Assembly: GCF_002735925.1 (NCBI RefSeq)
Contig: NZ_PEDL01000020.1
Span: 1-55,448 of the forward strand
From: Sporanaerobium hydrogeniformans
GTDB taxonomy: Bacteria; Bacillota; Clostridia; Lachnospirales; Cellulosilyticaceae
Direction: 5' to 3'
DNA length: 55,448 nucleotides
Positions 1-55,448 of this stretch are shown here, piece after piece. Below the pieces are notes generated by a model, which searched no databases, was not told the DNA's origin, and saw only the letters and a program-made list of their open reading frames with translations. Position numbers and translations under genes: made by a program. Every line of letters starts with the position of its first letter. Positions within the stretch are counted from its first letter, which is position 1.

Positions 1-5
1 GGCTA

Positions 6-273
6 GCAAGTAAGGGAGCTCTTCGCAAGCTTCCTCCACAGGATGGATGTAAAATCTTAGAGAAGTCCTATAGGCTGTTTTTAGGGACGTTATCACAAGT
101 GCCTTTCTTGTGATAGGTAGGACCGTTAGCCTATTGGACTGAACTTAGATTTTACCCATCCGAGGACCGAGAAGCTGGTGAAGAGCTCCCTTACTTGCGG
201 CCCCTGAGAATACCCCCTATCCCTTTCCTTTTAGTAATATAATGTGTAAAACACCTCGATAAACTGAAATTTA
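6..273 (+). ncRNA. Structured RNA, left copy, with conserved tail
   Basis: A roughly 193-nt folded domain (6-198) plus tail. Stems seen: P1 6-24 with 180-198 (19 bp, perfect); P2 28-33 with 171-176; P3 41-46 with 156-161 and 49-57 with 147-155; P4 66-76 with 128-138 (one mismatch); P5 92-99 with 107-114. The core around AGGGACGTTATC and GATAGGTAGGACCGTTAG is almost identical in the inverted copy at the right end. The stems differ by compensating changes: five in P1, two in P2, one each in P4 and P5. A G-U pair in P4 of the right copy favours this strand. The tail ends in a shared 21-base box (253-273). No ORF fits inside. I do not recognise the family with certainty; raiA-motif RNA, of similar length and host range, is one candidate to test. 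Any promoter lies outside the window. Confidence 0.75.
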
Positions 274-366
274 AGATCTTTGATACCTATTTCATTTTGC
301 ATGATGTGGATACACATTACTTATGAAGCAGGTATTAAGCCAATAATTACATACATAAGAAGATTT

Positions 367-390
367 AAAGAGAGTATGAAAACTCTCTTT
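367..390 (+). terminator. Intrinsic terminator-like hairpin
   Basis: A 9-bp stem (367-375 with 382-390), loop ATGAAA, followed by a T/A-rich run. No gene precedes it on either side, so it may end the transcript of the structured RNA at 6-273. Confidence 0.45.
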
Positions 391-505
391 ATTTATTGTA
401 TTAAAAGTGTAGTAGGTGATTGAGGTTATTAAAATAGTAAATATTCAAGATGGCAGATAAACTAAGGGGATAGGGTCTAAGAAATAGAAAATTGTAATAT
501 AAGGG

Positions 506-548
506 AAAACAAACTCCACATAGCAACTTGCTATGTGGAGTTTGTTTT
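506..548. terminator. Perfect 20-bp hairpin, bidirectional terminator
   Basis: Arms 506-525 and 529-548 pair perfectly around a 3-nt loop (ACT). A-rich and T-rich ends would let it terminate in either direction. It insulates the amidase promoter region from upstream transcription. Confidence 0.65.
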
Positions 549-599
549 ATGAAAAGACCATACAAGGTAATTTGTGGATGGTAAGTAGTAATAAAGAAT

Positions 600-619
600 T
601 GTAACGTTTATGTCACATA
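600..619 (+). promoter_or_regulatory. Direct-repeat operator copy 1 (upstream of amidase)
   Basis: TGTAAC at 600-605 and TGTCAC at 611-616 lie 11 bp apart in direct repeat, as expected for tandem half-sites of an OmpR/PhoB-type regulator. Matching copies sit at 2588, 5019 and 5115. It lies 100 bp before the amidase start. Assignment to the regulator at 2831-3529 is inference. Confidence 0.5.
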
Positions 620-719
620 ACCCCATTATTATTTCAGTTGTCATTAAATGATCAAACAAAGAAAAATGATTTTAGCACAACTTTAAAATAAAAATATATA
701 AATAGGGTGGGAATTTAAT

Positions 720-1418
720 ATGCGATTACAAAAATTAAATAAAAAAGAAATATGCCTGATAGTAACGCTATTAGGTATTACCTTGATGGTAGGTTCTATT
801 AAGATACACGGAAAGTCAAATGAAAATATAAACAAAAGTATAAACAATGCATCCAATAACAGCGTTAGTAGTCTATTAGACGGAAAAACAATTGTAATTG
901 ACCCAGGACATGGAGGAAGTGATGCAGGAGCAGCACGTGAAGGGATTACTGAAAAGGATATTAATCTATCAATTGCATTAAAAGTTCAGCAGCTACTACA
1001 GGAAAAAGGTGTTAACGTGGTGATGACAAGAGTAAATGATACAAAGGTATCGTTGGAAACAAGAGTACAGATGAGTAATGATAGCAAAGCAGATTTATTT
1101 GTATCAATCCATCAAAATGCACTAGAGGATCATGTAACCTATGGTATTGAAACATGGTTTGAAAAGACTAGTCCAGAAAGTAAGAAATTAGCTGAAGTAG
1201 TGCAATCAAGCGTTTCAGAATCAACAAATGGAAAAGATAGAGGAACAAAATCTAGACATTCCTTATATGTGCTTCAAAATACAAAGGCACCGGCTGTTTT
1301 AGTAGAATGTGGTTTCATTAGCAGCGATGCTGAGAGAAGTCTACTACAAGATGATACGTATCAGGATGCCATTGCAGAAGGTATTGTAAAAGGAATCGAG
1401 AAGTATTTTTTAGTATAG
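720..1418 (+). CDS. N-acetylmuramoyl-L-alanine amidase (CwlD-like, Amidase_3)
   Basis: Predicted zinc amidase that cuts the bond between muramic acid and the peptide stem of peptidoglycan, outside the membrane. One N-terminal membrane anchor (about residues 12-27) and a polar linker precede the Amidase_3 domain (57-230). The expected residues are present: H64 in DPGHGG, E78 in GITEKD, H131 in SIHQNA and E196 in VECGF. At 232 aa it has the length of CwlD, with no cell-wall binding domain. The start follows a GGGTGGG ribosome site. Its upstream operator-like repeat links it to the two-component system downstream. It could equally be a general remodelling enzyme rather than a spore cortex enzyme. 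Confidence 0.85.
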   Translation: MRLQKLNKKEICLIVTLLGITLMVGSIKIHGKSNENINKSINNASNNSVSSLLDGKTIVIDPGHGGSDAGAAREGITEKDINLSIALKVQQLLQEKGVNVVMTRVNDTKVSLETRVQMSNDSKADLFVSIHQNALEDHVTYGIETWFEKTSPESKKLAEVVQSSVSESTNGKDRGTKSRHSLYVLQNTKAPAVLVECGFISSDAERSLLQDDTYQDAIAEGIVKGIEKYFLV

Positions 1419-1672
1419 TACATGAAAAGACATAAGTAAAAGGTTAAGGATTATATTTTGAGTAGAAAGTAAGGTAATAGTTAATGAAAAACATGCAACT
1501 AGTAGCAGTAGTAAGTTATCTGTATATCAAAGGTAGTATTCACCGAAATCAGAAGCATGTAGCTACATTATTTAATGAGATAAGTGAAATGAAAAGCAAG
1601 GTTTTATCTTTAAGGCAATGACAGAAGAAACACCATTAGTACAGTTTAAATAAAAAGGGAAAGAATAATAAT

Positions 1673-2536
1673 ATGAAAACACGTAGTAGAGGAAAAAGAA
1701 TAGGTCTTATTTTAGTGGCTATCACCCTACTATTTTTTAGCTATATGACTTGGATTGAGAGATCCTTGTTAATCAATAAGAACATTTCTGTTTCAGTTAA
1801 GGGTGATGGAAACCATAAGCTTCGTATTGTCCAGTTTTCAGATACTCATATAGGAGATTTTTTTGAGGTAGAGCAACTAAAAAAGGTAGTTGATAAAATT
1901 AATAAACAGTCACCAGACCTTGTATTTTTCACAGGGGATTTATTTGATATTATGGAGGAATACGAGAAAATAGATGGTGTCATGATGAGGCATGAGAAGC
2001 TTGATGAAGTGATGATGGAATTAAGTAAAATAGAAGCCACTATGGGAAAATTTGCTGTTATGGGGAATAGAGATTACCAAAGAGGAGTAGATTTTTTTAA
2101 AGAAAAGATGGCAATGGGTGGATTTACCATTTTAGAAGATGAGTCTGTTCAGTTATCTTATGAAGGTGAAACGATTTCTATTTTTGGATTAAGTGGACTT
2201 ATGATGGATTATTCCAAAGCTAATAAAACAGTTGGAGAAATAAATGAAGACCATATTAATTTATTGCTCATGCATGAACCAGATTTAATGAATGCGTGCA
2301 TCTCATATCCTATCGACTTAGCGTTTGCAGGGCATAGTCATGGGGGACAGGTCTTAGTGCCATTCGTAGGACCTATCATAACGACTAATTACTGTGAAGA
2401 TTATTTTAAAGGGAAATATACTTTAGAAAATGCAAGAAACACAACTTTCTACGTAAGTTCTGGTATAGGTAATACAAAGGTGCCATTTCGTCTAGGTAAT
2501 ATCCCTGAAATAGTCACTTTTGATATTGCCTTTTAA
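1673..2536 (+). CDS. Membrane-anchored metallophosphoesterase (YkuE-like)
   Basis: Calcineurin-like phosphoesterase tethered by an N-terminal membrane helix (about 9-26), so the catalytic domain probably faces outside. Metal motifs are visible: D57 and H59 in SDTH, D89 in GDLFD, N132, H201 in MHEP, and H221/H223 in GHSHGG. The usual GNH(D/E) motif reads GNRD at 132-134, so the catalytic histidine is arginine while the metal-binding asparagine is kept. An insert near 93-118 is rich in Met and Glu. Related proteins act on phosphodiesters or wall-linked phospholipids; the substrate is unknown. It lies 254 bp after the amidase and may be transcribed separately. Confidence 0.8.
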   Translation: MKTRSRGKRIGLILVAITLLFFSYMTWIERSLLINKNISVSVKGDGNHKLRIVQFSDTHIGDFFEVEQLKKVVDKINKQSPDLVFFTGDLFDIMEEYEKIDGVMMRHEKLDEVMMELSKIEATMGKFAVMGNRDYQRGVDFFKEKMAMGGFTILEDESVQLSYEGETISIFGLSGLMMDYSKANKTVGEINEDHINLLLMHEPDLMNACISYPIDLAFAGHSHGGQVLVPFVGPIITTNYCEDYFKGKYTLENARNTTFYVSSGIGNTKVPFRLGNIPEIVTFDIAF

Positions 2537-2587
2537 GTCTATAAATAGCAGTAGAATAACTAAATTAGCAGAATGATAATATGATCA

Positions 2588-2608
2588 TGTAACGTTATTG
2601 TCACATAG
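2588..2608 (+). promoter_or_regulatory. Direct-repeat operator copy 2 (upstream of two-component genes)
   Basis: TGTAAC at 2588-2593 and TGTCAC at 2599-2604, 11 bp apart. It lies about 225 bp before the response regulator start. A leader stretch (2723-2748) matches 5252-5277 in front of the solute-binding protein at 21 of 26 positions, with nearly the same offset from the repeat. That suggests two paralogous promoters and autoregulation. Confidence 0.5.
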
Positions 2609-2830
2609 TACTTGTACAATATAGTTGTTGGTTAAACTTAAACCAATAAGAAAAACTGTAAAGAGGCGTCATTCTGCTAGTACATAAATAGGGAATAATG
2701 ACGAATGTAAAAAGTGTAAAGGGTGTAAAAAATAGAAGATAGTAAGGTGAAAATATAATAAAGAAAGCTTAGGATAGAAAACACTAAATGAGTAATCATA
2801 AATAGGGATAATAAGAGGAGGATTTATAGC

Positions 2831-3529
2831 ATGAAAAGGAATCTGTTGATTATAGAAGACGATATACAAATTAGAAGAATGATAAAAATGTATTTTGAAG
2901 ATGAAAACTATAATTGTTTTGAAGCAGAGAACGGAAGAATGGGGATAATGCTATTTCAGACCGAAAATATTGATCTTGTATTCCTAGATATTATGATGCC
3001 AGAGCTAGATGGTTTGCAAGTATGCCGAATAATCCGTGAAACCTCAGATGTACCCATTATTATGATTACTGCAAAGTCTCAAGAAGAAGATAAATTAAGA
3101 GGATTTGAATATGGAATAGATGAATATGTGACCAAGCCATTTAGTTTAAAAGTATTAGCTGCAAGGGCAGAGGCAATGATGAAACGTGTTAGGGGCAATG
3201 TAAGTAAGAGTAGCAGTATTTTTGAGATGGGCGAGTTAAAAGTCAATAAAGAAACTAGCCAGGTGCAAATTGGAAATGAGCCTATTTATCTAACGAAAAA
3301 AGAATATGATTTGCTGATACTATTAATTGAAAATGAAGGCATTGTCCTATCAAAACAACAGATTTTAGATAAGGTTTGGGGATATGAGTATGAAGGAGAT
3401 CCTAGAACAGTAGATACACATATAAGAAGATTAAGAGACAAATTAAAAGAGTATCAAGGACTAATAAAAACATTTAGAGGAAGAGGCTACAGTTTAGAAA
3501 ATAAGTGGCCACTAGAAAATCATGAGTAG
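2831..3529 (+). CDS. OmpR/PhoB-family response regulator
   Basis: Two-domain DNA-binding regulator. The receiver (about 4-118) has the acidic pair ED at 9-10, phospho-acceptor D53 in LDIMMPELDG and the switch lysine in TKPF. A winged-helix Trans_reg_C domain follows (about 132-225), ending in a typical RTVDTHIRRLR ... TFRGRGY wing. The start is set by GAGGAGG 9 nt upstream. It overlaps the kinase gene by 8 nt, so the two are cotranslated and surely partners. The 11-bp direct repeats in front of this gene, the amidase and the transporter operon have the spacing this family binds. Confidence 0.92.
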   Translation: MKRNLLIIEDDIQIRRMIKMYFEDENYNCFEAENGRMGIMLFQTENIDLVFLDIMMPELDGLQVCRIIRETSDVPIIMITAKSQEEDKLRGFEYGIDEYVTKPFSLKVLAARAEAMMKRVRGNVSKSSSIFEMGELKVNKETSQVQIGNEPIYLTKKEYDLLILLIENEGIVLSKQQILDKVWGYEYEGDPRTVDTHIRRLRDKLKEYQGLIKTFRGRGYSLENKWPLENHE

Positions 3530-5015
3530 AGAAAGAAAAAAACTATTTCATGGCAAAATTACACTCAAATTATCTCTATTAATTTCTACCATGTTTGTGA
3601 TTTTATTAGGAATTATTATAGCAGCACAGTTCTTGTACTTTAATAGGGTGTATTTGACTACAGAGTATACAAAACAAAAAGAAAAGAAACTAAGTGATCA
3701 AGGTAGGGATTTTTTTATTGATCATGGAATAGACTTGGTCAATAGTAATCAAAACAACATGTTAGATGCATTAAATAAATATTCAAGTAAAAACAGTGTA
3801 TACAGTATGTTAGTAGGAAACGATGGAGAAGTTATTTGTAGGGGAAGTACTATAGATGAGTTAAAACCAGGGTATATTGAGGATATTCAAAAACAAATTA
3901 GAGGGCTTGTGTTTGAAGATGATATTTCAAAAAGCTTTCGAATTAACACGAGGTATGGCTTACCAACACGTTATATCGCAGTTGTATATGGGAGAGAGTT
4001 CTATCCTTTGAAACCTATATATCTTGTTTCTATTATTAAGGAAGTCTACACAAGTGAGAATTACTTATTATTGACGAAGTTTAGTTTATATCTTTTACTT
4101 TTGGTTTTAGTATTAGGTGTTATTGCCGCCTATGTGTTTTCGTACTATATTACAAAACCAGTACTTGAGATTATGGATAGTGCTTCTCGTATAGCCAAGC
4201 TAGACTTTTCAAAGAAGTGTGAGTATAAGAAAAGTGATGAGTTAGGTGTACTGGCACAGAACTTAAATGATATGTCGGATATACTAGATACGACTATTAC
4301 ACAATTAGAGAAGGCCAATGAAAGATTAGAGGAAGATATAAACTTGCAAAAAGCATTTGTTGCCGATGTATCCCATGAATTTAAGACACCTTTAACCATT
4401 ATTAGAGGATTTATAGAAATCCTATTAGATAAGAAGGTAGATAAAGCAGTACAAGAGGACATGCTAAATACCATAACCAATGAAGTAGATCGCATGGATA
4501 AATTAGTGTATGATTTGTTGAAGTTATCAAAACTTGAATCCCAAGGAGCTTTAATGTGCAAGAAAAGCATTGATTGTACTGAGATGTTAGAGAATGTGGC
4601 AAGTGGGTATAAGGTGCTCATGCAAAATAAAGGCATTGTATTTTTACAGGAATATGATTCACAAATAGGCAATATGATGGCCGATCAATATAGCATAGAA
4701 CAAGTCATACGTAATTTTATTTCAAATGCAATGACACATACACAACCACAAAAGAAAGTTATTCTTTCAGCTAAGCATCATAACGGGTATGTTAGAATTG
4801 CTGTGTTTAATGAGGGTCAGCCCATTGAAGCGGTGGAATTAGATAAAATTTGGAATAAATTCTACCGAATAGATAAAGCAAGAAGTAGGGAAACGGGAGG
4901 AACAGGATTAGGATTATCCATATGTAAAAGAATTTTAGAATTACATGGATATCATTATGGCGTGATGAATGTAGATAATGGTGTTGTCTTCTACTTTGAT
5001 GCAGAGATTATATAA
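3522..5015 (+). CDS. Sensor histidine kinase, partner of the OmpR-type regulator
   Basis: Membrane sensor kinase. TM1 (about 16-40) and TM2 (about 178-206) enclose an extracellular sensing region of about 135 residues that I cannot assign. HAMP linker (about 207-260), HisKA with phospho-acceptor H285 in VSHEFKTP, then HATPase_c with N-box RNFISNA and G-box GTGLGLSI. It overlaps the regulator gene. Gene order (amidase and phosphoesterase upstream, transporter and adaptor operon downstream) suggests an envelope or extracellular-solute signal, which is inference. Confidence 0.92.
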   Translation: MSRERKKLFHGKITLKLSLLISTMFVILLGIIIAAQFLYFNRVYLTTEYTKQKEKKLSDQGRDFFIDHGIDLVNSNQNNMLDALNKYSSKNSVYSMLVGNDGEVICRGSTIDELKPGYIEDIQKQIRGLVFEDDISKSFRINTRYGLPTRYIAVVYGREFYPLKPIYLVSIIKEVYTSENYLLLTKFSLYLLLLVLVLGVIAAYVFSYYITKPVLEIMDSASRIAKLDFSKKCEYKKSDELGVLAQNLNDMSDILDTTITQLEKANERLEEDINLQKAFVADVSHEFKTPLTIIRGFIEILLDKKVDKAVQEDMLNTITNEVDRMDKLVYDLLKLSKLESQGALMCKKSIDCTEMLENVASGYKVLMQNKGIVFLQEYDSQIGNMMADQYSIEQVIRNFISNAMTHTQPQKKVILSAKHHNGYVRIAVFNEGQPIEAVELDKIWNKFYRIDKARSRETGGTGLGLSICKRILELHGYHYGVMNVDNGVVFYFDAEII

Positions 5016-5018
5016 AAA

Positions 5019-5040
5019 TGTAATATTAATGTCACGGAGC
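5019..5040 (+). promoter_or_regulatory. Direct-repeat operator copy 3
   Basis: TGTAAT at 5019-5024 and TGTCAC at 5030-5035, 11 bp apart, starting 4 bp after the kinase stop codon. It is the most divergent of the four and directly abuts a terminator hairpin. Confidence 0.45.
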
Positions 5041-5085
5041 ATGGGTATCATTTGATGAGTTATTAAATGATACCCATGCTTTTTT
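5039..5085 (+). terminator. Terminator of the two-component operon
   Basis: A perfect 15-bp stem (5039-5053 with 5065-5079), 11-nt loop, then a T6 tail. It separates kinase transcription from the solute-binding protein operon. Confidence 0.85.
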
Positions 5086-5114
5086 GTGTACCATTTTTTA
5101 AGAGAATTTAAAAA

Positions 5115-5136
5115 TGTAACATTAATGTCACATAGC
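5115..5136 (+). promoter_or_regulatory. Direct-repeat operator copy 4
   Basis: TGTAAC at 5115-5120 and TGTCAC at 5126-5131, 11 bp apart and 225 bp before the solute-binding protein start, about the same distance as copy 2 from its gene. Confidence 0.5.
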
Positions 5137-5339
5137 ACAGGTATGATTAAGCCTGTCATAAATGATAGTCATACTTTGTTTGTAAACATGTTTAAAATAG
5201 GATGGCTATTCCGTGCATAATGGATAAAAAAAAGTAGTATAAGCGTATAAAGTGTAAGAAATAGAGCGTTGTAAGGTAATAGATTTAGAATCTAGAAAAT
5301 GATGTTTCGTTAAAATAAAAATAAGTTAGGAGAGATAAA

Positions 5340-7505
5340 ATGAATAGACATTTATATAGAGTTTTAGCAGGAGTTATGATAGGCGTAAGTGCAGTATCCA
5401 TGACAGCTTGTAGAGGAAGCAAAAGTGAAAGTAACGTAGGAGGTATAAGCGCACCTAATAATCAGGAAGTGGTAATGGGTAAATATGTAGAAAAAGCCAT
5501 AGAGCTTCCAAAAGATATGGTATCTATGGTTAAGTGTATAAACAATGCAGATGGAGCGATGACAGTTTATGGTTATAATAAGTCAAATAAGTTTTCAGTT
5601 TACACTTCTCAAAATGGGGAAACATGGACTGAAAGTAAAACAGCATGGGCTGACAAAGTAGGAAATCAACTTATTCAAGATATTATAGAAGATCAAGATG
5701 GTACAGTGTATCTATCTTTCGTAGGTGGAAACGATGGCCAAGGAGAAACGCGTATTAAAAAGGCAAAAGCAGATGGTACAGTAGAAGATATCAAGATTCA
5801 AGATAACCTAGAGATTATTTTACAGATGGAGGCTTTACCAAATGGGGACATTGTAGTAGCAACTTATGAAAGTGTTACAAGGTATAGTGGTGTAGATGGT
5901 AAAAGACTTGTAGAATATGGTGGTCAATATGGTTTTACAGTAATAGGAGATAAGATAGCAGTATTAGATGGTACTGGCAGTAGCGTTGTATTCTGTAACC
6001 TTGAAACTGGAAAAGAAGAGGAAGTATTAGCATATCAAGGGTTAGATATGGGTAATAAGATTATTTCAGATGAAGAAGGTAATGTTTATCTTGTTAATCA
6101 TTCAGGTATTAATAAATGGGTTAAGGAGAGCGAAACTTGGGAAACGATTGTAGAAGCAAGTAATAATGCATTTGGAGACCCAGTTTTAATGATAACTGCA
6201 GCTAGTATTGATCAAGAAGGATTTAATATCACATTTCAAGATATGTCAGGTAAAGCACAAGTATTTAAATATACTTATGACCCTAATATGCCAAACCGTG
6301 CAACAACAGAACTCACTTTATATATGCTAGAGGATGATGAGCTAGTGAGAAAGGCTATCGTAGAATATCAACGTCAAAATCCAGAAGTTGCCATCAATAT
6401 TCAACTAGGACTAGGTAATGATGAGACAGGTGTTGTTAAAGAAGATGCCATTCGTACCTTAAATACAGAATTACTAGCAGGTAAAGGACCGGATATTATT
6501 CTCTTAGATGGACTGCCAATAGAATCTTATATAGAGAAAGGTGTTCTATTAGATATGAATGATATCATAGCACCAATGTTAGATAGTAAAGAATTACTTA
6601 CTAATGTTGTAAAACCTTATTATGAAGAGGATAAGATTTATGGGGTGCCAACAAGGTTTACAGTACCACTCATGTGGGGAGATGAAGCATTATTAAAAGA
6701 AGCGAGTTCTGTAGAAGAATTAGCACAGTGGGCAGAAGCAAACCCAGATAAGGAAGTACTATATAGCACATCACCACAAAGATTAATAGAGGAGTTTTAT
6801 GGCGTGAGTGCTATGAATTGGTTGGATGAAAATGGACAAATCAAACCTGAAGAGTTTAAGACATTCTTAGAAGCCATTAATACCTTAGCAGATCAAGAGG
6901 CAAAAAGTAATTTAACGCCAATGGAAGAATCAGATATGAATTATTATGCTAGAGAGTATATGGCCTATGGAGACACCATGTTAGCTACTCAAGATATGCA
7001 AGGATTTAGTTGGTTAAATAACTATTATTCTGCAATTACTCAAAGAACAAATGGAGACTACAAGCCATTACAGGTTAACAGGCAAGGTGTTTTCCGTGGA
7101 AAAGGAGTAATTGGTATTAATAAGAATAGTAAAAACTTAGAAGTAGCTAAAGAAATTGTAAAAATAGCATTGGGAGAAGAAGTACAAAAAACCGAGTTAT
7201 TTGAGAATGGCTTCGTAGTCAATACAAAGGCCTTTGAAAATCAAAAAAATGAAGGAATTAAAGGAACAGTAATTGCGGGGCAAACAACACCAGAGGAAAG
7301 ACCAATTAAATACCTACAAGCAGGAAAAGAGGAATATGAAAAAATGGCTCAAGTACTGCAAAGTGTCACACAACCAGCTTACGAAGATGAAATATTGCTT
7401 GAAATGATAATAGAAGAGACAAAGGGGTACTTCGATGGAACTAAGACTGCAGAAGAAGCAACGCAAGCAGTTGCACAAAGAACCAAAGCATATCTCTCAG
7501 AATAA
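5340..7505 (+). CDS. Two-part solute-binding lipoprotein of a CUT1 importer
   Basis: Lipoprotein with lipobox ending at C24 (SMTAC). At 721 aa it is far longer than the usual 400-450. The N-terminal half (about 45-325) is beta-rich with repeating units such as SQNGETWTES, DQDGTVYLSF and DEEGNVYLVN, resembling blades of a sialidase- or NHL-like propeller. The C-terminal half (about 330-721) is a family 1 sugar-binding fold (LTLYMLEDDELVRKAI, GKGPDIILLDG). It probably delivers an oligosaccharide or peptidoglycan-derived ligand to the permeases encoded next; the ligand is unknown. The start follows AGGAGA by 6 nt. The permease gene begins inside its 3' end. Confidence 0.82.
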   Translation: MNRHLYRVLAGVMIGVSAVSMTACRGSKSESNVGGISAPNNQEVVMGKYVEKAIELPKDMVSMVKCINNADGAMTVYGYNKSNKFSVYTSQNGETWTESKTAWADKVGNQLIQDIIEDQDGTVYLSFVGGNDGQGETRIKKAKADGTVEDIKIQDNLEIILQMEALPNGDIVVATYESVTRYSGVDGKRLVEYGGQYGFTVIGDKIAVLDGTGSSVVFCNLETGKEEEVLAYQGLDMGNKIISDEEGNVYLVNHSGINKWVKESETWETIVEASNNAFGDPVLMITAASIDQEGFNITFQDMSGKAQVFKYTYDPNMPNRATTELTLYMLEDDELVRKAIVEYQRQNPEVAINIQLGLGNDETGVVKEDAIRTLNTELLAGKGPDIILLDGLPIESYIEKGVLLDMNDIIAPMLDSKELLTNVVKPYYEEDKIYGVPTRFTVPLMWGDEALLKEASSVEELAQWAEANPDKEVLYSTSPQRLIEEFYGVSAMNWLDENGQIKPEEFKTFLEAINTLADQEAKSNLTPMEESDMNYYAREYMAYGDTMLATQDMQGFSWLNNYYSAITQRTNGDYKPLQVNRQGVFRGKGVIGINKNSKNLEVAKEIVKIALGEEVQKTELFENGFVVNTKAFENQKNEGIKGTVIAGQTTPEERPIKYLQAGKEEYEKMAQVLQSVTQPAYEDEILLEMIIEETKGYFDGTKTAEEATQAVAQRTKAYLSE

Positions 7506-8346
7506 ACCAAAGAGTGATTTAAAGATTGCATTATGTTTTATATTACCCAGTTTAATAGGAGTAGGGATTTTTATCCTTATTCCTTTTCTGGATGTTATTA
7601 GAAGATCTTTTTGTGGCGCCATGAATGGCCAGTTTGTAGGGGCCAACAATTATATTACCGTTTTTAATAATGAAGCTTTTAAATTAGCTAGTAAAAATAC
7701 GATTAAATTTATAGTGGTATGTATTCCTCTACTTATTGTGATTTCGTTGGCACTAGCGTTATTAGTTAATAGTTTAAAGAAAAAGAATGAAATTTTTAAA
7801 AGTATGTTTTTACTACCTATGGCAATTCCTGTGGCATCGGTCGTACTTTTATGGCAGGTTATATTTAATAAAAATGGACTTTTAAGCGCTGGAATTGAAA
7901 AATTAGGTATGGCACCTATCGATTGGATGAATTCTGATTGGGCATTTTGGATTTTAGTAGCAAGTTATTTGTGGCGTAATGTGGGCTATAATATGGTATT
8001 TTGGCTGGCAGGACTAACTACTTTATCTGAATCCGTAGATGAAGCAGCTATGGTGGATGGGGCAAATGGATGGCAGAGACTCACCAGGATAACACTGCCT
8101 CAGCTTATTCCTAACTTATTTACCATCACTGTACTTTCATTATTAAATTCATTTAAGGTTTTCAGAGAAGCTTATTTAATTGCAGGTCAATATCCACATG
8201 ATAGTATGTACATGTTACAGCATTTATTTAATAACTGGTTCATGTCCTTAGATATCGATAAACTTTCAGCAGCAGCAACAGTAGTAGCTAGTGTGATTTT
8301 GGTGCTTATCTTGTTCTTACAGAAAACATGGGAAAGTGAGGACTAG
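7435..8346 (+). CDS. CUT1 ABC importer permease, first subunit (MalF/UgpA-like)
   Basis: Inner-membrane subunit with six predicted helices and the EAA loop (DEAAMVDGANGWQRLTRITL) that contacts the ATPase. The start is unusual: it lies 71 bp inside the binding-protein gene, but AAAGGGG sits 7 nt upstream of this ATG and no better start follows, giving a basic N-terminal tail. Translation is probably coupled. No ATPase gene is in this operon; CUT1 systems of Firmicutes often share one MsmX/MsmK-type ATPase encoded elsewhere. Confidence 0.88.
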   Translation: MELRLQKKQRKQLHKEPKHISQNKPKSDLKIALCFILPSLIGVGIFILIPFLDVIRRSFCGAMNGQFVGANNYITVFNNEAFKLASKNTIKFIVVCIPLLIVISLALALLVNSLKKKNEIFKSMFLLPMAIPVASVVLLWQVIFNKNGLLSAGIEKLGMAPIDWMNSDWAFWILVASYLWRNVGYNMVFWLAGLTTLSESVDEAAMVDGANGWQRLTRITLPQLIPNLFTITVLSLLNSFKVFREAYLIAGQYPHDSMYMLQHLFNNWFMSLDIDKLSAAATVVASVILVLILFLQKTWESED

Positions 8347-8348
8347 GA

Positions 8349-9188
8349 ATGAAGAGAAAAGTAACATTAATAATTCTAGCAATTCTAAGTGTAGTAGCCT
8401 GGCTTCCCTTATGGTTACTGATTAGTGGGTCATTTATGCCCGTAGATGAGATTAATAGTACGCTAGGACCGGTATTAAATGAGACAGAAGGTTTTGCAAG
8501 ATGGCCACTATTTCCGCAGTATCTAGATGTGAGGCCTTATGTACAACTTTTACTAGACTCACCAGAGTTTTTCAAGATGTTTTGGAATTCTCTAGGGATG
8601 GTTATTCCTATTTTAATAGGACAACTTTTATTAGGGATGCCAGCAGCTTGGGCATTTGCAAGATTTAAGTTTTCAGGCAAAAAGATTTTATTTACTATTT
8701 ATATAGCGCTTATGTTAATGCCATTCCAAGTAACAATGGTACCTAACTATTTAGTGTTAGATAAGATGCAATTATTAAATACAAGGTGGTCAATCATCTT
8801 ACCAGCAGCTTGTTCTACATTTCCTATTTTTATTATGTATCGCTTTTTTAAAGCAATTCCAAAGGAAATGATAGAGGCGATTGCTATAGATGGTGCCGGA
8901 CCTTTTAGAACTTATATATATATAGGCTTGCCACTGGGGGCACCTGGTATTATTTCAGCTCTTGTACTAGGCTTCCTAGAGTATTGGAATATGATAGAAC
9001 AGCCACTTACCTTTATTAAAGACCAGTCATTATGGCCATTATCGTTATATTTACCTAATATTACTACAGATAATTTAGGAATAGCTATTGTGGCATCAGT
9101 GATTATGTTGATTCCAGCCATTCTTATATTCCTATGGGGTCAAACTTATCTTGAGAGCGGAATTAGTGTAGGAGGACTTAAGGAATAA
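8349..9188 (+). CDS. CUT1 ABC importer permease, second subunit (MalG/UgpE-like)
   Basis: Second permease, beginning 2 nt after the previous stop. Six helices and an EAA loop (IEAIAIDGAGPFRTYIYIGL) are visible. The region 35-75 between TM1 and TM2 is longer than usual and carries no clear motif. Together with the preceding permease and binding lipoprotein it forms a complete importer lacking only the ATPase. Confidence 0.88.
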   Translation: MKRKVTLIILAILSVVAWLPLWLLISGSFMPVDEINSTLGPVLNETEGFARWPLFPQYLDVRPYVQLLLDSPEFFKMFWNSLGMVIPILIGQLLLGMPAAWAFARFKFSGKKILFTIYIALMLMPFQVTMVPNYLVLDKMQLLNTRWSIILPAACSTFPIFIMYRFFKAIPKEMIEAIAIDGAGPFRTYIYIGLPLGAPGIISALVLGFLEYWNMIEQPLTFIKDQSLWPLSLYLPNITTDNLGIAIVASVIMLIPAILIFLWGQTYLESGISVGGLKE

Positions 9189-9207
9189 TGGGAGAAAGGA
9201 GAGCATC

Positions 9208-10998
9208 ATGCAAATAAGTGTAAAAGAGATACTAAAGAAAAAACTTCCTGAGAAAAAAGATGAAACCAGTAAACGTCAGCAGGTTGCTTTAAAAGCATTA
9301 GTAGGTTTTTTAGTGATTATGATAGCTTTAACTGCTTTGTCTAGATTTGCAGATTCTATCATCATACCTAAAGTAACCGTAACCAATGCAAAAAGTGGTC
9401 GTGTAAAGCATACGTCTGAATTTGCAGGAACAATAGTCACTAAAGAGGATGTAGAAATTGAAGCTAAAGAAGGACTAACTATTGAGGAAATCTTTGTAGA
9501 GGAAGGTCAACAAGTTAATCAAGGTGAACAGCTCATTAAGCTTGATGTGGAAGAATTAGAGAGTCAGATTAAATCAATTGAAGTAGACCTTGCGAAAATG
9601 AAGATTCAAAAGCAACAGTTGGCACTCAAAGATCCAACTAGTGGAAATAGTGACTTAGTAGCAGAAGCAAAAGCGGAAGTAGAACGCCTTAAAGAAGATA
9701 AGGCGTTTGAAATACAACAAATAGATGAAAAAATGAAACGTATGGAAGATGAAATTGTAGAAGCTAAAAAAGCATTGGAGGAGGCAGAGGCAAACTTTGA
9801 AAGTTTCATGGCAAGTAATTTAGAAAAACAGATTGCCGAGACAAAAGAAGAAGTAGAAGCTGCTAAAAAGAATGTTGAGAAACAGCAATATGAACAACAG
9901 AAAGCTTTGAGACGTGCAGAACAAGCTATAGAAGAAGTTAGAAAGCAATTATGGGTTGCAGAAGGGGACACAACTATGCTATGGGAACAGTTAAAACGTG
10001 CTCAGATGGAATATGAAATTACTAAGGAAGACTGGAAGCGCAATGTTCAAGAAGCTGAGGAGGAGCTTGCTAAGGCAGAAGAAAAGCTTAAGAAGCTTGA
10101 AAATGGAGAAGTGGACCAGTCCATATTAGACGCAGAGCAAAGCAAAATAAGTGTAGCCAAAGAGACAGTAAAATCTAAACAAAAAGAATTAGAAGATGCA
10201 CGTTATAATAAAGAACAAAGTATCGTGCGATATGATAGAAATATAGCAGATGCAGAGCAAAAAGTGATTGAAGCACAGGAAGAAAGTGCAAAAAATAGTG
10301 AACAACAATCAAAAGAAGAGTTAAATAATAGCCTAGATCAGCAATCACTAGAAGTAGATATTCGTGCTAAAGAAGATGAGCTTACGAAGCTTAAAGAGAT
10401 AAAAGAGTCTAACAGTATACTAGTAGCACCGGTATCTGGAACAGTAAATATCATTAATGTTAAAAAAGGTGAAAAAACATCTAGTGATATATTGATGACT
10501 CTACTTTCAGATGCTACTCAATATATCTTCGAAGCAGAAGTAAAGAATGAGGATATCAAGACAGTAAAAGTAGAGGATCAAGTTGAGATTATATTAGATG
10601 GTGAAAGCGATGCCATTGAAGGTGAGACCGTTATTAATCGTATAATTCATTTACGAGGAGAGAAACTGGGAAGTAGCAAAATAATGGTTAACATTAAAGA
10701 AGGTATTGCAGGAACAAATGGAAGAATGGTTATTGAAAAAGAATCTGAGCGCTATGATTATATTGTTCCAGAATCAGCCATCTATGAAGATGGTCAAGGA
10801 AAATATGTGTTAGTAGCCAAATCACAGGTAACAACTCTTGGTGAACAGATGGTGGTTGAACGAGTAGGTGTGACAGTGCTTGATAAGAATGGTGAAGTAG
10901 CAGGTATACAAGGTACTTTTAGTGGAAAAGACCAGATCATTACCAAAACTAACAAACCTATTAAAGCAGGCGATAGGGTTCGTCTGCTAGAACAATGA
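9208..10998 (+). CDS. Membrane-fusion (HlyD/RND adaptor) protein with long coiled coil
   Basis: Anchored by one helix (about 28-46). A split lipoyl-like domain (first half about 60-115 with EGLTIEEIFVEEGQQVNQGE, second half about 405-440 with APVSGTVNIINVKKGEK) encloses an exceptionally long charged coiled coil (about 115-395), followed by beta-barrel and membrane-proximal regions to 596. Such adaptors usually pair with a MacB-type or other exporter; here the neighbours are importer permeases upstream and an FtsX-like membrane protein downstream. Start set by AAAGGAG. It overlaps the next gene by 4 nt. Confidence 0.8.
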   Translation: MQISVKEILKKKLPEKKDETSKRQQVALKALVGFLVIMIALTALSRFADSIIIPKVTVTNAKSGRVKHTSEFAGTIVTKEDVEIEAKEGLTIEEIFVEEGQQVNQGEQLIKLDVEELESQIKSIEVDLAKMKIQKQQLALKDPTSGNSDLVAEAKAEVERLKEDKAFEIQQIDEKMKRMEDEIVEAKKALEEAEANFESFMASNLEKQIAETKEEVEAAKKNVEKQQYEQQKALRRAEQAIEEVRKQLWVAEGDTTMLWEQLKRAQMEYEITKEDWKRNVQEAEEELAKAEEKLKKLENGEVDQSILDAEQSKISVAKETVKSKQKELEDARYNKEQSIVRYDRNIADAEQKVIEAQEESAKNSEQQSKEELNNSLDQQSLEVDIRAKEDELTKLKEIKESNSILVAPVSGTVNIINVKKGEKTSSDILMTLLSDATQYIFEAEVKNEDIKTVKVEDQVEIILDGESDAIEGETVINRIIHLRGEKLGSSKIMVNIKEGIAGTNGRMVIEKESERYDYIVPESAIYEDGQGKYVLVAKSQVTTLGEQMVVERVGVTVLDKNGEVAGIQGTFSGKDQIITKTNKPIKAGDRVRLLEQ

Positions 10999-12212
10999 GA
11001 GGCGAGAAAAAGCGCGTAGCTATTTTTGGTGTTATAGTATTTTTAGCCTTATTTATATGGAGTATAGGTATAGCAAACGCGCAAAAAATAGAACATTTAA
11101 AAGATAGTATAGAGTTACGTTATACGAAGCCAACACTTACTTTAGAGAAGCTTACAAAAATACAAGAGAGTGAAAGTAACCATAATCAGCCACTAATCAA
11201 TCAGCTCATAGCTTGGGAACAAGTAGATGAGGTACAGATAAAAAATGAAGAACTGAATAAAAGTATAGGGGCTACCATGCTCTATGTATTTGGTGATATC
11301 AAAGAGCTTATTGGTAAAAATCAAATAGCAGGAGATTTTCCTTATCAAGGAGATGAGGAAGGCGCTCTAATTACTAGTAAAGTGGCCTATGATTTATGGG
11401 GAAACTTAGATGTAATCAATAAAACCTTTGACTACAATGGTAATAGCTATAAAGTGAGAGGGATTATAGAAGATAATGAGCCAGCTATTCTTAGGCAGCT
11501 TAGCGAAGATGTAGCAGAAGAGGTTCAGATGAGTGGGCTGAGAGTTAAGTTTATAGAGACAGAAAATATTCCCGGTGAACTAAGAAGTTTTCTACTACGT
11601 TATGAATTAGAAGATGCTATAGTAATGAATCTATCTTTAATGAGTATTTTATGGAATCAAATCATTTATATGCCTATATGGATTCTAGGCATATGGGGGA
11701 TTATAAAGCTTTTAAGGGTATTCAATAAAACCTATCGTTACTGGGTAGCTGCGATCATCTTAATGGTAATCATAAGTGTTATAGATTGGGTGATTCTAAG
11801 ATTTATGGCTATTCCACTGAATATCCCATCTTACTTGCTACCAAATCAATGGTCTGATTTTGAATTTTGGTCAACGCTTTGGAATGATTTAAAGAGTAAT
11901 TATATAGAGATAGAAAGTTTACCGAAATACCTTCCCGATATATGGAGGGGAGCAACTATAAAATGTGTTATAAGCTTTTGGCTTATAAGTAGTGGTATAA
12001 CAATCTGGGGATTAAGAAAGATTACTATACGAGATAGTAGTGAGTTATTTTGGAAAACACTTATCGCTATAGTTTCAAGTTTTATAGCTATTATGGTAGG
12101 TTATGCATTAGGGATGACGGCTATTATGCCACAAGCATTTTGGACAGCCCTGCCTATATTTATGGTAATCTACTATATAAGTGATAGGTGGATAAAAATG
12201 CTAGAAAGCTAA
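10995..12212 (+). CDS. FtsX/MacB-like polytopic membrane protein without ATPase partner
   Basis: One N-terminal helix (about 9-28), an extracellular domain (about 30-210) whose stretch EGALITSKVAYDLWG and YKVRGIIED resembles the MacB periplasmic core, then four or five helices (about 213-400). The C-terminal half does not look like a canonical FtsX domain. The ATG lies in the ATGA overlap with the adaptor gene, so coupled translation is likely. No ATP-binding gene is nearby. It is either the permease half of an adaptor-linked exporter that borrows an ATPase, or a mechanotransmission-like sensor. Function is inference. Confidence 0.6.
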   Translation: MRGEKKRVAIFGVIVFLALFIWSIGIANAQKIEHLKDSIELRYTKPTLTLEKLTKIQESESNHNQPLINQLIAWEQVDEVQIKNEELNKSIGATMLYVFGDIKELIGKNQIAGDFPYQGDEEGALITSKVAYDLWGNLDVINKTFDYNGNSYKVRGIIEDNEPAILRQLSEDVAEEVQMSGLRVKFIETENIPGELRSFLLRYELEDAIVMNLSLMSILWNQIIYMPIWILGIWGIIKLLRVFNKTYRYWVAAIILMVIISVIDWVILRFMAIPLNIPSYLLPNQWSDFEFWSTLWNDLKSNYIEIESLPKYLPDIWRGATIKCVISFWLISSGITIWGLRKITIRDSSELFWKTLIAIVSSFIAIMVGYALGMTAIMPQAFWTALPIFMVIYYISDRWIKMLES

Positions 12213-12254
12213 GATATGAATTAGATAATAATACTATATAATTAACAATTCATA

Positions 12255-12290
12255 GAGCATTATTGTTGTGACATGAAAAATGATTAAGGC
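12255..12290 (+). promoter_or_regulatory. Possible diverged fifth copy of the upstream element
   Basis: The stretch containing ATGATTAAGGCTTGTGATAA resembles ATGATTAAGCCTGTCATAA just after operator copy 4, and a TTGTGACAT stands where TGTCACAT would be. The key half-sites are altered, so this is weak evidence that the secreted-protein gene at 12380 belongs to the same regulon. Confidence 0.2.
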
Positions 12291-12379
12291 TTGTGATAAA
12301 ACAACATATATGCCTTAAACTCACATAATAATTTAATAAACTGTACAATCTAACCTTATAAATATTTGGGAGGTTGGAA

Positions 12380-12889
12380 ATGAAGAATTTTTTTATTAAA
12401 TTACTCTTATCTATTACATTATCTTTGGTTACGATCTTTAATCCTATTATGACAAATGCCAGTTCTATCAGTAGCTTGCCTAATGTTCCCTCGGCTCAAC
12501 ATAAACAGATAATTCAGGGCTTTATCGGTGAATTAAATACACTACAGAATCGAATATATAATCTTACTCAATTTTTTGGAGGAAATGAGCCTATTACATC
12601 AAGTAATTATACCGCTACTATACAATCCATTAATGAAGATCTTTCCAACTTAAATAAAAAGATTGATAGTTATTATAAAACAGTTCCCACGTTTAGTGAA
12701 GAAAATAGAGAAGTTTTACTACTTTTTAATGCATTTAATTTTTCTAAAGATGGCTTATATACTCTTAGTCTTTTGAACGATACAACTTCTACAGTAGAAA
12801 AAATTCAACTACTGGATCGATACTTTCAAGCTAGGCTGTCTGCTATTGATGCCATTAATCTTTTGAAAGATCTTTTATCGAGTTATTAA
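12380..12889 (+). CDS. Small secreted protein of unknown function
   Basis: I do not recognise it. ATG at 12380 is chosen over an upstream TTG because GGGAGG lies 6 nt before it, giving 169 aa. A signal peptide (about 1-28, ending near TNASS) precedes a mature part of about 140 residues. That part is predicted helical, with a heptad-like run (IQSINEDLSNLNKKIDSYY) and no cysteines. It stands alone, after the adaptor operon and before a HAD gene. Confidence 0.65.
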   Translation: MKNFFIKLLLSITLSLVTIFNPIMTNASSISSLPNVPSAQHKQIIQGFIGELNTLQNRIYNLTQFFGGNEPITSSNYTATIQSINEDLSNLNKKIDSYYKTVPTFSEENREVLLLFNAFNFSKDGLYTLSLLNDTTSTVEKIQLLDRYFQARLSAIDAINLLKDLLSSY

Positions 12890-13027
12890 TGATAAATGAA
12901 TGATGCTAGCCTAAACTTCAAATATATAGAATACAGATTAAAGTAGGCAGATAAAAATCAAAAAATACCCCAACAGCATTATGTATTATGCTATAATAAA
13001 ACTATAAAACAATATACTTTATACGAG

Positions 13028-13070
13028 ACCTCTTGAAGTAAGACAACATGCTTAACTTAGAGAGGTTTTA
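13028..13070 (+). promoter_or_regulatory. Hairpin with T-rich tail just before the HAD gene
   Basis: ACCTCT (13028-13033) pairs with AGAGGT (13061-13066), with further pairing of AAGT/ACTT inside, followed by TTTATTTT and then, within about 10 nt, the ribosome site of the HAD gene. A promoter-like TATAAT string lies upstream near 12991. It may be a terminator-attenuator in the leader. Confidence 0.4.
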
Positions 13071-13089
13071 TTTTGAGGGGAGGCAATAT

Positions 13090-13770
13090 ATGAAATTAGC
13101 CATCTTTGACTTTGATGGGACTCTATTTCCTAAACAAACGATTCCTTATTTAATGAAGAGTTATATAAAGTTAGGTTATAGCAAGGCAAGGTATGCTATC
13201 TTTTTATGCAAAACACTTAGAGCTATTGCAAAGTATAAATTACCCTTTGATAAAAAGTATGGTAAAGAGCAGTTTCGTAGAGAAGCTACCGTGTATTTTA
13301 TTCAATTATTTAATAAACAAAAGCCTACGGTAGTAGTAGAGTTTTTTCACCAAGTGATTCCGCAGATGATTAAGGATTTAAATCCCATGGTGGTGGAAGA
13401 AGTGAGACAAGCTAAAGCAAGGGGAGAAAAATGCGTACTACTATCAGGATGCTATACGGATATATTAAAAGGAATAGCAGAGGTATTAGGGATAGATTAT
13501 GTTATTGGTACAGATATTGAGTGGGAAAATATTTCGAATGGGAAACGAGTGATAAAAGATTTAGATATCTCTACAGGGCCTAAAAAAGTAGAAAGATTAC
13601 TGGAAAGCATGAAAGATAAAGAGATAGATTGGAACTCTAGTAGGGCTTATGGTGATAGTGAATATGATCGTTATATTTTAGAAATAGTAGGCAATCCTAT
13701 TGCAGTTAATCCAGATGAGCTGCTTAGGAAGTTAGCAGAAGAAAAAAGATGGGAAATTTTAACTAATTAG
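13090..13770 (+). CDS. HAD-IB family phosphatase (SerB-like fold)
   Basis: Cytoplasmic phosphohydrolase. Nucleophile motif DFDGTLFP at residues 5-12, motif II LLSGCYTD, motif III lysine near GPKK and motif IV YGDSEYD are all present, so it should be active. The ATG at 13090 is preferred over one 42 bp upstream because GGGGAGG lies 6 nt before it (226 aa). Subfamily IB includes phosphoserine-type and lipid-phosphate phosphatases; the substrate cannot be read from the sequence. Confidence 0.8.
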   Translation: MKLAIFDFDGTLFPKQTIPYLMKSYIKLGYSKARYAIFLCKTLRAIAKYKLPFDKKYGKEQFRREATVYFIQLFNKQKPTVVVEFFHQVIPQMIKDLNPMVVEEVRQAKARGEKCVLLSGCYTDILKGIAEVLGIDYVIGTDIEWENISNGKRVIKDLDISTGPKKVERLLESMKDKEIDWNSSRAYGDSEYDRYILEIVGNPIAVNPDELLRKLAEEKRWEILTN

Positions 13771-13871
13771 TTGAGCAATTATATAGCATCTCTTAGAGCA
13801 TGACAAAACGTTAAACTTTAAGAGATTTTTTATTTAATCATATTTATAAATCTACATAAAGGGGTGAAATA

Positions 13872-14204
13872 ATGTATAGTGTAGAAGAGCTAATTTTTGG
13901 TTGTCCAGTAGAGGCATTATCTAATATATTAGGTAAGAAATGGGTTGCAGTGATTATATGGACACTCCAAGAGCGTCAATTGCGATTTGGGGAGCTTCAG
14001 CGTGAAGTAGAAGGGTGTACTAAGAAAATGCTAACACAGCAGCTAGATTTGTTAGTACATCATGGCATTATTATTAATGAGAAAACAAGTGAAAATAATA
14101 TGGTTACTTCTATTTATTATTTAAGTGGTGCAGGTCTTGCACTCATTCCTATTATGGAGAAAATGATTTACTGGAGCAATCAAAACTTAATTTGTGAAAA
14201 ATAG
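13872..14204 (+). CDS. HxlR-family transcriptional regulator
   Basis: A 110-aa winged-helix repressor/activator with the family signature FGCPVEALSNILGKKW; C11 is the conserved cysteine that many HxlR proteins use to sense electrophiles or redox change. It lies 110 bp before the CcdA-TlpA fusion gene on the same strand, which makes control of thiol-redox export plausible (inference). Confidence 0.85.
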   Translation: MYSVEELIFGCPVEALSNILGKKWVAVIIWTLQERQLRFGELQREVEGCTKKMLTQQLDLLVHHGIIINEKTSENNMVTSIYYLSGAGLALIPIMEKMIYWSNQNLICEK

Positions 14205-14314
14205 AGGTTACAAAAAAGTGCCTAATTGAGAAGATAAGCTTTTCTTGGTACGCTAGAAGTAGAAGTTATGTCATTGGGATAGATTTTAAAATTTAAGGAT
14301 AAAGGAGTCAGATA

Positions 14315-15505
14315 ATGAAAGAATTTAATTTAGTGATTGTGTTTATTGAAGGACTTTTTTCTTTCTTTTCACCCTGCATATTACCTGTTCTACCCATTTA
14401 CTTAAGTATTTTATCGAATAGTAGTATAGCAAAGCTAGAGAGTGGTGAAACCAAATTTACTAATAGTGCCCTATTTAAAAATACCTTAGGTTTTGTGTTA
14501 GGGATTTCTGCTACTTTCTTTTTATTAGGTTCATCTATTAATGTATTAAGTACATTCTTTTCAGCCTATAAAGAAGTCATTACTCTAGTAGGAGGCATTA
14601 TTATTATTTTTATGGGTTTATTTTATGTAGATTTTATTCAGGTGAAATGGATGAACAGAGAAAAAAGATTTCATATGCAAGTCTCAGAAATGAAGGGCAT
14701 TACTTCCTTTATACTTGGTTTTACCTTTAGTTTTGGATGGACACCTTGCATTGGGCCTATGCTAGCTTCTGTATTAATCATGTCTTCTACGGCAACAAGT
14801 AGGCTTATGGCAACTTGGCTAATTGCTATCTATACTTTAGGCTTCATTATTCCTTTTATTGTATTAGCCTTGTTTTATGATAAGCTTTTTAAACAGTTAG
14901 AGCAAATAAAGAAGCATATGGGACTTATTAAAAAGCTAGGAGGGATTATACTTATTATAGCTGGGGTACTAATGGCCTTTAGCGGTCTTAGGGACATTAA
15001 TAGAAGCAAGATAATTGATAATCCACCAAGTCAACAAGAAGAAATAGTGAATAATGAAGAGAATACAGAAGAAGTAAAAGTGAAAGCTATTGACTTTACC
15101 TTGTATGATCAATATGGAAATAAGCATCAACTTAGTGAGTATGAAGGAAAAACGGTTTTTTTAAACTTTTGGGCAACTTGGTGTACTTATTGTATTAAAG
15201 AAATGCCTTATATTGAGGAATTATATAAAGAATATGGGGAAAACAAAGAGGATGTTGTTATTTTAGGCGTAGCTGCTCCTAATTTGGGAAGGGAAGTAAG
15301 TGAAGAACGTATTACTCAATTTTTAGCAGATGCAGGCCATACCTTCCCAGTAGTCTATGATAATGATGGAAGCACCCTTTATCAGTATGGTATTAATTCT
15401 TTCCCTAATACCTTTATTATAGATAAGGAAGGTTATATCCAGCTTTATGCACCAGGAGCCATGGATAAAGAAACCATGAGAGAAATAATAGAGAAGGCAC
15501 GATAA
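14315..15505 (+). CDS. CcdA-TlpA fusion: thiol-redox transporter with extracellular thioredoxin domain
   Basis: One polypeptide carries both steps of extracytoplasmic reduction. Residues 1-220 are a six-helix CcdA/DsbD-type transporter with its two redox cysteines, C21 (FFSPCILP) and C145 (FGWTPCIGP). After a charged linker, residues 255-396 are a TlpA-like thioredoxin with active site C290-T-Y-C293 in FWATWCTYC. It passes electrons from cytoplasmic thioredoxin to proteins outside. No cytochrome c gene is nearby, so substrates may be oxidised surface proteins. Start follows AAGGAG by 7 nt. A strong bidirectional terminator ends it. Confidence 0.9.
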   Translation: MKEFNLVIVFIEGLFSFFSPCILPVLPIYLSILSNSSIAKLESGETKFTNSALFKNTLGFVLGISATFFLLGSSINVLSTFFSAYKEVITLVGGIIIIFMGLFYVDFIQVKWMNREKRFHMQVSEMKGITSFILGFTFSFGWTPCIGPMLASVLIMSSTATSRLMATWLIAIYTLGFIIPFIVLALFYDKLFKQLEQIKKHMGLIKKLGGIILIIAGVLMAFSGLRDINRSKIIDNPPSQQEEIVNNEENTEEVKVKAIDFTLYDQYGNKHQLSEYEGKTVFLNFWATWCTYCIKEMPYIEELYKEYGENKEDVVILGVAAPNLGREVSEERITQFLADAGHTFPVVYDNDGSTLYQYGINSFPNTFIIDKEGYIQLYAPGAMDKETMREIIEKAR

Positions 15506-15549
15506 AAAATCCGCTTAGAGTTTGGAAATTAACTCTAAGCGGATTTTTT
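15504..15549. terminator. Bidirectional terminator between ccdA-tlpA and MATE genes
   Basis: A perfect 19-bp stem (15504-15522 with 15531-15549), 8-nt loop, A-run and T-run at the ends. It serves the convergent genes on both strands. Confidence 0.9.
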
Positions 15550-15557
15550 TGATGAAG

Positions 15558-16958
15558 CTATGACTGGGAAGAAGGATTAAGTTGTTTAGTAGGACTTAAG
15601 GTTTTAATATGGGCAAGTTCTTTACTAATGAGTAGCAGTGTCACACAAAAAGCTAATGTATCAGCTATAGGCGCTGCAAATAATATCCCATTAATTCCGT
15701 AGAAGAGTGGTAATACAAGAATAAGGGGGATTAAAAAGAGAACCTGCCTTGACAAAGATAAGAATACCCCTTTAATGGCTTTGCCAATGGCAGCAAAAAA
15801 GTTAGAAGAGATGATTTGTACCCCGTTAATAAACATCATAAATAAAAAGATTCTCATGAATTTAACTGCAAACTCAAAGTAGAGCTGATCTCCTGTTCCA
15901 AACAAGGAAATAACTTGTTTGGGAAAAAATTGAAAAGCAATAAAGCCTAAGGTGGAAACTATTAGACCAGAACTGACTGCAAGCTTATAGATACCTCGTA
16001 CTCTATCATAATTTTTAGCACCATAGTTAAAGCTAATAATAGGCTGGGCCCCTTGAGAGATACCGACAAGAACAGATATTAAAATAGCATTTGTTTTCAT
16101 CACAATACCGCTGCAAGCAAGAGGTATCTCGCTACCATAGATGGATTGAGAGCCATAATGGATAAGTGAGTTATTTAATACAATTTGTACAAAAGTAATA
16201 GCTAATTGGTTAAGACTGTTGCTCATTCCTAGAGAAGCAATTTTAAGACACTCTGGTATTTGAAGTTTAAAATGATGTTTTTTTAACTCAATATGTTTGA
16301 AACGACGAATATAACTAATAGCCATAAGAAAAGAAACAAGTTGTCCTATGATAGTAGCAAGTGCAGCACCGGCTATACCCATATCAAAGGTAAAAATAAA
16401 AATAGGATCAAGAACGGTATTAAGAATAGCCCCTACTAACATACAAATCATAGAAAATTTAGGACTTCCATCTGCCCTGGCTAAATTACTCATACCATTC
16501 GTAACAATAAGTAGTGGCATACCAATAGCCGTAATTTGCGTATAGACCTTAGCATAAGGCATAATATCGGGTGTGCTACCAAAAATGGTAAGTAATGGCT
16601 GTAAAAAAATTTCAATAAGAATAAAGTAAATGCCACCAAATAAAAACATCATACTAATAGCGTTCCCCACCGCTAGTGCAGCTTGTTCCTTTTTTTTAGC
16701 ACCTAGGGCTAAGGAAAAACGCGCAGCACTCCCAATACCAATTAATAAAGCAATAGAAAGACAGATGGTGGTGAGTGGATAAGCAACATTGGTTGCTGCA
16801 TTTCCAAGATATCCCACACCTTGTCCAATGAAAATTTGGTCAACAATATTATATAAAGAGCTTACTAACATGGCTATGATACTAGGGATGGCATAGCTTT
16901 TTAAAAGCTTAGGAAGTTTTTCATAGCCAAGAGGATTTTCACGTTTTATTTCATTCAT
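15558..16958 (-). CDS. MATE-family multidrug efflux transporter
   Basis: 466 aa, twelve predicted helices in two similar halves, with the Clostridia-type N-terminus SIIAMLVSSLYNIVDQIFIGQGVG and motifs QGAQPIISFNYGAKN and AADGSPKF-like loops. It probably exports cationic drugs in exchange for Na+ or H+. It lies 19 bp after a marR gene on the same strand and shares its operator-containing promoter. Confidence 0.9.
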   Translation of the reverse strand: MNEIKRENPLGYEKLPKLLKSYAIPSIIAMLVSSLYNIVDQIFIGQGVGYLGNAATNVAYPLTTICLSIALLIGIGSAARFSLALGAKKKEQAALAVGNAISMMFLFGGIYFILIEIFLQPLLTIFGSTPDIMPYAKVYTQITAIGMPLLIVTNGMSNLARADGSPKFSMICMLVGAILNTVLDPIFIFTFDMGIAGAALATIIGQLVSFLMAISYIRRFKHIELKKHHFKLQIPECLKIASLGMSNSLNQLAITFVQIVLNNSLIHYGSQSIYGSEIPLACSGIVMKTNAILISVLVGISQGAQPIISFNYGAKNYDRVRGIYKLAVSSGLIVSTLGFIAFQFFPKQVISLFGTGDQLYFEFAVKFMRIFLFMMFINGVQIISSNFFAAIGKAIKGVFLSLSRQVLFLIPLILVLPLFYGINGILFAAPIADTLAFCVTLLLISKELAHIKTLSPTKQLNPSSQS

Positions 16959-16977
16959 AATGAGTTCCTTTCATGTG

Positions 16978-17421
16978 TTATTCATTTTCTAGTTCTATTT
17001 CCTGGGTTATCTCATAAATTGCTTTTTGACCAGCTTTGTTAAGAAAAGAAAAAAAGAGTTCTCTCTCTTCAAGAGAAAAATCTTGAAGAAGCTTTTCATA
17101 CCAAGATTTTTGAATATAAAGGATTTGTTTATTTGCTTTCAGGGCTTTATCGGTAGGATATAAACAGCAGGTACGTTTATCCTTTTTAAGAGGTTCCTTT
17201 TTGATAAAGCCTGCTTTTTCCAAGGCAATGAGAGAACGTGTAATATTACTTGGATGAATATAAAAAAGTGTTACAAAACGGTCTTGTGTTATACCGGGCT
17301 CCTTGCATATTTTCATGATATACATATGCTGGCTACTATTAAGTCCAAGAGGAGCCAGTTGCCGATCTAAATGCATTTTGGTATAGCGATCAGTAATAGA
17401 AAGCCATTTTAAAAATTCCAT
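16978..17421 (-). CDS. MarR-family regulator of the adjacent MATE gene
   Basis: 147-aa winged-helix dimeric repressor: HTH around EPGITQDRFVTLFYIHPSNITRS (split by the recognition helix) and wing KKDKRTCCLYPT. First gene of the marR-MATE operon. Two identical 12-bp palindromes lie in its promoter, one covering the -35, which points to autorepression relieved by a ligand. Confidence 0.88.
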   Translation of the reverse strand: MEFLKWLSITDRYTKMHLDRQLAPLGLNSSQHMYIMKICKEPGITQDRFVTLFYIHPSNITRSLIALEKAGFIKKEPLKKDKRTCCLYPTDKALKANKQILYIQKSWYEKLLQDFSLEERELFFSFLNKAGQKAIYEITQEIELENE

Positions 17422-17434
17422 AAACTCACCTCGG

Positions 17435-17489
17435 TGTTAAATTATACACCTAAAAGATTGCGAGCGCAACAATGAATTTGCGAGCGCAA
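17435..17489 (-). promoter_or_regulatory. Promoter with twin MarR operators
   Basis: On the minus strand TTGCGC (-35, inside 17458-17469) and TATAAT (about 17440-17445) are 17 bp apart. The palindrome TTGCG-AG-CGCAA occurs twice, at 17458-17469 and 17478-17489, exactly 20 bp apart (two helical turns, same face). The proximal copy overlaps the -35. Confidence 0.75.
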
Positions 17490-17491
17490 TT

Positions 17492-17719
17492 TTATAGGAT
17501 TAAGTTTATAAACAAGGTGATGATAGCAGAAGAGAATACAGCTGCCTCATAGTTTTTTCCCATCACTCTATAGGTTACACTATAAGCAAACAATCCTACT
17601 AAAAGGACTTGAGCTATTAACATAATGATGAAAGGGAAGGCTAAATCAAATAATTGCCAAAGTTGAAGCCTCATTAAAGCCATTGTTAAATTATCTTTCT
17701 TTAAGTAAAGTGTTTCCAA
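17492..17719 (-). pseudogene. gltS: Remnant of a Na+/glutamate symporter (gltS)
   Basis: A 75-codon open stretch with three features of GltS: the helix LRLW/LQLWQLFDLAFPF, the AQVLLVGLFAY..T.RVMGK helix and the motif VMGKNYEAAV (usual VMGKDYDAAV). It matches only an internal piece of the roughly 400-aa carrier; after AAV the reading becomes unrelated hydrophobic sequence and stops. A stop codon immediately precedes it and the only start is TTG. The break lies 3 bp from the MarR operator region, so arrival of the marR-MATE unit may have destroyed the gene. Assignment is from remembered family motifs. Confidence 0.6.
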
Positions 17720-17838
17720 TTACTAGCTATAATATAGCGAAGAAAGATGAACAAAAAGTGTCTAATTATATAGAAGATAAGCATTATAAAAAGAGTAGTC
17801 TTCAAGAGGTTTCTATACTATTAAAAGAAAATAATTAA
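17710..17838 (+). pseudogene. Possible relic of an AraC-type regulator
   Basis: Without a start codon, this frame reads ...KKDEQKVSNYIEDKHYKKSS then LQEVSILLKENN, and stops. The pattern YIE..Y....SLQEV is typical of the start of an AraC helix-turn-helix domain. Only about 40 codons survive, partly overlapping the gltS relic on the other strand. It could be chance. Confidence 0.3.
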
Positions 17839-17927
17839 AATTTAGAATAAAATAATTTTTACAATTAAAATGTGATATAATGAAGAAAATGGTAATAGAG
17901 AAAGAAAAAGGGGTTTGATAATAGGAT

Positions 17928-19370
17928 ATGTTTAATTCAGTCTATTTCTTAATTATATTAGTATTTTCTTGTCTCATCTGTCTATTCTTTGTCATTTTTA
18001 ATCTCTATTACAATGAACGTTATCTAAGCTGTATATGTGGAAGCAATATGTGTGTTGTTTTGAGTATTTTGTTTCTTTTACTTTATAAGGCTACCAATGA
18101 GAATTGGTTGTTAAAAGGTTTAACAGCGATTATTTTTGATTTAGGTATATTTTTATGCTTTAGTTCTCTAATATTAATTATGAAGATTAAACTAAAAGTT
18201 TATATCCTTTGGGGAATATTAAGTCTTTTAATACTAGATTTTTGGGGGTTTGATTTTTATTTGCCTGTTAGTGTTTTTATGCATAAAATACTTTTTATGC
18301 TGTTATGTGTATTTGTAACGTTTAAGTTCTTTTATTTTAAAAAAAGAAGCTTATTAGCCTCATTATTGCTTATTAATAATATAATTTTTGCAGTTATACA
18401 ATGGGTATTTGCGTGGTTGTTTTATTTTAAAGAGCCTGTTCATTTTTTTTGGGACAATATAGTTTATATTATTCAAAATTTCATCATTTCTATGATTCTT
18501 GTATGTATAGCTATTCAAGAATCAAGAGCATATTACACTCAAAAGGTAGGAGAATTACAAGATGAAATTGTCTTAGGTCAAAAGCAATTAAAAGAAAGCT
18601 ATGAAAAAAATCAACTTAAGAGTACTTTTTTTACAGATTTATCTCATGAATTAAAGACACCTATCAATGTAATTTATAGTAATATTCAACTATTTGAAAA
18701 ATGCATATTACAAGATTCCAATGGAGTAATGGAAGCAGATAAATATTTAAAAAGTATGCAAAAAAATTGCTATCGACTGATTAAACTTGTTAATAATATT
18801 ATAGATGTAAATAAAATTGAATCCGGCTATATGACAGTAGAAGCTAAAAATTATAACATTATTCCCTTTGTAGAAGATATGGTTATGTCCATTAATGCTT
18901 TTGCAATGCAGAAGCAAATCAATATACTCTTTGATACAGAAATAGAGGAGCTTATTATAGCTTGTGATATGGATAAGATAGAAAAGATTATTTTTAATTT
19001 GCTTTCGAATGCAATTAAATATACTCCTAATGGTGGAGAAATTTTGGTTTACATTAGCTACGATATGGATTATTTATATATTACAGTACAAGATACAGGA
19101 GAGGGCATACCAGAGGCATTGCATGAAGTTATCTTTAATCGTTTTACGCAAAACTGGGGAGAGCTTCATCAAAAATATAATAGCAGTGGCATTGGACTAG
19201 AACTTGTAAAATCACTTGTAGGATTACACAAGGGAAATATTTGGATTGATAAATCATATAAAGAAGGCTGTAAGATTACCTTCTCATTACCTATCACGAG
19301 CATAGATAATATGGAACCTATCTTAACTAAAAACACAGCGTACAGTGAATATAATTTAGAATTCATGTAA
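17928..19370 (+). CDS. Orphan membrane histidine kinase
   Basis: 480 aa. Seven or so hydrophobic helices fill residues 5-200 with little outside loop, suggesting sensing within the membrane. Then HisKA (FTDLSHELKTPINVIYSN, histidine near 241) and HATPase_c (NLLSNAIKYTPNGGE, DTGEGIPE, GIGLELVKSLV). No response regulator gene is adjacent. The ribosome site is weak and an in-frame stop lies just upstream, fixing the earliest possible start at this ATG. Confidence 0.88.
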   Translation: MFNSVYFLIILVFSCLICLFFVIFNLYYNERYLSCICGSNMCVVLSILFLLLYKATNENWLLKGLTAIIFDLGIFLCFSSLILIMKIKLKVYILWGILSLLILDFWGFDFYLPVSVFMHKILFMLLCVFVTFKFFYFKKRSLLASLLLINNIIFAVIQWVFAWLFYFKEPVHFFWDNIVYIIQNFIISMILVCIAIQESRAYYTQKVGELQDEIVLGQKQLKESYEKNQLKSTFFTDLSHELKTPINVIYSNIQLFEKCILQDSNGVMEADKYLKSMQKNCYRLIKLVNNIIDVNKIESGYMTVEAKNYNIIPFVEDMVMSINAFAMQKQINILFDTEIEELIIACDMDKIEKIIFNLLSNAIKYTPNGGEILVYISYDMDYLYITVQDTGEGIPEALHEVIFNRFTQNWGELHQKYNSSGIGLELVKSLVGLHKGNIWIDKSYKEGCKITFSLPITSIDNMEPILTKNTAYSEYNLEFM

Positions 19371-19397
19371 AAAATAAATAGGCAACTTAGAAGTCAC

Positions 19398-19459
19398 AGT
19401 AAAAACTAAAAGAGCTAAAAACTTGAAGGGAAAAGTTTTTAGCTCTTTTAGTTTTTACT
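19398..19459. terminator. Perfect 27-bp bidirectional terminator
   Basis: Arms 19398-19424 and 19433-19459 pair without mismatch around an 8-nt loop. The right arm contains the stop codon of the convergent DUF454 gene. Confidence 0.85.
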
Positions 19460-19843
19460 ATTTGAGGATCTTGTAGGATAAACAGTTTTTATTTTAAAGA
19501 TAAAATAATAATAAAGATAGATATAAATACCTATAATAAGTACCTTAAGCCAACCATCTAAAATAAATAAGGGGAAAAGTAGCATTGTTGAAGCAAAAGC
19601 TAATATACTTATTTTTTTTATCCATGTAAGTTGCCTGTTTTCTACAAAATCTTTAGCATGTCGTTCGTAGATTTGAGTATGAATAAGCCAAGAATGAAAC
19701 TTTTCTGAACTCCTACTATAAAGATAACAACTCAATAAGATAAAAGGAGTAGTAGGGAGGATGGGTAAAAAGATACCAAGGATACCCATTCCTAATGATA
19801 AGCTACCTAAAAAAATAAAAAGATATTTTTTTATAAAAGACAT
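19448..19843 (-). CDS. DUF454 (YbaN-like) inner-membrane protein
   Basis: 131 aa with three or four helices and the family signature GSLSLGMGILGIFLPILPTTP followed by CYLYSRSSEKFHSWL. Function is not established for the family. The ATG at 19841-19843 is preferred to an upstream TTG because AAAGG lies 9 nt before it. Single gene facing the kinase. Confidence 0.82.
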   Translation of the reverse strand: MSFIKKYLFIFLGSLSLGMGILGIFLPILPTTPFILLSCYLYSRSSEKFHSWLIHTQIYERHAKDFVENRQLTWIKKISILAFASTMLLFPLFILDGWLKVLIIGIYIYLYYYFIFKIKTVYPTRSSNSKN

Positions 19844-20084
19844 AAGGAACAACCTTTCTTAACATGATGATCTTAGACTCTTATTTAATATACAATATTT
19901 AATTTAAATGTACAATTAAAATGGCTATTTGTCTCTAAAAAGCCTTTATAGCCCTCAAGAGAACTGCTAGAATACAAGAGGATAGCTAACAAGGATATGA
20001 GGTTTAGTAATCTTCGAGAAAAGGGATTTATAAAGGAATGAAGACAAAGCCTTTGTAGTATGCAAATAAAAAGGAGAATAAGTA

Positions 20085-20825
20085 GTGAAAGGGATAATTA
20101 AAGAAGAATACTTTAAGGGAAGAAAATTATTTATTTATATGCCACCTTCTTATGGGAAAAAAGGTAAAACTTTTCCTGTATTATATAGCCATGATGGAAA
20201 AGAAGTAGAGAGTTTATTAGAAGGACTCTTGCCTGAGATAGAACTAAGTTTTGATAAAAGAGAACTAGAGGAATTTATTTGGGTAGGAATCTATTCAGAA
20301 CAAAGGCAACATGAATATACACCTTGGCCAATGCCTGCTTTAGTTTCTAGGTTTGAAGACTTTAAGGGACTAGGTAAAGACTACATTCATTTTGTAACAA
20401 AGGAATTAAAAGGATATATAGATAAAAACTATTTTACTAAACCTGAAGCAGCAGATACATGGATGATGGGTTATTCTTTAGGGGGGTTAATTTCTATTTA
20501 TGCTATTTATGAGACAACATGCCTTGGGAAGATAGGCTGTATTTGTGGGTCATTTTGGTATCAAAGCATGAGAGAGTGGGTTCAGCAGCATAAACCATTA
20601 AATGAGAAGTTACAAGTACTTATATATTATGGGAAAAAAGAAGGAAAGAGTAGTCAAACAATACAGCGACATGCAGTAGAGTGTACAGAACAGGTAATTA
20701 AATATCTGAAGAGGCAAATGGAAAATACAGATCAATTAGAAATAGCCTTTGATGAAGGAGGGCATCATTACAATTTAGAAGAGCGTTATAAGAAAGTTAT
20801 CTTTTGGCTAGCAAGAAGAAAATAA
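20085..20825 (+). CDS. Esterase of the alpha/beta-hydrolase fold (Esterase D / Fes-like)
   Basis: 246 aa, cytoplasmic (no signal peptide). The nucleophile elbow GYSLGG lies near residue 131 and a likely catalytic histidine in GGHHYNLEERY near the end. The N-terminal strand LFIYMPPSYGKKGKTFPVLY and HDGKE oxyanion region fit family PF00756, which includes enterochelin and carbohydrate acetyl or feruloyl esterases. It starts with GTG, supported by AAAGGAG about 9 nt upstream. Confidence 0.8.
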   Translation: MKGIIKEEYFKGRKLFIYMPPSYGKKGKTFPVLYSHDGKEVESLLEGLLPEIELSFDKRELEEFIWVGIYSEQRQHEYTPWPMPALVSRFEDFKGLGKDYIHFVTKELKGYIDKNYFTKPEAADTWMMGYSLGGLISIYAIYETTCLGKIGCICGSFWYQSMREWVQQHKPLNEKLQVLIYYGKKEGKSSQTIQRHAVECTEQVIKYLKRQMENTDQLEIAFDEGGHHYNLEERYKKVIFWLARRK

Positions 20826-20908
20826 GACGTATTATTTGGTAGGTAAAAGTGGAAATAGAACTATTAGGGGAAGTTATAAGTAAAAGAAAAGGGAAAGGAA
20901 AAATATAA

Positions 20909-21571
20909 ATGATAAAAACTGTAGTTTTTGATATGGATGGTATACTTTTTGATACAGAACGTTTAGTAGGTGAGGTATGGAAACAAATTGCAATAGAGCA
21001 AGAACTTAAAGATATAGAAAAAGTACTTATGGATTGCATTGGGAGAAGCTATGAAGATACACGAGTTGTTTTTCAGTATTATTATGGCAAGTCTTTTGGA
21101 TTTGAATGTTTTAGAAAACAAGCACGTGAGCTATTTTTTAATTCTATAAAAGAAAGAGGTATACCAATTAAAAAGGGTGTAAGAGAGCTACTAGCTTATC
21201 TCAAAGGCAATGGCTATAAAATAGGACTTGCTTCTTCAAGTAAGAAAGTAGATATTCTTTCTCATTTAAAAGAAGCTGGCATTGCAGAATATTTTCAAGT
21301 TATTGTTAGTGGAGATAGAGTGAAGCATAGTAAGCCTAATCCAGAAATTTATCAGCTTGCATGTAAGGAGTTAGGAGTTATTCCTAGCGAGGCGTTTTGT
21401 ATAGAGGATTCCCTAAATGGAGTACGTGCGGGGAGTAGTGCAGGGCTTAAGGTAATTATGGTACCTGATTTAGTTGAACCAACAGGAGAGATTTTAGAGT
21501 TAGTACATAAAAAATTTGATTCCCTATTAGAAGTAAAAAGTTATTTAGAAGAGTATATAGAAAAATTATAA
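20909..21571 (+). CDS. HAD phosphatase, beta-phosphoglucomutase-like
   Basis: 220 aa. Motif I DMDGILFDTE (the DxD needed for mutase or phosphatase activity), helical cap (about 17-90), motif II ASSSKK, motif III lysine in HSKPNPEIYQ and motif IV EDSLNGVRAG. Members act on sugar phosphates; the sequence does not separate a mutase from a phosphatase. It follows the esterase by 83 bp and may be cotranscribed. Confidence 0.85.
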   Translation: MIKTVVFDMDGILFDTERLVGEVWKQIAIEQELKDIEKVLMDCIGRSYEDTRVVFQYYYGKSFGFECFRKQARELFFNSIKERGIPIKKGVRELLAYLKGNGYKIGLASSSKKVDILSHLKEAGIAEYFQVIVSGDRVKHSKPNPEIYQLACKELGVIPSEAFCIEDSLNGVRAGSSAGLKVIMVPDLVEPTGEILELVHKKFDSLLEVKSYLEEYIEKL

Positions 21572-21847
21572 GGTGTATAAGTGGGATAAATAGATAAAAA
21601 ATATAAACATACAAAAAAGTACAAAAATTATTATAAAAAACAAACAATATATATAATTCAACTTTATTTATAGTATAAATAAACAAAAAAATATGTATAA
21701 TATTTAAAATTATCATATAAAACTTATATTTACTTATAAATTTGGAGTGATATACTGAACTCTGTGGATGAAGAAGATATGAAGCATTCATAAATCTTCT
21801 TACTAGTTTAGTAAGAAAGAGCAGAATAAAAGCAGAGGATGAGAGAG

Positions 21848-23059
21848 ATGTCATATCATTTTTTATTGGATTTAGCAATTATTTTAATGAGTACCAAGTT
21901 ATTAGGGATTATTACAAAAAGGTTTCATATGCCTCAGGTAGTAGGGGCACTTTTTGCAGGATTACTATTAGGTCCCGCAGTACTTAATATATTAAAGGAA
22001 ACAGAGTTTATTAAGCAGATGTCTGAACTTGGTGTCATTGCACTTATGTTTACAGCAGGGCTTGAGACAGATATGGTTGAGATGAAAAAATCTGGTAAAG
22101 CAGCTACTATTATTGCTATACTAGGTGTTTTAGTACCACTTATTGGTGGTTTTCTAATCGCTACAGTCTTTAATAAGGATGGAGAATTAGCAACTCCTGT
22201 TGTACTACAAAATATATTTATTGGTGTTATCCTGACAGCCACTTCAGTTAGTATTACGGTAGAAACTCTTAAGGAACTAGGGAAATTAAGTGGTAAAGTA
22301 GGGAATGCTATTTTAGGGGCAGCCATTATTGATGATATTTTAGGAATTATTGCATTAACGATTATCACGAGCTTAGCAGATACATCTGTTAATATTACCT
22401 GGGTATTAACTAAAATAGTTTTATTCTTTGTATTTGCAGGCTTAGTAGGTATTCTTTTTTATAAATTCTTTAAATCATGGACTATGCGTGATGATGAAGA
22501 TCGTCGTCGTTATGTAATTGTAGCATTTGTATTTTGCCTTCTTTTAGCTTATATTGCAGAAGAATTCTTTGGTGTTGCAGATATTACAGGAGCATTTATT
22601 GGTGGATTAATTATTTCTAATACCATTAAGAGAGATTATATAGAACGTCGTTTTGAAACAATGTCTTATTTGCTTCTTTCACCTATTTTCTTTGCAAGTA
22701 TAGGTTTAGCAGTAGAGCTTGAGTCTATGTCCTTACATTTAATCCTGTTTTCAATTGCGCTTTTGCTTATAGCAGTCATTACAAAGATTATTGGATGTGG
22801 ACTAGGTGCTAAATTATGTGGATATGCCAATAAAGAAGCCTTACAGATTGGAACAGGTATGATTTCTAGGGGCGAGGTGGCATTAATAGTAGCCACTAAA
22901 GGCGCTGCAGTTGGACTATTAAGTACAGAATTATTTGCACCAATTGTTATTATGGTAGTTGCTACAACTATTTTAACACCTATCTTCTTAAAGCTTGTAT
23001 TTAAATCAGAATTAACAGATTCGACTTTATCGAAGAGAGCTTCTGCAAAAGTAGCTTAG
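21848..23059 (+). CDS. Cation:proton antiporter (CPA2, KefB/NapA-like)
   Basis: 403 aa, about twelve helices, no C-terminal RCK/TrkA domain. Family marks include the QVVGALFAGLLLGPAVL helix, the TATSVSITVETL loop and the core motif AAIIDDILGI with two adjacent aspartates, characteristic of electrogenic Na+/H+ exchangers. The ATG at 21848 is preferred over one 9 bp upstream because AGAGGA has 8-nt spacing to it and overlaps the earlier one. The 276-bp leader is very AT-rich and contains a hairpin near 21772-21803. Confidence 0.87.
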   Translation: MSYHFLLDLAIILMSTKLLGIITKRFHMPQVVGALFAGLLLGPAVLNILKETEFIKQMSELGVIALMFTAGLETDMVEMKKSGKAATIIAILGVLVPLIGGFLIATVFNKDGELATPVVLQNIFIGVILTATSVSITVETLKELGKLSGKVGNAILGAAIIDDILGIIALTIITSLADTSVNITWVLTKIVLFFVFAGLVGILFYKFFKSWTMRDDEDRRRYVIVAFVFCLLLAYIAEEFFGVADITGAFIGGLIISNTIKRDYIERRFETMSYLLLSPIFFASIGLAVELESMSLHLILFSIALLLIAVITKIIGCGLGAKLCGYANKEALQIGTGMISRGEVALIVATKGAAVGLLSTELFAPIVIMVVATTILTPIFLKLVFKSELTDSTLSKRASAKVA

Positions 23060-23081
23060 TAGAACATAAAAGAATAGTAAG

Positions 23082-23213
23082 ATGATTATTAAGGAATTAT
23101 TTATTTATAATGCAGTAGATGCACAAGTACGTGGAATGTTACCTCTTATTGAAGAATATGAAAAAGTGCATGGAGAGGTTCGTGTAACATGCATAGATAT
23201 TTATAAATCATAA
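23082..23213 (+). CDS. Small ORF, possible thioredoxin-fold relic
   Basis: 43 codons from ATG to TAA. The part GMLPLIEEYEKVHGEVRV then TCIDIY resembles the helix and strand after the active site of thioredoxins, but the CxxC motif and the rest of the domain are absent. No convincing ribosome site. Either a decayed fragment or a chance ORF. Confidence 0.25.
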   Translation: MIIKELFIYNAVDAQVRGMLPLIEEYEKVHGEVRVTCIDIYKS

Positions 23214-23298
23214 GGACTTGCCTACATGATTTCTAGAGGATACTATTAAAGAGTAAATATCTTTTTAAAGAAGGTATACTTTAGAGGAGGCAAGTAAA

Positions 23299-23472
23299 AT
23301 GTGCGAGAATTGTATGCACCTGGAATACGATGAACTTACTGAGCAATATATATGTAGTATAGCAAATATAATGGATGAAGATGATTTAGCTAGAATGGCG
23401 TATCAAGCCATAAAGCGATGTCCTTATTATAAAATAGGAGATGAATATGCGCTTGTTCGTAAACAAAATTAG
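23299..23472 (+). CDS. Four-cysteine small protein (DUF6472-like)
   Basis: 57 aa. A perfect ribosome site (GAGGAGG, 8 nt spacing) precedes the ATG. Four cysteines, C2 and C5 (MCENCMH), one in YICSI and one in KRCPYYKIGDEY, have the pattern of a small zinc-binding protein common in Lachnospiraceae. The GDEY.LVRKQ ending fits the DUF6472 family as I recall it. Function unknown. Confidence 0.72.
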   Translation: MCENCMHLEYDELTEQYICSIANIMDEDDLARMAYQAIKRCPYYKIGDEYALVRKQN

Positions 23473-23522
23473 CTTTTATTTTAGAAGTAACTTCTACGTT
23501 TTTTAGATAAACAGATAATAAG

Positions 23523-23566
23523 AAGGCCTATGAATGGAAGATATTTTATCCATTCATAGGCTTTTT
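23523..23566. terminator. Terminator between small-protein gene and MATE gene
   Basis: Stem 23526-23538 with 23549-23561 (13 bp), 10-nt loop, T5 tail on + and A-run on the other side. Its right arm includes the last codons and stop of the MATE gene on the minus strand. Confidence 0.8.
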
Positions 23567-24919
23567 AGTTGTTTTTATCATTGAGTGATGAGAAGATAAA
23601 TGGTAGGTACTACTTTGATTTTTTACAATATAGATGGCTATAAAAAAAGTAATAAATTCAGCTATAGGTACTGCAATCCATACACCCAATACTCCTAAGA
23701 AGTATGGTAGGACAAGTAAGGCTATTACAAGACAAATAAAGGTACGCATAAAAGAAATGAGAGCTGAAAGTATACCGTTAGAGAGAGCAGTGAAAAGTGA
23801 AGAAGCAAAAATATTAAAGCCAGCAAATAAATAGTTAATGGAAAAAATAAAAAAGCCTTCATTAGCTAACGTATAGATAGAAGAAGTTTTAGATACAAAA
23901 ATACTAACGATAGTTTCACTGAAAAAAAGTGCAAGAATAACAATGATACTACTTGAAAGCCATAAAAAACGTTTGCAAATATACCAAATATTTTGTAGTT
24001 CTAAGTGATTCTGACTGCCATAGTTATAACTAATAATAGGTGCTACACCTAAAGAAAAACCTAAATAAAGGGCATTGAATAAAAATTGACCATATAAAAT
24101 AATCGTAATAGCGGCTACACCATCTTCTCCGATAAGATGCATCATAATTAGGTTGAAAAGTAAGGTGACAATGGCAGAAGAAAGGTTACTCACCATTTCA
24201 GATGAGCCATTGGTAGCAGCCTTAAGGAGTATCTTAGGCTCAAAGTGAGGGACAACAATATAAAGGCTTTTCCTCACTACTAAGAAATAAACCATACCAA
24301 AGATAGCAGCAAAGAGTTGGCCAAAGCCAGTTGCTAATGCAGCACCTTGAACACCTAAATTGAGAGGGACAAGAAAGACATAGTCTAAGATGATATTTAG
24401 AATACCTGCACCAATAGTGACTAGAAGCCCAAGTTTCGGGCGGCTAGCTGTAATGAAATAACTTTGGAAAAGAAGTTGTAAAATAGATGCAGGTGCAAAA
24501 AGTAAAGAAGTACGCAAGTAGTCAATGCTATAGGGGATGAGAGCATCATTTGCTCCTAATAGACGAGCTAAATCTTCACTCAATAAATTTCCTAAAAAGG
24601 CAAGGAGAATGCCAATGACAAATCCAGTGACAAGGAAGAGTGAAAAATATTCCCTAGCTTTTTGAGCATGCCCTTCACCTAAGGTTTTACCAATAAGAGC
24701 ACTTCCACCAGTAGCAAGCATAACACCTAAACCAATTAGAAGACTAATAACAGGATAGACAATATTAAGAGCAGATAAGGCCTGACTTCCTACAAAACGT
24801 GAAACAAATACACCATCTATAATAGAATAAAGAGACATAAAGAGCATCATAATGATAGAAGGTAGGGCGAACTTCAATAATGTAGATGTTTTAAAATGTT
24901 GTGAAATGTTATGTGACAT
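23546..24919 (-). CDS. MATE-family efflux transporter under MerR control
   Basis: 457 aa, twelve helices, N-terminus ALPSIIMMLFMSLYSIIDGVF and the half-repeat APIISYNYGSQN. Divergent from a MerR gene whose product probably activates it: the MATE promoter has the 19-bp spacer typical of MerR-controlled promoters. Ribosome site AAAGGAGG, 6 nt from the ATG. Substrate unknown. Confidence 0.9.
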   Translation of the reverse strand: MSHNISQHFKTSTLLKFALPSIIMMLFMSLYSIIDGVFVSRFVGSQALSALNIVYPVISLLIGLGVMLATGGSALIGKTLGEGHAQKAREYFSLFLVTGFVIGILLAFLGNLLSEDLARLLGANDALIPYSIDYLRTSLLFAPASILQLLFQSYFITASRPKLGLLVTIGAGILNIILDYVFLVPLNLGVQGAALATGFGQLFAAIFGMVYFLVVRKSLYIVVPHFEPKILLKAATNGSSEMVSNLSSAIVTLLFNLIMMHLIGEDGVAAITIILYGQFLFNALYLGFSLGVAPIISYNYGSQNHLELQNIWYICKRFLWLSSSIIVILALFFSETIVSIFVSKTSSIYTLANEGFFIFSINYLFAGFNIFASSLFTALSNGILSALISFMRTFICLVIALLVLPYFLGVLGVWIAVPIAEFITFFIAIYIVKNQSSTYHLSSHHSMIKTTKKPMNG

Positions 24920-24949
24920 AAGGTACCTCCTTTTTTCAACATCATGTGC

Positions 24950-24981
24950 TATAATAAACTATCGTGTAACCCTATAGTCAA
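24950..24981. promoter_or_regulatory. Divergent promoters with MerR-type 19-bp spacer
   Basis: For MATE (minus strand): -35 TTGACT (24976-24981) and -10 TATTAT (24951-24956) separated by 19 bp. The spacer and flanks hold an imperfect dyad, ACTAT ... ATAGT around GGGTTAC. For merR (plus strand): TATAAT at 24950-24955. One operator therefore covers both promoters. Confidence 0.7.
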
Positions 24982-24995
24982 GAGGTGAGAGAAAG

Positions 24996-25814
24996 ATGGA
25001 TAAAAGGTTTTATTTAACAACAGGAGAATTTGCTCAAATAGCAGGGGTAACTAAGCATACTTTATTTCATTATGACCAAATTGGTTTATTTTCACCTGAA
25101 ATCGTATTGGAAAACAATTATAGATATTATTCCATTCAACAGTTTGAAGTTTTAGAGGTTATTCTCTTGCTTAAAGAACTGAAGATGCCACTTAAAGAAA
25201 TTAAGAAGTATCTTGACCATAAGAATGTAAATACACTGTTGGAAATTTTTGAGAAACAAGAAAAAGAAATAACTAACAAGCTAGAACGGCTAAAAAGGAC
25301 AGAAAGATGGATAAATCAAAAAAAAGAGCAACTTGCCTATGCTCAAGGAATTGAACCTAATGTTATTGCCATCAAATGGTTGCCTAAAAGATATTATTTA
25401 AAGGGACAGGTGGAGAGTAGTGATGATTTAGTCCTTTCAAAAAAGGTAGGAGAATTAATCGAACTATATAGTAAAGCAGAGAGCCTGGGGAACTATAGTG
25501 TAGAATACGTGCAATCTTTAAAAGAAGTACAAAAAGGAAACATAGGTCAGTACAGAATAGTTAACCTCCTATTACCTCAACAACCTGTAGGACTTCACAC
25601 TGAAATAAGAGCAGCAGGGGAATATTTAATAGGCTATCATTTAGGGGATTGGGCAGTAATTAACACAAGTTATGAACGTCTTTTAGCTTATGCTAAAAAG
25701 CATCAGATTGTATTAGAAGAAGAATGCTACGAAGTGTGCATAATAGACCAGCTCATAGTAGAAAGTTATAATGATTATCTCACTGAAATTCAGATTAAAA
25801 TCTGTTCAAGATAA
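24996..25814 (+). CDS. MerR-family regulator with effector-binding domain (BmrR/BltR-like)
   Basis: 272 aa. Winged HTH at 5-75 ([27 protein letters not shown]), a coiled dimerisation helix (about 80-120) and a C-terminal domain of about 150 residues resembling GyrI/BmrR ligand-binding folds. It probably senses a drug and activates the divergent MATE gene by realigning its stretched promoter. Confidence 0.87.
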
Positions 25815-25904
25815 AATAGCTACCTACTCCTTGATTTATAATCTATATAACTTTTTTTAAAATCATTTAATAAAAGTCTACAAATTCTTAAAGTCTATAA
25901 ATAA

Positions 25905-25953
25905 GAAAACACCTTAGAGCGACCTCAAAAGTGCTTTAAGGTATTTTCTTTTT
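25905..25953. terminator. Terminator between merR and second marR-MATE operon
   Basis: A 16-bp stem with one mismatch (25905-25920 with 25933-25948), 12-nt loop and T-rich tail. It serves convergent transcripts. Confidence 0.7.
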
Positions 25954-25969
25954 TAAGTTATTTTTAAGG

Positions 25970-27322
25970 TTATGCCTTAGCTAATATTTTTTTAAAACTT
26001 AATATAAAAAGTACGCCTGTTGTTAAAGCGGCTATAATATCTGCAATAGGTTCTGCATAGTAGATGCCCATTACACCAGAAAAAGTAGGCAAAATGAGTG
26101 CAAGTGGTATTAAAAGAATAACTTTACGAAGCAGTGCTAAGAAAAGAGAAATTTTTGCCTGACCCATGCCCATAAAGGCAGATTGACAAGCCATTTGTAT
26201 ACCGAATATCCAGATGCCAGCCATAAAGACAGGCATAACCTTTTTGACAAGGTTAATAAGGTCCGTATCGCTAGTAAATAAGCTGGCAAAGGCACCGGGG
26301 AAAAGCCAAGTTACAAGAGTAGCTAAGCAAGTTACTGTAAAAGTGACAATGAGAGTAAGTTTAAAAGCTTTCTTGATGCGCTCAAAGTTTTTAGCACCAT
26401 AATTGTAACTAATAATAGGCTGCGTGCCGATAGTGATGCCTTGGACAGGAAGAACAAAAAGCTGCATAACACTCTGCAAGATAGTCATAGAACCTACGTA
26501 GAGGTCTCCACCGTATTTTTGAAGGCCACTATTAAATACAATATTAATGAGGCTTTCAGTAGCTTGCATAACAAAAGGGGAAATGCCAAGAGCTGCAATC
26601 CCGCCGATAATTTTCCAGTTAGGTCTTAGATAACATGCTTTAATACGAATACTTGATTTTTTAGAGATTAAGAAATAGACCACCCAAATAGCACTACAGC
26701 ATTGAGAAATAATAGTTGCAAGAGCAGCACCTTTTACTCCCATGTTAAAACCAAAAATCAAGATGGGATCTAAAATAATATTAATACCCGCACCAATGAG
26801 GACAGAGAACATGGCGGTCATAGCATGTCCTTGGCAGGTTATAAAAGTGTTAAGACCGATAGCAAGTTGTACAAAAAGAGTGCCTAGCAAGTAAACCGAT
26901 AAATAGTCAAGTGCATAGATAATTGTTTCATCACTTGCACCAAAAGCGTAGAGAATAGGCTCTTTAGTTAACATAAAGAAGAATGTTAAAATGATTGAAA
27001 ATGTAAGGAGCATGCTTACACCATTACCTAGTATCTTTTCTGCCTCATCTCGATTTCCTTTACCTAGCTGGATAGCTGCTAAAGGAGCACCACCAGAACC
27101 TGTAAAGGCACTAAAGGCAGAAATAAGCATGAGAATAGGGAAACAGACGCCAAGTCCAGTTAGGGCTTTAGCACCGACCTCAGGGATATGACCAATGTAT
27201 ATGCGATCTACAATGTTATATAAGACGTTGACGATTTGGGCAATAACAGCAGGAAGTGCCATACTGAAAATCAACTTACCTAAGGGAGCAGTTCCTAATT
27301 TGTTATCCAGCGTTTGGTTCAT
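25970..27322 (-). CDS. MATE-family efflux transporter (third in window)
   Basis: 450 aa, twelve helices, ALPAVIAQIVNVLYNIVDRI near the N-terminus and GTQPIISYNYGAKN in the second half. Second gene of a marR-MATE operon, 40 bp after marR; ribosome site AGAGG. Closest in type to the MATE protein at 15558-16958, to judge by the shared NIVDRIYIGH/NIVDQIFIGQ and GAKN motifs. Confidence 0.9.
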   Translation of the reverse strand: MNQTLDNKLGTAPLGKLIFSMALPAVIAQIVNVLYNIVDRIYIGHIPEVGAKALTGLGVCFPILMLISAFSAFTGSGGAPLAAIQLGKGNRDEAEKILGNGVSMLLTFSIILTFFFMLTKEPILYAFGASDETIIYALDYLSVYLLGTLFVQLAIGLNTFITCQGHAMTAMFSVLIGAGINIILDPILIFGFNMGVKGAALATIISQCCSAIWVVYFLISKKSSIRIKACYLRPNWKIIGGIAALGISPFVMQATESLINIVFNSGLQKYGGDLYVGSMTILQSVMQLFVLPVQGITIGTQPIISYNYGAKNFERIKKAFKLTLIVTFTVTCLATLVTWLFPGAFASLFTSDTDLINLVKKVMPVFMAGIWIFGIQMACQSAFMGMGQAKISLFLALLRKVILLIPLALILPTFSGVMGIYYAEPIADIIAALTTGVLFILSFKKILAKA

Positions 27323-27362
27323 AATGATTACCTCTTTCTAATTAGATTTTGAGTGGAGTTAC

Positions 27363-27812
27363 TTATTTGTGGTGATAAGAGTAAGCTTCAAGGTTTTTTT
27401 TCATACGCTCTAAATAAATATACATTTGCTCTTCTTCTTCAGGAGTAAAGTCGTTAAAGTTAATAGAATGCATGGTTTTTAGGATATCTGCTGTGTGTAG
27501 CTTCATGCTTTTTGAAGTATCTGTAAGCTTAATGCGAATTTCTCTACGGTTTTCAGTGTTGCGGCAACGCAGAATTAAGCCTTGTGCTTCTAAACGATCA
27601 AGCATCGTTGTAAGAGTAGTATTTGCAAGTAGTGTTTCCTTGCTAAGTTCACTAATTGTAATATTATCTTGGTTCCATAGTTGATAAAGAATATTCAGCT
27701 GTGCACCATTAACCTTTTCAAGACACTTTTCTTCTTTAAGAATCTTTTCAATGATTCTTCCTTGTAGTTGTTTAATTTGAGCCATTACAATACCTACAGG
27801 TAATTTTGACAT
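27363..27812 (-). CDS. MarR-family regulator of the third MATE gene
   Basis: 149 aa, HTH around ITISELSKETLLANTTLTTM and wing RNTENRREIRIKLT. AGAGG 8 nt before the ATG. A 14-bp perfect palindrome lies between the -35 and -10 of its own promoter, consistent with autorepression. Confidence 0.88.
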   Translation of the reverse strand: MSKLPVGIVMAQIKQLQGRIIEKILKEEKCLEKVNGAQLNILYQLWNQDNITISELSKETLLANTTLTTMLDRLEAQGLILRCRNTENRREIRIKLTDTSKSMKLHTADILKTMHSINFNDFTPEEEEQMYIYLERMKKNLEAYSYHHK

Positions 27813-27846
27813 AGAAATAACCTCTTTTGAAAATATATTTATATAG

Positions 27847-27876
27847 CATATTACTATATAGTAATAAATAAGTCAA
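27847..27876 (-). promoter_or_regulatory. marR promoter with palindromic operator
   Basis: Minus strand -35 TTGACT (27871-27876), 17-bp spacer, -10 TAATAT. The perfect palindrome TTACTATATAGTAA (27851-27864) fills the spacer and touches the -10. Confidence 0.7.
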
Positions 27877-27883
27877 TATTTAA

Positions 27884-27973
27884 GCGAACAAAGCTAAAAA
27901 TCGAACATTTAAATAAAAAAACAAAAAAACATTTGATGTTTGAATTTACTTTACAAGTGTAAAATGTTATGAT
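27884..27973 (+). promoter_or_regulatory. PurBox-like sites and promoter of the purF-like gene
   Basis: CGAACA occurs at 27885-27890 and CGAACATTT at 27902-27910, 17 bp apart. A degenerate inverted ATGTTTGA follows near 27936-27943. CGAAC flanked by A/T is the core of the PurR box of Bacillus-type bacteria. Downstream lies a promoter, TTTACT (27945-27950), 17 bp, TATGAT (27968-27973). Purine repression by a PurR-like factor is inferred. Confidence 0.45.
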
Positions 27974-28020
27974 TTAAGGAGTTAAAGTTTTAAATCATAG
28001 AGTAATTAGGAGAACAAAAT

Positions 28021-29424
28021 ATGGGTGGAGTGTTTGGAGTAGCGTTAAAAAAGGAATGTGCACTAGATTTATTTTTTGGGACAGATTATCATTCACACTT
28101 AGGGACGAGACGAGGTGGGATGGCTGTTCATGGGAAGGAAGGTTTTCAACGTTCGATTCACAATATTCAAAATTCACCTTTTCGGACTAAATTTGAAAAA
28201 GATGTAGAAGAATTAAAGGGTAATCTAGGAATAGGTTGTATCTCAGATACAGAGCCACAGCCTTTGCTTGTTAAATCTCATTTGGGAAGCTTTGCCATTA
28301 CCACAGTAGGTAAGATTAATAATACAGAGGAATTGGTTAAGTTGACTTTTGAAAGTGGTACCACTCATTTCTTGGAAATGAGTGGCGGAAATATTAATGC
28401 AACTGAATTAGTAGCGGCTCTTATTAATCAAAAAGATTCGTTAGTAGAAGGAATTCAATATGTACAAGAAGTGGTACAAGGTTCACTGACTTTAATTGTC
28501 ATGACACCCAATGGGCTTTATGCAGCTAGGGATTATTATGGACGTACACCTTTATCTATAGGTCAAAAAGAAGAAGGCTATTGTGTAGCTTTTGAAAGCT
28601 TTGCCTATATTAATTTAGGTTATAAAGGTATTTATGAGTTAGGACCAGCAGAGATTGTATATATAACTCCAGAGCATTTTGAAACTGTTTCAGAAGCTAA
28701 AAAAGAAATGAAAATTTGCACCTTTTTATGGATTTACTACGGGTATCCTACCTCAACCTATGAAGGTGTTAATGTTGAACAGATGCGTTATAAGTGTGGT
28801 CAAATGTTAGCTAAAAGAGATACGATTAAGCCGGATCTCATAGCAGGTGTACCTGATTCAGGAACAGCACACGCTATAGGTTATGCTAATGAATCAGGCA
28901 TTCCTTTTGCAAGACCCTTTATTAAGTATACTCCTACTTGGGCAAGATCTTTTATGCCAACTAATCAAAGTCAACGTAATTTAACGGCAAGGATGAAGCT
29001 TATTCCAGTAGATGCGCTTATTCAAGATAAAAGCCTTTTACTCATTGATGATTCTATTGTACGTGGTACACAAATGCGTGAGACTACAGAGTTTTTATAT
29101 GAAAGTGGAGCAAAGGAAGTACATATACGTCCAGCTTGCCCACCTCTATTATATGGTTGCAAGTATTTAAATTTTTCGCGTTCGAATTCAGAATTAGACC
29201 TTATTACAAGACGCATTATAATAGAACGTGAAGGGGACAAAGCGGAAGAAAGATTGGTAAATTATATAGAACCAGAAAGTACGAATTATAAAGAGATGGT
29301 TAAAGAGATTTGTAAGCAACTTAAGTTTACATCTCTTAGATTTCATCGATTAGATGATATGCTAGGAGCTGTAGGTATAGCATCTTGTAAAATGTGTACT
29401 TATTGTTGGAATGGAAAAGAATAA
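28021..29424 (+). CDS. Amidophosphoribosyltransferase-like protein lacking the nucleophile Cys
   Basis: 467 aa with the PurF layout: Ntn glutaminase-type domain (about 1-230; GTRRGGMAV, RDYYGRTPLSIG, FESFAY) and phosphoribosyltransferase domain with PRPP loop LLIDDSIVRGTQ (about 341-352). In PurF the glutaminase nucleophile is Cys at the start of CG(V/I)FG; here the N-terminus reads MGGVFGV, so that cysteine is Gly. The enzyme may use free ammonia or have another role. Cysteines at the C-terminus (SCKMCTYCW) could bind metal. It stands alone, not in a purine operon. Start supported by AGGAG with 8-nt spacing. Confidence 0.8.
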   Translation: MGGVFGVALKKECALDLFFGTDYHSHLGTRRGGMAVHGKEGFQRSIHNIQNSPFRTKFEKDVEELKGNLGIGCISDTEPQPLLVKSHLGSFAITTVGKINNTEELVKLTFESGTTHFLEMSGGNINATELVAALINQKDSLVEGIQYVQEVVQGSLTLIVMTPNGLYAARDYYGRTPLSIGQKEEGYCVAFESFAYINLGYKGIYELGPAEIVYITPEHFETVSEAKKEMKICTFLWIYYGYPTSTYEGVNVEQMRYKCGQMLAKRDTIKPDLIAGVPDSGTAHAIGYANESGIPFARPFIKYTPTWARSFMPTNQSQRNLTARMKLIPVDALIQDKSLLLIDDSIVRGTQMRETTEFLYESGAKEVHIRPACPPLLYGCKYLNFSRSNSELDLITRRIIIEREGDKAEERLVNYIEPESTNYKEMVKEICKQLKFTSLRFHRLDDMLGAVGIASCKMCTYCWNGKE

Positions 29425-29595
29425 CTTTCACTCAAAGTAATTGGGTGAAACGTCATGATAAATCTAAAAGTGAAATGAAGCCTGCTCTTCTTACATGAAG
29501 GGCAGGCTTTATTTCACTTTATTTTAAATGTTAAGTAGAGGTAGGTATTTAAGTAAGTAAAGGTCTTATTGATTTATAATAATAAGAGATAGGAC

Positions 29596-29650
29596 TTGAC
29601 AAAATAAAAAAAGAATTATACGATAAAAACACACCCCCTATAGGGGGGGA
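29596..29650 (+). promoter_or_regulatory. copA promoter with CsoR-type operator
   Basis: -35 TTGACA (29596-29601), 17-bp spacer, -10 TACGAT (29619-29624). Just downstream is the palindrome CCCCCTATAGGGGG (29634-29647), the G/C-tract dyad with central TATA bound by CsoR copper repressors. Binding there would block transcription start. No csoR gene lies in the window. Confidence 0.75.
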
Positions 29651-29662
29651 GTAAGGAGGAAG

Positions 29663-32101
29663 ATGATGATAAAAAAGTTTCTTAAAATAGATGGGATGAC
29701 TTGTTCAGCTTGTGCAAGTCGAATAGAACGTATTATGAGGAAGTTAGAAGGTGTTTCTGTAGCAAATGTTAACCTTGCTACAGAAATACTAAGTCTTCAG
29801 TATGATGAAAAACAATTAACACAAGAGAATATAGAAGCTGCTATAGAAAAAGCAGGATATAAGGTTCGTAAGGAAGAAGTAACTTATACCTTTAAAATAG
29901 AAGGTATGACTTGCTCAGCTTGTGCAAACCGTATAGAACGTGTAGTTAAAAAGTTAGAAGGAGTCAAAAGTAGTACAGTTAATTTTGCTAGTGAAAAACT
30001 AATAGTAAGAATAGATGAGGAGAAGGTTAAAGTACCTCAAATCAAAGTAGCTGTAGAGAAGGCAGGCTATCTTTTGGTGACAGAAGAAGAAAAGGGGCGT
30101 AGCAAAAAGCAGTATACAGAGGAGCAAATTTTATTAGTACGCCTTATTGCGTCCTTAATCTTTACAATACCTCTTCTTATTATTACGATGGGGCATATGG
30201 TTGGAATGCCACTACCTATCATCCTAGATCCTATGGAAAATCCCCTTTATTTTGCTCTTATACAACTTATATTAACCTTACCTGTTATGGGAATTGGTTT
30301 TAAATTTTACAAAGTAGGACTTAAAAATTTGATAAAGCTTAGTCCTAATATGGATTCACTTATTGCAGTAGGAACATTAGCAGCTATTATCTACAGTTTA
30401 TATGGTACTTATAAGGTGGCTATGGGTGGACATGAAGCTATGCATTATGCGATGCATCTTTACTATGAGTCAGCTGCTACTATACTTGCGCTTATTACAC
30501 TAGGGAAGTATTTAGAAGCACGTTCTAAAGGGAAAACTTCTGAAGCTATTAAAAAACTCATGGGTTTAGCACCTAAGACGGCTACTGTAGTACGCCATGA
30601 GAAAGAAGTGATAATCCCTCTTGAAGAAGTAGTAGTGGGAGATTTCATCCTTGTTAAACCAGGTGAAAAATTGCCTGTAGATGGAGAAGTTGTTGAAGGA
30701 AGCACAGCAATTGATGAGTCTATGCTAACAGGAGAAAGTATCCCAGTAGAAAAAACAATAGGAAGTAAGGTTATAGGAGCGAGTATCAATAAGACAGGTT
30801 ATATTAAATATCAAGCCACTAAAGTAGGGAAGGATACCGCATTAGCGCAGATTATTAAGCTTGTAGAGGATGCTCAAGGCACAAAAGCCCCTATTGCAAA
30901 GATGGCAGATATCATTTCCTCTTACTTTGTACCTACAGTTATTGGGCTTGCTCTATTGGCAGCAGTAGGGTGGATACTAGCAGGAGAAACCACTGTTTTT
31001 GCTTTAACTATTTTTATTGCTGTACTTGTGATTGCATGCCCTTGTGCTTTAGGCCTAGCGACACCAACGGCTATTATGGTAGGAACCGGAAAAGGTGCCG
31101 AACATGGTGTACTTATAAAAGGTGGAGAAGCCTTAGAAGCTACTTATAAAATAGATACCATTGTATTTGACAAAACAGGAACTCTAACAGAAGGCAAACC
31201 AAAGGTGACGGACGTTTTAACAGTTGATATGAAAGAAGAAGAACTTTTGATATTAGCAGCTAGTGCTGAAAAAGGTTCTGAACATCCATTAGGAGAAGCC
31301 ATTGTAAAGGCAGCAGAAGAAAAAGGGTTAAATCTTAAAGAGATACAAAAATTTAAAGCACTACCGGGTCATGGCATTGAAGTAAAACTTGCAGATAAAA
31401 ATATGCTTCTTGGTAACAAAAAGCTTATGGTAGAAAAAAGTGTTGACTTGGATGTTTTAAGTAATCAATCAGATACTTTAGCAGAAGAAGGTAAAACGCC
31501 TATGTATATAGCTATAGAAGGAAAGCTTTCAGGAATTATAGCTGTAGCAGATACTTTAAAGGCAAGTAGTAAGGAAGCAATTTCTACGCTTCATAGCATG
31601 GGTATTAAGGTAGCTATGCTTACAGGGGATAATAAAAAAACGGCTTTGGCCATTGGTAAAGAAGTGGGGATTGATATTGTTCTTGCAGAAGTTTTACCAG
31701 AAGATAAGGCAAGTGAGGTGCAAAAGCTTCAACAGGAAGGTAGAAAGGTAGCTATGGTAGGTGATGGAATTAATGATGCTCCTGCATTAGCTTGTGCAGA
31801 TATTGGTATAGCTATTGGTTCGGGAACGGATGTAGCCATTGAATCAGCAGATATTGTACTTATGCGAAGTGACCTTAAGGATGTACCAACAGCTATTCGC
31901 CTTAGTAAGGCTACTATTAAGAATATTAAACAAAATCTTTTTTGGGCTTTTGGTTATAATGTATTAGGGATACCTGTTGCTATGGGACTTCTGCATATTT
32001 TTGGTGGTCCTCTACTTAATCCTATGATTGCAGCAGCAGCTATGAGCCTTAGCTCTGTCTCAGTATTATTAAATGCTTTAAGACTTAGGAATTTCAAATA
32101 A
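29663..32101 (+). CDS. copA: Copper-exporting P1B-type ATPase
   Basis: 812 aa. Two N-terminal heavy-metal domains with CxxC at C14/C17 and C84/C87 (GMTCSAC twice), eight helices, actuator TGES, transmembrane CPC near 459-461 (CPCALG), phosphorylated D503 in DKTGT, HP motif in SEHPLGEA and hinge GDGINDAPAL. CPC with two CxxC domains marks Cu+ export. ATG at 29666 has better spacing (6 nt) from AAGGAGG than the one given. A CsoR-type operator lies upstream and a CopZ chaperone gene 22 bp downstream. Confidence 0.93.
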   Translation: MMIKKFLKIDGMTCSACASRIERIMRKLEGVSVANVNLATEILSLQYDEKQLTQENIEAAIEKAGYKVRKEEVTYTFKIEGMTCSACANRIERVVKKLEGVKSSTVNFASEKLIVRIDEEKVKVPQIKVAVEKAGYLLVTEEEKGRSKKQYTEEQILLVRLIASLIFTIPLLIITMGHMVGMPLPIILDPMENPLYFALIQLILTLPVMGIGFKFYKVGLKNLIKLSPNMDSLIAVGTLAAIIYSLYGTYKVAMGGHEAMHYAMHLYYESAATILALITLGKYLEARSKGKTSEAIKKLMGLAPKTATVVRHEKEVIIPLEEVVVGDFILVKPGEKLPVDGEVVEGSTAIDESMLTGESIPVEKTIGSKVIGASINKTGYIKYQATKVGKDTALAQIIKLVEDAQGTKAPIAKMADIISSYFVPTVIGLALLAAVGWILAGETTVFALTIFIAVLVIACPCALGLATPTAIMVGTGKGAEHGVLIKGGEALEATYKIDTIVFDKTGTLTEGKPKVTDVLTVDMKEEELLILAASAEKGSEHPLGEAIVKAAEEKGLNLKEIQKFKALPGHGIEVKLADKNMLLGNKKLMVEKSVDLDVLSNQSDTLAEEGKTPMYIAIEGKLSGIIAVADTLKASSKEAISTLHSMGIKVAMLTGDNKKTALAIGKEVGIDIVLAEVLPEDKASEVQKLQQEGRKVAMVGDGINDAPALACADIGIAIGSGTDVAIESADIVLMRSDLKDVPTAIRLSKATIKNIKQNLFWAFGYNVLGIPVAMGLLHIFGGPLLNPMIAAAAMSLSSVSVLLNALRLRNFK

Positions 32102-32123
32102 AAAATTTTAAGGAGGAATAAAA

Positions 32124-32330
32124 ATGAAAAAGAAAATAATGATTGAAGGTATGAGTTGTGAACACTGCGTGGCACATGTAAAAGAAGCCTTAGAACCAAT
32201 GGCAAAAGAGAGCGTAGAAGTCAGCTTAGAAGGCAAATATGCACTGCTTGATACACAGAGTGAGGATAAAGATTTGATAGAGGCACTTGATGAAGCAGGC
32301 TATGATGTAAAAAGTATAGAAAAAATTTAG
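32124..32330 (+). CDS. copZ: Copper chaperone, heavy-metal-associated domain
   Basis: A 68-aa single HMA domain with the metal loop GMSCEHC (C12, C15). It would hand Cu+ to the CopA N-terminal domains. Perfect AAGGAGG site; cotranscribed with copA. Confidence 0.9.
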   Translation: MKKKIMIEGMSCEHCVAHVKEALEPMAKESVEVSLEGKYALLDTQSEDKDLIEALDEAGYDVKSIEKI

Positions 32331-32344
32331 GTAAGTGGTGAGAA

Positions 32345-32405
32345 AAAGCCACGGAATAATATATCGCTTTTAAAAAGAAGATATATTACTTCGTGGCTTT
32401 GTTTT
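32345..32405 (+). terminator. Terminator of the copAZ operon
   Basis: A 21-bp stem with two mismatches (32345-32365 with 32380-32400), AT-rich loop, then GTTTTT. Confidence 0.8.
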
Positions 32406-32536
32406 TAGTTGGTTATTTTAATAAATAAGTAAATAACTCGTATTAATACTTTAAAAACATTAAAAAATTGTATATGATAAGAAGAGAAAATAAAAAAAAT
32501 TTTTATTTCAATTATTTACATTAAAAGGAGTCTATC

Positions 32537-33721
32537 ATGAGTAAAAAAGCAAAGCTATTTGTACCTTGCTATTATTCCTTCTTCGCAAATGGAATGATGG
32601 CTTTAGTACTAGGAGCAGTAATGCCTTATCTTATAGAGGAGGCAGGGATCAACTATAGTGTGGCAGGAGGATTGCTATCGGCCTTTGCAATAGGAAATTT
32701 TTTAGCTAGTTTTGTTAATCCTCCTATTGTGAGGTTGTTAGGAAGAAAATTAACAAGTGTACTTTTATCCGCACTTATTCCGCTAAGTTTATTGGTTATT
32801 ACATTTTTAGGACCTATTCCTATTTTATATGTGGCATGTATTCTTCTAGGAATAGGAAGGGGGACTGTAAGTATCACCAATAATATGGTAGTAAATGATT
32901 ATGATGGCACACCAGCAGCTCTTAGTTTACTGCATACTATTTTTGCTATTGGTGCATTTTTGGCACCTTTCTTAACAGGATTATTTATCCAAAATGGTTT
33001 TAACTGGCGAGCTATTATCTATACCATCATTATACTAAGTGTGCTTTCAAGCCTAGGTTATGGATATATGCCTCTTGATAAAGAGGAAGATGGAAAAGGT
33101 AAAGTCAAAGCTTCTAAAAATCAAGAAGCACAGGCTTCATCTAAAAACTTTTTAAAGAATATTGACTTTTATATTATAGGATTTATTCTCTTCTTTTATT
33201 TAGGTGCCGAAAACTGTGTAAATGGTTGGTTTGTAACTTACTTTAAGAGTACAGGAATTATGACAGATAGCTATGCAACGAATCTAGTATCTATTACCTG
33301 GCTAGTTATTATGGTGGGACGTTTAACAACAGCTTATCTATCTTCAAAAGTAAGTAAGCAAAAACTTATTTTGATTAACTGTCTAGGAACGACAGTCTTC
33401 TTTGTACTACTTATATCAACAACAAATTTGCTACTTATCACTTTAGCTGTAATAGGAATGGGATTTTTCTTTGCAGGTATTTATCCAACCTGTGTATCTA
33501 ATGGAGGAATGTATATTAAAGGTTCTACAACAGGAATGTCGATGTTATTAGCTATTGCAGCTTTAGGTGGAATTATAGCTCCTCAAATCATTGGTGTGGT
33601 AGCAGACCAGATAGGAATGGCAGGTGCCATTGCTATTTTAACCATTAACGTGGTATGTATGGTTGTTCTAGCTATTGTAAACGTTATTAGAAATAATGAA
33701 AAGGTAACAAGAGCTGCATAA
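32537..33721 (+). CDS. Major facilitator superfamily transporter
   Basis: 394 aa, twelve helices with a charged central loop (about 175-200, KEEDGKGKVKASKNQ). The N-terminus PCYYSFFANGMMALVLGAVMP and the helix-4 region GIGRGTVSITNNMVVNDYDG resemble sugar/drug MFS proteins of the FucP/YfkF kind. No family-specific residues settle the substrate. It precedes the ABC exporter pair by 59 bp and no terminator separates them, so cotranscription is possible. Confidence 0.82.
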   Translation: MSKKAKLFVPCYYSFFANGMMALVLGAVMPYLIEEAGINYSVAGGLLSAFAIGNFLASFVNPPIVRLLGRKLTSVLLSALIPLSLLVITFLGPIPILYVACILLGIGRGTVSITNNMVVNDYDGTPAALSLLHTIFAIGAFLAPFLTGLFIQNGFNWRAIIYTIIILSVLSSLGYGYMPLDKEEDGKGKVKASKNQEAQASSKNFLKNIDFYIIGFILFFYLGAENCVNGWFVTYFKSTGIMTDSYATNLVSITWLVIMVGRLTTAYLSSKVSKQKLILINCLGTTVFFVLLISTTNLLLITLAVIGMGFFFAGIYPTCVSNGGMYIKGSTTGMSMLLAIAALGGIIAPQIIGVVADQIGMAGAIAILTINVVCMVVLAIVNVIRNNEKVTRAA

Positions 33722-33780
33722 AAAGAAGAATATCCACTAAGGTGTCGGATGCATATAAGGACTAAGGTGAGGAAAATAGG

Positions 33781-35532
33781 ATGAAACAATTACTTATTTA
33801 TTTAAAGGGGTATGAGAAGGAATGTATTTTAGCACCCCTATTTAAAATGTTAGAAGCTTCATTTGAATTAGTTGTTCCTTTAGTGATTGCAGCTATTATT
33901 GATAAGGGGATTGGCGGCAGAAATGTACCTTATATCATACAGATGTGTAGTTTACTTGTGGGCTTAGGTGTGATTGGACTTATATGCTCTGTAACAGCTC
34001 AATTTTTTGCTGCTAAGGCAGCCATCGGTTTTGGGACAGAGGTACGTCATGCTTTATTTAAGCATTTGCTAAGCTTTTCGTTTACTGAAATAGATACATT
34101 GGGCACATCTACTATGATGACACGCATGACAAGTGATGTAAATCAAGCTCAAAACGGTGTGAATATGGTACTTAGACTTTTTTTAAGGTCGCCTTTTGTG
34201 GTATTTGGAGCCATGATTATGGCTTTTACGATTGATATAAAGGCAGCTCTATTATTTGTAATAACCATTATTCTTTTATCTTTTGTGATATTTGGAATGA
34301 TGCTGCTTAATATTCCTATGCTAAAGAATGTACAGCAAAGGTTAGATCATATATTAGAAATAACACGTGAAAATCTCCTAGGTGTGAGAGTGATACGTGC
34401 TTTTTGTAAGGAAGAAGAAGAAATTAAGACATTCAATCAGCGCAATAAAGTGCTACTCCAACAACAGAAAAAAGCAGGAAGGCTCTCTGCCTTAATGAAT
34501 CCTTTAACATATACTCTTATTAATGTTGGAATTATTTTACTTATTTGGGTAGGGGCACTCCAAGTGGAAAAAGGAATTTTATCTCAAGGCCAAGTAGTAG
34601 CTCTTTATAACTACATGTCACAGATTTTAGTAGAATTAGTTAAGCTAGCAGCATTAATCATTACCATTAATAAGTCTATTGCTTGTGGAAATCGTATTGC
34701 AGATGTGTTTTATATAAAACCAACAATGACTTCATTATCAGATGCAATACAAATAGATAAACAACGAAAAAGTACCAGAATTCAAGATCAAGAAGAAGTC
34801 ATTTGTTTTAAACAGGTAAGTCTTACCTATGCTCAAGCTGGAGAGGCATCTTTGGTTAATATAGACTTTACTGTTAAAAAAGGTGAAACGGTAGGGATTA
34901 TTGGAGGGACAGGTTCAGGTAAAAGCTCACTAGTGCACTTAATTCCACGGTTTTATGATGCAACTTTGGGGGAAGTTTTTGTAAAAGGAGTGAATGTTAA
35001 AGAGTATCCTTTAGAGAAACTACGAGAAAGAATAGGAATTGTGATGCAGAAGGCAGTCCTCTTTAGAGGGACTTTAGCGGATAATTTACGTTGGGGTAAA
35101 AAGGATGCTACAGAGGAAGAAATGAGACAGGCACTTGAGGCTGCACAGGCTATAGATGTAGTAGAAGCAAAAGGCGGACTAGAGGCTTATATTGAGCAAG
35201 GTGGAAGCAATCTTTCAGGAGGACAAAGACAACGACTGGCTATTGCAAGAGCTTTGGTAAAAAAACCAGATATTCTTATTTTTGATGACAGTACCTCTGC
35301 CCTTGATTTTGCCACAGAAGCAAGACTTCGTCAGGCGATTAAGGCATTAGATTACAAACCTACAGTTCTTATTGTGTCACAAAGGGCAGCTTCTATCCAG
35401 TATGCAGATCAAATCCTTGTTTTAGAAGATGGGAAATTAGTTGGTAAAGGAAATCATAAAGAGCTTCTGGCAAACTGTGAGGTTTATCAAGAAATCTACT
35501 ACTCTCAGTTTAAAAAGGAGGAAGCAAGATGA
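33781..35532 (+). CDS. ABC exporter half-transporter, degenerate-site subunit (pair 1)
   Basis: 583 aa: six-helix exporter domain (about 1-310) and ATPase domain (about 340-583). Walker A GGTGSGKSS near 376, signature LSGGQ near 478, Walker B ILIFDD with Asp in place of the catalytic Glu. That substitution marks the degenerate half of a heterodimeric exporter. The partner follows with a 4-nt overlap. Role: drug or lipid-like export, substrate unknown. Confidence 0.9.
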   Translation: MKQLLIYLKGYEKECILAPLFKMLEASFELVVPLVIAAIIDKGIGGRNVPYIIQMCSLLVGLGVIGLICSVTAQFFAAKAAIGFGTEVRHALFKHLLSFSFTEIDTLGTSTMMTRMTSDVNQAQNGVNMVLRLFLRSPFVVFGAMIMAFTIDIKAALLFVITIILLSFVIFGMMLLNIPMLKNVQQRLDHILEITRENLLGVRVIRAFCKEEEEIKTFNQRNKVLLQQQKKAGRLSALMNPLTYTLINVGIILLIWVGALQVEKGILSQGQVVALYNYMSQILVELVKLAALIITINKSIACGNRIADVFYIKPTMTSLSDAIQIDKQRKSTRIQDQEEVICFKQVSLTYAQAGEASLVNIDFTVKKGETVGIIGGTGSGKSSLVHLIPRFYDATLGEVFVKGVNVKEYPLEKLRERIGIVMQKAVLFRGTLADNLRWGKKDATEEEMRQALEAAQAIDVVEAKGGLEAYIEQGGSNLSGGQRQRLAIARALVKKPDILIFDDSTSALDFATEARLRQAIKALDYKPTVLIVSQRAASIQYADQILVLEDGKLVGKGNHKELLANCEVYQEIYYSQFKKEEAR

Positions 35533-37283
35533 AAAAGACCAGTGATAGAAATATTCAAAAGCAGACTCTTAAAAAGGTATTGCGCTACATCAAAAAATAT
35601 AGGGGGCTTTTAGTACTTTCCATTTTATTAGCTATCGTGAGTGTGATACTTACCTTATATGTACCTATCCTTATTGGAAAGGCCATCGATTGTATTGTCT
35701 ATGAGGATGTACAGTTTGAAGCTATTTCTAGCAACTTAATATTAGCCGGTAGTATGGTAGGCGTTACTGCTGTTACTCAATGGTTTATGAATGTTATTAA
35801 TAATAAGGTGGCTTATCAAGTGGTTCATGATATACGCAAGGAAGCCTTTAGAAAACTAGAAGTATTACCCCTTAAATATATAGATACACATTCACAAGGA
35901 GATATTGTTAGTCGAGTTATAGCAGATGTAGATCAGTTTGCAGATGGTTTACTTATGGGTTTTACTCAACTTTTTACAGGAGTCATTACTTTAATAGGAA
36001 CCTTGATAGTGATGTTAACTCTCGATGTAGCAATTACCTTGGTGGTTGTAGTGGTAACGCCTCTTTCTCTTTTTGTGGCTAGTTACATTGCTAAGAAAAC
36101 CTATAGAATGTTTAAGTTACAGTCTGAAACACGAGGTGAACAAACAGCTTTTATTGATGAGATCATAGGAAATGAGAAGGTTGTTAAAGCCTATGGACAT
36201 GAAAAAGAAGCTCTTGAACATTTTGATGCACTCAATGAAAAGTTAGCTAAGTGTTCTTTAAGAGCTACATTCTTTTCATCATTAACTAATCCTTGTACAC
36301 GTTTTGTAAATAGTGTAGTATATGCAGGTGTAGCTATTGCAGGGGCCTTTACTGTACTAAGTGGTAGGATGACTGTTGGGATTTGGTCTTGCTTTTTAAG
36401 CTATGCTAACCAGTATACAAAGCCTTTTAATGAAATATCAGGAGTGGTTACAGAGCTTCAAAATGCATTAGCTTGTGCTGCTCGTATTTTTGAACTTATT
36501 GAAGAAGAGGGAGAAGTACCAGATAGCCAAGATGCACTTGTGTTAGAAAAGGCAAAAGGAGTTATTACATGTAAAGAAGTAAGCTTTTCCTATGTACCAG
36601 ATAAAAAATTAATTGAAGGCTTTAATCTTTCTGTGGGGCAAGGACAAAAAGTAGCCATTGTTGGTCCTACGGGTTGTGGAAAAACGACACTTATTAATTT
36701 GCTTATGCGTTTTTATGATGTAGATAAGGGAAGTATCCAAGTAGATAGCTTGGATATTAAAGCGTTAACGAGGAAAAGTCTTCGACTCAACTATGGTATG
36801 GTGTTACAAGAAACGTGGCTAAAAAAAGGAACTATTAAAGAAAATATCCAAATGGGAAAACCAGATGCCACGGATGAAGAAATTTTAGCAGCAGCAAAAG
36901 CTGCTCATGCCCACTCCTTTATTAAGCGTTTGCCAAAAGGTTATGAGACGATTATTACAGAAGATGGTGGAGTACTTTCAGCAGGGCAAAAGCAGCTTTT
37001 ATGTATTACAAGGGTAATGCTTATGAAGCCGCCAATGCTTATTTTAGATGAAGCTACATCCTCTATTGATACGCGTACAGAAATGAAGATTCAAAGTGCC
37101 TTTAATCGCTTGATGGAAGGTAGAACCTGCTTTATCGTAGCACATCGTTTATCCACTATTCAAAATGCAGATATCATTTTAGTGATGAAGGAAGGTAAAA
37201 TTATTGAAAAGGGCAATCATGAGGAGCTTTTAGCTAAGCAAGGTTTTTATTCTAAACTTTATAACAGTCAATTTGCTGGATAA
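35529..37283 (+). CDS. ABC exporter half-transporter, catalytic subunit (pair 1)
   Basis: 584 aa. Walker A GPTGCGKTT near 380, signature LSAGQ near 481, Walker B ILDEATSS with the catalytic Glu, H-loop AHRLST. The canonical residues complement the degenerate preceding subunit. AAGGAGG with 7-nt spacing; ATGA-type overlap with the partner. Confidence 0.9.
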   Translation: MKKTSDRNIQKQTLKKVLRYIKKYRGLLVLSILLAIVSVILTLYVPILIGKAIDCIVYEDVQFEAISSNLILAGSMVGVTAVTQWFMNVINNKVAYQVVHDIRKEAFRKLEVLPLKYIDTHSQGDIVSRVIADVDQFADGLLMGFTQLFTGVITLIGTLIVMLTLDVAITLVVVVVTPLSLFVASYIAKKTYRMFKLQSETRGEQTAFIDEIIGNEKVVKAYGHEKEALEHFDALNEKLAKCSLRATFFSSLTNPCTRFVNSVVYAGVAIAGAFTVLSGRMTVGIWSCFLSYANQYTKPFNEISGVVTELQNALACAARIFELIEEEGEVPDSQDALVLEKAKGVITCKEVSFSYVPDKKLIEGFNLSVGQGQKVAIVGPTGCGKTTLINLLMRFYDVDKGSIQVDSLDIKALTRKSLRLNYGMVLQETWLKKGTIKENIQMGKPDATDEEILAAAKAAHAHSFIKRLPKGYETIITEDGGVLSAGQKQLLCITRVMLMKPPMLILDEATSSIDTRTEMKIQSAFNRLMEGRTCFIVAHRLSTIQNADIILVMKEGKIIEKGNHEELLAKQGFYSKLYNSQFAG

Positions 37284-37304
37284 GGTAGAAATAGGGGTGG
37301 AGTT

Positions 37305-37733
37305 ATGCAAGAGGAGATGAGGTTAGGCATTCTTTTAAAGATGGTAAACAATGTTTTTGAGAGAAGTTTTAATACTCAAATAGCAAAGATAAATTTAACA
37401 GCAGCACAATGTGATATCTTAGGTTTTTTGCATGCGAATGAAGACAAAGAAATTAACCCTATTGATATTGAAAGGCAGTTTAAGCTTAAGCGTCCAACTG
37501 TAACGGGTCTTTTAAAAAGGTTGGAGGCAAAAGGTTTTATTCAATTAATGCCAAGCAGTAAGGATAATCGTTATAAACAAATTGTTTTAACAGATAAAGC
37601 CCAGACGCATCAACAAGAGATGCTAGCAGGTTTAGCTGAAATGGAAAATCGGCTTTATAAGGGTATAAGTGAAGAAGAAAAGCAGCTTCTAGCCCATTTG
37701 TTGAATAAAATGTTAAAAAATATTTCTCTATAG
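37305..37733 (+). CDS. MarR-family regulator between two ABC exporter pairs
   Basis: 142 aa winged helix (NPIDIERQFKLKRPTVTGLL, wing SSKDNRYKQIVLT). Sits 22 bp after exporter pair 1 and 87 bp before pair 2, in one direction with both. A palindrome in the promoter region of pair 2 is a possible target. Confidence 0.87.
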   Translation: MQEEMRLGILLKMVNNVFERSFNTQIAKINLTAAQCDILGFLHANEDKEINPIDIERQFKLKRPTVTGLLKRLEAKGFIQLMPSSKDNRYKQIVLTDKAQTHQQEMLAGLAEMENRLYKGISEEEKQLLAHLLNKMLKNISL

Positions 37734-37751
37734 ACATAGAGAAATTTTTTT
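37722..37751 (+). terminator. Terminator at the end of the marR gene
   Basis: Stem ATTTCTCTA (37722-37730) with TAGAGAAAT (37737-37745), then T7. The left arm and loop contain the last codons and stop of marR. Confidence 0.7.
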
Positions 37752-37779
37752 GTTAAAATGATTAGCAAGCTAATTACAT
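37750..37779 (+). promoter_or_regulatory. Operator-like palindrome before exporter pair 2
   Basis: ATTAGC-AA-GCTAAT at 37761-37774 is a perfect 6-2-6 inverted repeat between a TTGTTA -35-like hexamer (37750-37755) and an AT-rich -10 region. The size suits a MarR dimer, most simply the regulator encoded just upstream. Confidence 0.45.
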
Positions 37780-37819
37780 AAGATGGATGAATTAGAAAAA
37801 GAATGAATAAGGAGGGAAA

Positions 37820-39562
37820 ATGATGATAAAAACCTTATTAGCTCAAGTGAAAGAATATAAGACAACTTCTATTTTAGCCCCTATTTTTATTGTACTAGAG
37901 GTTATTATGGAAGTTTTTATTCCACTAATGATGGCATCTATTATAGATGATGGAGTGGAAAAAGGAGATATGAAGCATGTTGTATTTATGGGAGGATGCA
38001 TGATTGGTGCGGCACTACTTGCTTTACTATTTGGGGTATTAGCAGGTAAATATGCTGCCTATGCAAGTAGTGGTGTAGCCAAAAATTTAAGAGGGAGTAT
38101 GTATAAAAATATACAAGATTTTTCCTTCTCTAACATTGATAAGTATTCAACAGCAGGGCTTATTACCCGATTAACAACCGATGTTACTAATGTACAAAAT
38201 GCTTATCAAATGATCCTTAGAATGTTTATGCGTGCACCTTTTATGCTTATTTGTGCCATGATTATGGCGTTTAATATCAATGCGCGTATTTCTCTTATAT
38301 TTGTGGGAGCAATCATTTTTTTAGGAATTGCTTTAGCTATTATTATACTAAAGGCCTATCCTGTTTTTACTATGGTATTTAAGAAGTATGATCATTTAAA
38401 TGCAAGTGTGCAGGAAAACATAGGTGCTATACGTGTAGTTAAAGCTTATGTAAGAGAAGACTATGAGGTCAGCAAGTTTAAAAGAGCCTGTGAAAATGTG
38501 TATCATATGTTTGTGAAGGCAGAAAAGCTTATTTCTTTAAATATGCCGATTATGCAATTTGCTATGTATAGCTGTATCTTACTTTTATCTTGGCTGGGAG
38601 CTAAAATGATTGTAGTCGGTGATTTGAAAACTGGAGAATTAATGAGCTTATTTGCTTATGTAATTAATATTTTAATGGCACTTATGTTTATTGCCATGGT
38701 TTTTGTTATGGTAACGATGGCACGCGCTTCAGCTGAACGTATAGCAGAGGTCATCAATGAAAAAACAGATCTTATGAATAGTTTAAATCCTATTTATGAA
38801 GTGAAAGATGGAAGCATTACTTTTGAAAATGTAGATTTTTCCTATCATAAAGATCCTAATAATTGTGTATTAGAAAAGATTAACGTTACAATTAGAGCGG
38901 GTGAAACAGTAGGGATTATCGGAGGAACAGGAAGTGCCAAGTCTTCTCTTGTTCAACTTATTCCAAGACTTTATGATGTAACTGCTGGACAGGTTAAAGT
39001 AGGCGGTATAGATGTAAGAGATTACGATATTGAAACCCTCAGAAATGAAGTAGCTATGGTGCTTCAGAAAAATGTATTATTCTCAGGAACCATTAAAGAG
39101 AACTTACGTTGGGGAAACAAGGAAGCGACAGATGAAGAAATCATAAGAGCATGTCAGCTTGCTCAAGCTTCTGAGTTTATTGAGAAAATGCCAAAGGGGT
39201 ATGATACGTATATTGAGCAAGGTGGGAGCAATGTATCTGGTGGACAAAAGCAACGGCTTTGTATTGCTAGAGCCCTTCTTAAAAAGCCTAAAATTCTCAT
39301 TTTAGATGATTCCACGAGTGCAGTAGATACAAAAACAGATACACTGATTCGAAGAGCTTTCAAAGAGGAAATCCCCAATACTACTCAAATCATTATCGCG
39401 CAGCGTATTTCTTCTATTCAGGAGGCAGATAAGATTATTGTCTTAAACGAAGGGAAAATCGAAGGCATCGGAAGTCATGAAGAACTTATGGCAAAGAGCC
39501 ACATTTATCGTGATGTGTATGCATCTCAGATGAAAGGAGTGGATGAGCATGAAACCAAATAA
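37820..39562 (+). CDS. ABC exporter half-transporter, degenerate-site subunit (pair 2)
   Basis: 580 aa with exporter helices (about 1-310) and ATPase domain. Walker A reads GGTGSAKSS near 368, with Ala for the Gly before the Lys. Signature VSGGQ near 473; Walker B ILDDSTSA has Asp for the catalytic Glu. Two changed sites mark it as the non-hydrolysing half. ATG at 37823 fits the GGAGGG spacing (6 nt) better than the one given. Its 3' end overlaps the partner. Confidence 0.9.
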   Translation: MMIKTLLAQVKEYKTTSILAPIFIVLEVIMEVFIPLMMASIIDDGVEKGDMKHVVFMGGCMIGAALLALLFGVLAGKYAAYASSGVAKNLRGSMYKNIQDFSFSNIDKYSTAGLITRLTTDVTNVQNAYQMILRMFMRAPFMLICAMIMAFNINARISLIFVGAIIFLGIALAIIILKAYPVFTMVFKKYDHLNASVQENIGAIRVVKAYVREDYEVSKFKRACENVYHMFVKAEKLISLNMPIMQFAMYSCILLLSWLGAKMIVVGDLKTGELMSLFAYVINILMALMFIAMVFVMVTMARASAERIAEVINEKTDLMNSLNPIYEVKDGSITFENVDFSYHKDPNNCVLEKINVTIRAGETVGIIGGTGSAKSSLVQLIPRLYDVTAGQVKVGGIDVRDYDIETLRNEVAMVLQKNVLFSGTIKENLRWGNKEATDEEIIRACQLAQASEFIEKMPKGYDTYIEQGGSNVSGGQKQRLCIARALLKKPKILILDDSTSAVDTKTDTLIRRAFKEEIPNTTQIIIAQRISSIQEADKIIVLNEGKIEGIGSHEELMAKSHIYRDVYASQMKGVDEHETK

Positions 39563-41456
39563 GATGCCAATGGGACAAGGAAAAAGGCCTAAGCTTGAAA
39601 ATCCAGGAAAAACTTTTAAAAGATTATTAAGTTATGTTTTTAAAAATTATAAGTGGCATTCTATTATTGTTATAATTTCCATTGTGATAAGTTCTCTTGC
39701 CAGTGTAGTGGGAATGCTGTTTATGAAGAACTTAATTGATGATTACATTGCTCCTTTCTTAGGGAATGCAAACCCTGATTTTACTTCTCTTTTACATGTC
39801 CTAGTGATGATGGCAGGTGTGTATTTAGTGGGAGTAATAGCTACCTTTGCTTATAATCGAATCATGATTTATGTATGTCAGGGAACCATGAAAAATATGA
39901 GAGATGACTTGTTTACTCATATGGAAAAATTACCTATTAAATATTTTGATACACATGCGCATGGTGATATCATGAGTATTTATACAAATGATATCGATAC
40001 ATTAAGACAGATGATTAGTCAAGCGATGCCTCAGTTTTTCGCTTCTATTTTTACGATTATAAGTGTATTTATTTCAATGCTTATTTTAAATATTCCACTT
40101 ACTTTTATTACACTGCTGATGGTCTTTTTAATGATGCAGGTGACAAAAAAGCTAGCTGGGCAAAGTGGAAGTTACTTTATGGAGCAGCAACAAAGCTTAG
40201 GTACATTAAATGGCTATATTGAAGAGATGATGGAAGGTCAAAAGGTTATAAAGGTTTTTTGTCATGAAGAAGAAAGTATGGAGCGTTTCAACGCACTAAA
40301 TGAAGAGCTCTTCAAGAGTGCAAATAACGCCCATAAGTTTGCTAACATACTTATGCCTATTATGAATAACATGGGTAACCTTAACTATGTAGTAACAGCT
40401 ATCTTAGGAGCGTTATTAGCTATTGGAGGGCTAGGAGGCTTTACACTTGGAGGGCTTGCTTCTTTCTTACAACTTAATAAAAGCTTTAGCCAACCCATTG
40501 CTCAGATTTCACAGCAATTCAATGCAATAGTGATGGCCCTTGCTGGTGCAGATCGTATTTTTAAGCTTTTAGATGAACAGCCAGAGGAAGATGAGGGCTA
40601 CGTAGAGCTGGTAAATGTTAAAATAGGTTCGAATGGTGAGTGGGAAGAAAGTACCATGAGAACAGGTAATTGGGCGTGGAAGCATTATCATAAGGAGGAT
40701 GGTACAACTACCTATCAAAAGGTTGAAGGAGATGTAGTTTTTGAGCATGTAGACTTTGGATATAATGATGAGAAGATGATCCTTCATGATATTGAGCTGT
40801 ATGCAAAGCCTGGTGAAAAAATAGCTTTTGTAGGTGCGACAGGTGCAGGGAAAACAACTATTACAAACTTGATTAATCGTTTTTATGCCATTCAAGATGG
40901 TAAAATCCGTTATGATGGCATTAATATTAACAAGATTAAAAAGTCAGACCTCAGAAGATCACTTGGGATTGTACTTCAAGATACCCATCTCTTTACGGGA
41001 ACAGTGATGGAGAATATACGCTATGGTAAACTTGATGCAACCGATGAAGAAGTGAAAGAGGCAGCAAGACTAGCTAATGCAGAGCACTTTATCAAACATT
41101 TACCAGAGGGGTATAATACCATGCTTACAGGGGATGGAGCTAACCTATCACAAGGGCAAAGACAGCTTCTTGCCATTGCGAGGGCAGCTGTAGCCAATCC
41201 ACCGGTACTCATCTTAGACGAAGCAACTTCTAGTATTGATACGCGTACAGAAAAAATCGTTCAAGAAGGTATGGATAGACTGATGGAAGGACGAACGGTA
41301 TTTGTCATTGCTCACCGTTTATCTACTATTAAAAATGCGGATGTTATCATGGTGCTTGATCAAGGCTGTATTATTGAACGAGGTAATCATGAAGCACTTA
41401 TTGCTAAAAAAGGAACCTATTATCAGCTTTATACAGGAGCGTTAGAACAAGCTTAA
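39543..41456 (+). CDS. ABC exporter half-transporter, catalytic subunit (pair 2)
   Basis: 637 aa, longer than its relatives because of an insert of about 45 residues (about 350-400, NVKIGSNGEWEESTMRTG, KEDGTTTYQKVEG) between membrane and ATPase domains. Walker A GATGAGKTT near 431, signature LSQGQ near 536, Walker B ILDEATSS with Glu near 559. ATG at 39549 has 9-nt spacing from AAAGGAG and is the likelier start. Both starts overlap the partner gene. Confidence 0.9.
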   Translation: MSMKPNKMPMGQGKRPKLENPGKTFKRLLSYVFKNYKWHSIIVIISIVISSLASVVGMLFMKNLIDDYIAPFLGNANPDFTSLLHVLVMMAGVYLVGVIATFAYNRIMIYVCQGTMKNMRDDLFTHMEKLPIKYFDTHAHGDIMSIYTNDIDTLRQMISQAMPQFFASIFTIISVFISMLILNIPLTFITLLMVFLMMQVTKKLAGQSGSYFMEQQQSLGTLNGYIEEMMEGQKVIKVFCHEEESMERFNALNEELFKSANNAHKFANILMPIMNNMGNLNYVVTAILGALLAIGGLGGFTLGGLASFLQLNKSFSQPIAQISQQFNAIVMALAGADRIFKLLDEQPEEDEGYVELVNVKIGSNGEWEESTMRTGNWAWKHYHKEDGTTTYQKVEGDVVFEHVDFGYNDEKMILHDIELYAKPGEKIAFVGATGAGKTTITNLINRFYAIQDGKIRYDGININKIKKSDLRRSLGIVLQDTHLFTGTVMENIRYGKLDATDEEVKEAARLANAEHFIKHLPEGYNTMLTGDGANLSQGQRQLLAIARAAVANPPVLILDEATSSIDTRTEKIVQEGMDRLMEGRTVFVIAHRLSTIKNADVIMVLDQGCIIERGNHEALIAKKGTYYQLYTGALEQA

Positions 41457-41469
41457 TAATAGAATAAAA

Positions 41470-41518
41470 AGATTAAAAGACTCTTCGCAAACAACATTTG
41501 CAAAGAGTCTTTTAATCT
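41470..41518. terminator. Bidirectional terminator after exporter pair 2
   Basis: Arms 41470-41490 and 41498-41518 pair over 21 bp with one mismatch; A- and T-rich ends. Confidence 0.85.
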
Positions 41519-41569
41519 AAGAAATACAAATAAAAGTGATGGGTAACTAAGCCCATAGAGGAGGAGCTA

Positions 41570-42886
41570 CTAAAGCGTTTTTTTTCTTTTAAGCATCATA
41601 AAAAATGAAAAAGTAAGGACTTCTGTCACAGGTGAAACAAGCCAAATCCCTTTTTCTCCTAAAAAAAGGGGAAGGACAAGAAGTAAGATAAAAATAAGAA
41701 CGATTCCCCTAGTAAGGGACATCAAAGTAGAGTAGAGTGAATGTTCAATAGACTGAAAATAATACATTAGCACTGTATTAAAGCCCGTAAAACTAAAGGC
41801 AATAAAATAAAGCCAAATAGCTGTAGTACCTTGAAGGATTATACTAGCCTCACTAGAAACAAGGCTACTGATAAGGAACTTAGAAAAGATACCTAATAAG
41901 ATAAAGACAATAAGTCCAGTAGAACCTGCAATAATCATTGCATAGCGATAAGCTAGCTTAACAATTTCAAAATTCTTTTGTCCATAATTAAGACTAATAA
42001 TAGGTTGACTAGCTTGTGCCATTCCTCCAAATAAGCCTTTTGCAATAAAGGCGATGTTAGAGATAATACTAAAAATGGCAACAGCTGTAGAACCACTTAC
42101 TTGCATAAGTGCAAGGTTTAAAAGAAAGATCGTAAAACCTGTAGAAACCTCAAGTAAGCTGGCACCTGTTCCGTTTTTTACTAAACGAATAAATAGGGAT
42201 TTATCAAAAAAGTTTCGAGTAAAATGGACAGTGTTTTTCTTTAGAATAAAATGAAAGCAAAGTATAAACATGCTGATACTAAAGCCAATAGCTGTAGCAA
42301 GTCCTGCTCCAAAGGTGCCCATATTTAAAGGAATGATAAATACATAGTCTAAAAGAATATTGATACTATTGCCTACTATACCAGCTATCATAACCAGAGT
42401 TGGGTTTCCATCCCCTCTTACCACAACAGTCAATGTACCATAGAGCATGTAGAAAAAAATTCCCCAAGTTACAGGTAGCAAATAAGCTAGAACATCAGCC
42501 ATGATGAGATCATTAGCACCTAGAAGAAGTGCCAGTTTTTCTGTAAATAGAATACTAAAAATCATAAAAAGGATACCAAGGATACCGCTTGTCACAAGAG
42601 CCATAGTAAAAACTTTATTTGCTAATTGATGGAGACCTTCTCCTTTACAAATTCCCATAGTAATAGAAGCACCGACACCAATAAGAATAGCCAGTGAAGA
42701 ATAGAGGGTAAAGATAGGAAGAGAAATATTAAGAGCTGCTAATCCGTCTTTACCTACTCCTAAAGAAACAAATAGAACATCGGCTAGGCAATAGAGACTG
42801 TATGTTACCATACCTATGACTGTGGGAAGTAGATATTTTAAGTAACTTTTTAAAACTGATTTTTTTAGGATAATTGCATTTTCCAT
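41570..42886 (-). CDS. MATE-family efflux transporter (fourth in window)
   Basis: 438 aa, twelve helices. LLPTVIGMVTYSLYCLADVLFV and SQPIISLNYGQKN are the N- and C-half signatures. More divergent than the other three, and without an adjacent regulator gene. Single gene, ribosome site AGAGGT. Confidence 0.88.
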   Translation of the reverse strand: MENAIILKKSVLKSYLKYLLPTVIGMVTYSLYCLADVLFVSLGVGKDGLAALNISLPIFTLYSSLAILIGVGASITMGICKGEGLHQLANKVFTMALVTSGILGILFMIFSILFTEKLALLLGANDLIMADVLAYLLPVTWGIFFYMLYGTLTVVVRGDGNPTLVMIAGIVGNSINILLDYVFIIPLNMGTFGAGLATAIGFSISMFILCFHFILKKNTVHFTRNFFDKSLFIRLVKNGTGASLLEVSTGFTIFLLNLALMQVSGSTAVAIFSIISNIAFIAKGLFGGMAQASQPIISLNYGQKNFEIVKLAYRYAMIIAGSTGLIVFILLGIFSKFLISSLVSSEASIILQGTTAIWLYFIAFSFTGFNTVLMYYFQSIEHSLYSTLMSLTRGIVLIFILLLVLPLFLGEKGIWLVSPVTEVLTFSFFMMLKRKKTL

Positions 42887-42994
42887 AAGTAGACCTCTGA
42901 TGTATTTAGAATAATAAAGCGACTTATCTATTTTAAGTCCCTATCCTCAATAATTCAAGTCATAATAATTAAACAAATAAAATTCGAAAAAAGA

Positions 42995-43039
42995 AAAAGG
43001 CATATCCCTTAAGAAAAACTTAAAGTGATATGCCCTTTT
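42995..43039. terminator. Terminator of the stalk-protein gene
   Basis: Stem AAAAGGCATATC (42995-43006) with GATATGCCCTTTT (43027-43039), with inner CTTAAG/CTTAA pairing. Reading on the minus strand ends in a T-run after the gene at 43066. Confidence 0.7.
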
Positions 43040-43065
43040 GGGGGATTAGATAAAGAGTAGAACAA

Positions 43066-43950
43066 TTAGTTAAGAACAGTGATTTCTAAAGCGATCATTT
43101 GAGGTGGTAGCGAAAGAGTAGCAGCAGGACCTACTGTAAGAGTGAGCTCTTGGCCAACTTTAAGAGAGTTTACATTAGGTTTTTTATTGCTATTTAGGTA
43201 GTTAAGTTTTGTAGTATTGCTATAACGAATGATTTCTTGATGATTGATATCTGTTGCATCTTTCCCCTTAGGAACAACTACAAAGTAATTTTTAGAAGGA
43301 TGAACTTCTGTAACCACCCTATTTTCCAAAATGACATTTTGAAGCTCTGCATCTGGAACTACTTCAGTAGACGTTTCACTTTCCAATAAAGTAATAGAAA
43401 GTGCTGGTGTCTGAGGTGGCATAGAACGTGTCATCATAGAGCTGTGTGTCACAGCAACATGCATTCCAGTTTCGAGATCATTGATTTGATAGAAGCGTCT
43501 ATTTTTTTCTGCTTGAATAACAGTTTCTTCACTAACATTTAAAACAATATAGTTAGTAAATGTGTTTTCACGCCCCTCAGGCAAGATAGTTACTTGACTT
43601 GATTCAAGATTTACCTCTTGAATAGTTGCTTTAGCAATGGTAACTGATTCAGGAGCTTGTGGTAAAGGGGCTACTTCTTCTTTGGGAGTAGTAAAAGTTA
43701 CTGTATTATTTTGATAGCTCACTTCAAGACCAAGTGCCTTAGCAAGATCTGCTACAGCTACATAGTTACGTCCTTCATAATTGATAGTAGTAGTATCTTT
43801 TAAAATGCTTTTACCATCTAAAGTGTAGCTAATTGCAGTATTCAAATAACCTTTGATGTTTTGAAATACAGGTGCAGCCACAAGAGAAGTACAAAGGAAA
43901 AGAGAAGTTCCTACTAATAAAATAGATAATTTTTTAGATTTAAATGACAT
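43066..43950 (-). CDS. Secreted stalk-domain protein (copper amine oxidase N-like)
   Basis: 294 aa with a signal peptide (about 1-28). Residues 45-92 form one short amine-oxidase-N repeat (TINYEGRNYVAVADLAKALG ... VSYQNNTVTF). Then a proline-rich hinge and two similar beta-rich units (about 105-190 and 205-290), each with I..VNLESSQVTI / VILENRVVTEV starts. Such modules are structural extracellular spacers in Clostridia; no catalytic domain is visible. Strong AAGGAGG site. Confidence 0.75.
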   Translation of the reverse strand: MSFKSKKLSILLVGTSLFLCTSLVAAPVFQNIKGYLNTAISYTLDGKSILKDTTTINYEGRNYVAVADLAKALGLEVSYQNNTVTFTTPKEEVAPLPQAPESVTIAKATIQEVNLESSQVTILPEGRENTFTNYIVLNVSEETVIQAEKNRRFYQINDLETGMHVAVTHSSMMTRSMPPQTPALSITLLESETSTEVVPDAELQNVILENRVVTEVHPSKNYFVVVPKGKDATDINHQEIIRYSNTTKLNYLNSNKKPNVNSLKVGQELTLTVGPAATLSLPPQMIALEITVLN

Positions 43951-44078
43951 AAAAATCCTCCTTAATAAAGTGTTAAAAATTTACTAGATATAATAATTAG
44001 ACGTAGGTTAATGAATAAAGTTCCACTTTTTTAGATTTATTTTCCAGTATTTTTTAGTTAACAATAAAAGACAAATAT

Positions 44079-44107
44079 TCACATTCTTATCTATATACAG
44101 TAGAATG
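44079..44107 (+). promoter_or_regulatory. Promoter of the chitobiose phosphorylase operon
   Basis: TTCACA (44079-44084), 17-bp spacer, TAGAAT (44102-44107), 66 bp before the phosphorylase start. No obvious operator dyad or cre-like site was seen. Confidence 0.5.
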
Positions 44108-44173
44108 CCTTGCATTTTATAATGACCTTAAGATAGCCATAAAAAGGTAAAGTAAAATAAAGGGGGCTAATAC

Positions 44174-46564
44174 ATGAAGTACGGACATTTTGATAATGAG
44201 AGAAGAGAATATGTTATTGATAGGGTAGATTTACCTACCTCTTGGACAAATTATTTAGGTGTTAAAAATACGTGTGTTGTTATTAATCATACAGCAGGTG
44301 GCTATATGTTTTATAAAACACCCGAATATCATCGAGTGACAAGATTTCGTGGAAATAGCATTCCTATGGATAGACCAGGACATTATGTGTATGTAAGAGA
44401 TAATGATTCAAAGGATTACTGGACGATTTCTTGGCAACCAGTAGCAAAAGCCTTAGATGAAGCTAGGTATACTTGCCGTCATGGGATGTCTTATACAACA
44501 TATGAATGCGATTATAGTAAAATAAAAGCTTCTCAAACGTTAGTTGTCCCTATCCATGACGATGTGGAGCTTTGGGATGTTAAGCTTAAAAATGAAGATA
44601 TAGTAGCTCGGAACTTAAGTTTATTTTCCTATTGTGAATTTTCTTTTCATCATATTATGATAGATAATCAAAATTTTCAAATGAGTATGTATTGTGCAGG
44701 ATCTTCTTATGAGGAGGGAATTATTGAGCATGACTTATTCTATGAAGAATTTGGCTATCAGTACTTTACTTCAAATTTTGAACCAGATGGTTTTGACTGC
44801 TTGCGTGATAAATTTTTAGGGCTCTATCACACAGAAGATAATCCAGTTGCTGTTATAAATGGTCAGTGTAGCGGTTCTTACGAGTTAGGAAATAATCACT
44901 GTGGTGCACTTCAAAAAAATATTACTTTACAGCCTGGGGAAGAAATCAGACTTCTTTTTATGTTAGGAGAAGGGAATCGTGAGCAGGGGAGGAGAATAAG
45001 AGAAAAGTATAGCGATTTAGAGGAAGTAGATAGGGTATATAGGGATTTAAAGGCTTACTGGGAAAACAAATGCAATAAACTTCAAATACATACCCCTAAT
45101 GAGGGGATGAACACTCTTATTAATACATGGACACTTTATCAAGCAGAAATCAATATTATGTTTTCGCGTTTTGCATCTTTTATTGAAGTAGGAGGTCGGA
45201 CAGGGTTAGGCTATAGAGATACAGCACAAGATGCCATGACAATCCCACATTCGAATCCTGATAAGTGTAAAGAGCGAATTGAACAGCTCTTAAAAGGACT
45301 GGTATCAGAAGGGTATGGACTTCATTTATTTGAGCCGGAATGGTTTGAAGAAAACAAAGGAGCAAAGCCTTTTAAGTCACCTACTGTTATTCCAGAGTTT
45401 AATAAAAAGGATAGGATCCATGGGTTAGAAGATGCTTGTTCAGATGATGCACTTTGGCTTGTTGCAGCTATTGTGGAATATATAAAGGAAACAGGGGATT
45501 TTTCTTTTTCACAGGCAGAATTTTCTTATGCAGATGGAGGTAAAGGAAGCGTTTATGAGCATATGAAGAAGATTCTAGATTTTTCGGCAAGAGAGGTTGG
45601 TCAAACGGGGATTTGTAAGGGACTTCGAGCGGATTGGAATGATTGTCTCAATTTAGGTGGTGGGGAAAGTGCTATGGTGTCTTTTTTACACTATTGGGCA
45701 CTTAATAGCTTCTTAGAACTTGCCAAGCATCTAGGTAAAAAAGAAGATGTAGAAAGTTATAGTGCACTTGCACACAAAGTAAAAACGGTTTGCAATACCC
45801 ACTTATGGGATAAAGAATGGTTTATACGTGGTATTACTAAAAACGGTAAGAAAATTGGGACAACCGAAGATAAAGAAGGGAAGATTCATCTTGAATCCAA
45901 TGTTTGGGCAGTGTTATCAGGTGCTGCAGATAGAGAAAAAGGTAAGCAGGCTATGGACAATGTTGAAAAGTATCTTTCTACTCCCTATGGTATTATGCTC
46001 AATGCACCTTCATATACCATACCAGATGATACTATTGGTTTTGTAACAAGAGTTTATCCAGGACTTAAGGAAAATGGGGCCATCTTCTCCCATCCTAATC
46101 CATGGGCATGGGCAGCAGAATGTCTATTAGGCAGGGGAGATAAGGCAATGGCTTACTATAATGCTTTATGTCCGTATTACCAGAATGATAAGATTGAAAT
46201 ACGTGAAGCAGAACCTTATTCTTATTGTCAATTTATTATAGGAAAAGACCATACAGGTTTTGGGCGTGCAAGGCATCCTTTTATGACAGGAACAGGTGGC
46301 TGGGCTTACTTTTCAGCAACAAGATATATTTTAGGCATCAGGCCACAATGGGACTATTTAGAAATAGATCCTTGTATACCAGCAGATTGGAAGTCTTTTT
46401 ATATCACTAGGCAGTGGCGCGGAGCAACTTATGAGATTGCAGTAGAAAATCCTAAAGGTGTTATGAAAGGAGTAAAAGAAATTTACTTAGATGGTCATAG
46501 GGTAGAGCGTATTGAGCAAAGTGAGCTAGGGAGTAAATATCAAGTGAGCGTTAAAATGGGATAA
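44174..46564 (+). CDS. chbP: GH94 phosphorylase, N,N'-diacetylchitobiose phosphorylase type
   Basis: 796 aa, full length for the family, cytoplasmic. It would split GlcNAc2 with phosphate into GlcNAc-1-P and GlcNAc. The catalytic acid is probably D490 in RADWNDCLN. Features match my recollection of the Vibrio enzyme rather than cellobiose phosphorylases: EVGGRTGLGYRDTAQD (cellobiose enzymes have ETGIGRGMGFRDSNQD), EDACSDDALWL, GLRADWNDCLNLGGGESAMVS (split over two motifs), KENGAIFSHPNPWAW and the C-terminal TRQWRGATYEI. The phosphohexomutase 21 bp downstream would use the sugar-1-phosphate. Cellobiose phosphorylase remains the alternative. Confidence 0.8.
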   Translation: MKYGHFDNERREYVIDRVDLPTSWTNYLGVKNTCVVINHTAGGYMFYKTPEYHRVTRFRGNSIPMDRPGHYVYVRDNDSKDYWTISWQPVAKALDEARYTCRHGMSYTTYECDYSKIKASQTLVVPIHDDVELWDVKLKNEDIVARNLSLFSYCEFSFHHIMIDNQNFQMSMYCAGSSYEEGIIEHDLFYEEFGYQYFTSNFEPDGFDCLRDKFLGLYHTEDNPVAVINGQCSGSYELGNNHCGALQKNITLQPGEEIRLLFMLGEGNREQGRRIREKYSDLEEVDRVYRDLKAYWENKCNKLQIHTPNEGMNTLINTWTLYQAEINIMFSRFASFIEVGGRTGLGYRDTAQDAMTIPHSNPDKCKERIEQLLKGLVSEGYGLHLFEPEWFEENKGAKPFKSPTVIPEFNKKDRIHGLEDACSDDALWLVAAIVEYIKETGDFSFSQAEFSYADGGKGSVYEHMKKILDFSAREVGQTGICKGLRADWNDCLNLGGGESAMVSFLHYWALNSFLELAKHLGKKEDVESYSALAHKVKTVCNTHLWDKEWFIRGITKNGKKIGTTEDKEGKIHLESNVWAVLSGAADREKGKQAMDNVEKYLSTPYGIMLNAPSYTIPDDTIGFVTRVYPGLKENGAIFSHPNPWAWAAECLLGRGDKAMAYYNALCPYYQNDKIEIREAEPYSYCQFIIGKDHTGFGRARHPFMTGTGGWAYFSATRYILGIRPQWDYLEIDPCIPADWKSFYITRQWRGATYEIAVENPKGVMKGVKEIYLDGHRVERIEQSELGSKYQVSVKMG

Positions 46565-46585
46565 ATAAAGAGAGGATGTGAGTAG

Positions 46586-47998
46586 GTGATTACATTTGGA
46601 ACAGGTGGCTGGCGGGCAGTCATAGGAGATGAATTTACAAAGGCTAATATTCAATTACTAGCTAAAGCACTTAGTAATAAGATGAAGGAAGAAAAAATAG
46701 AGACTAAAGGAATTGTCCTAGGCTATGATAGACGCTTTTTATCCAAAGAGGCTATGAGATGGGCAGCACAAGTTTTTGCAGCAGAAGGGATTACAGCTTA
46801 CTTAATTAATAAATCCTCACCTACACCGCTCATTATGTTTTATGTAATGAAGTATGATTATCCTTACGGAATGATGATAACAGCTAGCCATAATCCAGCC
46901 ATTTATAATGGGGTTAAAGTGTTTACAGCAGGCGGTCGTGATGCAGACGAAAAGCAAACCAATGCTATCGAAAATTATGCAAAAGCAGTTAAGCAAGAAG
47001 AGATTAAAGAATTAGAGTACGAGGAAGCAGTGAGAACTGGACAGATTAGGGAGATTTATCCTCTTAATGAGTATTTAGATAATATTATAGATGCAGTAGA
47101 TATGCGGGCAATTCGCCAAAGGGGGCTTAAAATTGCTTTAGACCCTATGTATGGTGTAAGTGAAACGTCTTTAAAAACGATTTTACTAACAGCCAGATGT
47201 GAGGTAGATACCATTCATGAACGGCATGATACTTTATTTGGGGGGAAGCTTCCCTCACCTTCAGCAGCTACTTTGAAGGCGCTTAGAAACCGCGTTGTGG
47301 AGAGGGGCTATGATTTGGGCATTGCTACAGATGGCGATGCAGACCGGATCGGTATTATAGATGACAAAGGAAGGTTTTTACATCCCAATGAAATATTAGT
47401 ACTTCTGTATTATTATCTTGTTAAGTACAAAGGCTGGAGAGGACCCGTTGTAAGAAATCTTGCAACAACCCATATGCTTGATAAGGTAGCACAGCGATTT
47501 GGAGAACAGTGCTATGAAGTACCGGTAGGTTTTAAACACATCTCAGCGAAGATGAATGAAACAGATGCCATTATTGGTGGTGAGTCTTCAGGAGGACTTA
47601 CAGTGAGAGGACACATCAATGGTAAAGACGGCATTTATGCAGCAACTCTCTTGGTGGAAATGATTGCAGTGACAAATAAAAAACTTTCAGAAATAATTGA
47701 AGATATTGAAGAGGAATGTGGTAGTATATATATGGAGGAGAGAGATTATAAATTTACTTTAGAGAAGAAAGAGGCTATCTATACTACCTTAATGGCTGAG
47801 CAAAAGTTGCCTGAACTTCCTTATCCTATTGAGAAGATTTCCTATAAAGATGGTAGTAAAGTGTATTTTAAAAATGGTGGCTGGGTGATTTGTCGTTTTT
47901 CAGGAACAGAACCCCTCCTACGTATCTTTTGTGAAATGCCTACCTTAGAGGAAGCAGCAAAGATTTGTGAAATATATGAGACATTTTTAAACTTATAG
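46586..47998 (+). CDS. Alpha-D-phosphohexomutase (probably for GlcNAc-1-P or Glc-1-P)
   Basis: 470 aa, four-domain mutase. Phosphoserine S101 in TASHNPA, Mg2+ loop DGDADR near 249, sugar-binding GGESSGG near 332, phosphate loop RFSGTEPLLRIF near 440. GTG start with GAGGA upstream. Paired with a ChbP-type phosphorylase, it most simply converts GlcNAc-1-P to GlcNAc-6-P for glycolysis or wall synthesis; specificity is inferred from context. Confidence 0.85.
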   Translation: MITFGTGGWRAVIGDEFTKANIQLLAKALSNKMKEEKIETKGIVLGYDRRFLSKEAMRWAAQVFAAEGITAYLINKSSPTPLIMFYVMKYDYPYGMMITASHNPAIYNGVKVFTAGGRDADEKQTNAIENYAKAVKQEEIKELEYEEAVRTGQIREIYPLNEYLDNIIDAVDMRAIRQRGLKIALDPMYGVSETSLKTILLTARCEVDTIHERHDTLFGGKLPSPSAATLKALRNRVVERGYDLGIATDGDADRIGIIDDKGRFLHPNEILVLLYYYLVKYKGWRGPVVRNLATTHMLDKVAQRFGEQCYEVPVGFKHISAKMNETDAIIGGESSGGLTVRGHINGKDGIYAATLLVEMIAVTNKKLSEIIEDIEEECGSIYMEERDYKFTLEKKEAIYTTLMAEQKLPELPYPIEKISYKDGSKVYFKNGGWVICRFSGTEPLLRIFCEMPTLEEAAKICEIYETFLNL

Positions 47999-48019
47999 TA
48001 AGTAAATATGTTTCTACTT

Positions 48020-48069
48020 AAAAACACGCCTTAAGAGAGTAAATATTAGTGCTCTTAAGGCGTGTTTTT
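48020..48069 (+). terminator. Terminator after the phosphohexomutase gene
   Basis: A perfect 18-bp stem (48020-48037 with 48052-48069), 14-nt loop, ending in T5. It separates phosphorylase-mutase from the sensor/transport genes. Confidence 0.85.
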
Positions 48070-48103
48070 GTATGAAATAAAGGGATAAGAAGAGGTGGGT
48101 AGA

Positions 48104-49882
48104 ATGGAAAAAGAGGTAAAAAGGGGGAAACTAAAGTGGCGTATGATACATATGCTTATTTCAGGTTGGTTATTTCCACTAATGCTTTTATCTATTAGTA
48201 TGTTAATTCTTGTAGCTAATAAAAATAATAAACAAATTAAACAAACCATTTTGGTTTCGACCAAACGAGCAGTAGATAGCTGTACTAACAAGATCAATAA
48301 TGCCATTATTGCTTCTAAAAATGCTTCTTATAGTAATACCATCAGAGAGAGTTATTATGAGTACAAGGAGAATACTAATTACCAACAATTCTATAACGAG
48401 ATTACTCAGTTTTTAAATCAGCAATATAGATACAATGATGTTATCCGAAGTGCTATGCTTTATTTTGTGGATAATCCTGATATTGTTTACTATACCTATA
48501 GCAATGTAGCAGGAGCTACCTATGGAAGTGTAGGGGATTTTAAAAATAGTGCTCAAAAAATTGTTCATAAAGAAGCAAAAGAGTTAGGTACACGAATTAA
48601 ATTTATTACTATTAATGGTAAGCTTTATTTGATACGAAATATGGTAACACCTAACTACACACCTTTTGCTGTACTAACTATGGAGATTAACACAAAAGCA
48701 TTGTTTGAAAATCTTTCAAGTATTGCTTGGTATACAGAGAGTATGGTGTATATAGAAGAACACTCTCTTATGCCTGCTTCGTCGGTACAATTAGAGAGTT
48801 ATAAGATTTATTTAAATCACCCCTTAAGCTCAGAACCGTATATTTACGATGACAAGGAAATGCTGACTATGATGGCTGTTAAGGTAGAGGGACAACAGTT
48901 TAAGTATTTTATTAAACTGGATAAGGCAGGGGTTATAAATGAAAGTGAAGCTATTACCTATTTGTTCTTTATTTTTGTGCTCTTTATGTTGCCTCTTATG
49001 GTAATGATTTTTTACTTTTTTCATAAGAACATTACTTTACCTATGGGTTATTTGGTTAAGGCCTCTCATGAAATTGAGAAAGGAAACTTTGACATACGCT
49101 TACCTATTATCAAAGAAAATACAGAGTTTCGCTATTTAGGAGAAACCTTTAATCGCATGACAGATAAACTACAAAATCTTTTTCAAAAAATATATTTGGA
49201 AGAACTAGCACTTAGGGATGCTAATATTATGGCACTTCAGTCTCAAATTAACCCACACTTTTTAAACAACACTTTAGAAATCATTAATTGGGAGTCACGT
49301 ATTGCTGGAAATAGTAAAGTAAGCTTAATGATTGAAGCCTTGTCTGTTATGTTAGAAGCAACAATGAATCGTAAGAAAGAATCCCTTATCTCCTTAGAGG
49401 AAGAACTAACGTATATTGATGCCTATTTATATATTATAGGAGAGCGTTTTGGGGATAAGTTTAAATTCTATAAGGAAGTGGAGCCACATTTATTAGATGT
49501 TCAAATACCGCGACTTATTATACAGCCAATTATGGAAAATGCTGTGGAGTATGGTATGGACGAATATGGAAGGCGAGAAGTATTTTTAAATATCTATCAA
49601 AGGGATGAATATTTGGTAATTGAAATAAAAGATAGTGGAACCTTAAACAAGCAAGATATTGCAAAAATAGAGGCTTTACTTAATGATCAACAAGATAAAG
49701 CAGAGAAAGGTTCACTTAATCTAGGAATATACAATGTGAATAAACGTTTGAAGATTATCTATGGAGAAGAAAGCGGTTTAACTATAAAAAAAGGAGAAGA
49801 TAACCACACTTGTAGTACAATATTACTGAAATGTGAAAGCTTATCACAACAAAATACAATAAATAGCAATACCAATCATTAA
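48104..49882 (+). CDS. YesM-type sensor histidine kinase
   Basis: 592 aa. TM helices near 13-34 and 280-303 enclose a Cache-like extracellular sensor of about 245 residues. HAMP (about 305-358), His_kinase domain with the phospho-acceptor in SQINPHFLNNTLEIINWES, and HATPase_c (QPIMENAVEYGMD, LGIYNVNKRL). The ATG at 48104 is preferred to a GTG 9 bp earlier because AGAGG lies 8 nt before it. Its likely partner is the AraC-type regulator at 53299, at the other end of the transporter operon. Confidence 0.88.
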   Translation: MEKEVKRGKLKWRMIHMLISGWLFPLMLLSISMLILVANKNNKQIKQTILVSTKRAVDSCTNKINNAIIASKNASYSNTIRESYYEYKENTNYQQFYNEITQFLNQQYRYNDVIRSAMLYFVDNPDIVYYTYSNVAGATYGSVGDFKNSAQKIVHKEAKELGTRIKFITINGKLYLIRNMVTPNYTPFAVLTMEINTKALFENLSSIAWYTESMVYIEEHSLMPASSVQLESYKIYLNHPLSSEPYIYDDKEMLTMMAVKVEGQQFKYFIKLDKAGVINESEAITYLFFIFVLFMLPLMVMIFYFFHKNITLPMGYLVKASHEIEKGNFDIRLPIIKENTEFRYLGETFNRMTDKLQNLFQKIYLEELALRDANIMALQSQINPHFLNNTLEIINWESRIAGNSKVSLMIEALSVMLEATMNRKKESLISLEEELTYIDAYLYIIGERFGDKFKFYKEVEPHLLDVQIPRLIIQPIMENAVEYGMDEYGRREVFLNIYQRDEYLVIEIKDSGTLNKQDIAKIEALLNDQQDKAEKGSLNLGIYNVNKRLKIIYGEESGLTIKKGEDNHTCSTILLKCESLSQQNTINSNTNH

Positions 49883-49957
49883 CCTGAAATTAAAATTAGG
49901 TTATCATAATCTTAAGATAAGTGATTTAAATATCTAAATAATTCATAGGGGGGTATA

Positions 49958-51310
49958 ATGATGAAAATTAAAAAAATAGTAAGTTTAATAGTAGCATCAA
50001 CTATAGCACTTTCATTAGTAGCATGTGGTGGCAAGACCGCAAGTGAAGGAGCACCATCAAGCGAGAGCAAAGCACCAGCAACGTCAACTGCGCCAGAAAC
50101 GCCAAAAGCTGTTGGACCTGTTACTTTGAATGTAACAACTACTTATGCAGGAAATGATGGTAACGCGGGCAACTTCAAAGAAGCAGTGGCGAGCTGGACT
50201 GAGAAAACAGGTAATAAAGTAAATGATGCATCAGCTACTTCGGATGAAACCTTTAAGGCACGTATTTTATCAGATTTTGAAACAGGTTCAGAACCGGATG
50301 TACTCTTCTTTTTTAATGGAGTTGACTCGAATGCTTTTGTAAAAGCAGGTAAAGTTGTTTCGATTGATACTATTCGAAGTGAATATCCAGATTATGCTTC
50401 TAACATGAAAGAAGGGATGATGGGTGCTTCACCAGTAGATGGAAAAAATTACTCCGTACCAGTAAATGGTTATTGGGAAGGAATGTTCGTTAACAAATCA
50501 GTATGTGAAGCTGCTGGAGTGAAAATTCCAGATGCCACAACAACTTGGGATGAGTTTCTTGCTATTTGTCAAAAAATTAAAGATGCAGGTTATGCTCCTA
50601 TTGCAGCCTCTTTGGCGACTGTACCACATTACTGGTTTGAGTTTTCTATTTACAATTACCTAGATCCAGCTACACACAATATTCTTCCAACAAGTGTAGA
50701 GGATAAGCATGGTAAAGCTTGGGTTTCTGGCTTAAATGATATTAAAGCTTTATATGAAAAGGGCTTTTTCCCAGATAATACTCTCACAGGTACAGATGAT
50801 GAAACGGTTCAGATGTTTGTAGATGGAAAAGCAGCTTTCCTTATCGATGGTTCTTGGAAGGTTGGAGGAATTGAAGGTATGACAGACTCCATTGATAATT
50901 TTACTGTAACTTATGTACCAGGTAAAAACAATCGTAAATCAACAGATATTATTGGTGGGCTTTCTTCTGGTTATTATATTACGACAAAAGCTTGGGAGGA
51001 CCCAGAAAAACGTGCAGCAGCTGTAGATTTTGTAAAATATATGACTTCTGATGAAATGGTATCAAAGTTTGCAGGTGTATCTGCAACAGCATTAAAGAAT
51101 GGTGTAAAGGTAGATGAAAGTGCACTTTCTTCACTTGCGCTGTCAGGTCTTGAACTTGTAAAGGGAGCAACAGGTATGGCAGGTGCTGTACAAGATCAAA
51201 TCCCAACAGAAGCAAGAGTCCCTGTTTTTGATGGTATGCCCAACTTGGTAACAGGTAAAGTAGAGATTCCAGCTGCAGTGACACAAGTACTTGATGCCAT
51301 AGGTAAATAA
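49958..51310 (+). CDS. Sugar-binding lipoprotein of a CUT1 importer
   Basis: 450 aa; lipobox LSLVAC with C23, then a Ser/Ala/Pro-rich linker (about 28-52) and a family 1 solute-binding fold (NVTTTYAGNDGNAGNF, GSEPDVLFFFNG, FVDGKAAFLIDGSWKVGG). Probably captures an oligosaccharide; the neighbours suggest chito-oligosaccharides. It precedes two permeases, with a hairpin in the gap. GGGGGG precedes the double ATG. Confidence 0.88.
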   Translation: MMKIKKIVSLIVASTIALSLVACGGKTASEGAPSSESKAPATSTAPETPKAVGPVTLNVTTTYAGNDGNAGNFKEAVASWTEKTGNKVNDASATSDETFKARILSDFETGSEPDVLFFFNGVDSNAFVKAGKVVSIDTIRSEYPDYASNMKEGMMGASPVDGKNYSVPVNGYWEGMFVNKSVCEAAGVKIPDATTTWDEFLAICQKIKDAGYAPIAASLATVPHYWFEFSIYNYLDPATHNILPTSVEDKHGKAWVSGLNDIKALYEKGFFPDNTLTGTDDETVQMFVDGKAAFLIDGSWKVGGIEGMTDSIDNFTVTYVPGKNNRKSTDIIGGLSSGYYITTKAWEDPEKRAAAVDFVKYMTSDEMVSKFAGVSATALKNGVKVDESALSSLALSGLELVKGATGMAGAVQDQIPTEARVPVFDGMPNLVTGKVEIPAAVTQVLDAIGK

Positions 51311-51332
51311 GATAGATTTGAAGAATAATAGG

Positions 51333-51365
51333 AACCGGAGATGAATAAAGCTTCTCCGGTTTTCT
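51333..51365 (+). terminator. Intercistronic hairpin between binding protein and permeases
   Basis: AACCGGAGA (51333-51341) with TCTCCGGTT (51353-51361), then TTCTT. Weak terminator or mRNA-stabilising hairpin that would raise binding protein over permease levels. Confidence 0.6.
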
Positions 51366-51384
51366 TAATAAAGAGGGTGGATTA

Positions 51385-52272
51385 ATGGGAGCAAACATAT
51401 ATAAAAACAAAAAGCCAATTATCTTTTTCTTGCTACCTGCCTTTGGGTTCATGTTCGTGTTTCTTTATTATCCCTTTGTTCAAAATATCATTAATAGCTT
51501 TCAGAACATAACAGGACTAGGAGCAGCAGCAACAGGTTGGAATACTCCATGGTATGGAAATTATGTAGACATGTTTAAAGATCCCAATATGTGGACTGCT
51601 TTTAAAAACACACTTATTATGACGATTGCTACAGTGGTTGGACAGGTAGGCATAGCACTTGTTTTAGCTTTACTTATTAATAATATTAAATACGGTACGG
51701 TATTTTTTAGGATTGTTTTTTTCTTCCCTATTGTTGTTTCAGCAACAGCTTTGGGATTGCTTTTTAACCTGATTTTCCTTTATGACAAAGGAATGGTAAA
51801 TCAAATTTTAGAATTATTTGGGATAGCTAAACTCATTGACTGGAAGGATGAAGGGCATGCTTTAATGACGATGCTTATTCCTGTTACATGGCAATATGTA
51901 GGCTTTTATTTCATTATTCTTGTGACAGGGTTAAATGGGATAGATGAAGAGCTTTATGAAGCAGCAGCTATTGATGGAGCCTCTAAGTGGCAAAAAATAC
52001 GTTTTATTTCCATTCCACTTATCCATAATACCCTTTGTACCTGCGCGATATTAGCAGTGACAGGTGCACTTAAAGTATTTGATTTGCCATGGGTAATGTT
52101 CCCCAAAGGCATACCTTATGGAAATACATGGCTAACGGGAACCTATATGTATTATCAAACCTTTAACGCTTCAAATGTTGATTATAGTTCAGCTATTGCA
52201 GTACTAATTGTTGGATTAGGGATTATTCTATCTCAAACAGTTAATATGATTTTTAAAGCAAAGGATTATTAG
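51385..52272 (+). CDS. CUT1 permease, MalF-like
   Basis: 295 aa, six helices. N-terminal IFFLLPAFGFMFVFLYYPF, EAA loop ELYEAAAIDGASKWQKIRF. First permease of the importer, 12 bp before the second. No ATPase gene in the operon. Confidence 0.9.
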   Translation: MGANIYKNKKPIIFFLLPAFGFMFVFLYYPFVQNIINSFQNITGLGAAATGWNTPWYGNYVDMFKDPNMWTAFKNTLIMTIATVVGQVGIALVLALLINNIKYGTVFFRIVFFFPIVVSATALGLLFNLIFLYDKGMVNQILELFGIAKLIDWKDEGHALMTMLIPVTWQYVGFYFIILVTGLNGIDEELYEAAAIDGASKWQKIRFISIPLIHNTLCTCAILAVTGALKVFDLPWVMFPKGIPYGNTWLTGTYMYYQTFNASNVDYSSAIAVLIVGLGIILSQTVNMIFKAKDY

Positions 52273-52283
52273 GAGGGAGAAAT

Positions 52284-53159
52284 ATGAATAAAGGGACACT
52301 AACTAGAAAATCGAAATTTAAACTATCTATATGCTTTATTTATATTGCTCTTTCTATATGGGCCTTAACGACTATTTACCCGATTATATGGGTGGTTCTT
52401 AATTCCTTTAAAGATAGAAGATTTATTATATCTCGTTCCTTTGAATTGCCAGTAGGAGAATTGTTTACACTAGGGAACTATCAACTAGCTTTTGAACGTG
52501 TAAATATATTTGGGGCTTATCGGAATAGTTTGGTGATTTCTTGTACAGTAGCAGCTGTAGTTATTTTATTTGCAGGACTTGCAGCTTATATTTTGGTACG
52601 CTATGAATTTCCAGGTAAAAAACTTCTTCAGTCTCTAGTATTAGCAGGGATGATGTTTCCGGCATTCTCAACGATTATTCCAGTATTTCGCTTAATGAAT
52701 AGCTGGGGGATTGTAAATACCAACAATGTATGGCTATCCTTACTGGCAACAGCACTTCCTCAAATAGCAGGGAACATGTCCTTCTCGATTGTGGTCTTAA
52801 CAGGCTTTATAAGGGGGTTACCCATTGAATTAGAAGAGGCAGCTTATATGGAAGGGTGTAATATTTATCAGATTTTCTTTAAGGTCATTATGCCCCTTAC
52901 TAAACCTGCATTTGCAACTGTAGGGACTTTCTCTTTTTTATGGAGCTATAACGATTTATTCACACAAATGTTTACTTTACGACTTAAGGATCAATGGGCT
53001 ATTACCCGCTTACTCAACGAGTTAACTTCTATGGAAGGAACTAATTATGGACTTATGGCAGCAGCTGTTACGCTGGTAGTTATTCCAGTTATGATTGTGT
53101 ATATTTGCTTACAAAAATACATTATTAAAGGTATGACCGCAGGTGCTGTAAAAGGATGA
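52284..53159 (+). CDS. CUT1 permease, MalG-like
   Basis: 291 aa, six helices. EAA loop ELEEAAYMEGCNIYQIFFK; Cys replaces the usual Gly-Ala pair in part of the loop (EGCN). Ends with a KGMTAGAVKG tail typical of this subunit. GGAGGG ribosome site. Confidence 0.9.
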   Translation: MNKGTLTRKSKFKLSICFIYIALSIWALTTIYPIIWVVLNSFKDRRFIISRSFELPVGELFTLGNYQLAFERVNIFGAYRNSLVISCTVAAVVILFAGLAAYILVRYEFPGKKLLQSLVLAGMMFPAFSTIIPVFRLMNSWGIVNTNNVWLSLLATALPQIAGNMSFSIVVLTGFIRGLPIELEEAAYMEGCNIYQIFFKVIMPLTKPAFATVGTFSFLWSYNDLFTQMFTLRLKDQWAITRLLNELTSMEGTNYGLMAAAVTLVVIPVMIVYICLQKYIIKGMTAGAVKG

Positions 53160-53215
53160 TAAAAAGAAAAGCTATCCTGTCAATTAGGTTGTATATGAAA
53201 TAGGGAAGGTTATTT

Positions 53216-53258
53216 CACTTACTTTTATAATATGCTATATTATAAGAGTAAGTGTTTT
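53216..53258 (+). terminator. Long AT-rich inverted repeat after the importer operon
   Basis: Arms 53216-53233 and 53237-53254 pair over 18 positions with one G-T, loop GCT, followed by TTTTG. It lies 45 bp before the response regulator start, so it may act as terminator, operator or both. Confidence 0.6.
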
Positions 53259-53298
53259 GTTAAATATGTACAAAATACAACTAGGTGGGGGGTCTCAA

Positions 53299-54090
53299 AT
53301 GTACAAGGTAGTTATAATTGATGATGAACCAATTATTGTTGAAGGATTAAAAAGAAGTATTAACTGGAGTAAATGGGGATGTAAAGTCGTAGAAACAGCC
53401 GGAAGTGGGAGAGAGGGGATAGAGGTTATTCAGCGAGAAAAGCCAGATATTCTTTTTTCAGATATATGCATGGCACCTATAGATGGTTTAACGATGATAG
53501 CCAGTATAATTGCGCAATTTCCTAATATGGAAATTGCCATATTAACAGGCTATAGAAATTTTGATTATGCACAGCAAGCCATTGAGTTAGGTGTCAGAAG
53601 ATATCTTTTGAAGCCATCGAAGATGGAGGAAATGGAAGAAACAATAGGGTTAATGGTAAGTAATCTAGATAGTTATTATAAAAGTAAGAAGGTAAGAGAA
53701 GAGAAAGAAACAATAACTAAAGAGTCTCAGGAAGAGATTTTACAAGATGACCATTCGGCAAACAGTTTTATTGTAAAAAATGCTTTAGAGTACATACAAG
53801 GAAATTATATGAGCAAGCTAAAGCTTTCTGACGTAGCGAATAAGGTTTACATCAGTCAGTGGTATCTAAGTAAGTTGCTTAATAAGCACACAGGACAAAA
53901 CTTTTCTGAAATCCTAAATCATGTGAGAATAAAAGAAGCTAAAAAGCTACTAGAGAATCCGGAACTACGTATTGGGGATATTGCAGATGAAGTAGGTTTT
54001 TTAGATGTGGCACACTTTTCTCGGGTGTTCAAGAAGGTAGAAGGTATTTCTGCTAATCAGTATCGTAACACAGTGTTAGGGAGAAACTAA
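53299..54090 (+). CDS. YesN-type response regulator with AraC DNA-binding domain
   Basis: 263 aa. Receiver (about 3-120) with DDE at 8-10, D55 in FSDICMAPIDG and lysine in LLKPSK. A charged linker follows (about 130-158), then two AraC helix-turn-helix motifs (LSDVANKVYISQWYLSKLL and IGDIADEVGFLDVAHFSRVF). The ATG at 53299 follows GGTGGGGGG by 6 nt and starts directly at the receiver; an upstream start would add a stray tail. Partner of the kinase at 48104, probably controlling the importer and perhaps the phosphorylase operon. Confidence 0.88.
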   Translation: MYKVVIIDDEPIIVEGLKRSINWSKWGCKVVETAGSGREGIEVIQREKPDILFSDICMAPIDGLTMIASIIAQFPNMEIAILTGYRNFDYAQQAIELGVRRYLLKPSKMEEMEETIGLMVSNLDSYYKSKKVREEKETITKESQEEILQDDHSANSFIVKNALEYIQGNYMSKLKLSDVANKVYISQWYLSKLLNKHTGQNFSEILNHVRIKEAKKLLENPELRIGDIADEVGFLDVAHFSRVFKKVEGISANQYRNTVLGRN

Positions 54091-54177
54091 TAAGAATATT
54101 ATAAATATACTTAATAAAGGCTTGGGGATATAGTATACTTATTTTAGTTGAGGTATTCACCTAAGGAGGAAATGAGT

Positions 54178-55113
54178 ATGGGTAGAAAAATTTATCAAAA
54201 TATATTATGTAGGATAGTATTGATTAGTAGTTGTTTGTTCATTTCACAAGGCACTGTAGCTAAGACAATTGAACCAGGAAATCCAGTAGGGAGCTATGAT
54301 AGGGAATCTATTCGCCTTGAAGATGGAACAACAAGAAATGTAGTAGAGGGGCAACCTGTACTATTTATCAATGGAACTTGTGTGGCAGAAGATGAGGTCA
54401 TTATTAGAAATGGTAGAGCGCTAGTACCATTACGTGTGATAAGTGAGGTGTTGGGATATGATGTGAGTTGGGATCAACCGACTCAAACAGTTCATATTTC
54501 ACAAGGAGATAAGCAAATAATACTCACCATTAATCAAAAAGAAGCAATGATTAATAATCAGGTAACTCAGTTAGATCAGATGCCTATCCTTTATAAAGAG
54601 AGGACTTATGTACCAATACGTTTTATTGGAGAGAATTTTGATGCTCATATAACCTATGGAAAACCACTAAAAGAGCCGTTTACCTATTATTATAATACTC
54701 AGATGCCGATAACACCCACAAATACACTCATTAGGGCATTTCCTAATATTCTGGTCGATACAAAAATGTCTGATGAAACCATCTCTAAAGAAGAGGCTCT
54801 GAAAAAAACAAAAGAAGTATGTTATACAGGGCTTATTCATTTTGCAGAAAAAATGAGAGCAAATCTAGAAAGTTCTGGAGAAGAGTCTAATCGTTTTGAT
54901 GAAGAATTTAAAGGAATTGAAAAAGAAATTGAACGCATGATGTATTTAGGTGAAGTTTCAAGATATTATCAATTTACAATTGGGGCATATGATATTTTGT
55001 TTGATAAATATAATGGGAATCTCTTTTTTGTAATGTATTCATCGGGGATTAAAGTAAAGAAAGTAGATGTAAATGACCCTTACCTATTCCTATCTGTCTT
55101 TATAGTAGGATAA
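54178..55113 (+). CDS. Secreted stalk-domain protein (amine-oxidase-N type)
   Basis: 311 aa from the ATG at 54178, which has 8-nt spacing to AAGGAGG; earlier starts lie on or before that site. Signal peptide about 1-28. Two amine-oxidase-N half-repeats (about 53-130: IRNGRALVPLRVISEVLGYD, KERTYVPIRFIGENF) are followed by a helical region with EEALKKTKEVCYTGLIHF and a C-terminal part I cannot assign. Distinct in sequence from the stalk protein at 43066. Surface role inferred. Confidence 0.75.
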   Translation: MGRKIYQNILCRIVLISSCLFISQGTVAKTIEPGNPVGSYDRESIRLEDGTTRNVVEGQPVLFINGTCVAEDEVIIRNGRALVPLRVISEVLGYDVSWDQPTQTVHISQGDKQIILTINQKEAMINNQVTQLDQMPILYKERTYVPIRFIGENFDAHITYGKPLKEPFTYYYNTQMPITPTNTLIRAFPNILVDTKMSDETISKEEALKKTKEVCYTGLIHFAEKMRANLESSGEESNRFDEEFKGIEKEIERMMYLGEVSRYYQFTIGAYDILFDKYNGNLFFVMYSSGIKVKKVDVNDPYLFLSVFIVG

Positions 55114-55175
55114 TTGAGTACGTTGAAAATGAATTTCTCTTTTTAATATTTCTTGAAAAATGAATTATTTGTATA

Positions 55176-55437
55176 TAAATTTCAGTTTATCGAGGTACTC
55201 TTAACATCCTAAAAGTCAAGAAAAAGAAGGGGTGCCTGCGCGGCCGCAAGAAAGAAGGCTTTTCTCCGGTTTCTGGGTCCTCGCCTTGGCAAACTCTAGG
55301 CTCAGTCCTGTAGACTAACGGTCCTACCTATCGCAAGAAGAACGCTTGCGATAACGTCCCTAAAGACAGCCTACAGGCCTTCACCAAGACTTTGCGAAAG
55401 TCTGTGGAGGAAACCTGCGAAAAGCCTTCTTTCTTGC
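55176..55437 (-). ncRNA. Structured RNA, right copy (inverted), with conserved tail
   Basis: Read on the minus strand from 55437. P1 is a perfect 19-bp stem (55419-55437 with 55246-55264). The core from AGGGACGTTATC to GTAGGACCGTTAG and the CCTCCACAG box are as in the left copy. P5 changes ATCACAAG/CTTGTGAT to ATCGCAAG/CTTGCGAT. The P3 region differs: long-range pairing is poorer and a local hairpin (GACTTT-CGC-AAAGTC) is possible instead. The same TTGCGGCC junction and 21-base box (55176-55196) follow. Transcription would run into the window, towards the stalk-protein gene. Confidence 0.75.
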
Positions 55438-55448
55438 TCTGCACTGTG

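Follow-up and report, generated by a model that had tools for sequence, protein, structure and literature searches.

Operators of related regulators

OmpR-family proteins usually bind DNA as a homotypic tandem pair. The WalR box has the consensus TGTWAH-N5-TGTWAH; the Pho box has a TGTCA core, and the MtrA sites of actinobacteria have GTNAC-like half-sites. In E. coli, the Pho box is described as direct repeats with an 11-bp period, usually found in place of the -35 element near the -10 (PMC4971064), and wall hydrolase genes are described as prominent WalR targets in other Firmicutes (PMC9210968). No published CssR box was found in the portions of the literature searched.

The boxes and their genes

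The window analysed here is a stretch of 55,448 nt from Sporanaerobium hydrogeniformans (contig NZ_PEDL01000020.1). An earlier note had claimed four copies of TGTAAC-N5-TGTCAC around a two-component system, and the four boxes are real: all are on the + strand, exact at 600, 2588 and 5115 and with one mismatch at 5019 (TGTAAT). In each of the four the half-sites are direct and, as claimed, 11 bp apart, a feature of OmpR/PhoB-family activator sites. The nearby gene calls also agree with the note (amidase 720, regulator 2831, kinase 3522-5015, solute-binding protein 5340, adaptor 9208):

600..616, + strand: box 1, TGTAACGTTTATGTCAC; amidase start 103 bp downstream; -10-like TATTAT at 627-632
720..1418, + strand: N-acetylmuramoyl-L-alanine amidase (Amidase_3; score under the CwlD equivalog cut-off)
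1673..2536, + strand: calcineurin-like phosphoesterase, with a probable N-terminal membrane anchor, judged by eye
2588..2604, + strand: box 2, TGTAACGTTATTGTCAC; 5′ of the response-regulator gene; -10-like TACAAT at 2615-2620
2831..3529, + strand: OmpR/PhoB-family response regulator (CssR-like clade; proposed box reader)
3522..5015, + strand: sensor histidine kinase (HAMP, HisKA, HATPase_c)
5019..5035, + strand: box 3, TGTAATATTAATGTCAC; directly 3′ of the kinase stop; -10-like TATCAT at 5046-5051
5115..5131, + strand: box 4, TGTAACATTAATGTCAC; 5′ of the transporter operon; -10-like TATGAT at 5142-5147
5340..7505, + strand: large extracellular solute-binding protein (SBP_bac_1 at residues 337-617)
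7435..9188, + strand: two ABC permease genes (7435-8346, 8349-9188)
9208..12212, + strand: HlyD-type adaptor (9208-10998) and a 405-aa protein without family match (10995-12212)

The kinase has no Pfam match to a PAS domain at E 0.001, and no ABC ATPase was found among the proteins scanned at the locus. The weak fifth relative reported near 12260 is rejected as a lone half-site: a single TGTGAC (12267-12272) without a partner 11 bp away, missing from the window scan at up to two mismatches. That scan gave 6 matches, against a shuffle mean of 3.27 (at least 6 in 11 of 100 shuffles), an unremarkable count, so that the case for the boxes rests on their exactness, clustering and promoter phasing.

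Promoter geometry and local duplication

Exactly 10 bp past each of the four boxes lies a hexamer with a 5/6 match to TATAAT. The summed match at this offset is 20/24, with 14 at the next best; none of 20,000 simulated sets reached 20 at any common offset from 3 to 25, a figure that overstates the case because the four copies have common ancestry. Taken as sequence, the box with its 10-bp gap is spaced as expected of a site where an OmpR/PhoB-type activator takes over from the -35 element.

Three further features, all on the + strand, bear on how the copies arose and on which of them may be active:

2711..2750, + strand: leader element, also at 5240-5279 and 463-502 (73% and 75% identity to the 463 copy)
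5005..5196, + strand: ~96-bp tandem duplication carrying boxes 3 and 4; two matched parts, 81% and 71% identity
5036..5082, + strand: strong terminator-like hairpin ending the regulator-kinase transcript (5030-5090, -31.4 kcal/mol, z -8.5)

Boxes 3 and 4 lie in the two halves of the tandem duplication and so are not independent, and the -10-like hexamer of box 3 falls within the terminator stem, which makes promoter activity at this box doubtful. The leader copies start 123 bp (box 2) and 125 bp (box 4) past the box starts; the boxes probably spread via duplication of promoter and leader DNA within the locus. Searched genome-wide, the box 2 leader returned itself and two weak matches (E 0.07). 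When four stretches after the boxes were folded in search of conserved 5′ hairpins, only the terminator stretch (5030-5090) clearly beat its shuffles, and the window has no Rfam match at gathering score.

Occurrence in the genome and the order

The earlier note called the motif a putative regulon box and proposed a motif scan of the genome as the check. Exact copies in the 3.74-Mb genome number three, all inside the 4.5-kb stretch that holds the four boxes. Allowing one mismatch raises the count to 19 (12 for the reversed control pattern): the four window boxes and 15 others, which are at background. With the -10 included (TGTNAN-N5-TGTNAY-N10-TANNAT) there are five matches, against one in the reversed control: the four window boxes and a fifth directly after walK, the only one added beyond the window. 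A looser box pattern gave 15, with one palindromic site entering twice, once per strand; its reverse gave 12. Counts outside the window being at background, the broad-regulon reading is rejected. What stands of the note, by comparison, are putative OmpR/PhoB-family direct-repeat operators before the amidase, two-component and transporter-adaptor genes, without the wider regulon or the fifth site; this operator reading is strengthened by the constant 10-bp gap to the -10 and by similar boxes at some sister regulators.

A search of 391 further genomes from the order gave 10 matches to the window-type box with its -10, one each in 10 genomes, against 9 for the reversed control. The genomes searched included no second member of the genus, and a pattern scan of genome contigs gave 26 matches, none of them a relative. 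A scan for TGTNAH-type boxes in relatives' transporter loci (L089-L092) found none; these loci carry another regulator type.

The WalR consensus alone is uninformative in this genome, with 41 matches against 42 reversed. Tested against TGTWAH, the first half-site fits in all four window boxes and the second in none. The post-walK box has the same 11-bp and 10-bp geometry as the window boxes. In the second half-site, the window boxes have TGTCAC in four of four, whereas A takes the place of the first C in all 10 post-walK boxes; the pattern used to find these did not fix that base.

As a separate observation, many species of the order have a WalR-type promoter that follows walK or precedes the gene for a small secreted protein, which bears on the view that wal operons lack autoregulation.

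The regulator and the boxes of its relatives

By tree placement and score, the regulator at 2831 is distinct from WalR, whose gene lies at another place in the genome (C4:82609). It groups with the C5 regulator of its own genome and seven relatives (a nine-row clade, support 100/88, with some weaker inner forks), and the WalR clade is separate (support 100/96). Its equivalog scores are below the cut-offs for YycF (181.2 vs 340), PhoB (206.5 vs 296.2) and MtrA (198.8 vs 300). The helix residues are DTH(I/V) in the window regulator and in six of seven aligned clade regulators (DNHI in G009), and DVT(V/I) in three aligned WalRs. The clade is called CssR-like by gene neighbourhood (protease, response regulator, histidine kinase and foldase on C5 and relatives); htrA-like or prsA-like genes are present at C5, and none was found among the ten window proteins scanned (720-12,889).

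Period-11 boxes with the -10 at the same place lie 5′ of the regulator gene in L094, L107 and L108. L094 has another such box 3′ of its kinase gene, and L107 has one there with a poorer -10. None was seen near the regulator genes of L103 (the nearest relative), L104, L105 and L106. The clade-locus box pattern matches six times in 104 kb of clade loci (one in L105, far from the regulator gene) against three times in 1.78 Mb of other loci, an enrichment that uses a pattern derived from those same clade loci; its reverse matches 0 and 15 times, respectively.

A strict pair of 7-mers (W[CA]AC[AG]TW twice), set beforehand as the test on 29 new C5-type loci, matched in one of the 29. The core TCACA-N9-TANNNT, a consensus refined after the data had been seen, occurs upstream of the regulator gene in 15 of the 30 genes found with the C5 regulator (14 of the same 29, and C5 itself); other spacings from 4 to 15 give 0-5 matches each in the same regions. 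The core is absent upstream in the remaining 15 loci, including all eight closest same-family orthologues (L278-L285, 71-78% identity), and L278, L279, L287 and L303 have it elsewhere within the stretch examined. Eleven bp before the core, T, C and A are found in 14, 15 and 15 of the 15 boxes, at bases left free in the pattern.

The window boxes have the TCACA second half, with TANNNT nine bases on, in three of four (TCACG at 5019), and their second half TGTCACAT is also found in L288, L301 and L304. Their first half has TAA, against TCA (14) or ACA (1) in the 15 CssR-type boxes; at the matching place, AA stands in four of four window boxes and CA in 15 of 15 CssR-type boxes. On these comparisons, the window box reads as a WalR-like first half joined to a CssR-like second half.

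Candidate readers of the boxes

Probably, the local regulator binds all four boxes and activates the amidase gene, itself and the transporter operon, forming a local autoregulated cluster and not a broad regulon. The phosphorylated regulator would bind each box as a tandem pair, on half-sites TGTAACRTT and TGTCACATA one helical turn apart, and the bound pair would stand in for the -35 element, recruiting RNA polymerase to the -10 located 10 bp on. It would turn on the amidase gene from its box and its own operon in positive feedback, and box 4, perhaps with box 3, would drive the operon for the solute-binding protein, permeases and HlyD-type adaptor. In this scheme we infer that the regulator binds the boxes and is phosphorylated, that it activates and does not repress, and that the signal is envelope stress.

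It is decidedly unlikely that the genome's true WalR (C4:82609) binds the boxes, with the local two-component system inside the WalR regulon. TGTAAC is a WalR half-site, the geometry is that of the post-walK box, and wall hydrolase genes are the prominent targets cited above (PMC9210968); but the second half departs from all ten post-walK boxes at a C that some sister regulators' boxes have. The resemblance of each half to a half-site of one of the two regulators would suit a box read by both, either with WalR on the first half and its CssR-like counterpart on the second or with the two competing; the homotypic tandem binding usual in the OmpR family makes this unlikely. A third regulator is very unlikely to be the reader, either of a direct repeat or of the near-palindrome TGTNAC-N6-GTNACA that can also be read in the boxes. 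GTNAC is its own reverse complement, so that both readings fit, and the genome holds 15 full-length OmpR-type matches to the local regulator; yet the box at 5019 has only part of the dyad, the direct repeats of CssR-type boxes do not form it, and the boxes surround the 2831 regulator. That local duplication left these copies behind as inert sequence, regulating nothing, is highly improbable: boxes 3 and 4 do lie in a tandem duplication and boxes 2 and 4 have leader DNA in common, but the 48-nt stretches around boxes 2, 3 and 4 are only 65-81% identical, and the register of box and -10 is kept in all four.

A wider idea, though unlikely, is that these are composite operators of one WalR-type and one CssR-type half-site, where the essential regulator of wall homeostasis and a regulator of secretion or envelope stress would share a single 17-bp site and together control expression of amidase, sensor and transporter. 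More widely, each envelope two-component system of the order would have a code of its own, set on a shared promoter frame, and a half-site base change could rewire which sensor commands a transporter operon.

Comparison with known systems

With the WalRK system, the window has in common the 11-bp direct repeat, the first half-site, the 10-bp gap to the -10 (as in the order's post-walK boxes) and a wall hydrolase gene as neighbour; it differs in that its TGTCAC second half breaks the consensus and its adjacent regulator is not WalR. CssR-type operators resemble it in regulator clade, in the TCACA second half (three of four) and in box placement, 5′ of the regulator gene and 3′ of the kinase gene, which is also the pattern on C5; but the window's first half has TAA, not TCA, and the adjoining genes encode an amidase and a transporter where the CssR type has a protease and a foldase. 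The Pho box likewise consists of direct repeats of 11-bp period near a -10 and has a similar TGTCA core, but the window regulator is under the PhoB equivalog cut-offs and no phosphate gene was found among the ten locus proteins scanned. The MtrA sites resemble the window boxes in their GTNAC-like half-sites; MtrA differs in being actinobacterial, and the window regulator is under its cut-off as well.

The proposed circuit is of an ordinary local kind, and its DNA code is new. It offers a concrete, testable code for a regulator without a named function, and would place wall cutting, sensing and transport under a single switch. The window, CssR-like and WalR boxes of this one genome have a common promoter frame and different half-site letters, and comparing them is a good way into the question of how paralogous regulators are kept insulated from one another.

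Locus and box sequences

The genome is 3.74 Mb in size and 99.66% complete. The genes listed here, from the first 12.2 kb of the window, are all on the + strand:

720-1418, +, Amidase_3 amidase
1673-2536, +, calcineurin-like phosphoesterase
2831-3529, +, OmpR-family response regulator (RR)
3522-5015, +, histidine kinase
5340-7505, +, large solute-binding protein
within the first 12.2 kb, +, two permeases, then an HlyD-type adaptor, then a 405-aa protein without a family

The permease has its nearest named matches in Niameybacter massiliensis and a Cellulosilyticum sp., so the genome probably belongs to the Cellulosilyticaceae; none of the ten window proteins scanned is an ABC ATPase. The contig end (window 1-200) carries a long imperfect inverted repeat, GCAAGTAAGGGAGCTCTTC and its complement (by eye), with no Rfam match. 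A perfect 21-bp inverted repeat with a 1-nt spacer between its arms (506-548), terminator-like on the minus strand, lies just 5' of the box at 600.

The earlier note had described four copies of TGTAAC-N5-TGTCAC around a two-component system, with an OmpR/PhoB-type regulator at 2831. The regulator gene is indeed found there, and the box is exact at 600, 2588, and 5115 (boxes 1, 2, and 4, + strand); box 3, at 5019, reads TGTAAT-N5-TGTCAC. The weak fifth site suggested near 12260 is a single TGTGAC with no partner half-site. In a whole-genome motif scan, all three exact copies fall inside the window. Allowing at most one mismatch gives 19 genome matches, against 12 for the reversed control (the same pattern read backwards); four of the 19 are the window boxes and the remaining 15 background. 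At two mismatches, in the window alone, the count is not unusual (6, against a shuffle mean of 3.27; 11 of 100 shuffles).

Promoter phasing and duplication

Exactly 10 bp past each of the four boxes is a hexamer matching TATAAT at five of six positions (TATTAT, TACAAT, TATCAT, and TATGAT for boxes 1-4). The summed TATAAT score is 20/24 at this offset, and no more than 14 at every other one between 3 and 25. Of 20,000 sets simulated by first-order resampling of intergenic sequence, none attained 20 at a shared offset, a statistic that overstates the evidence because the box copies are related. Boxes 3 and 4 sit inside a tandem duplication of ~96 bp, and boxes 2 and 4 have in common a leader element beginning 123 and 125 bp downstream of them, respectively. 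The -10 of box 3 falls within a strong terminator-like hairpin 3' of the kinase gene, so this box may be inactive.

The pattern TGTNAN-N5-TGTNAY-N10-TANNAT has five genome matches (one in the reversed control): the four window boxes and a site on another contig, C4:85111. Across the order, 391 other genomes together give 10 matches to TGTAAY-N5-TGTCAY-N10-TANNAT, each from a different genome, versus 9 for the reversed control, so the window-type box with its -10 is not common to the order; no second genome of the window's genus was among those searched.

Regulator identity

The window RR scores under the PhoB, MtrA, and YycF/WalR cut-offs, and under all others among the 25 models listed of 96. 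Among 103 regulators placed in a tree, it belongs to a clade of nine (support 100/88) with a regulator on contig C5 of the same genome and those of comparison loci L103-L108 and L194; WalR, the wall regulator, forms another clade (100/96). The closest placement is with L103 (85/82), some forks within the clade being weak. The C5 system has a trypsin-PDZ protease and a PPIC/SurA-type foldase at its flanks, an arrangement resembling CssRS, and the clade is called CssR-like here on that basis.

A separate clade, of 55 regulators, derives from the transporter loci, of which 80 were kept out of 143 found. A solute-binding-protein homologue is present in 69 of the 80; in 52 of these the closest RR inside 4.5 kb is a Niameybacter-type one, three have one nearer to the window RR, and 14 have no RR in that range. 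Given this preponderance, the occurrence of a CssR-like regulator beside the window's transporter operon has the look of a regulator swap.

Boxes of related regulators

When the clade loci were scanned, blind to sequence, for direct repeats of 11-bp period ahead of a -10, boxes emerged 5' of the RR gene in L094 (the C5 locus), L107, and L108. A further box lies 3' of the kinase gene in L094, another with a poorer -10 is 3' of it in L107, and a weaker one is 5' of the L094 protease gene. Near the RR genes of L103, L104, L105, and L106, no box was seen. L094 (C5:76000-92000) has the CssRS-like order protease-RR-HK-foldase and three 11-bp-phased boxes. In L107 and L108, with CACAT-type boxes 5' of the regulator gene, the two-component genes are followed by those for an HlyD-like protein, a MacB-like permease, and an ABC ATPase (by eye).

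A strict half-site pair, derived from these same clade loci, occurs six times in their 104 kb, while 1.78 Mb from other loci hold three (reversed, 0 and 15); one of the six, in L105, is far from its RR, and one of 29 new C5-type loci matched. The core TCACA-N9-TANNNT lies within 250 nt upstream of the RR in 15 of 30 C5-type loci (C5 included); the other spacings between 4 and 15 give 0-5 matches each. At positions 11 bp before the core, which the pattern left free, T, C, and A stand in 14, 15, and 15 of the 15. Against expectation, none of the eight closest same-family orthologues (L278-L285) has the core in these 250 nt. Elsewhere, L278 carries a core ~1.46 kb 5' of its RR start, L279 two downstream, and L287 and L303 one each further upstream. 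The window's second half-site, TGTCACAT, is at the same place in L288, L301, and L304.

WalR-type promoters

The C4:85111 box and -10 (L093:9112-9144) lie directly 3' of walK in the genome's own WalRK system. Downstream are a 180-aa secreted-looking protein and a 458-aa protein at the YycH place, both without a Pfam match, and a YycI-like protein (YycI profile 28.1 bits, below the cut-off of 29.7). Of 392 genomes from the order, 124 contain the WalR-type pattern TGTAAY-N5-TGTAAY-N10-TATAAT, with no match seen in the reversed-control columns. The box is at most 100 nt after walK in 28 of the first 30 loci. A second group of 40 sites has 23 that follow walK; of the remaining 17, 13 are 5' of a similar small secreted-protein gene (by eye); in a separate set, selected to include genomes with several matches, walK is upstream in 8 of 21. 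Across L224-L253, L307-L346, and L093, the promoter is mostly just 3' of walK or 5' of a gene for a ~150-aa secreted protein. Such a distribution suggests that WalR drives a conserved internal promoter or feedback loop; a literature search on the WalR/WalK regulon in Lachnospiraceae found no paper, and novelty is not claimed for the post-walK promoter.

In the window's family, a loose box follows walK in 10 of 14 loci with sequence there, the window's genome included. Ten post-walK boxes, found with a pattern that put no constraint on the fourth base of each half, all have A there in both halves. In L099 (C4:22465, 24933, and 27516, - strand), the WalR consensus is matched on the opposite strand, 115-155 bp upstream of each of three tandem paralogues for ~720-750-aa secreted proteins.

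Candidate readers of the boxes

Binding by the local regulator alone is the probable arrangement. On the economical reading, it would bind all four boxes and activate from them, giving positive feedback and switching on the amidase and transporter genes. The C5 locus, of the same genome and clade, supports this, its boxes occupying the corresponding positions around its own genes; the WalR-like first half-site counts against it, as does the lack of such a box both in the nearest relative and in the orthologues closest to C5. That first half-site could instead point to WalR. The second half differs, having C in all four window boxes where the post-walK boxes have A in both halves, and WalR as sole reader seems quite unlikely; joint binding by WalR and the local regulator, which a WalR-like half paired with a differing one might accommodate, is also unlikely.

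The window's first half-site has TAA, against TCA in 14 of the 15 CssR-type core boxes. In Staphylococcus aureus, the walRKHI operon has two promoters, both upstream of walR, according to PMC4801191. The E. coli pho box, as described in PMC4971064, usually lies near the -10, substituting for the -35, and is built of 7-bp repeats with 4 bp after each.
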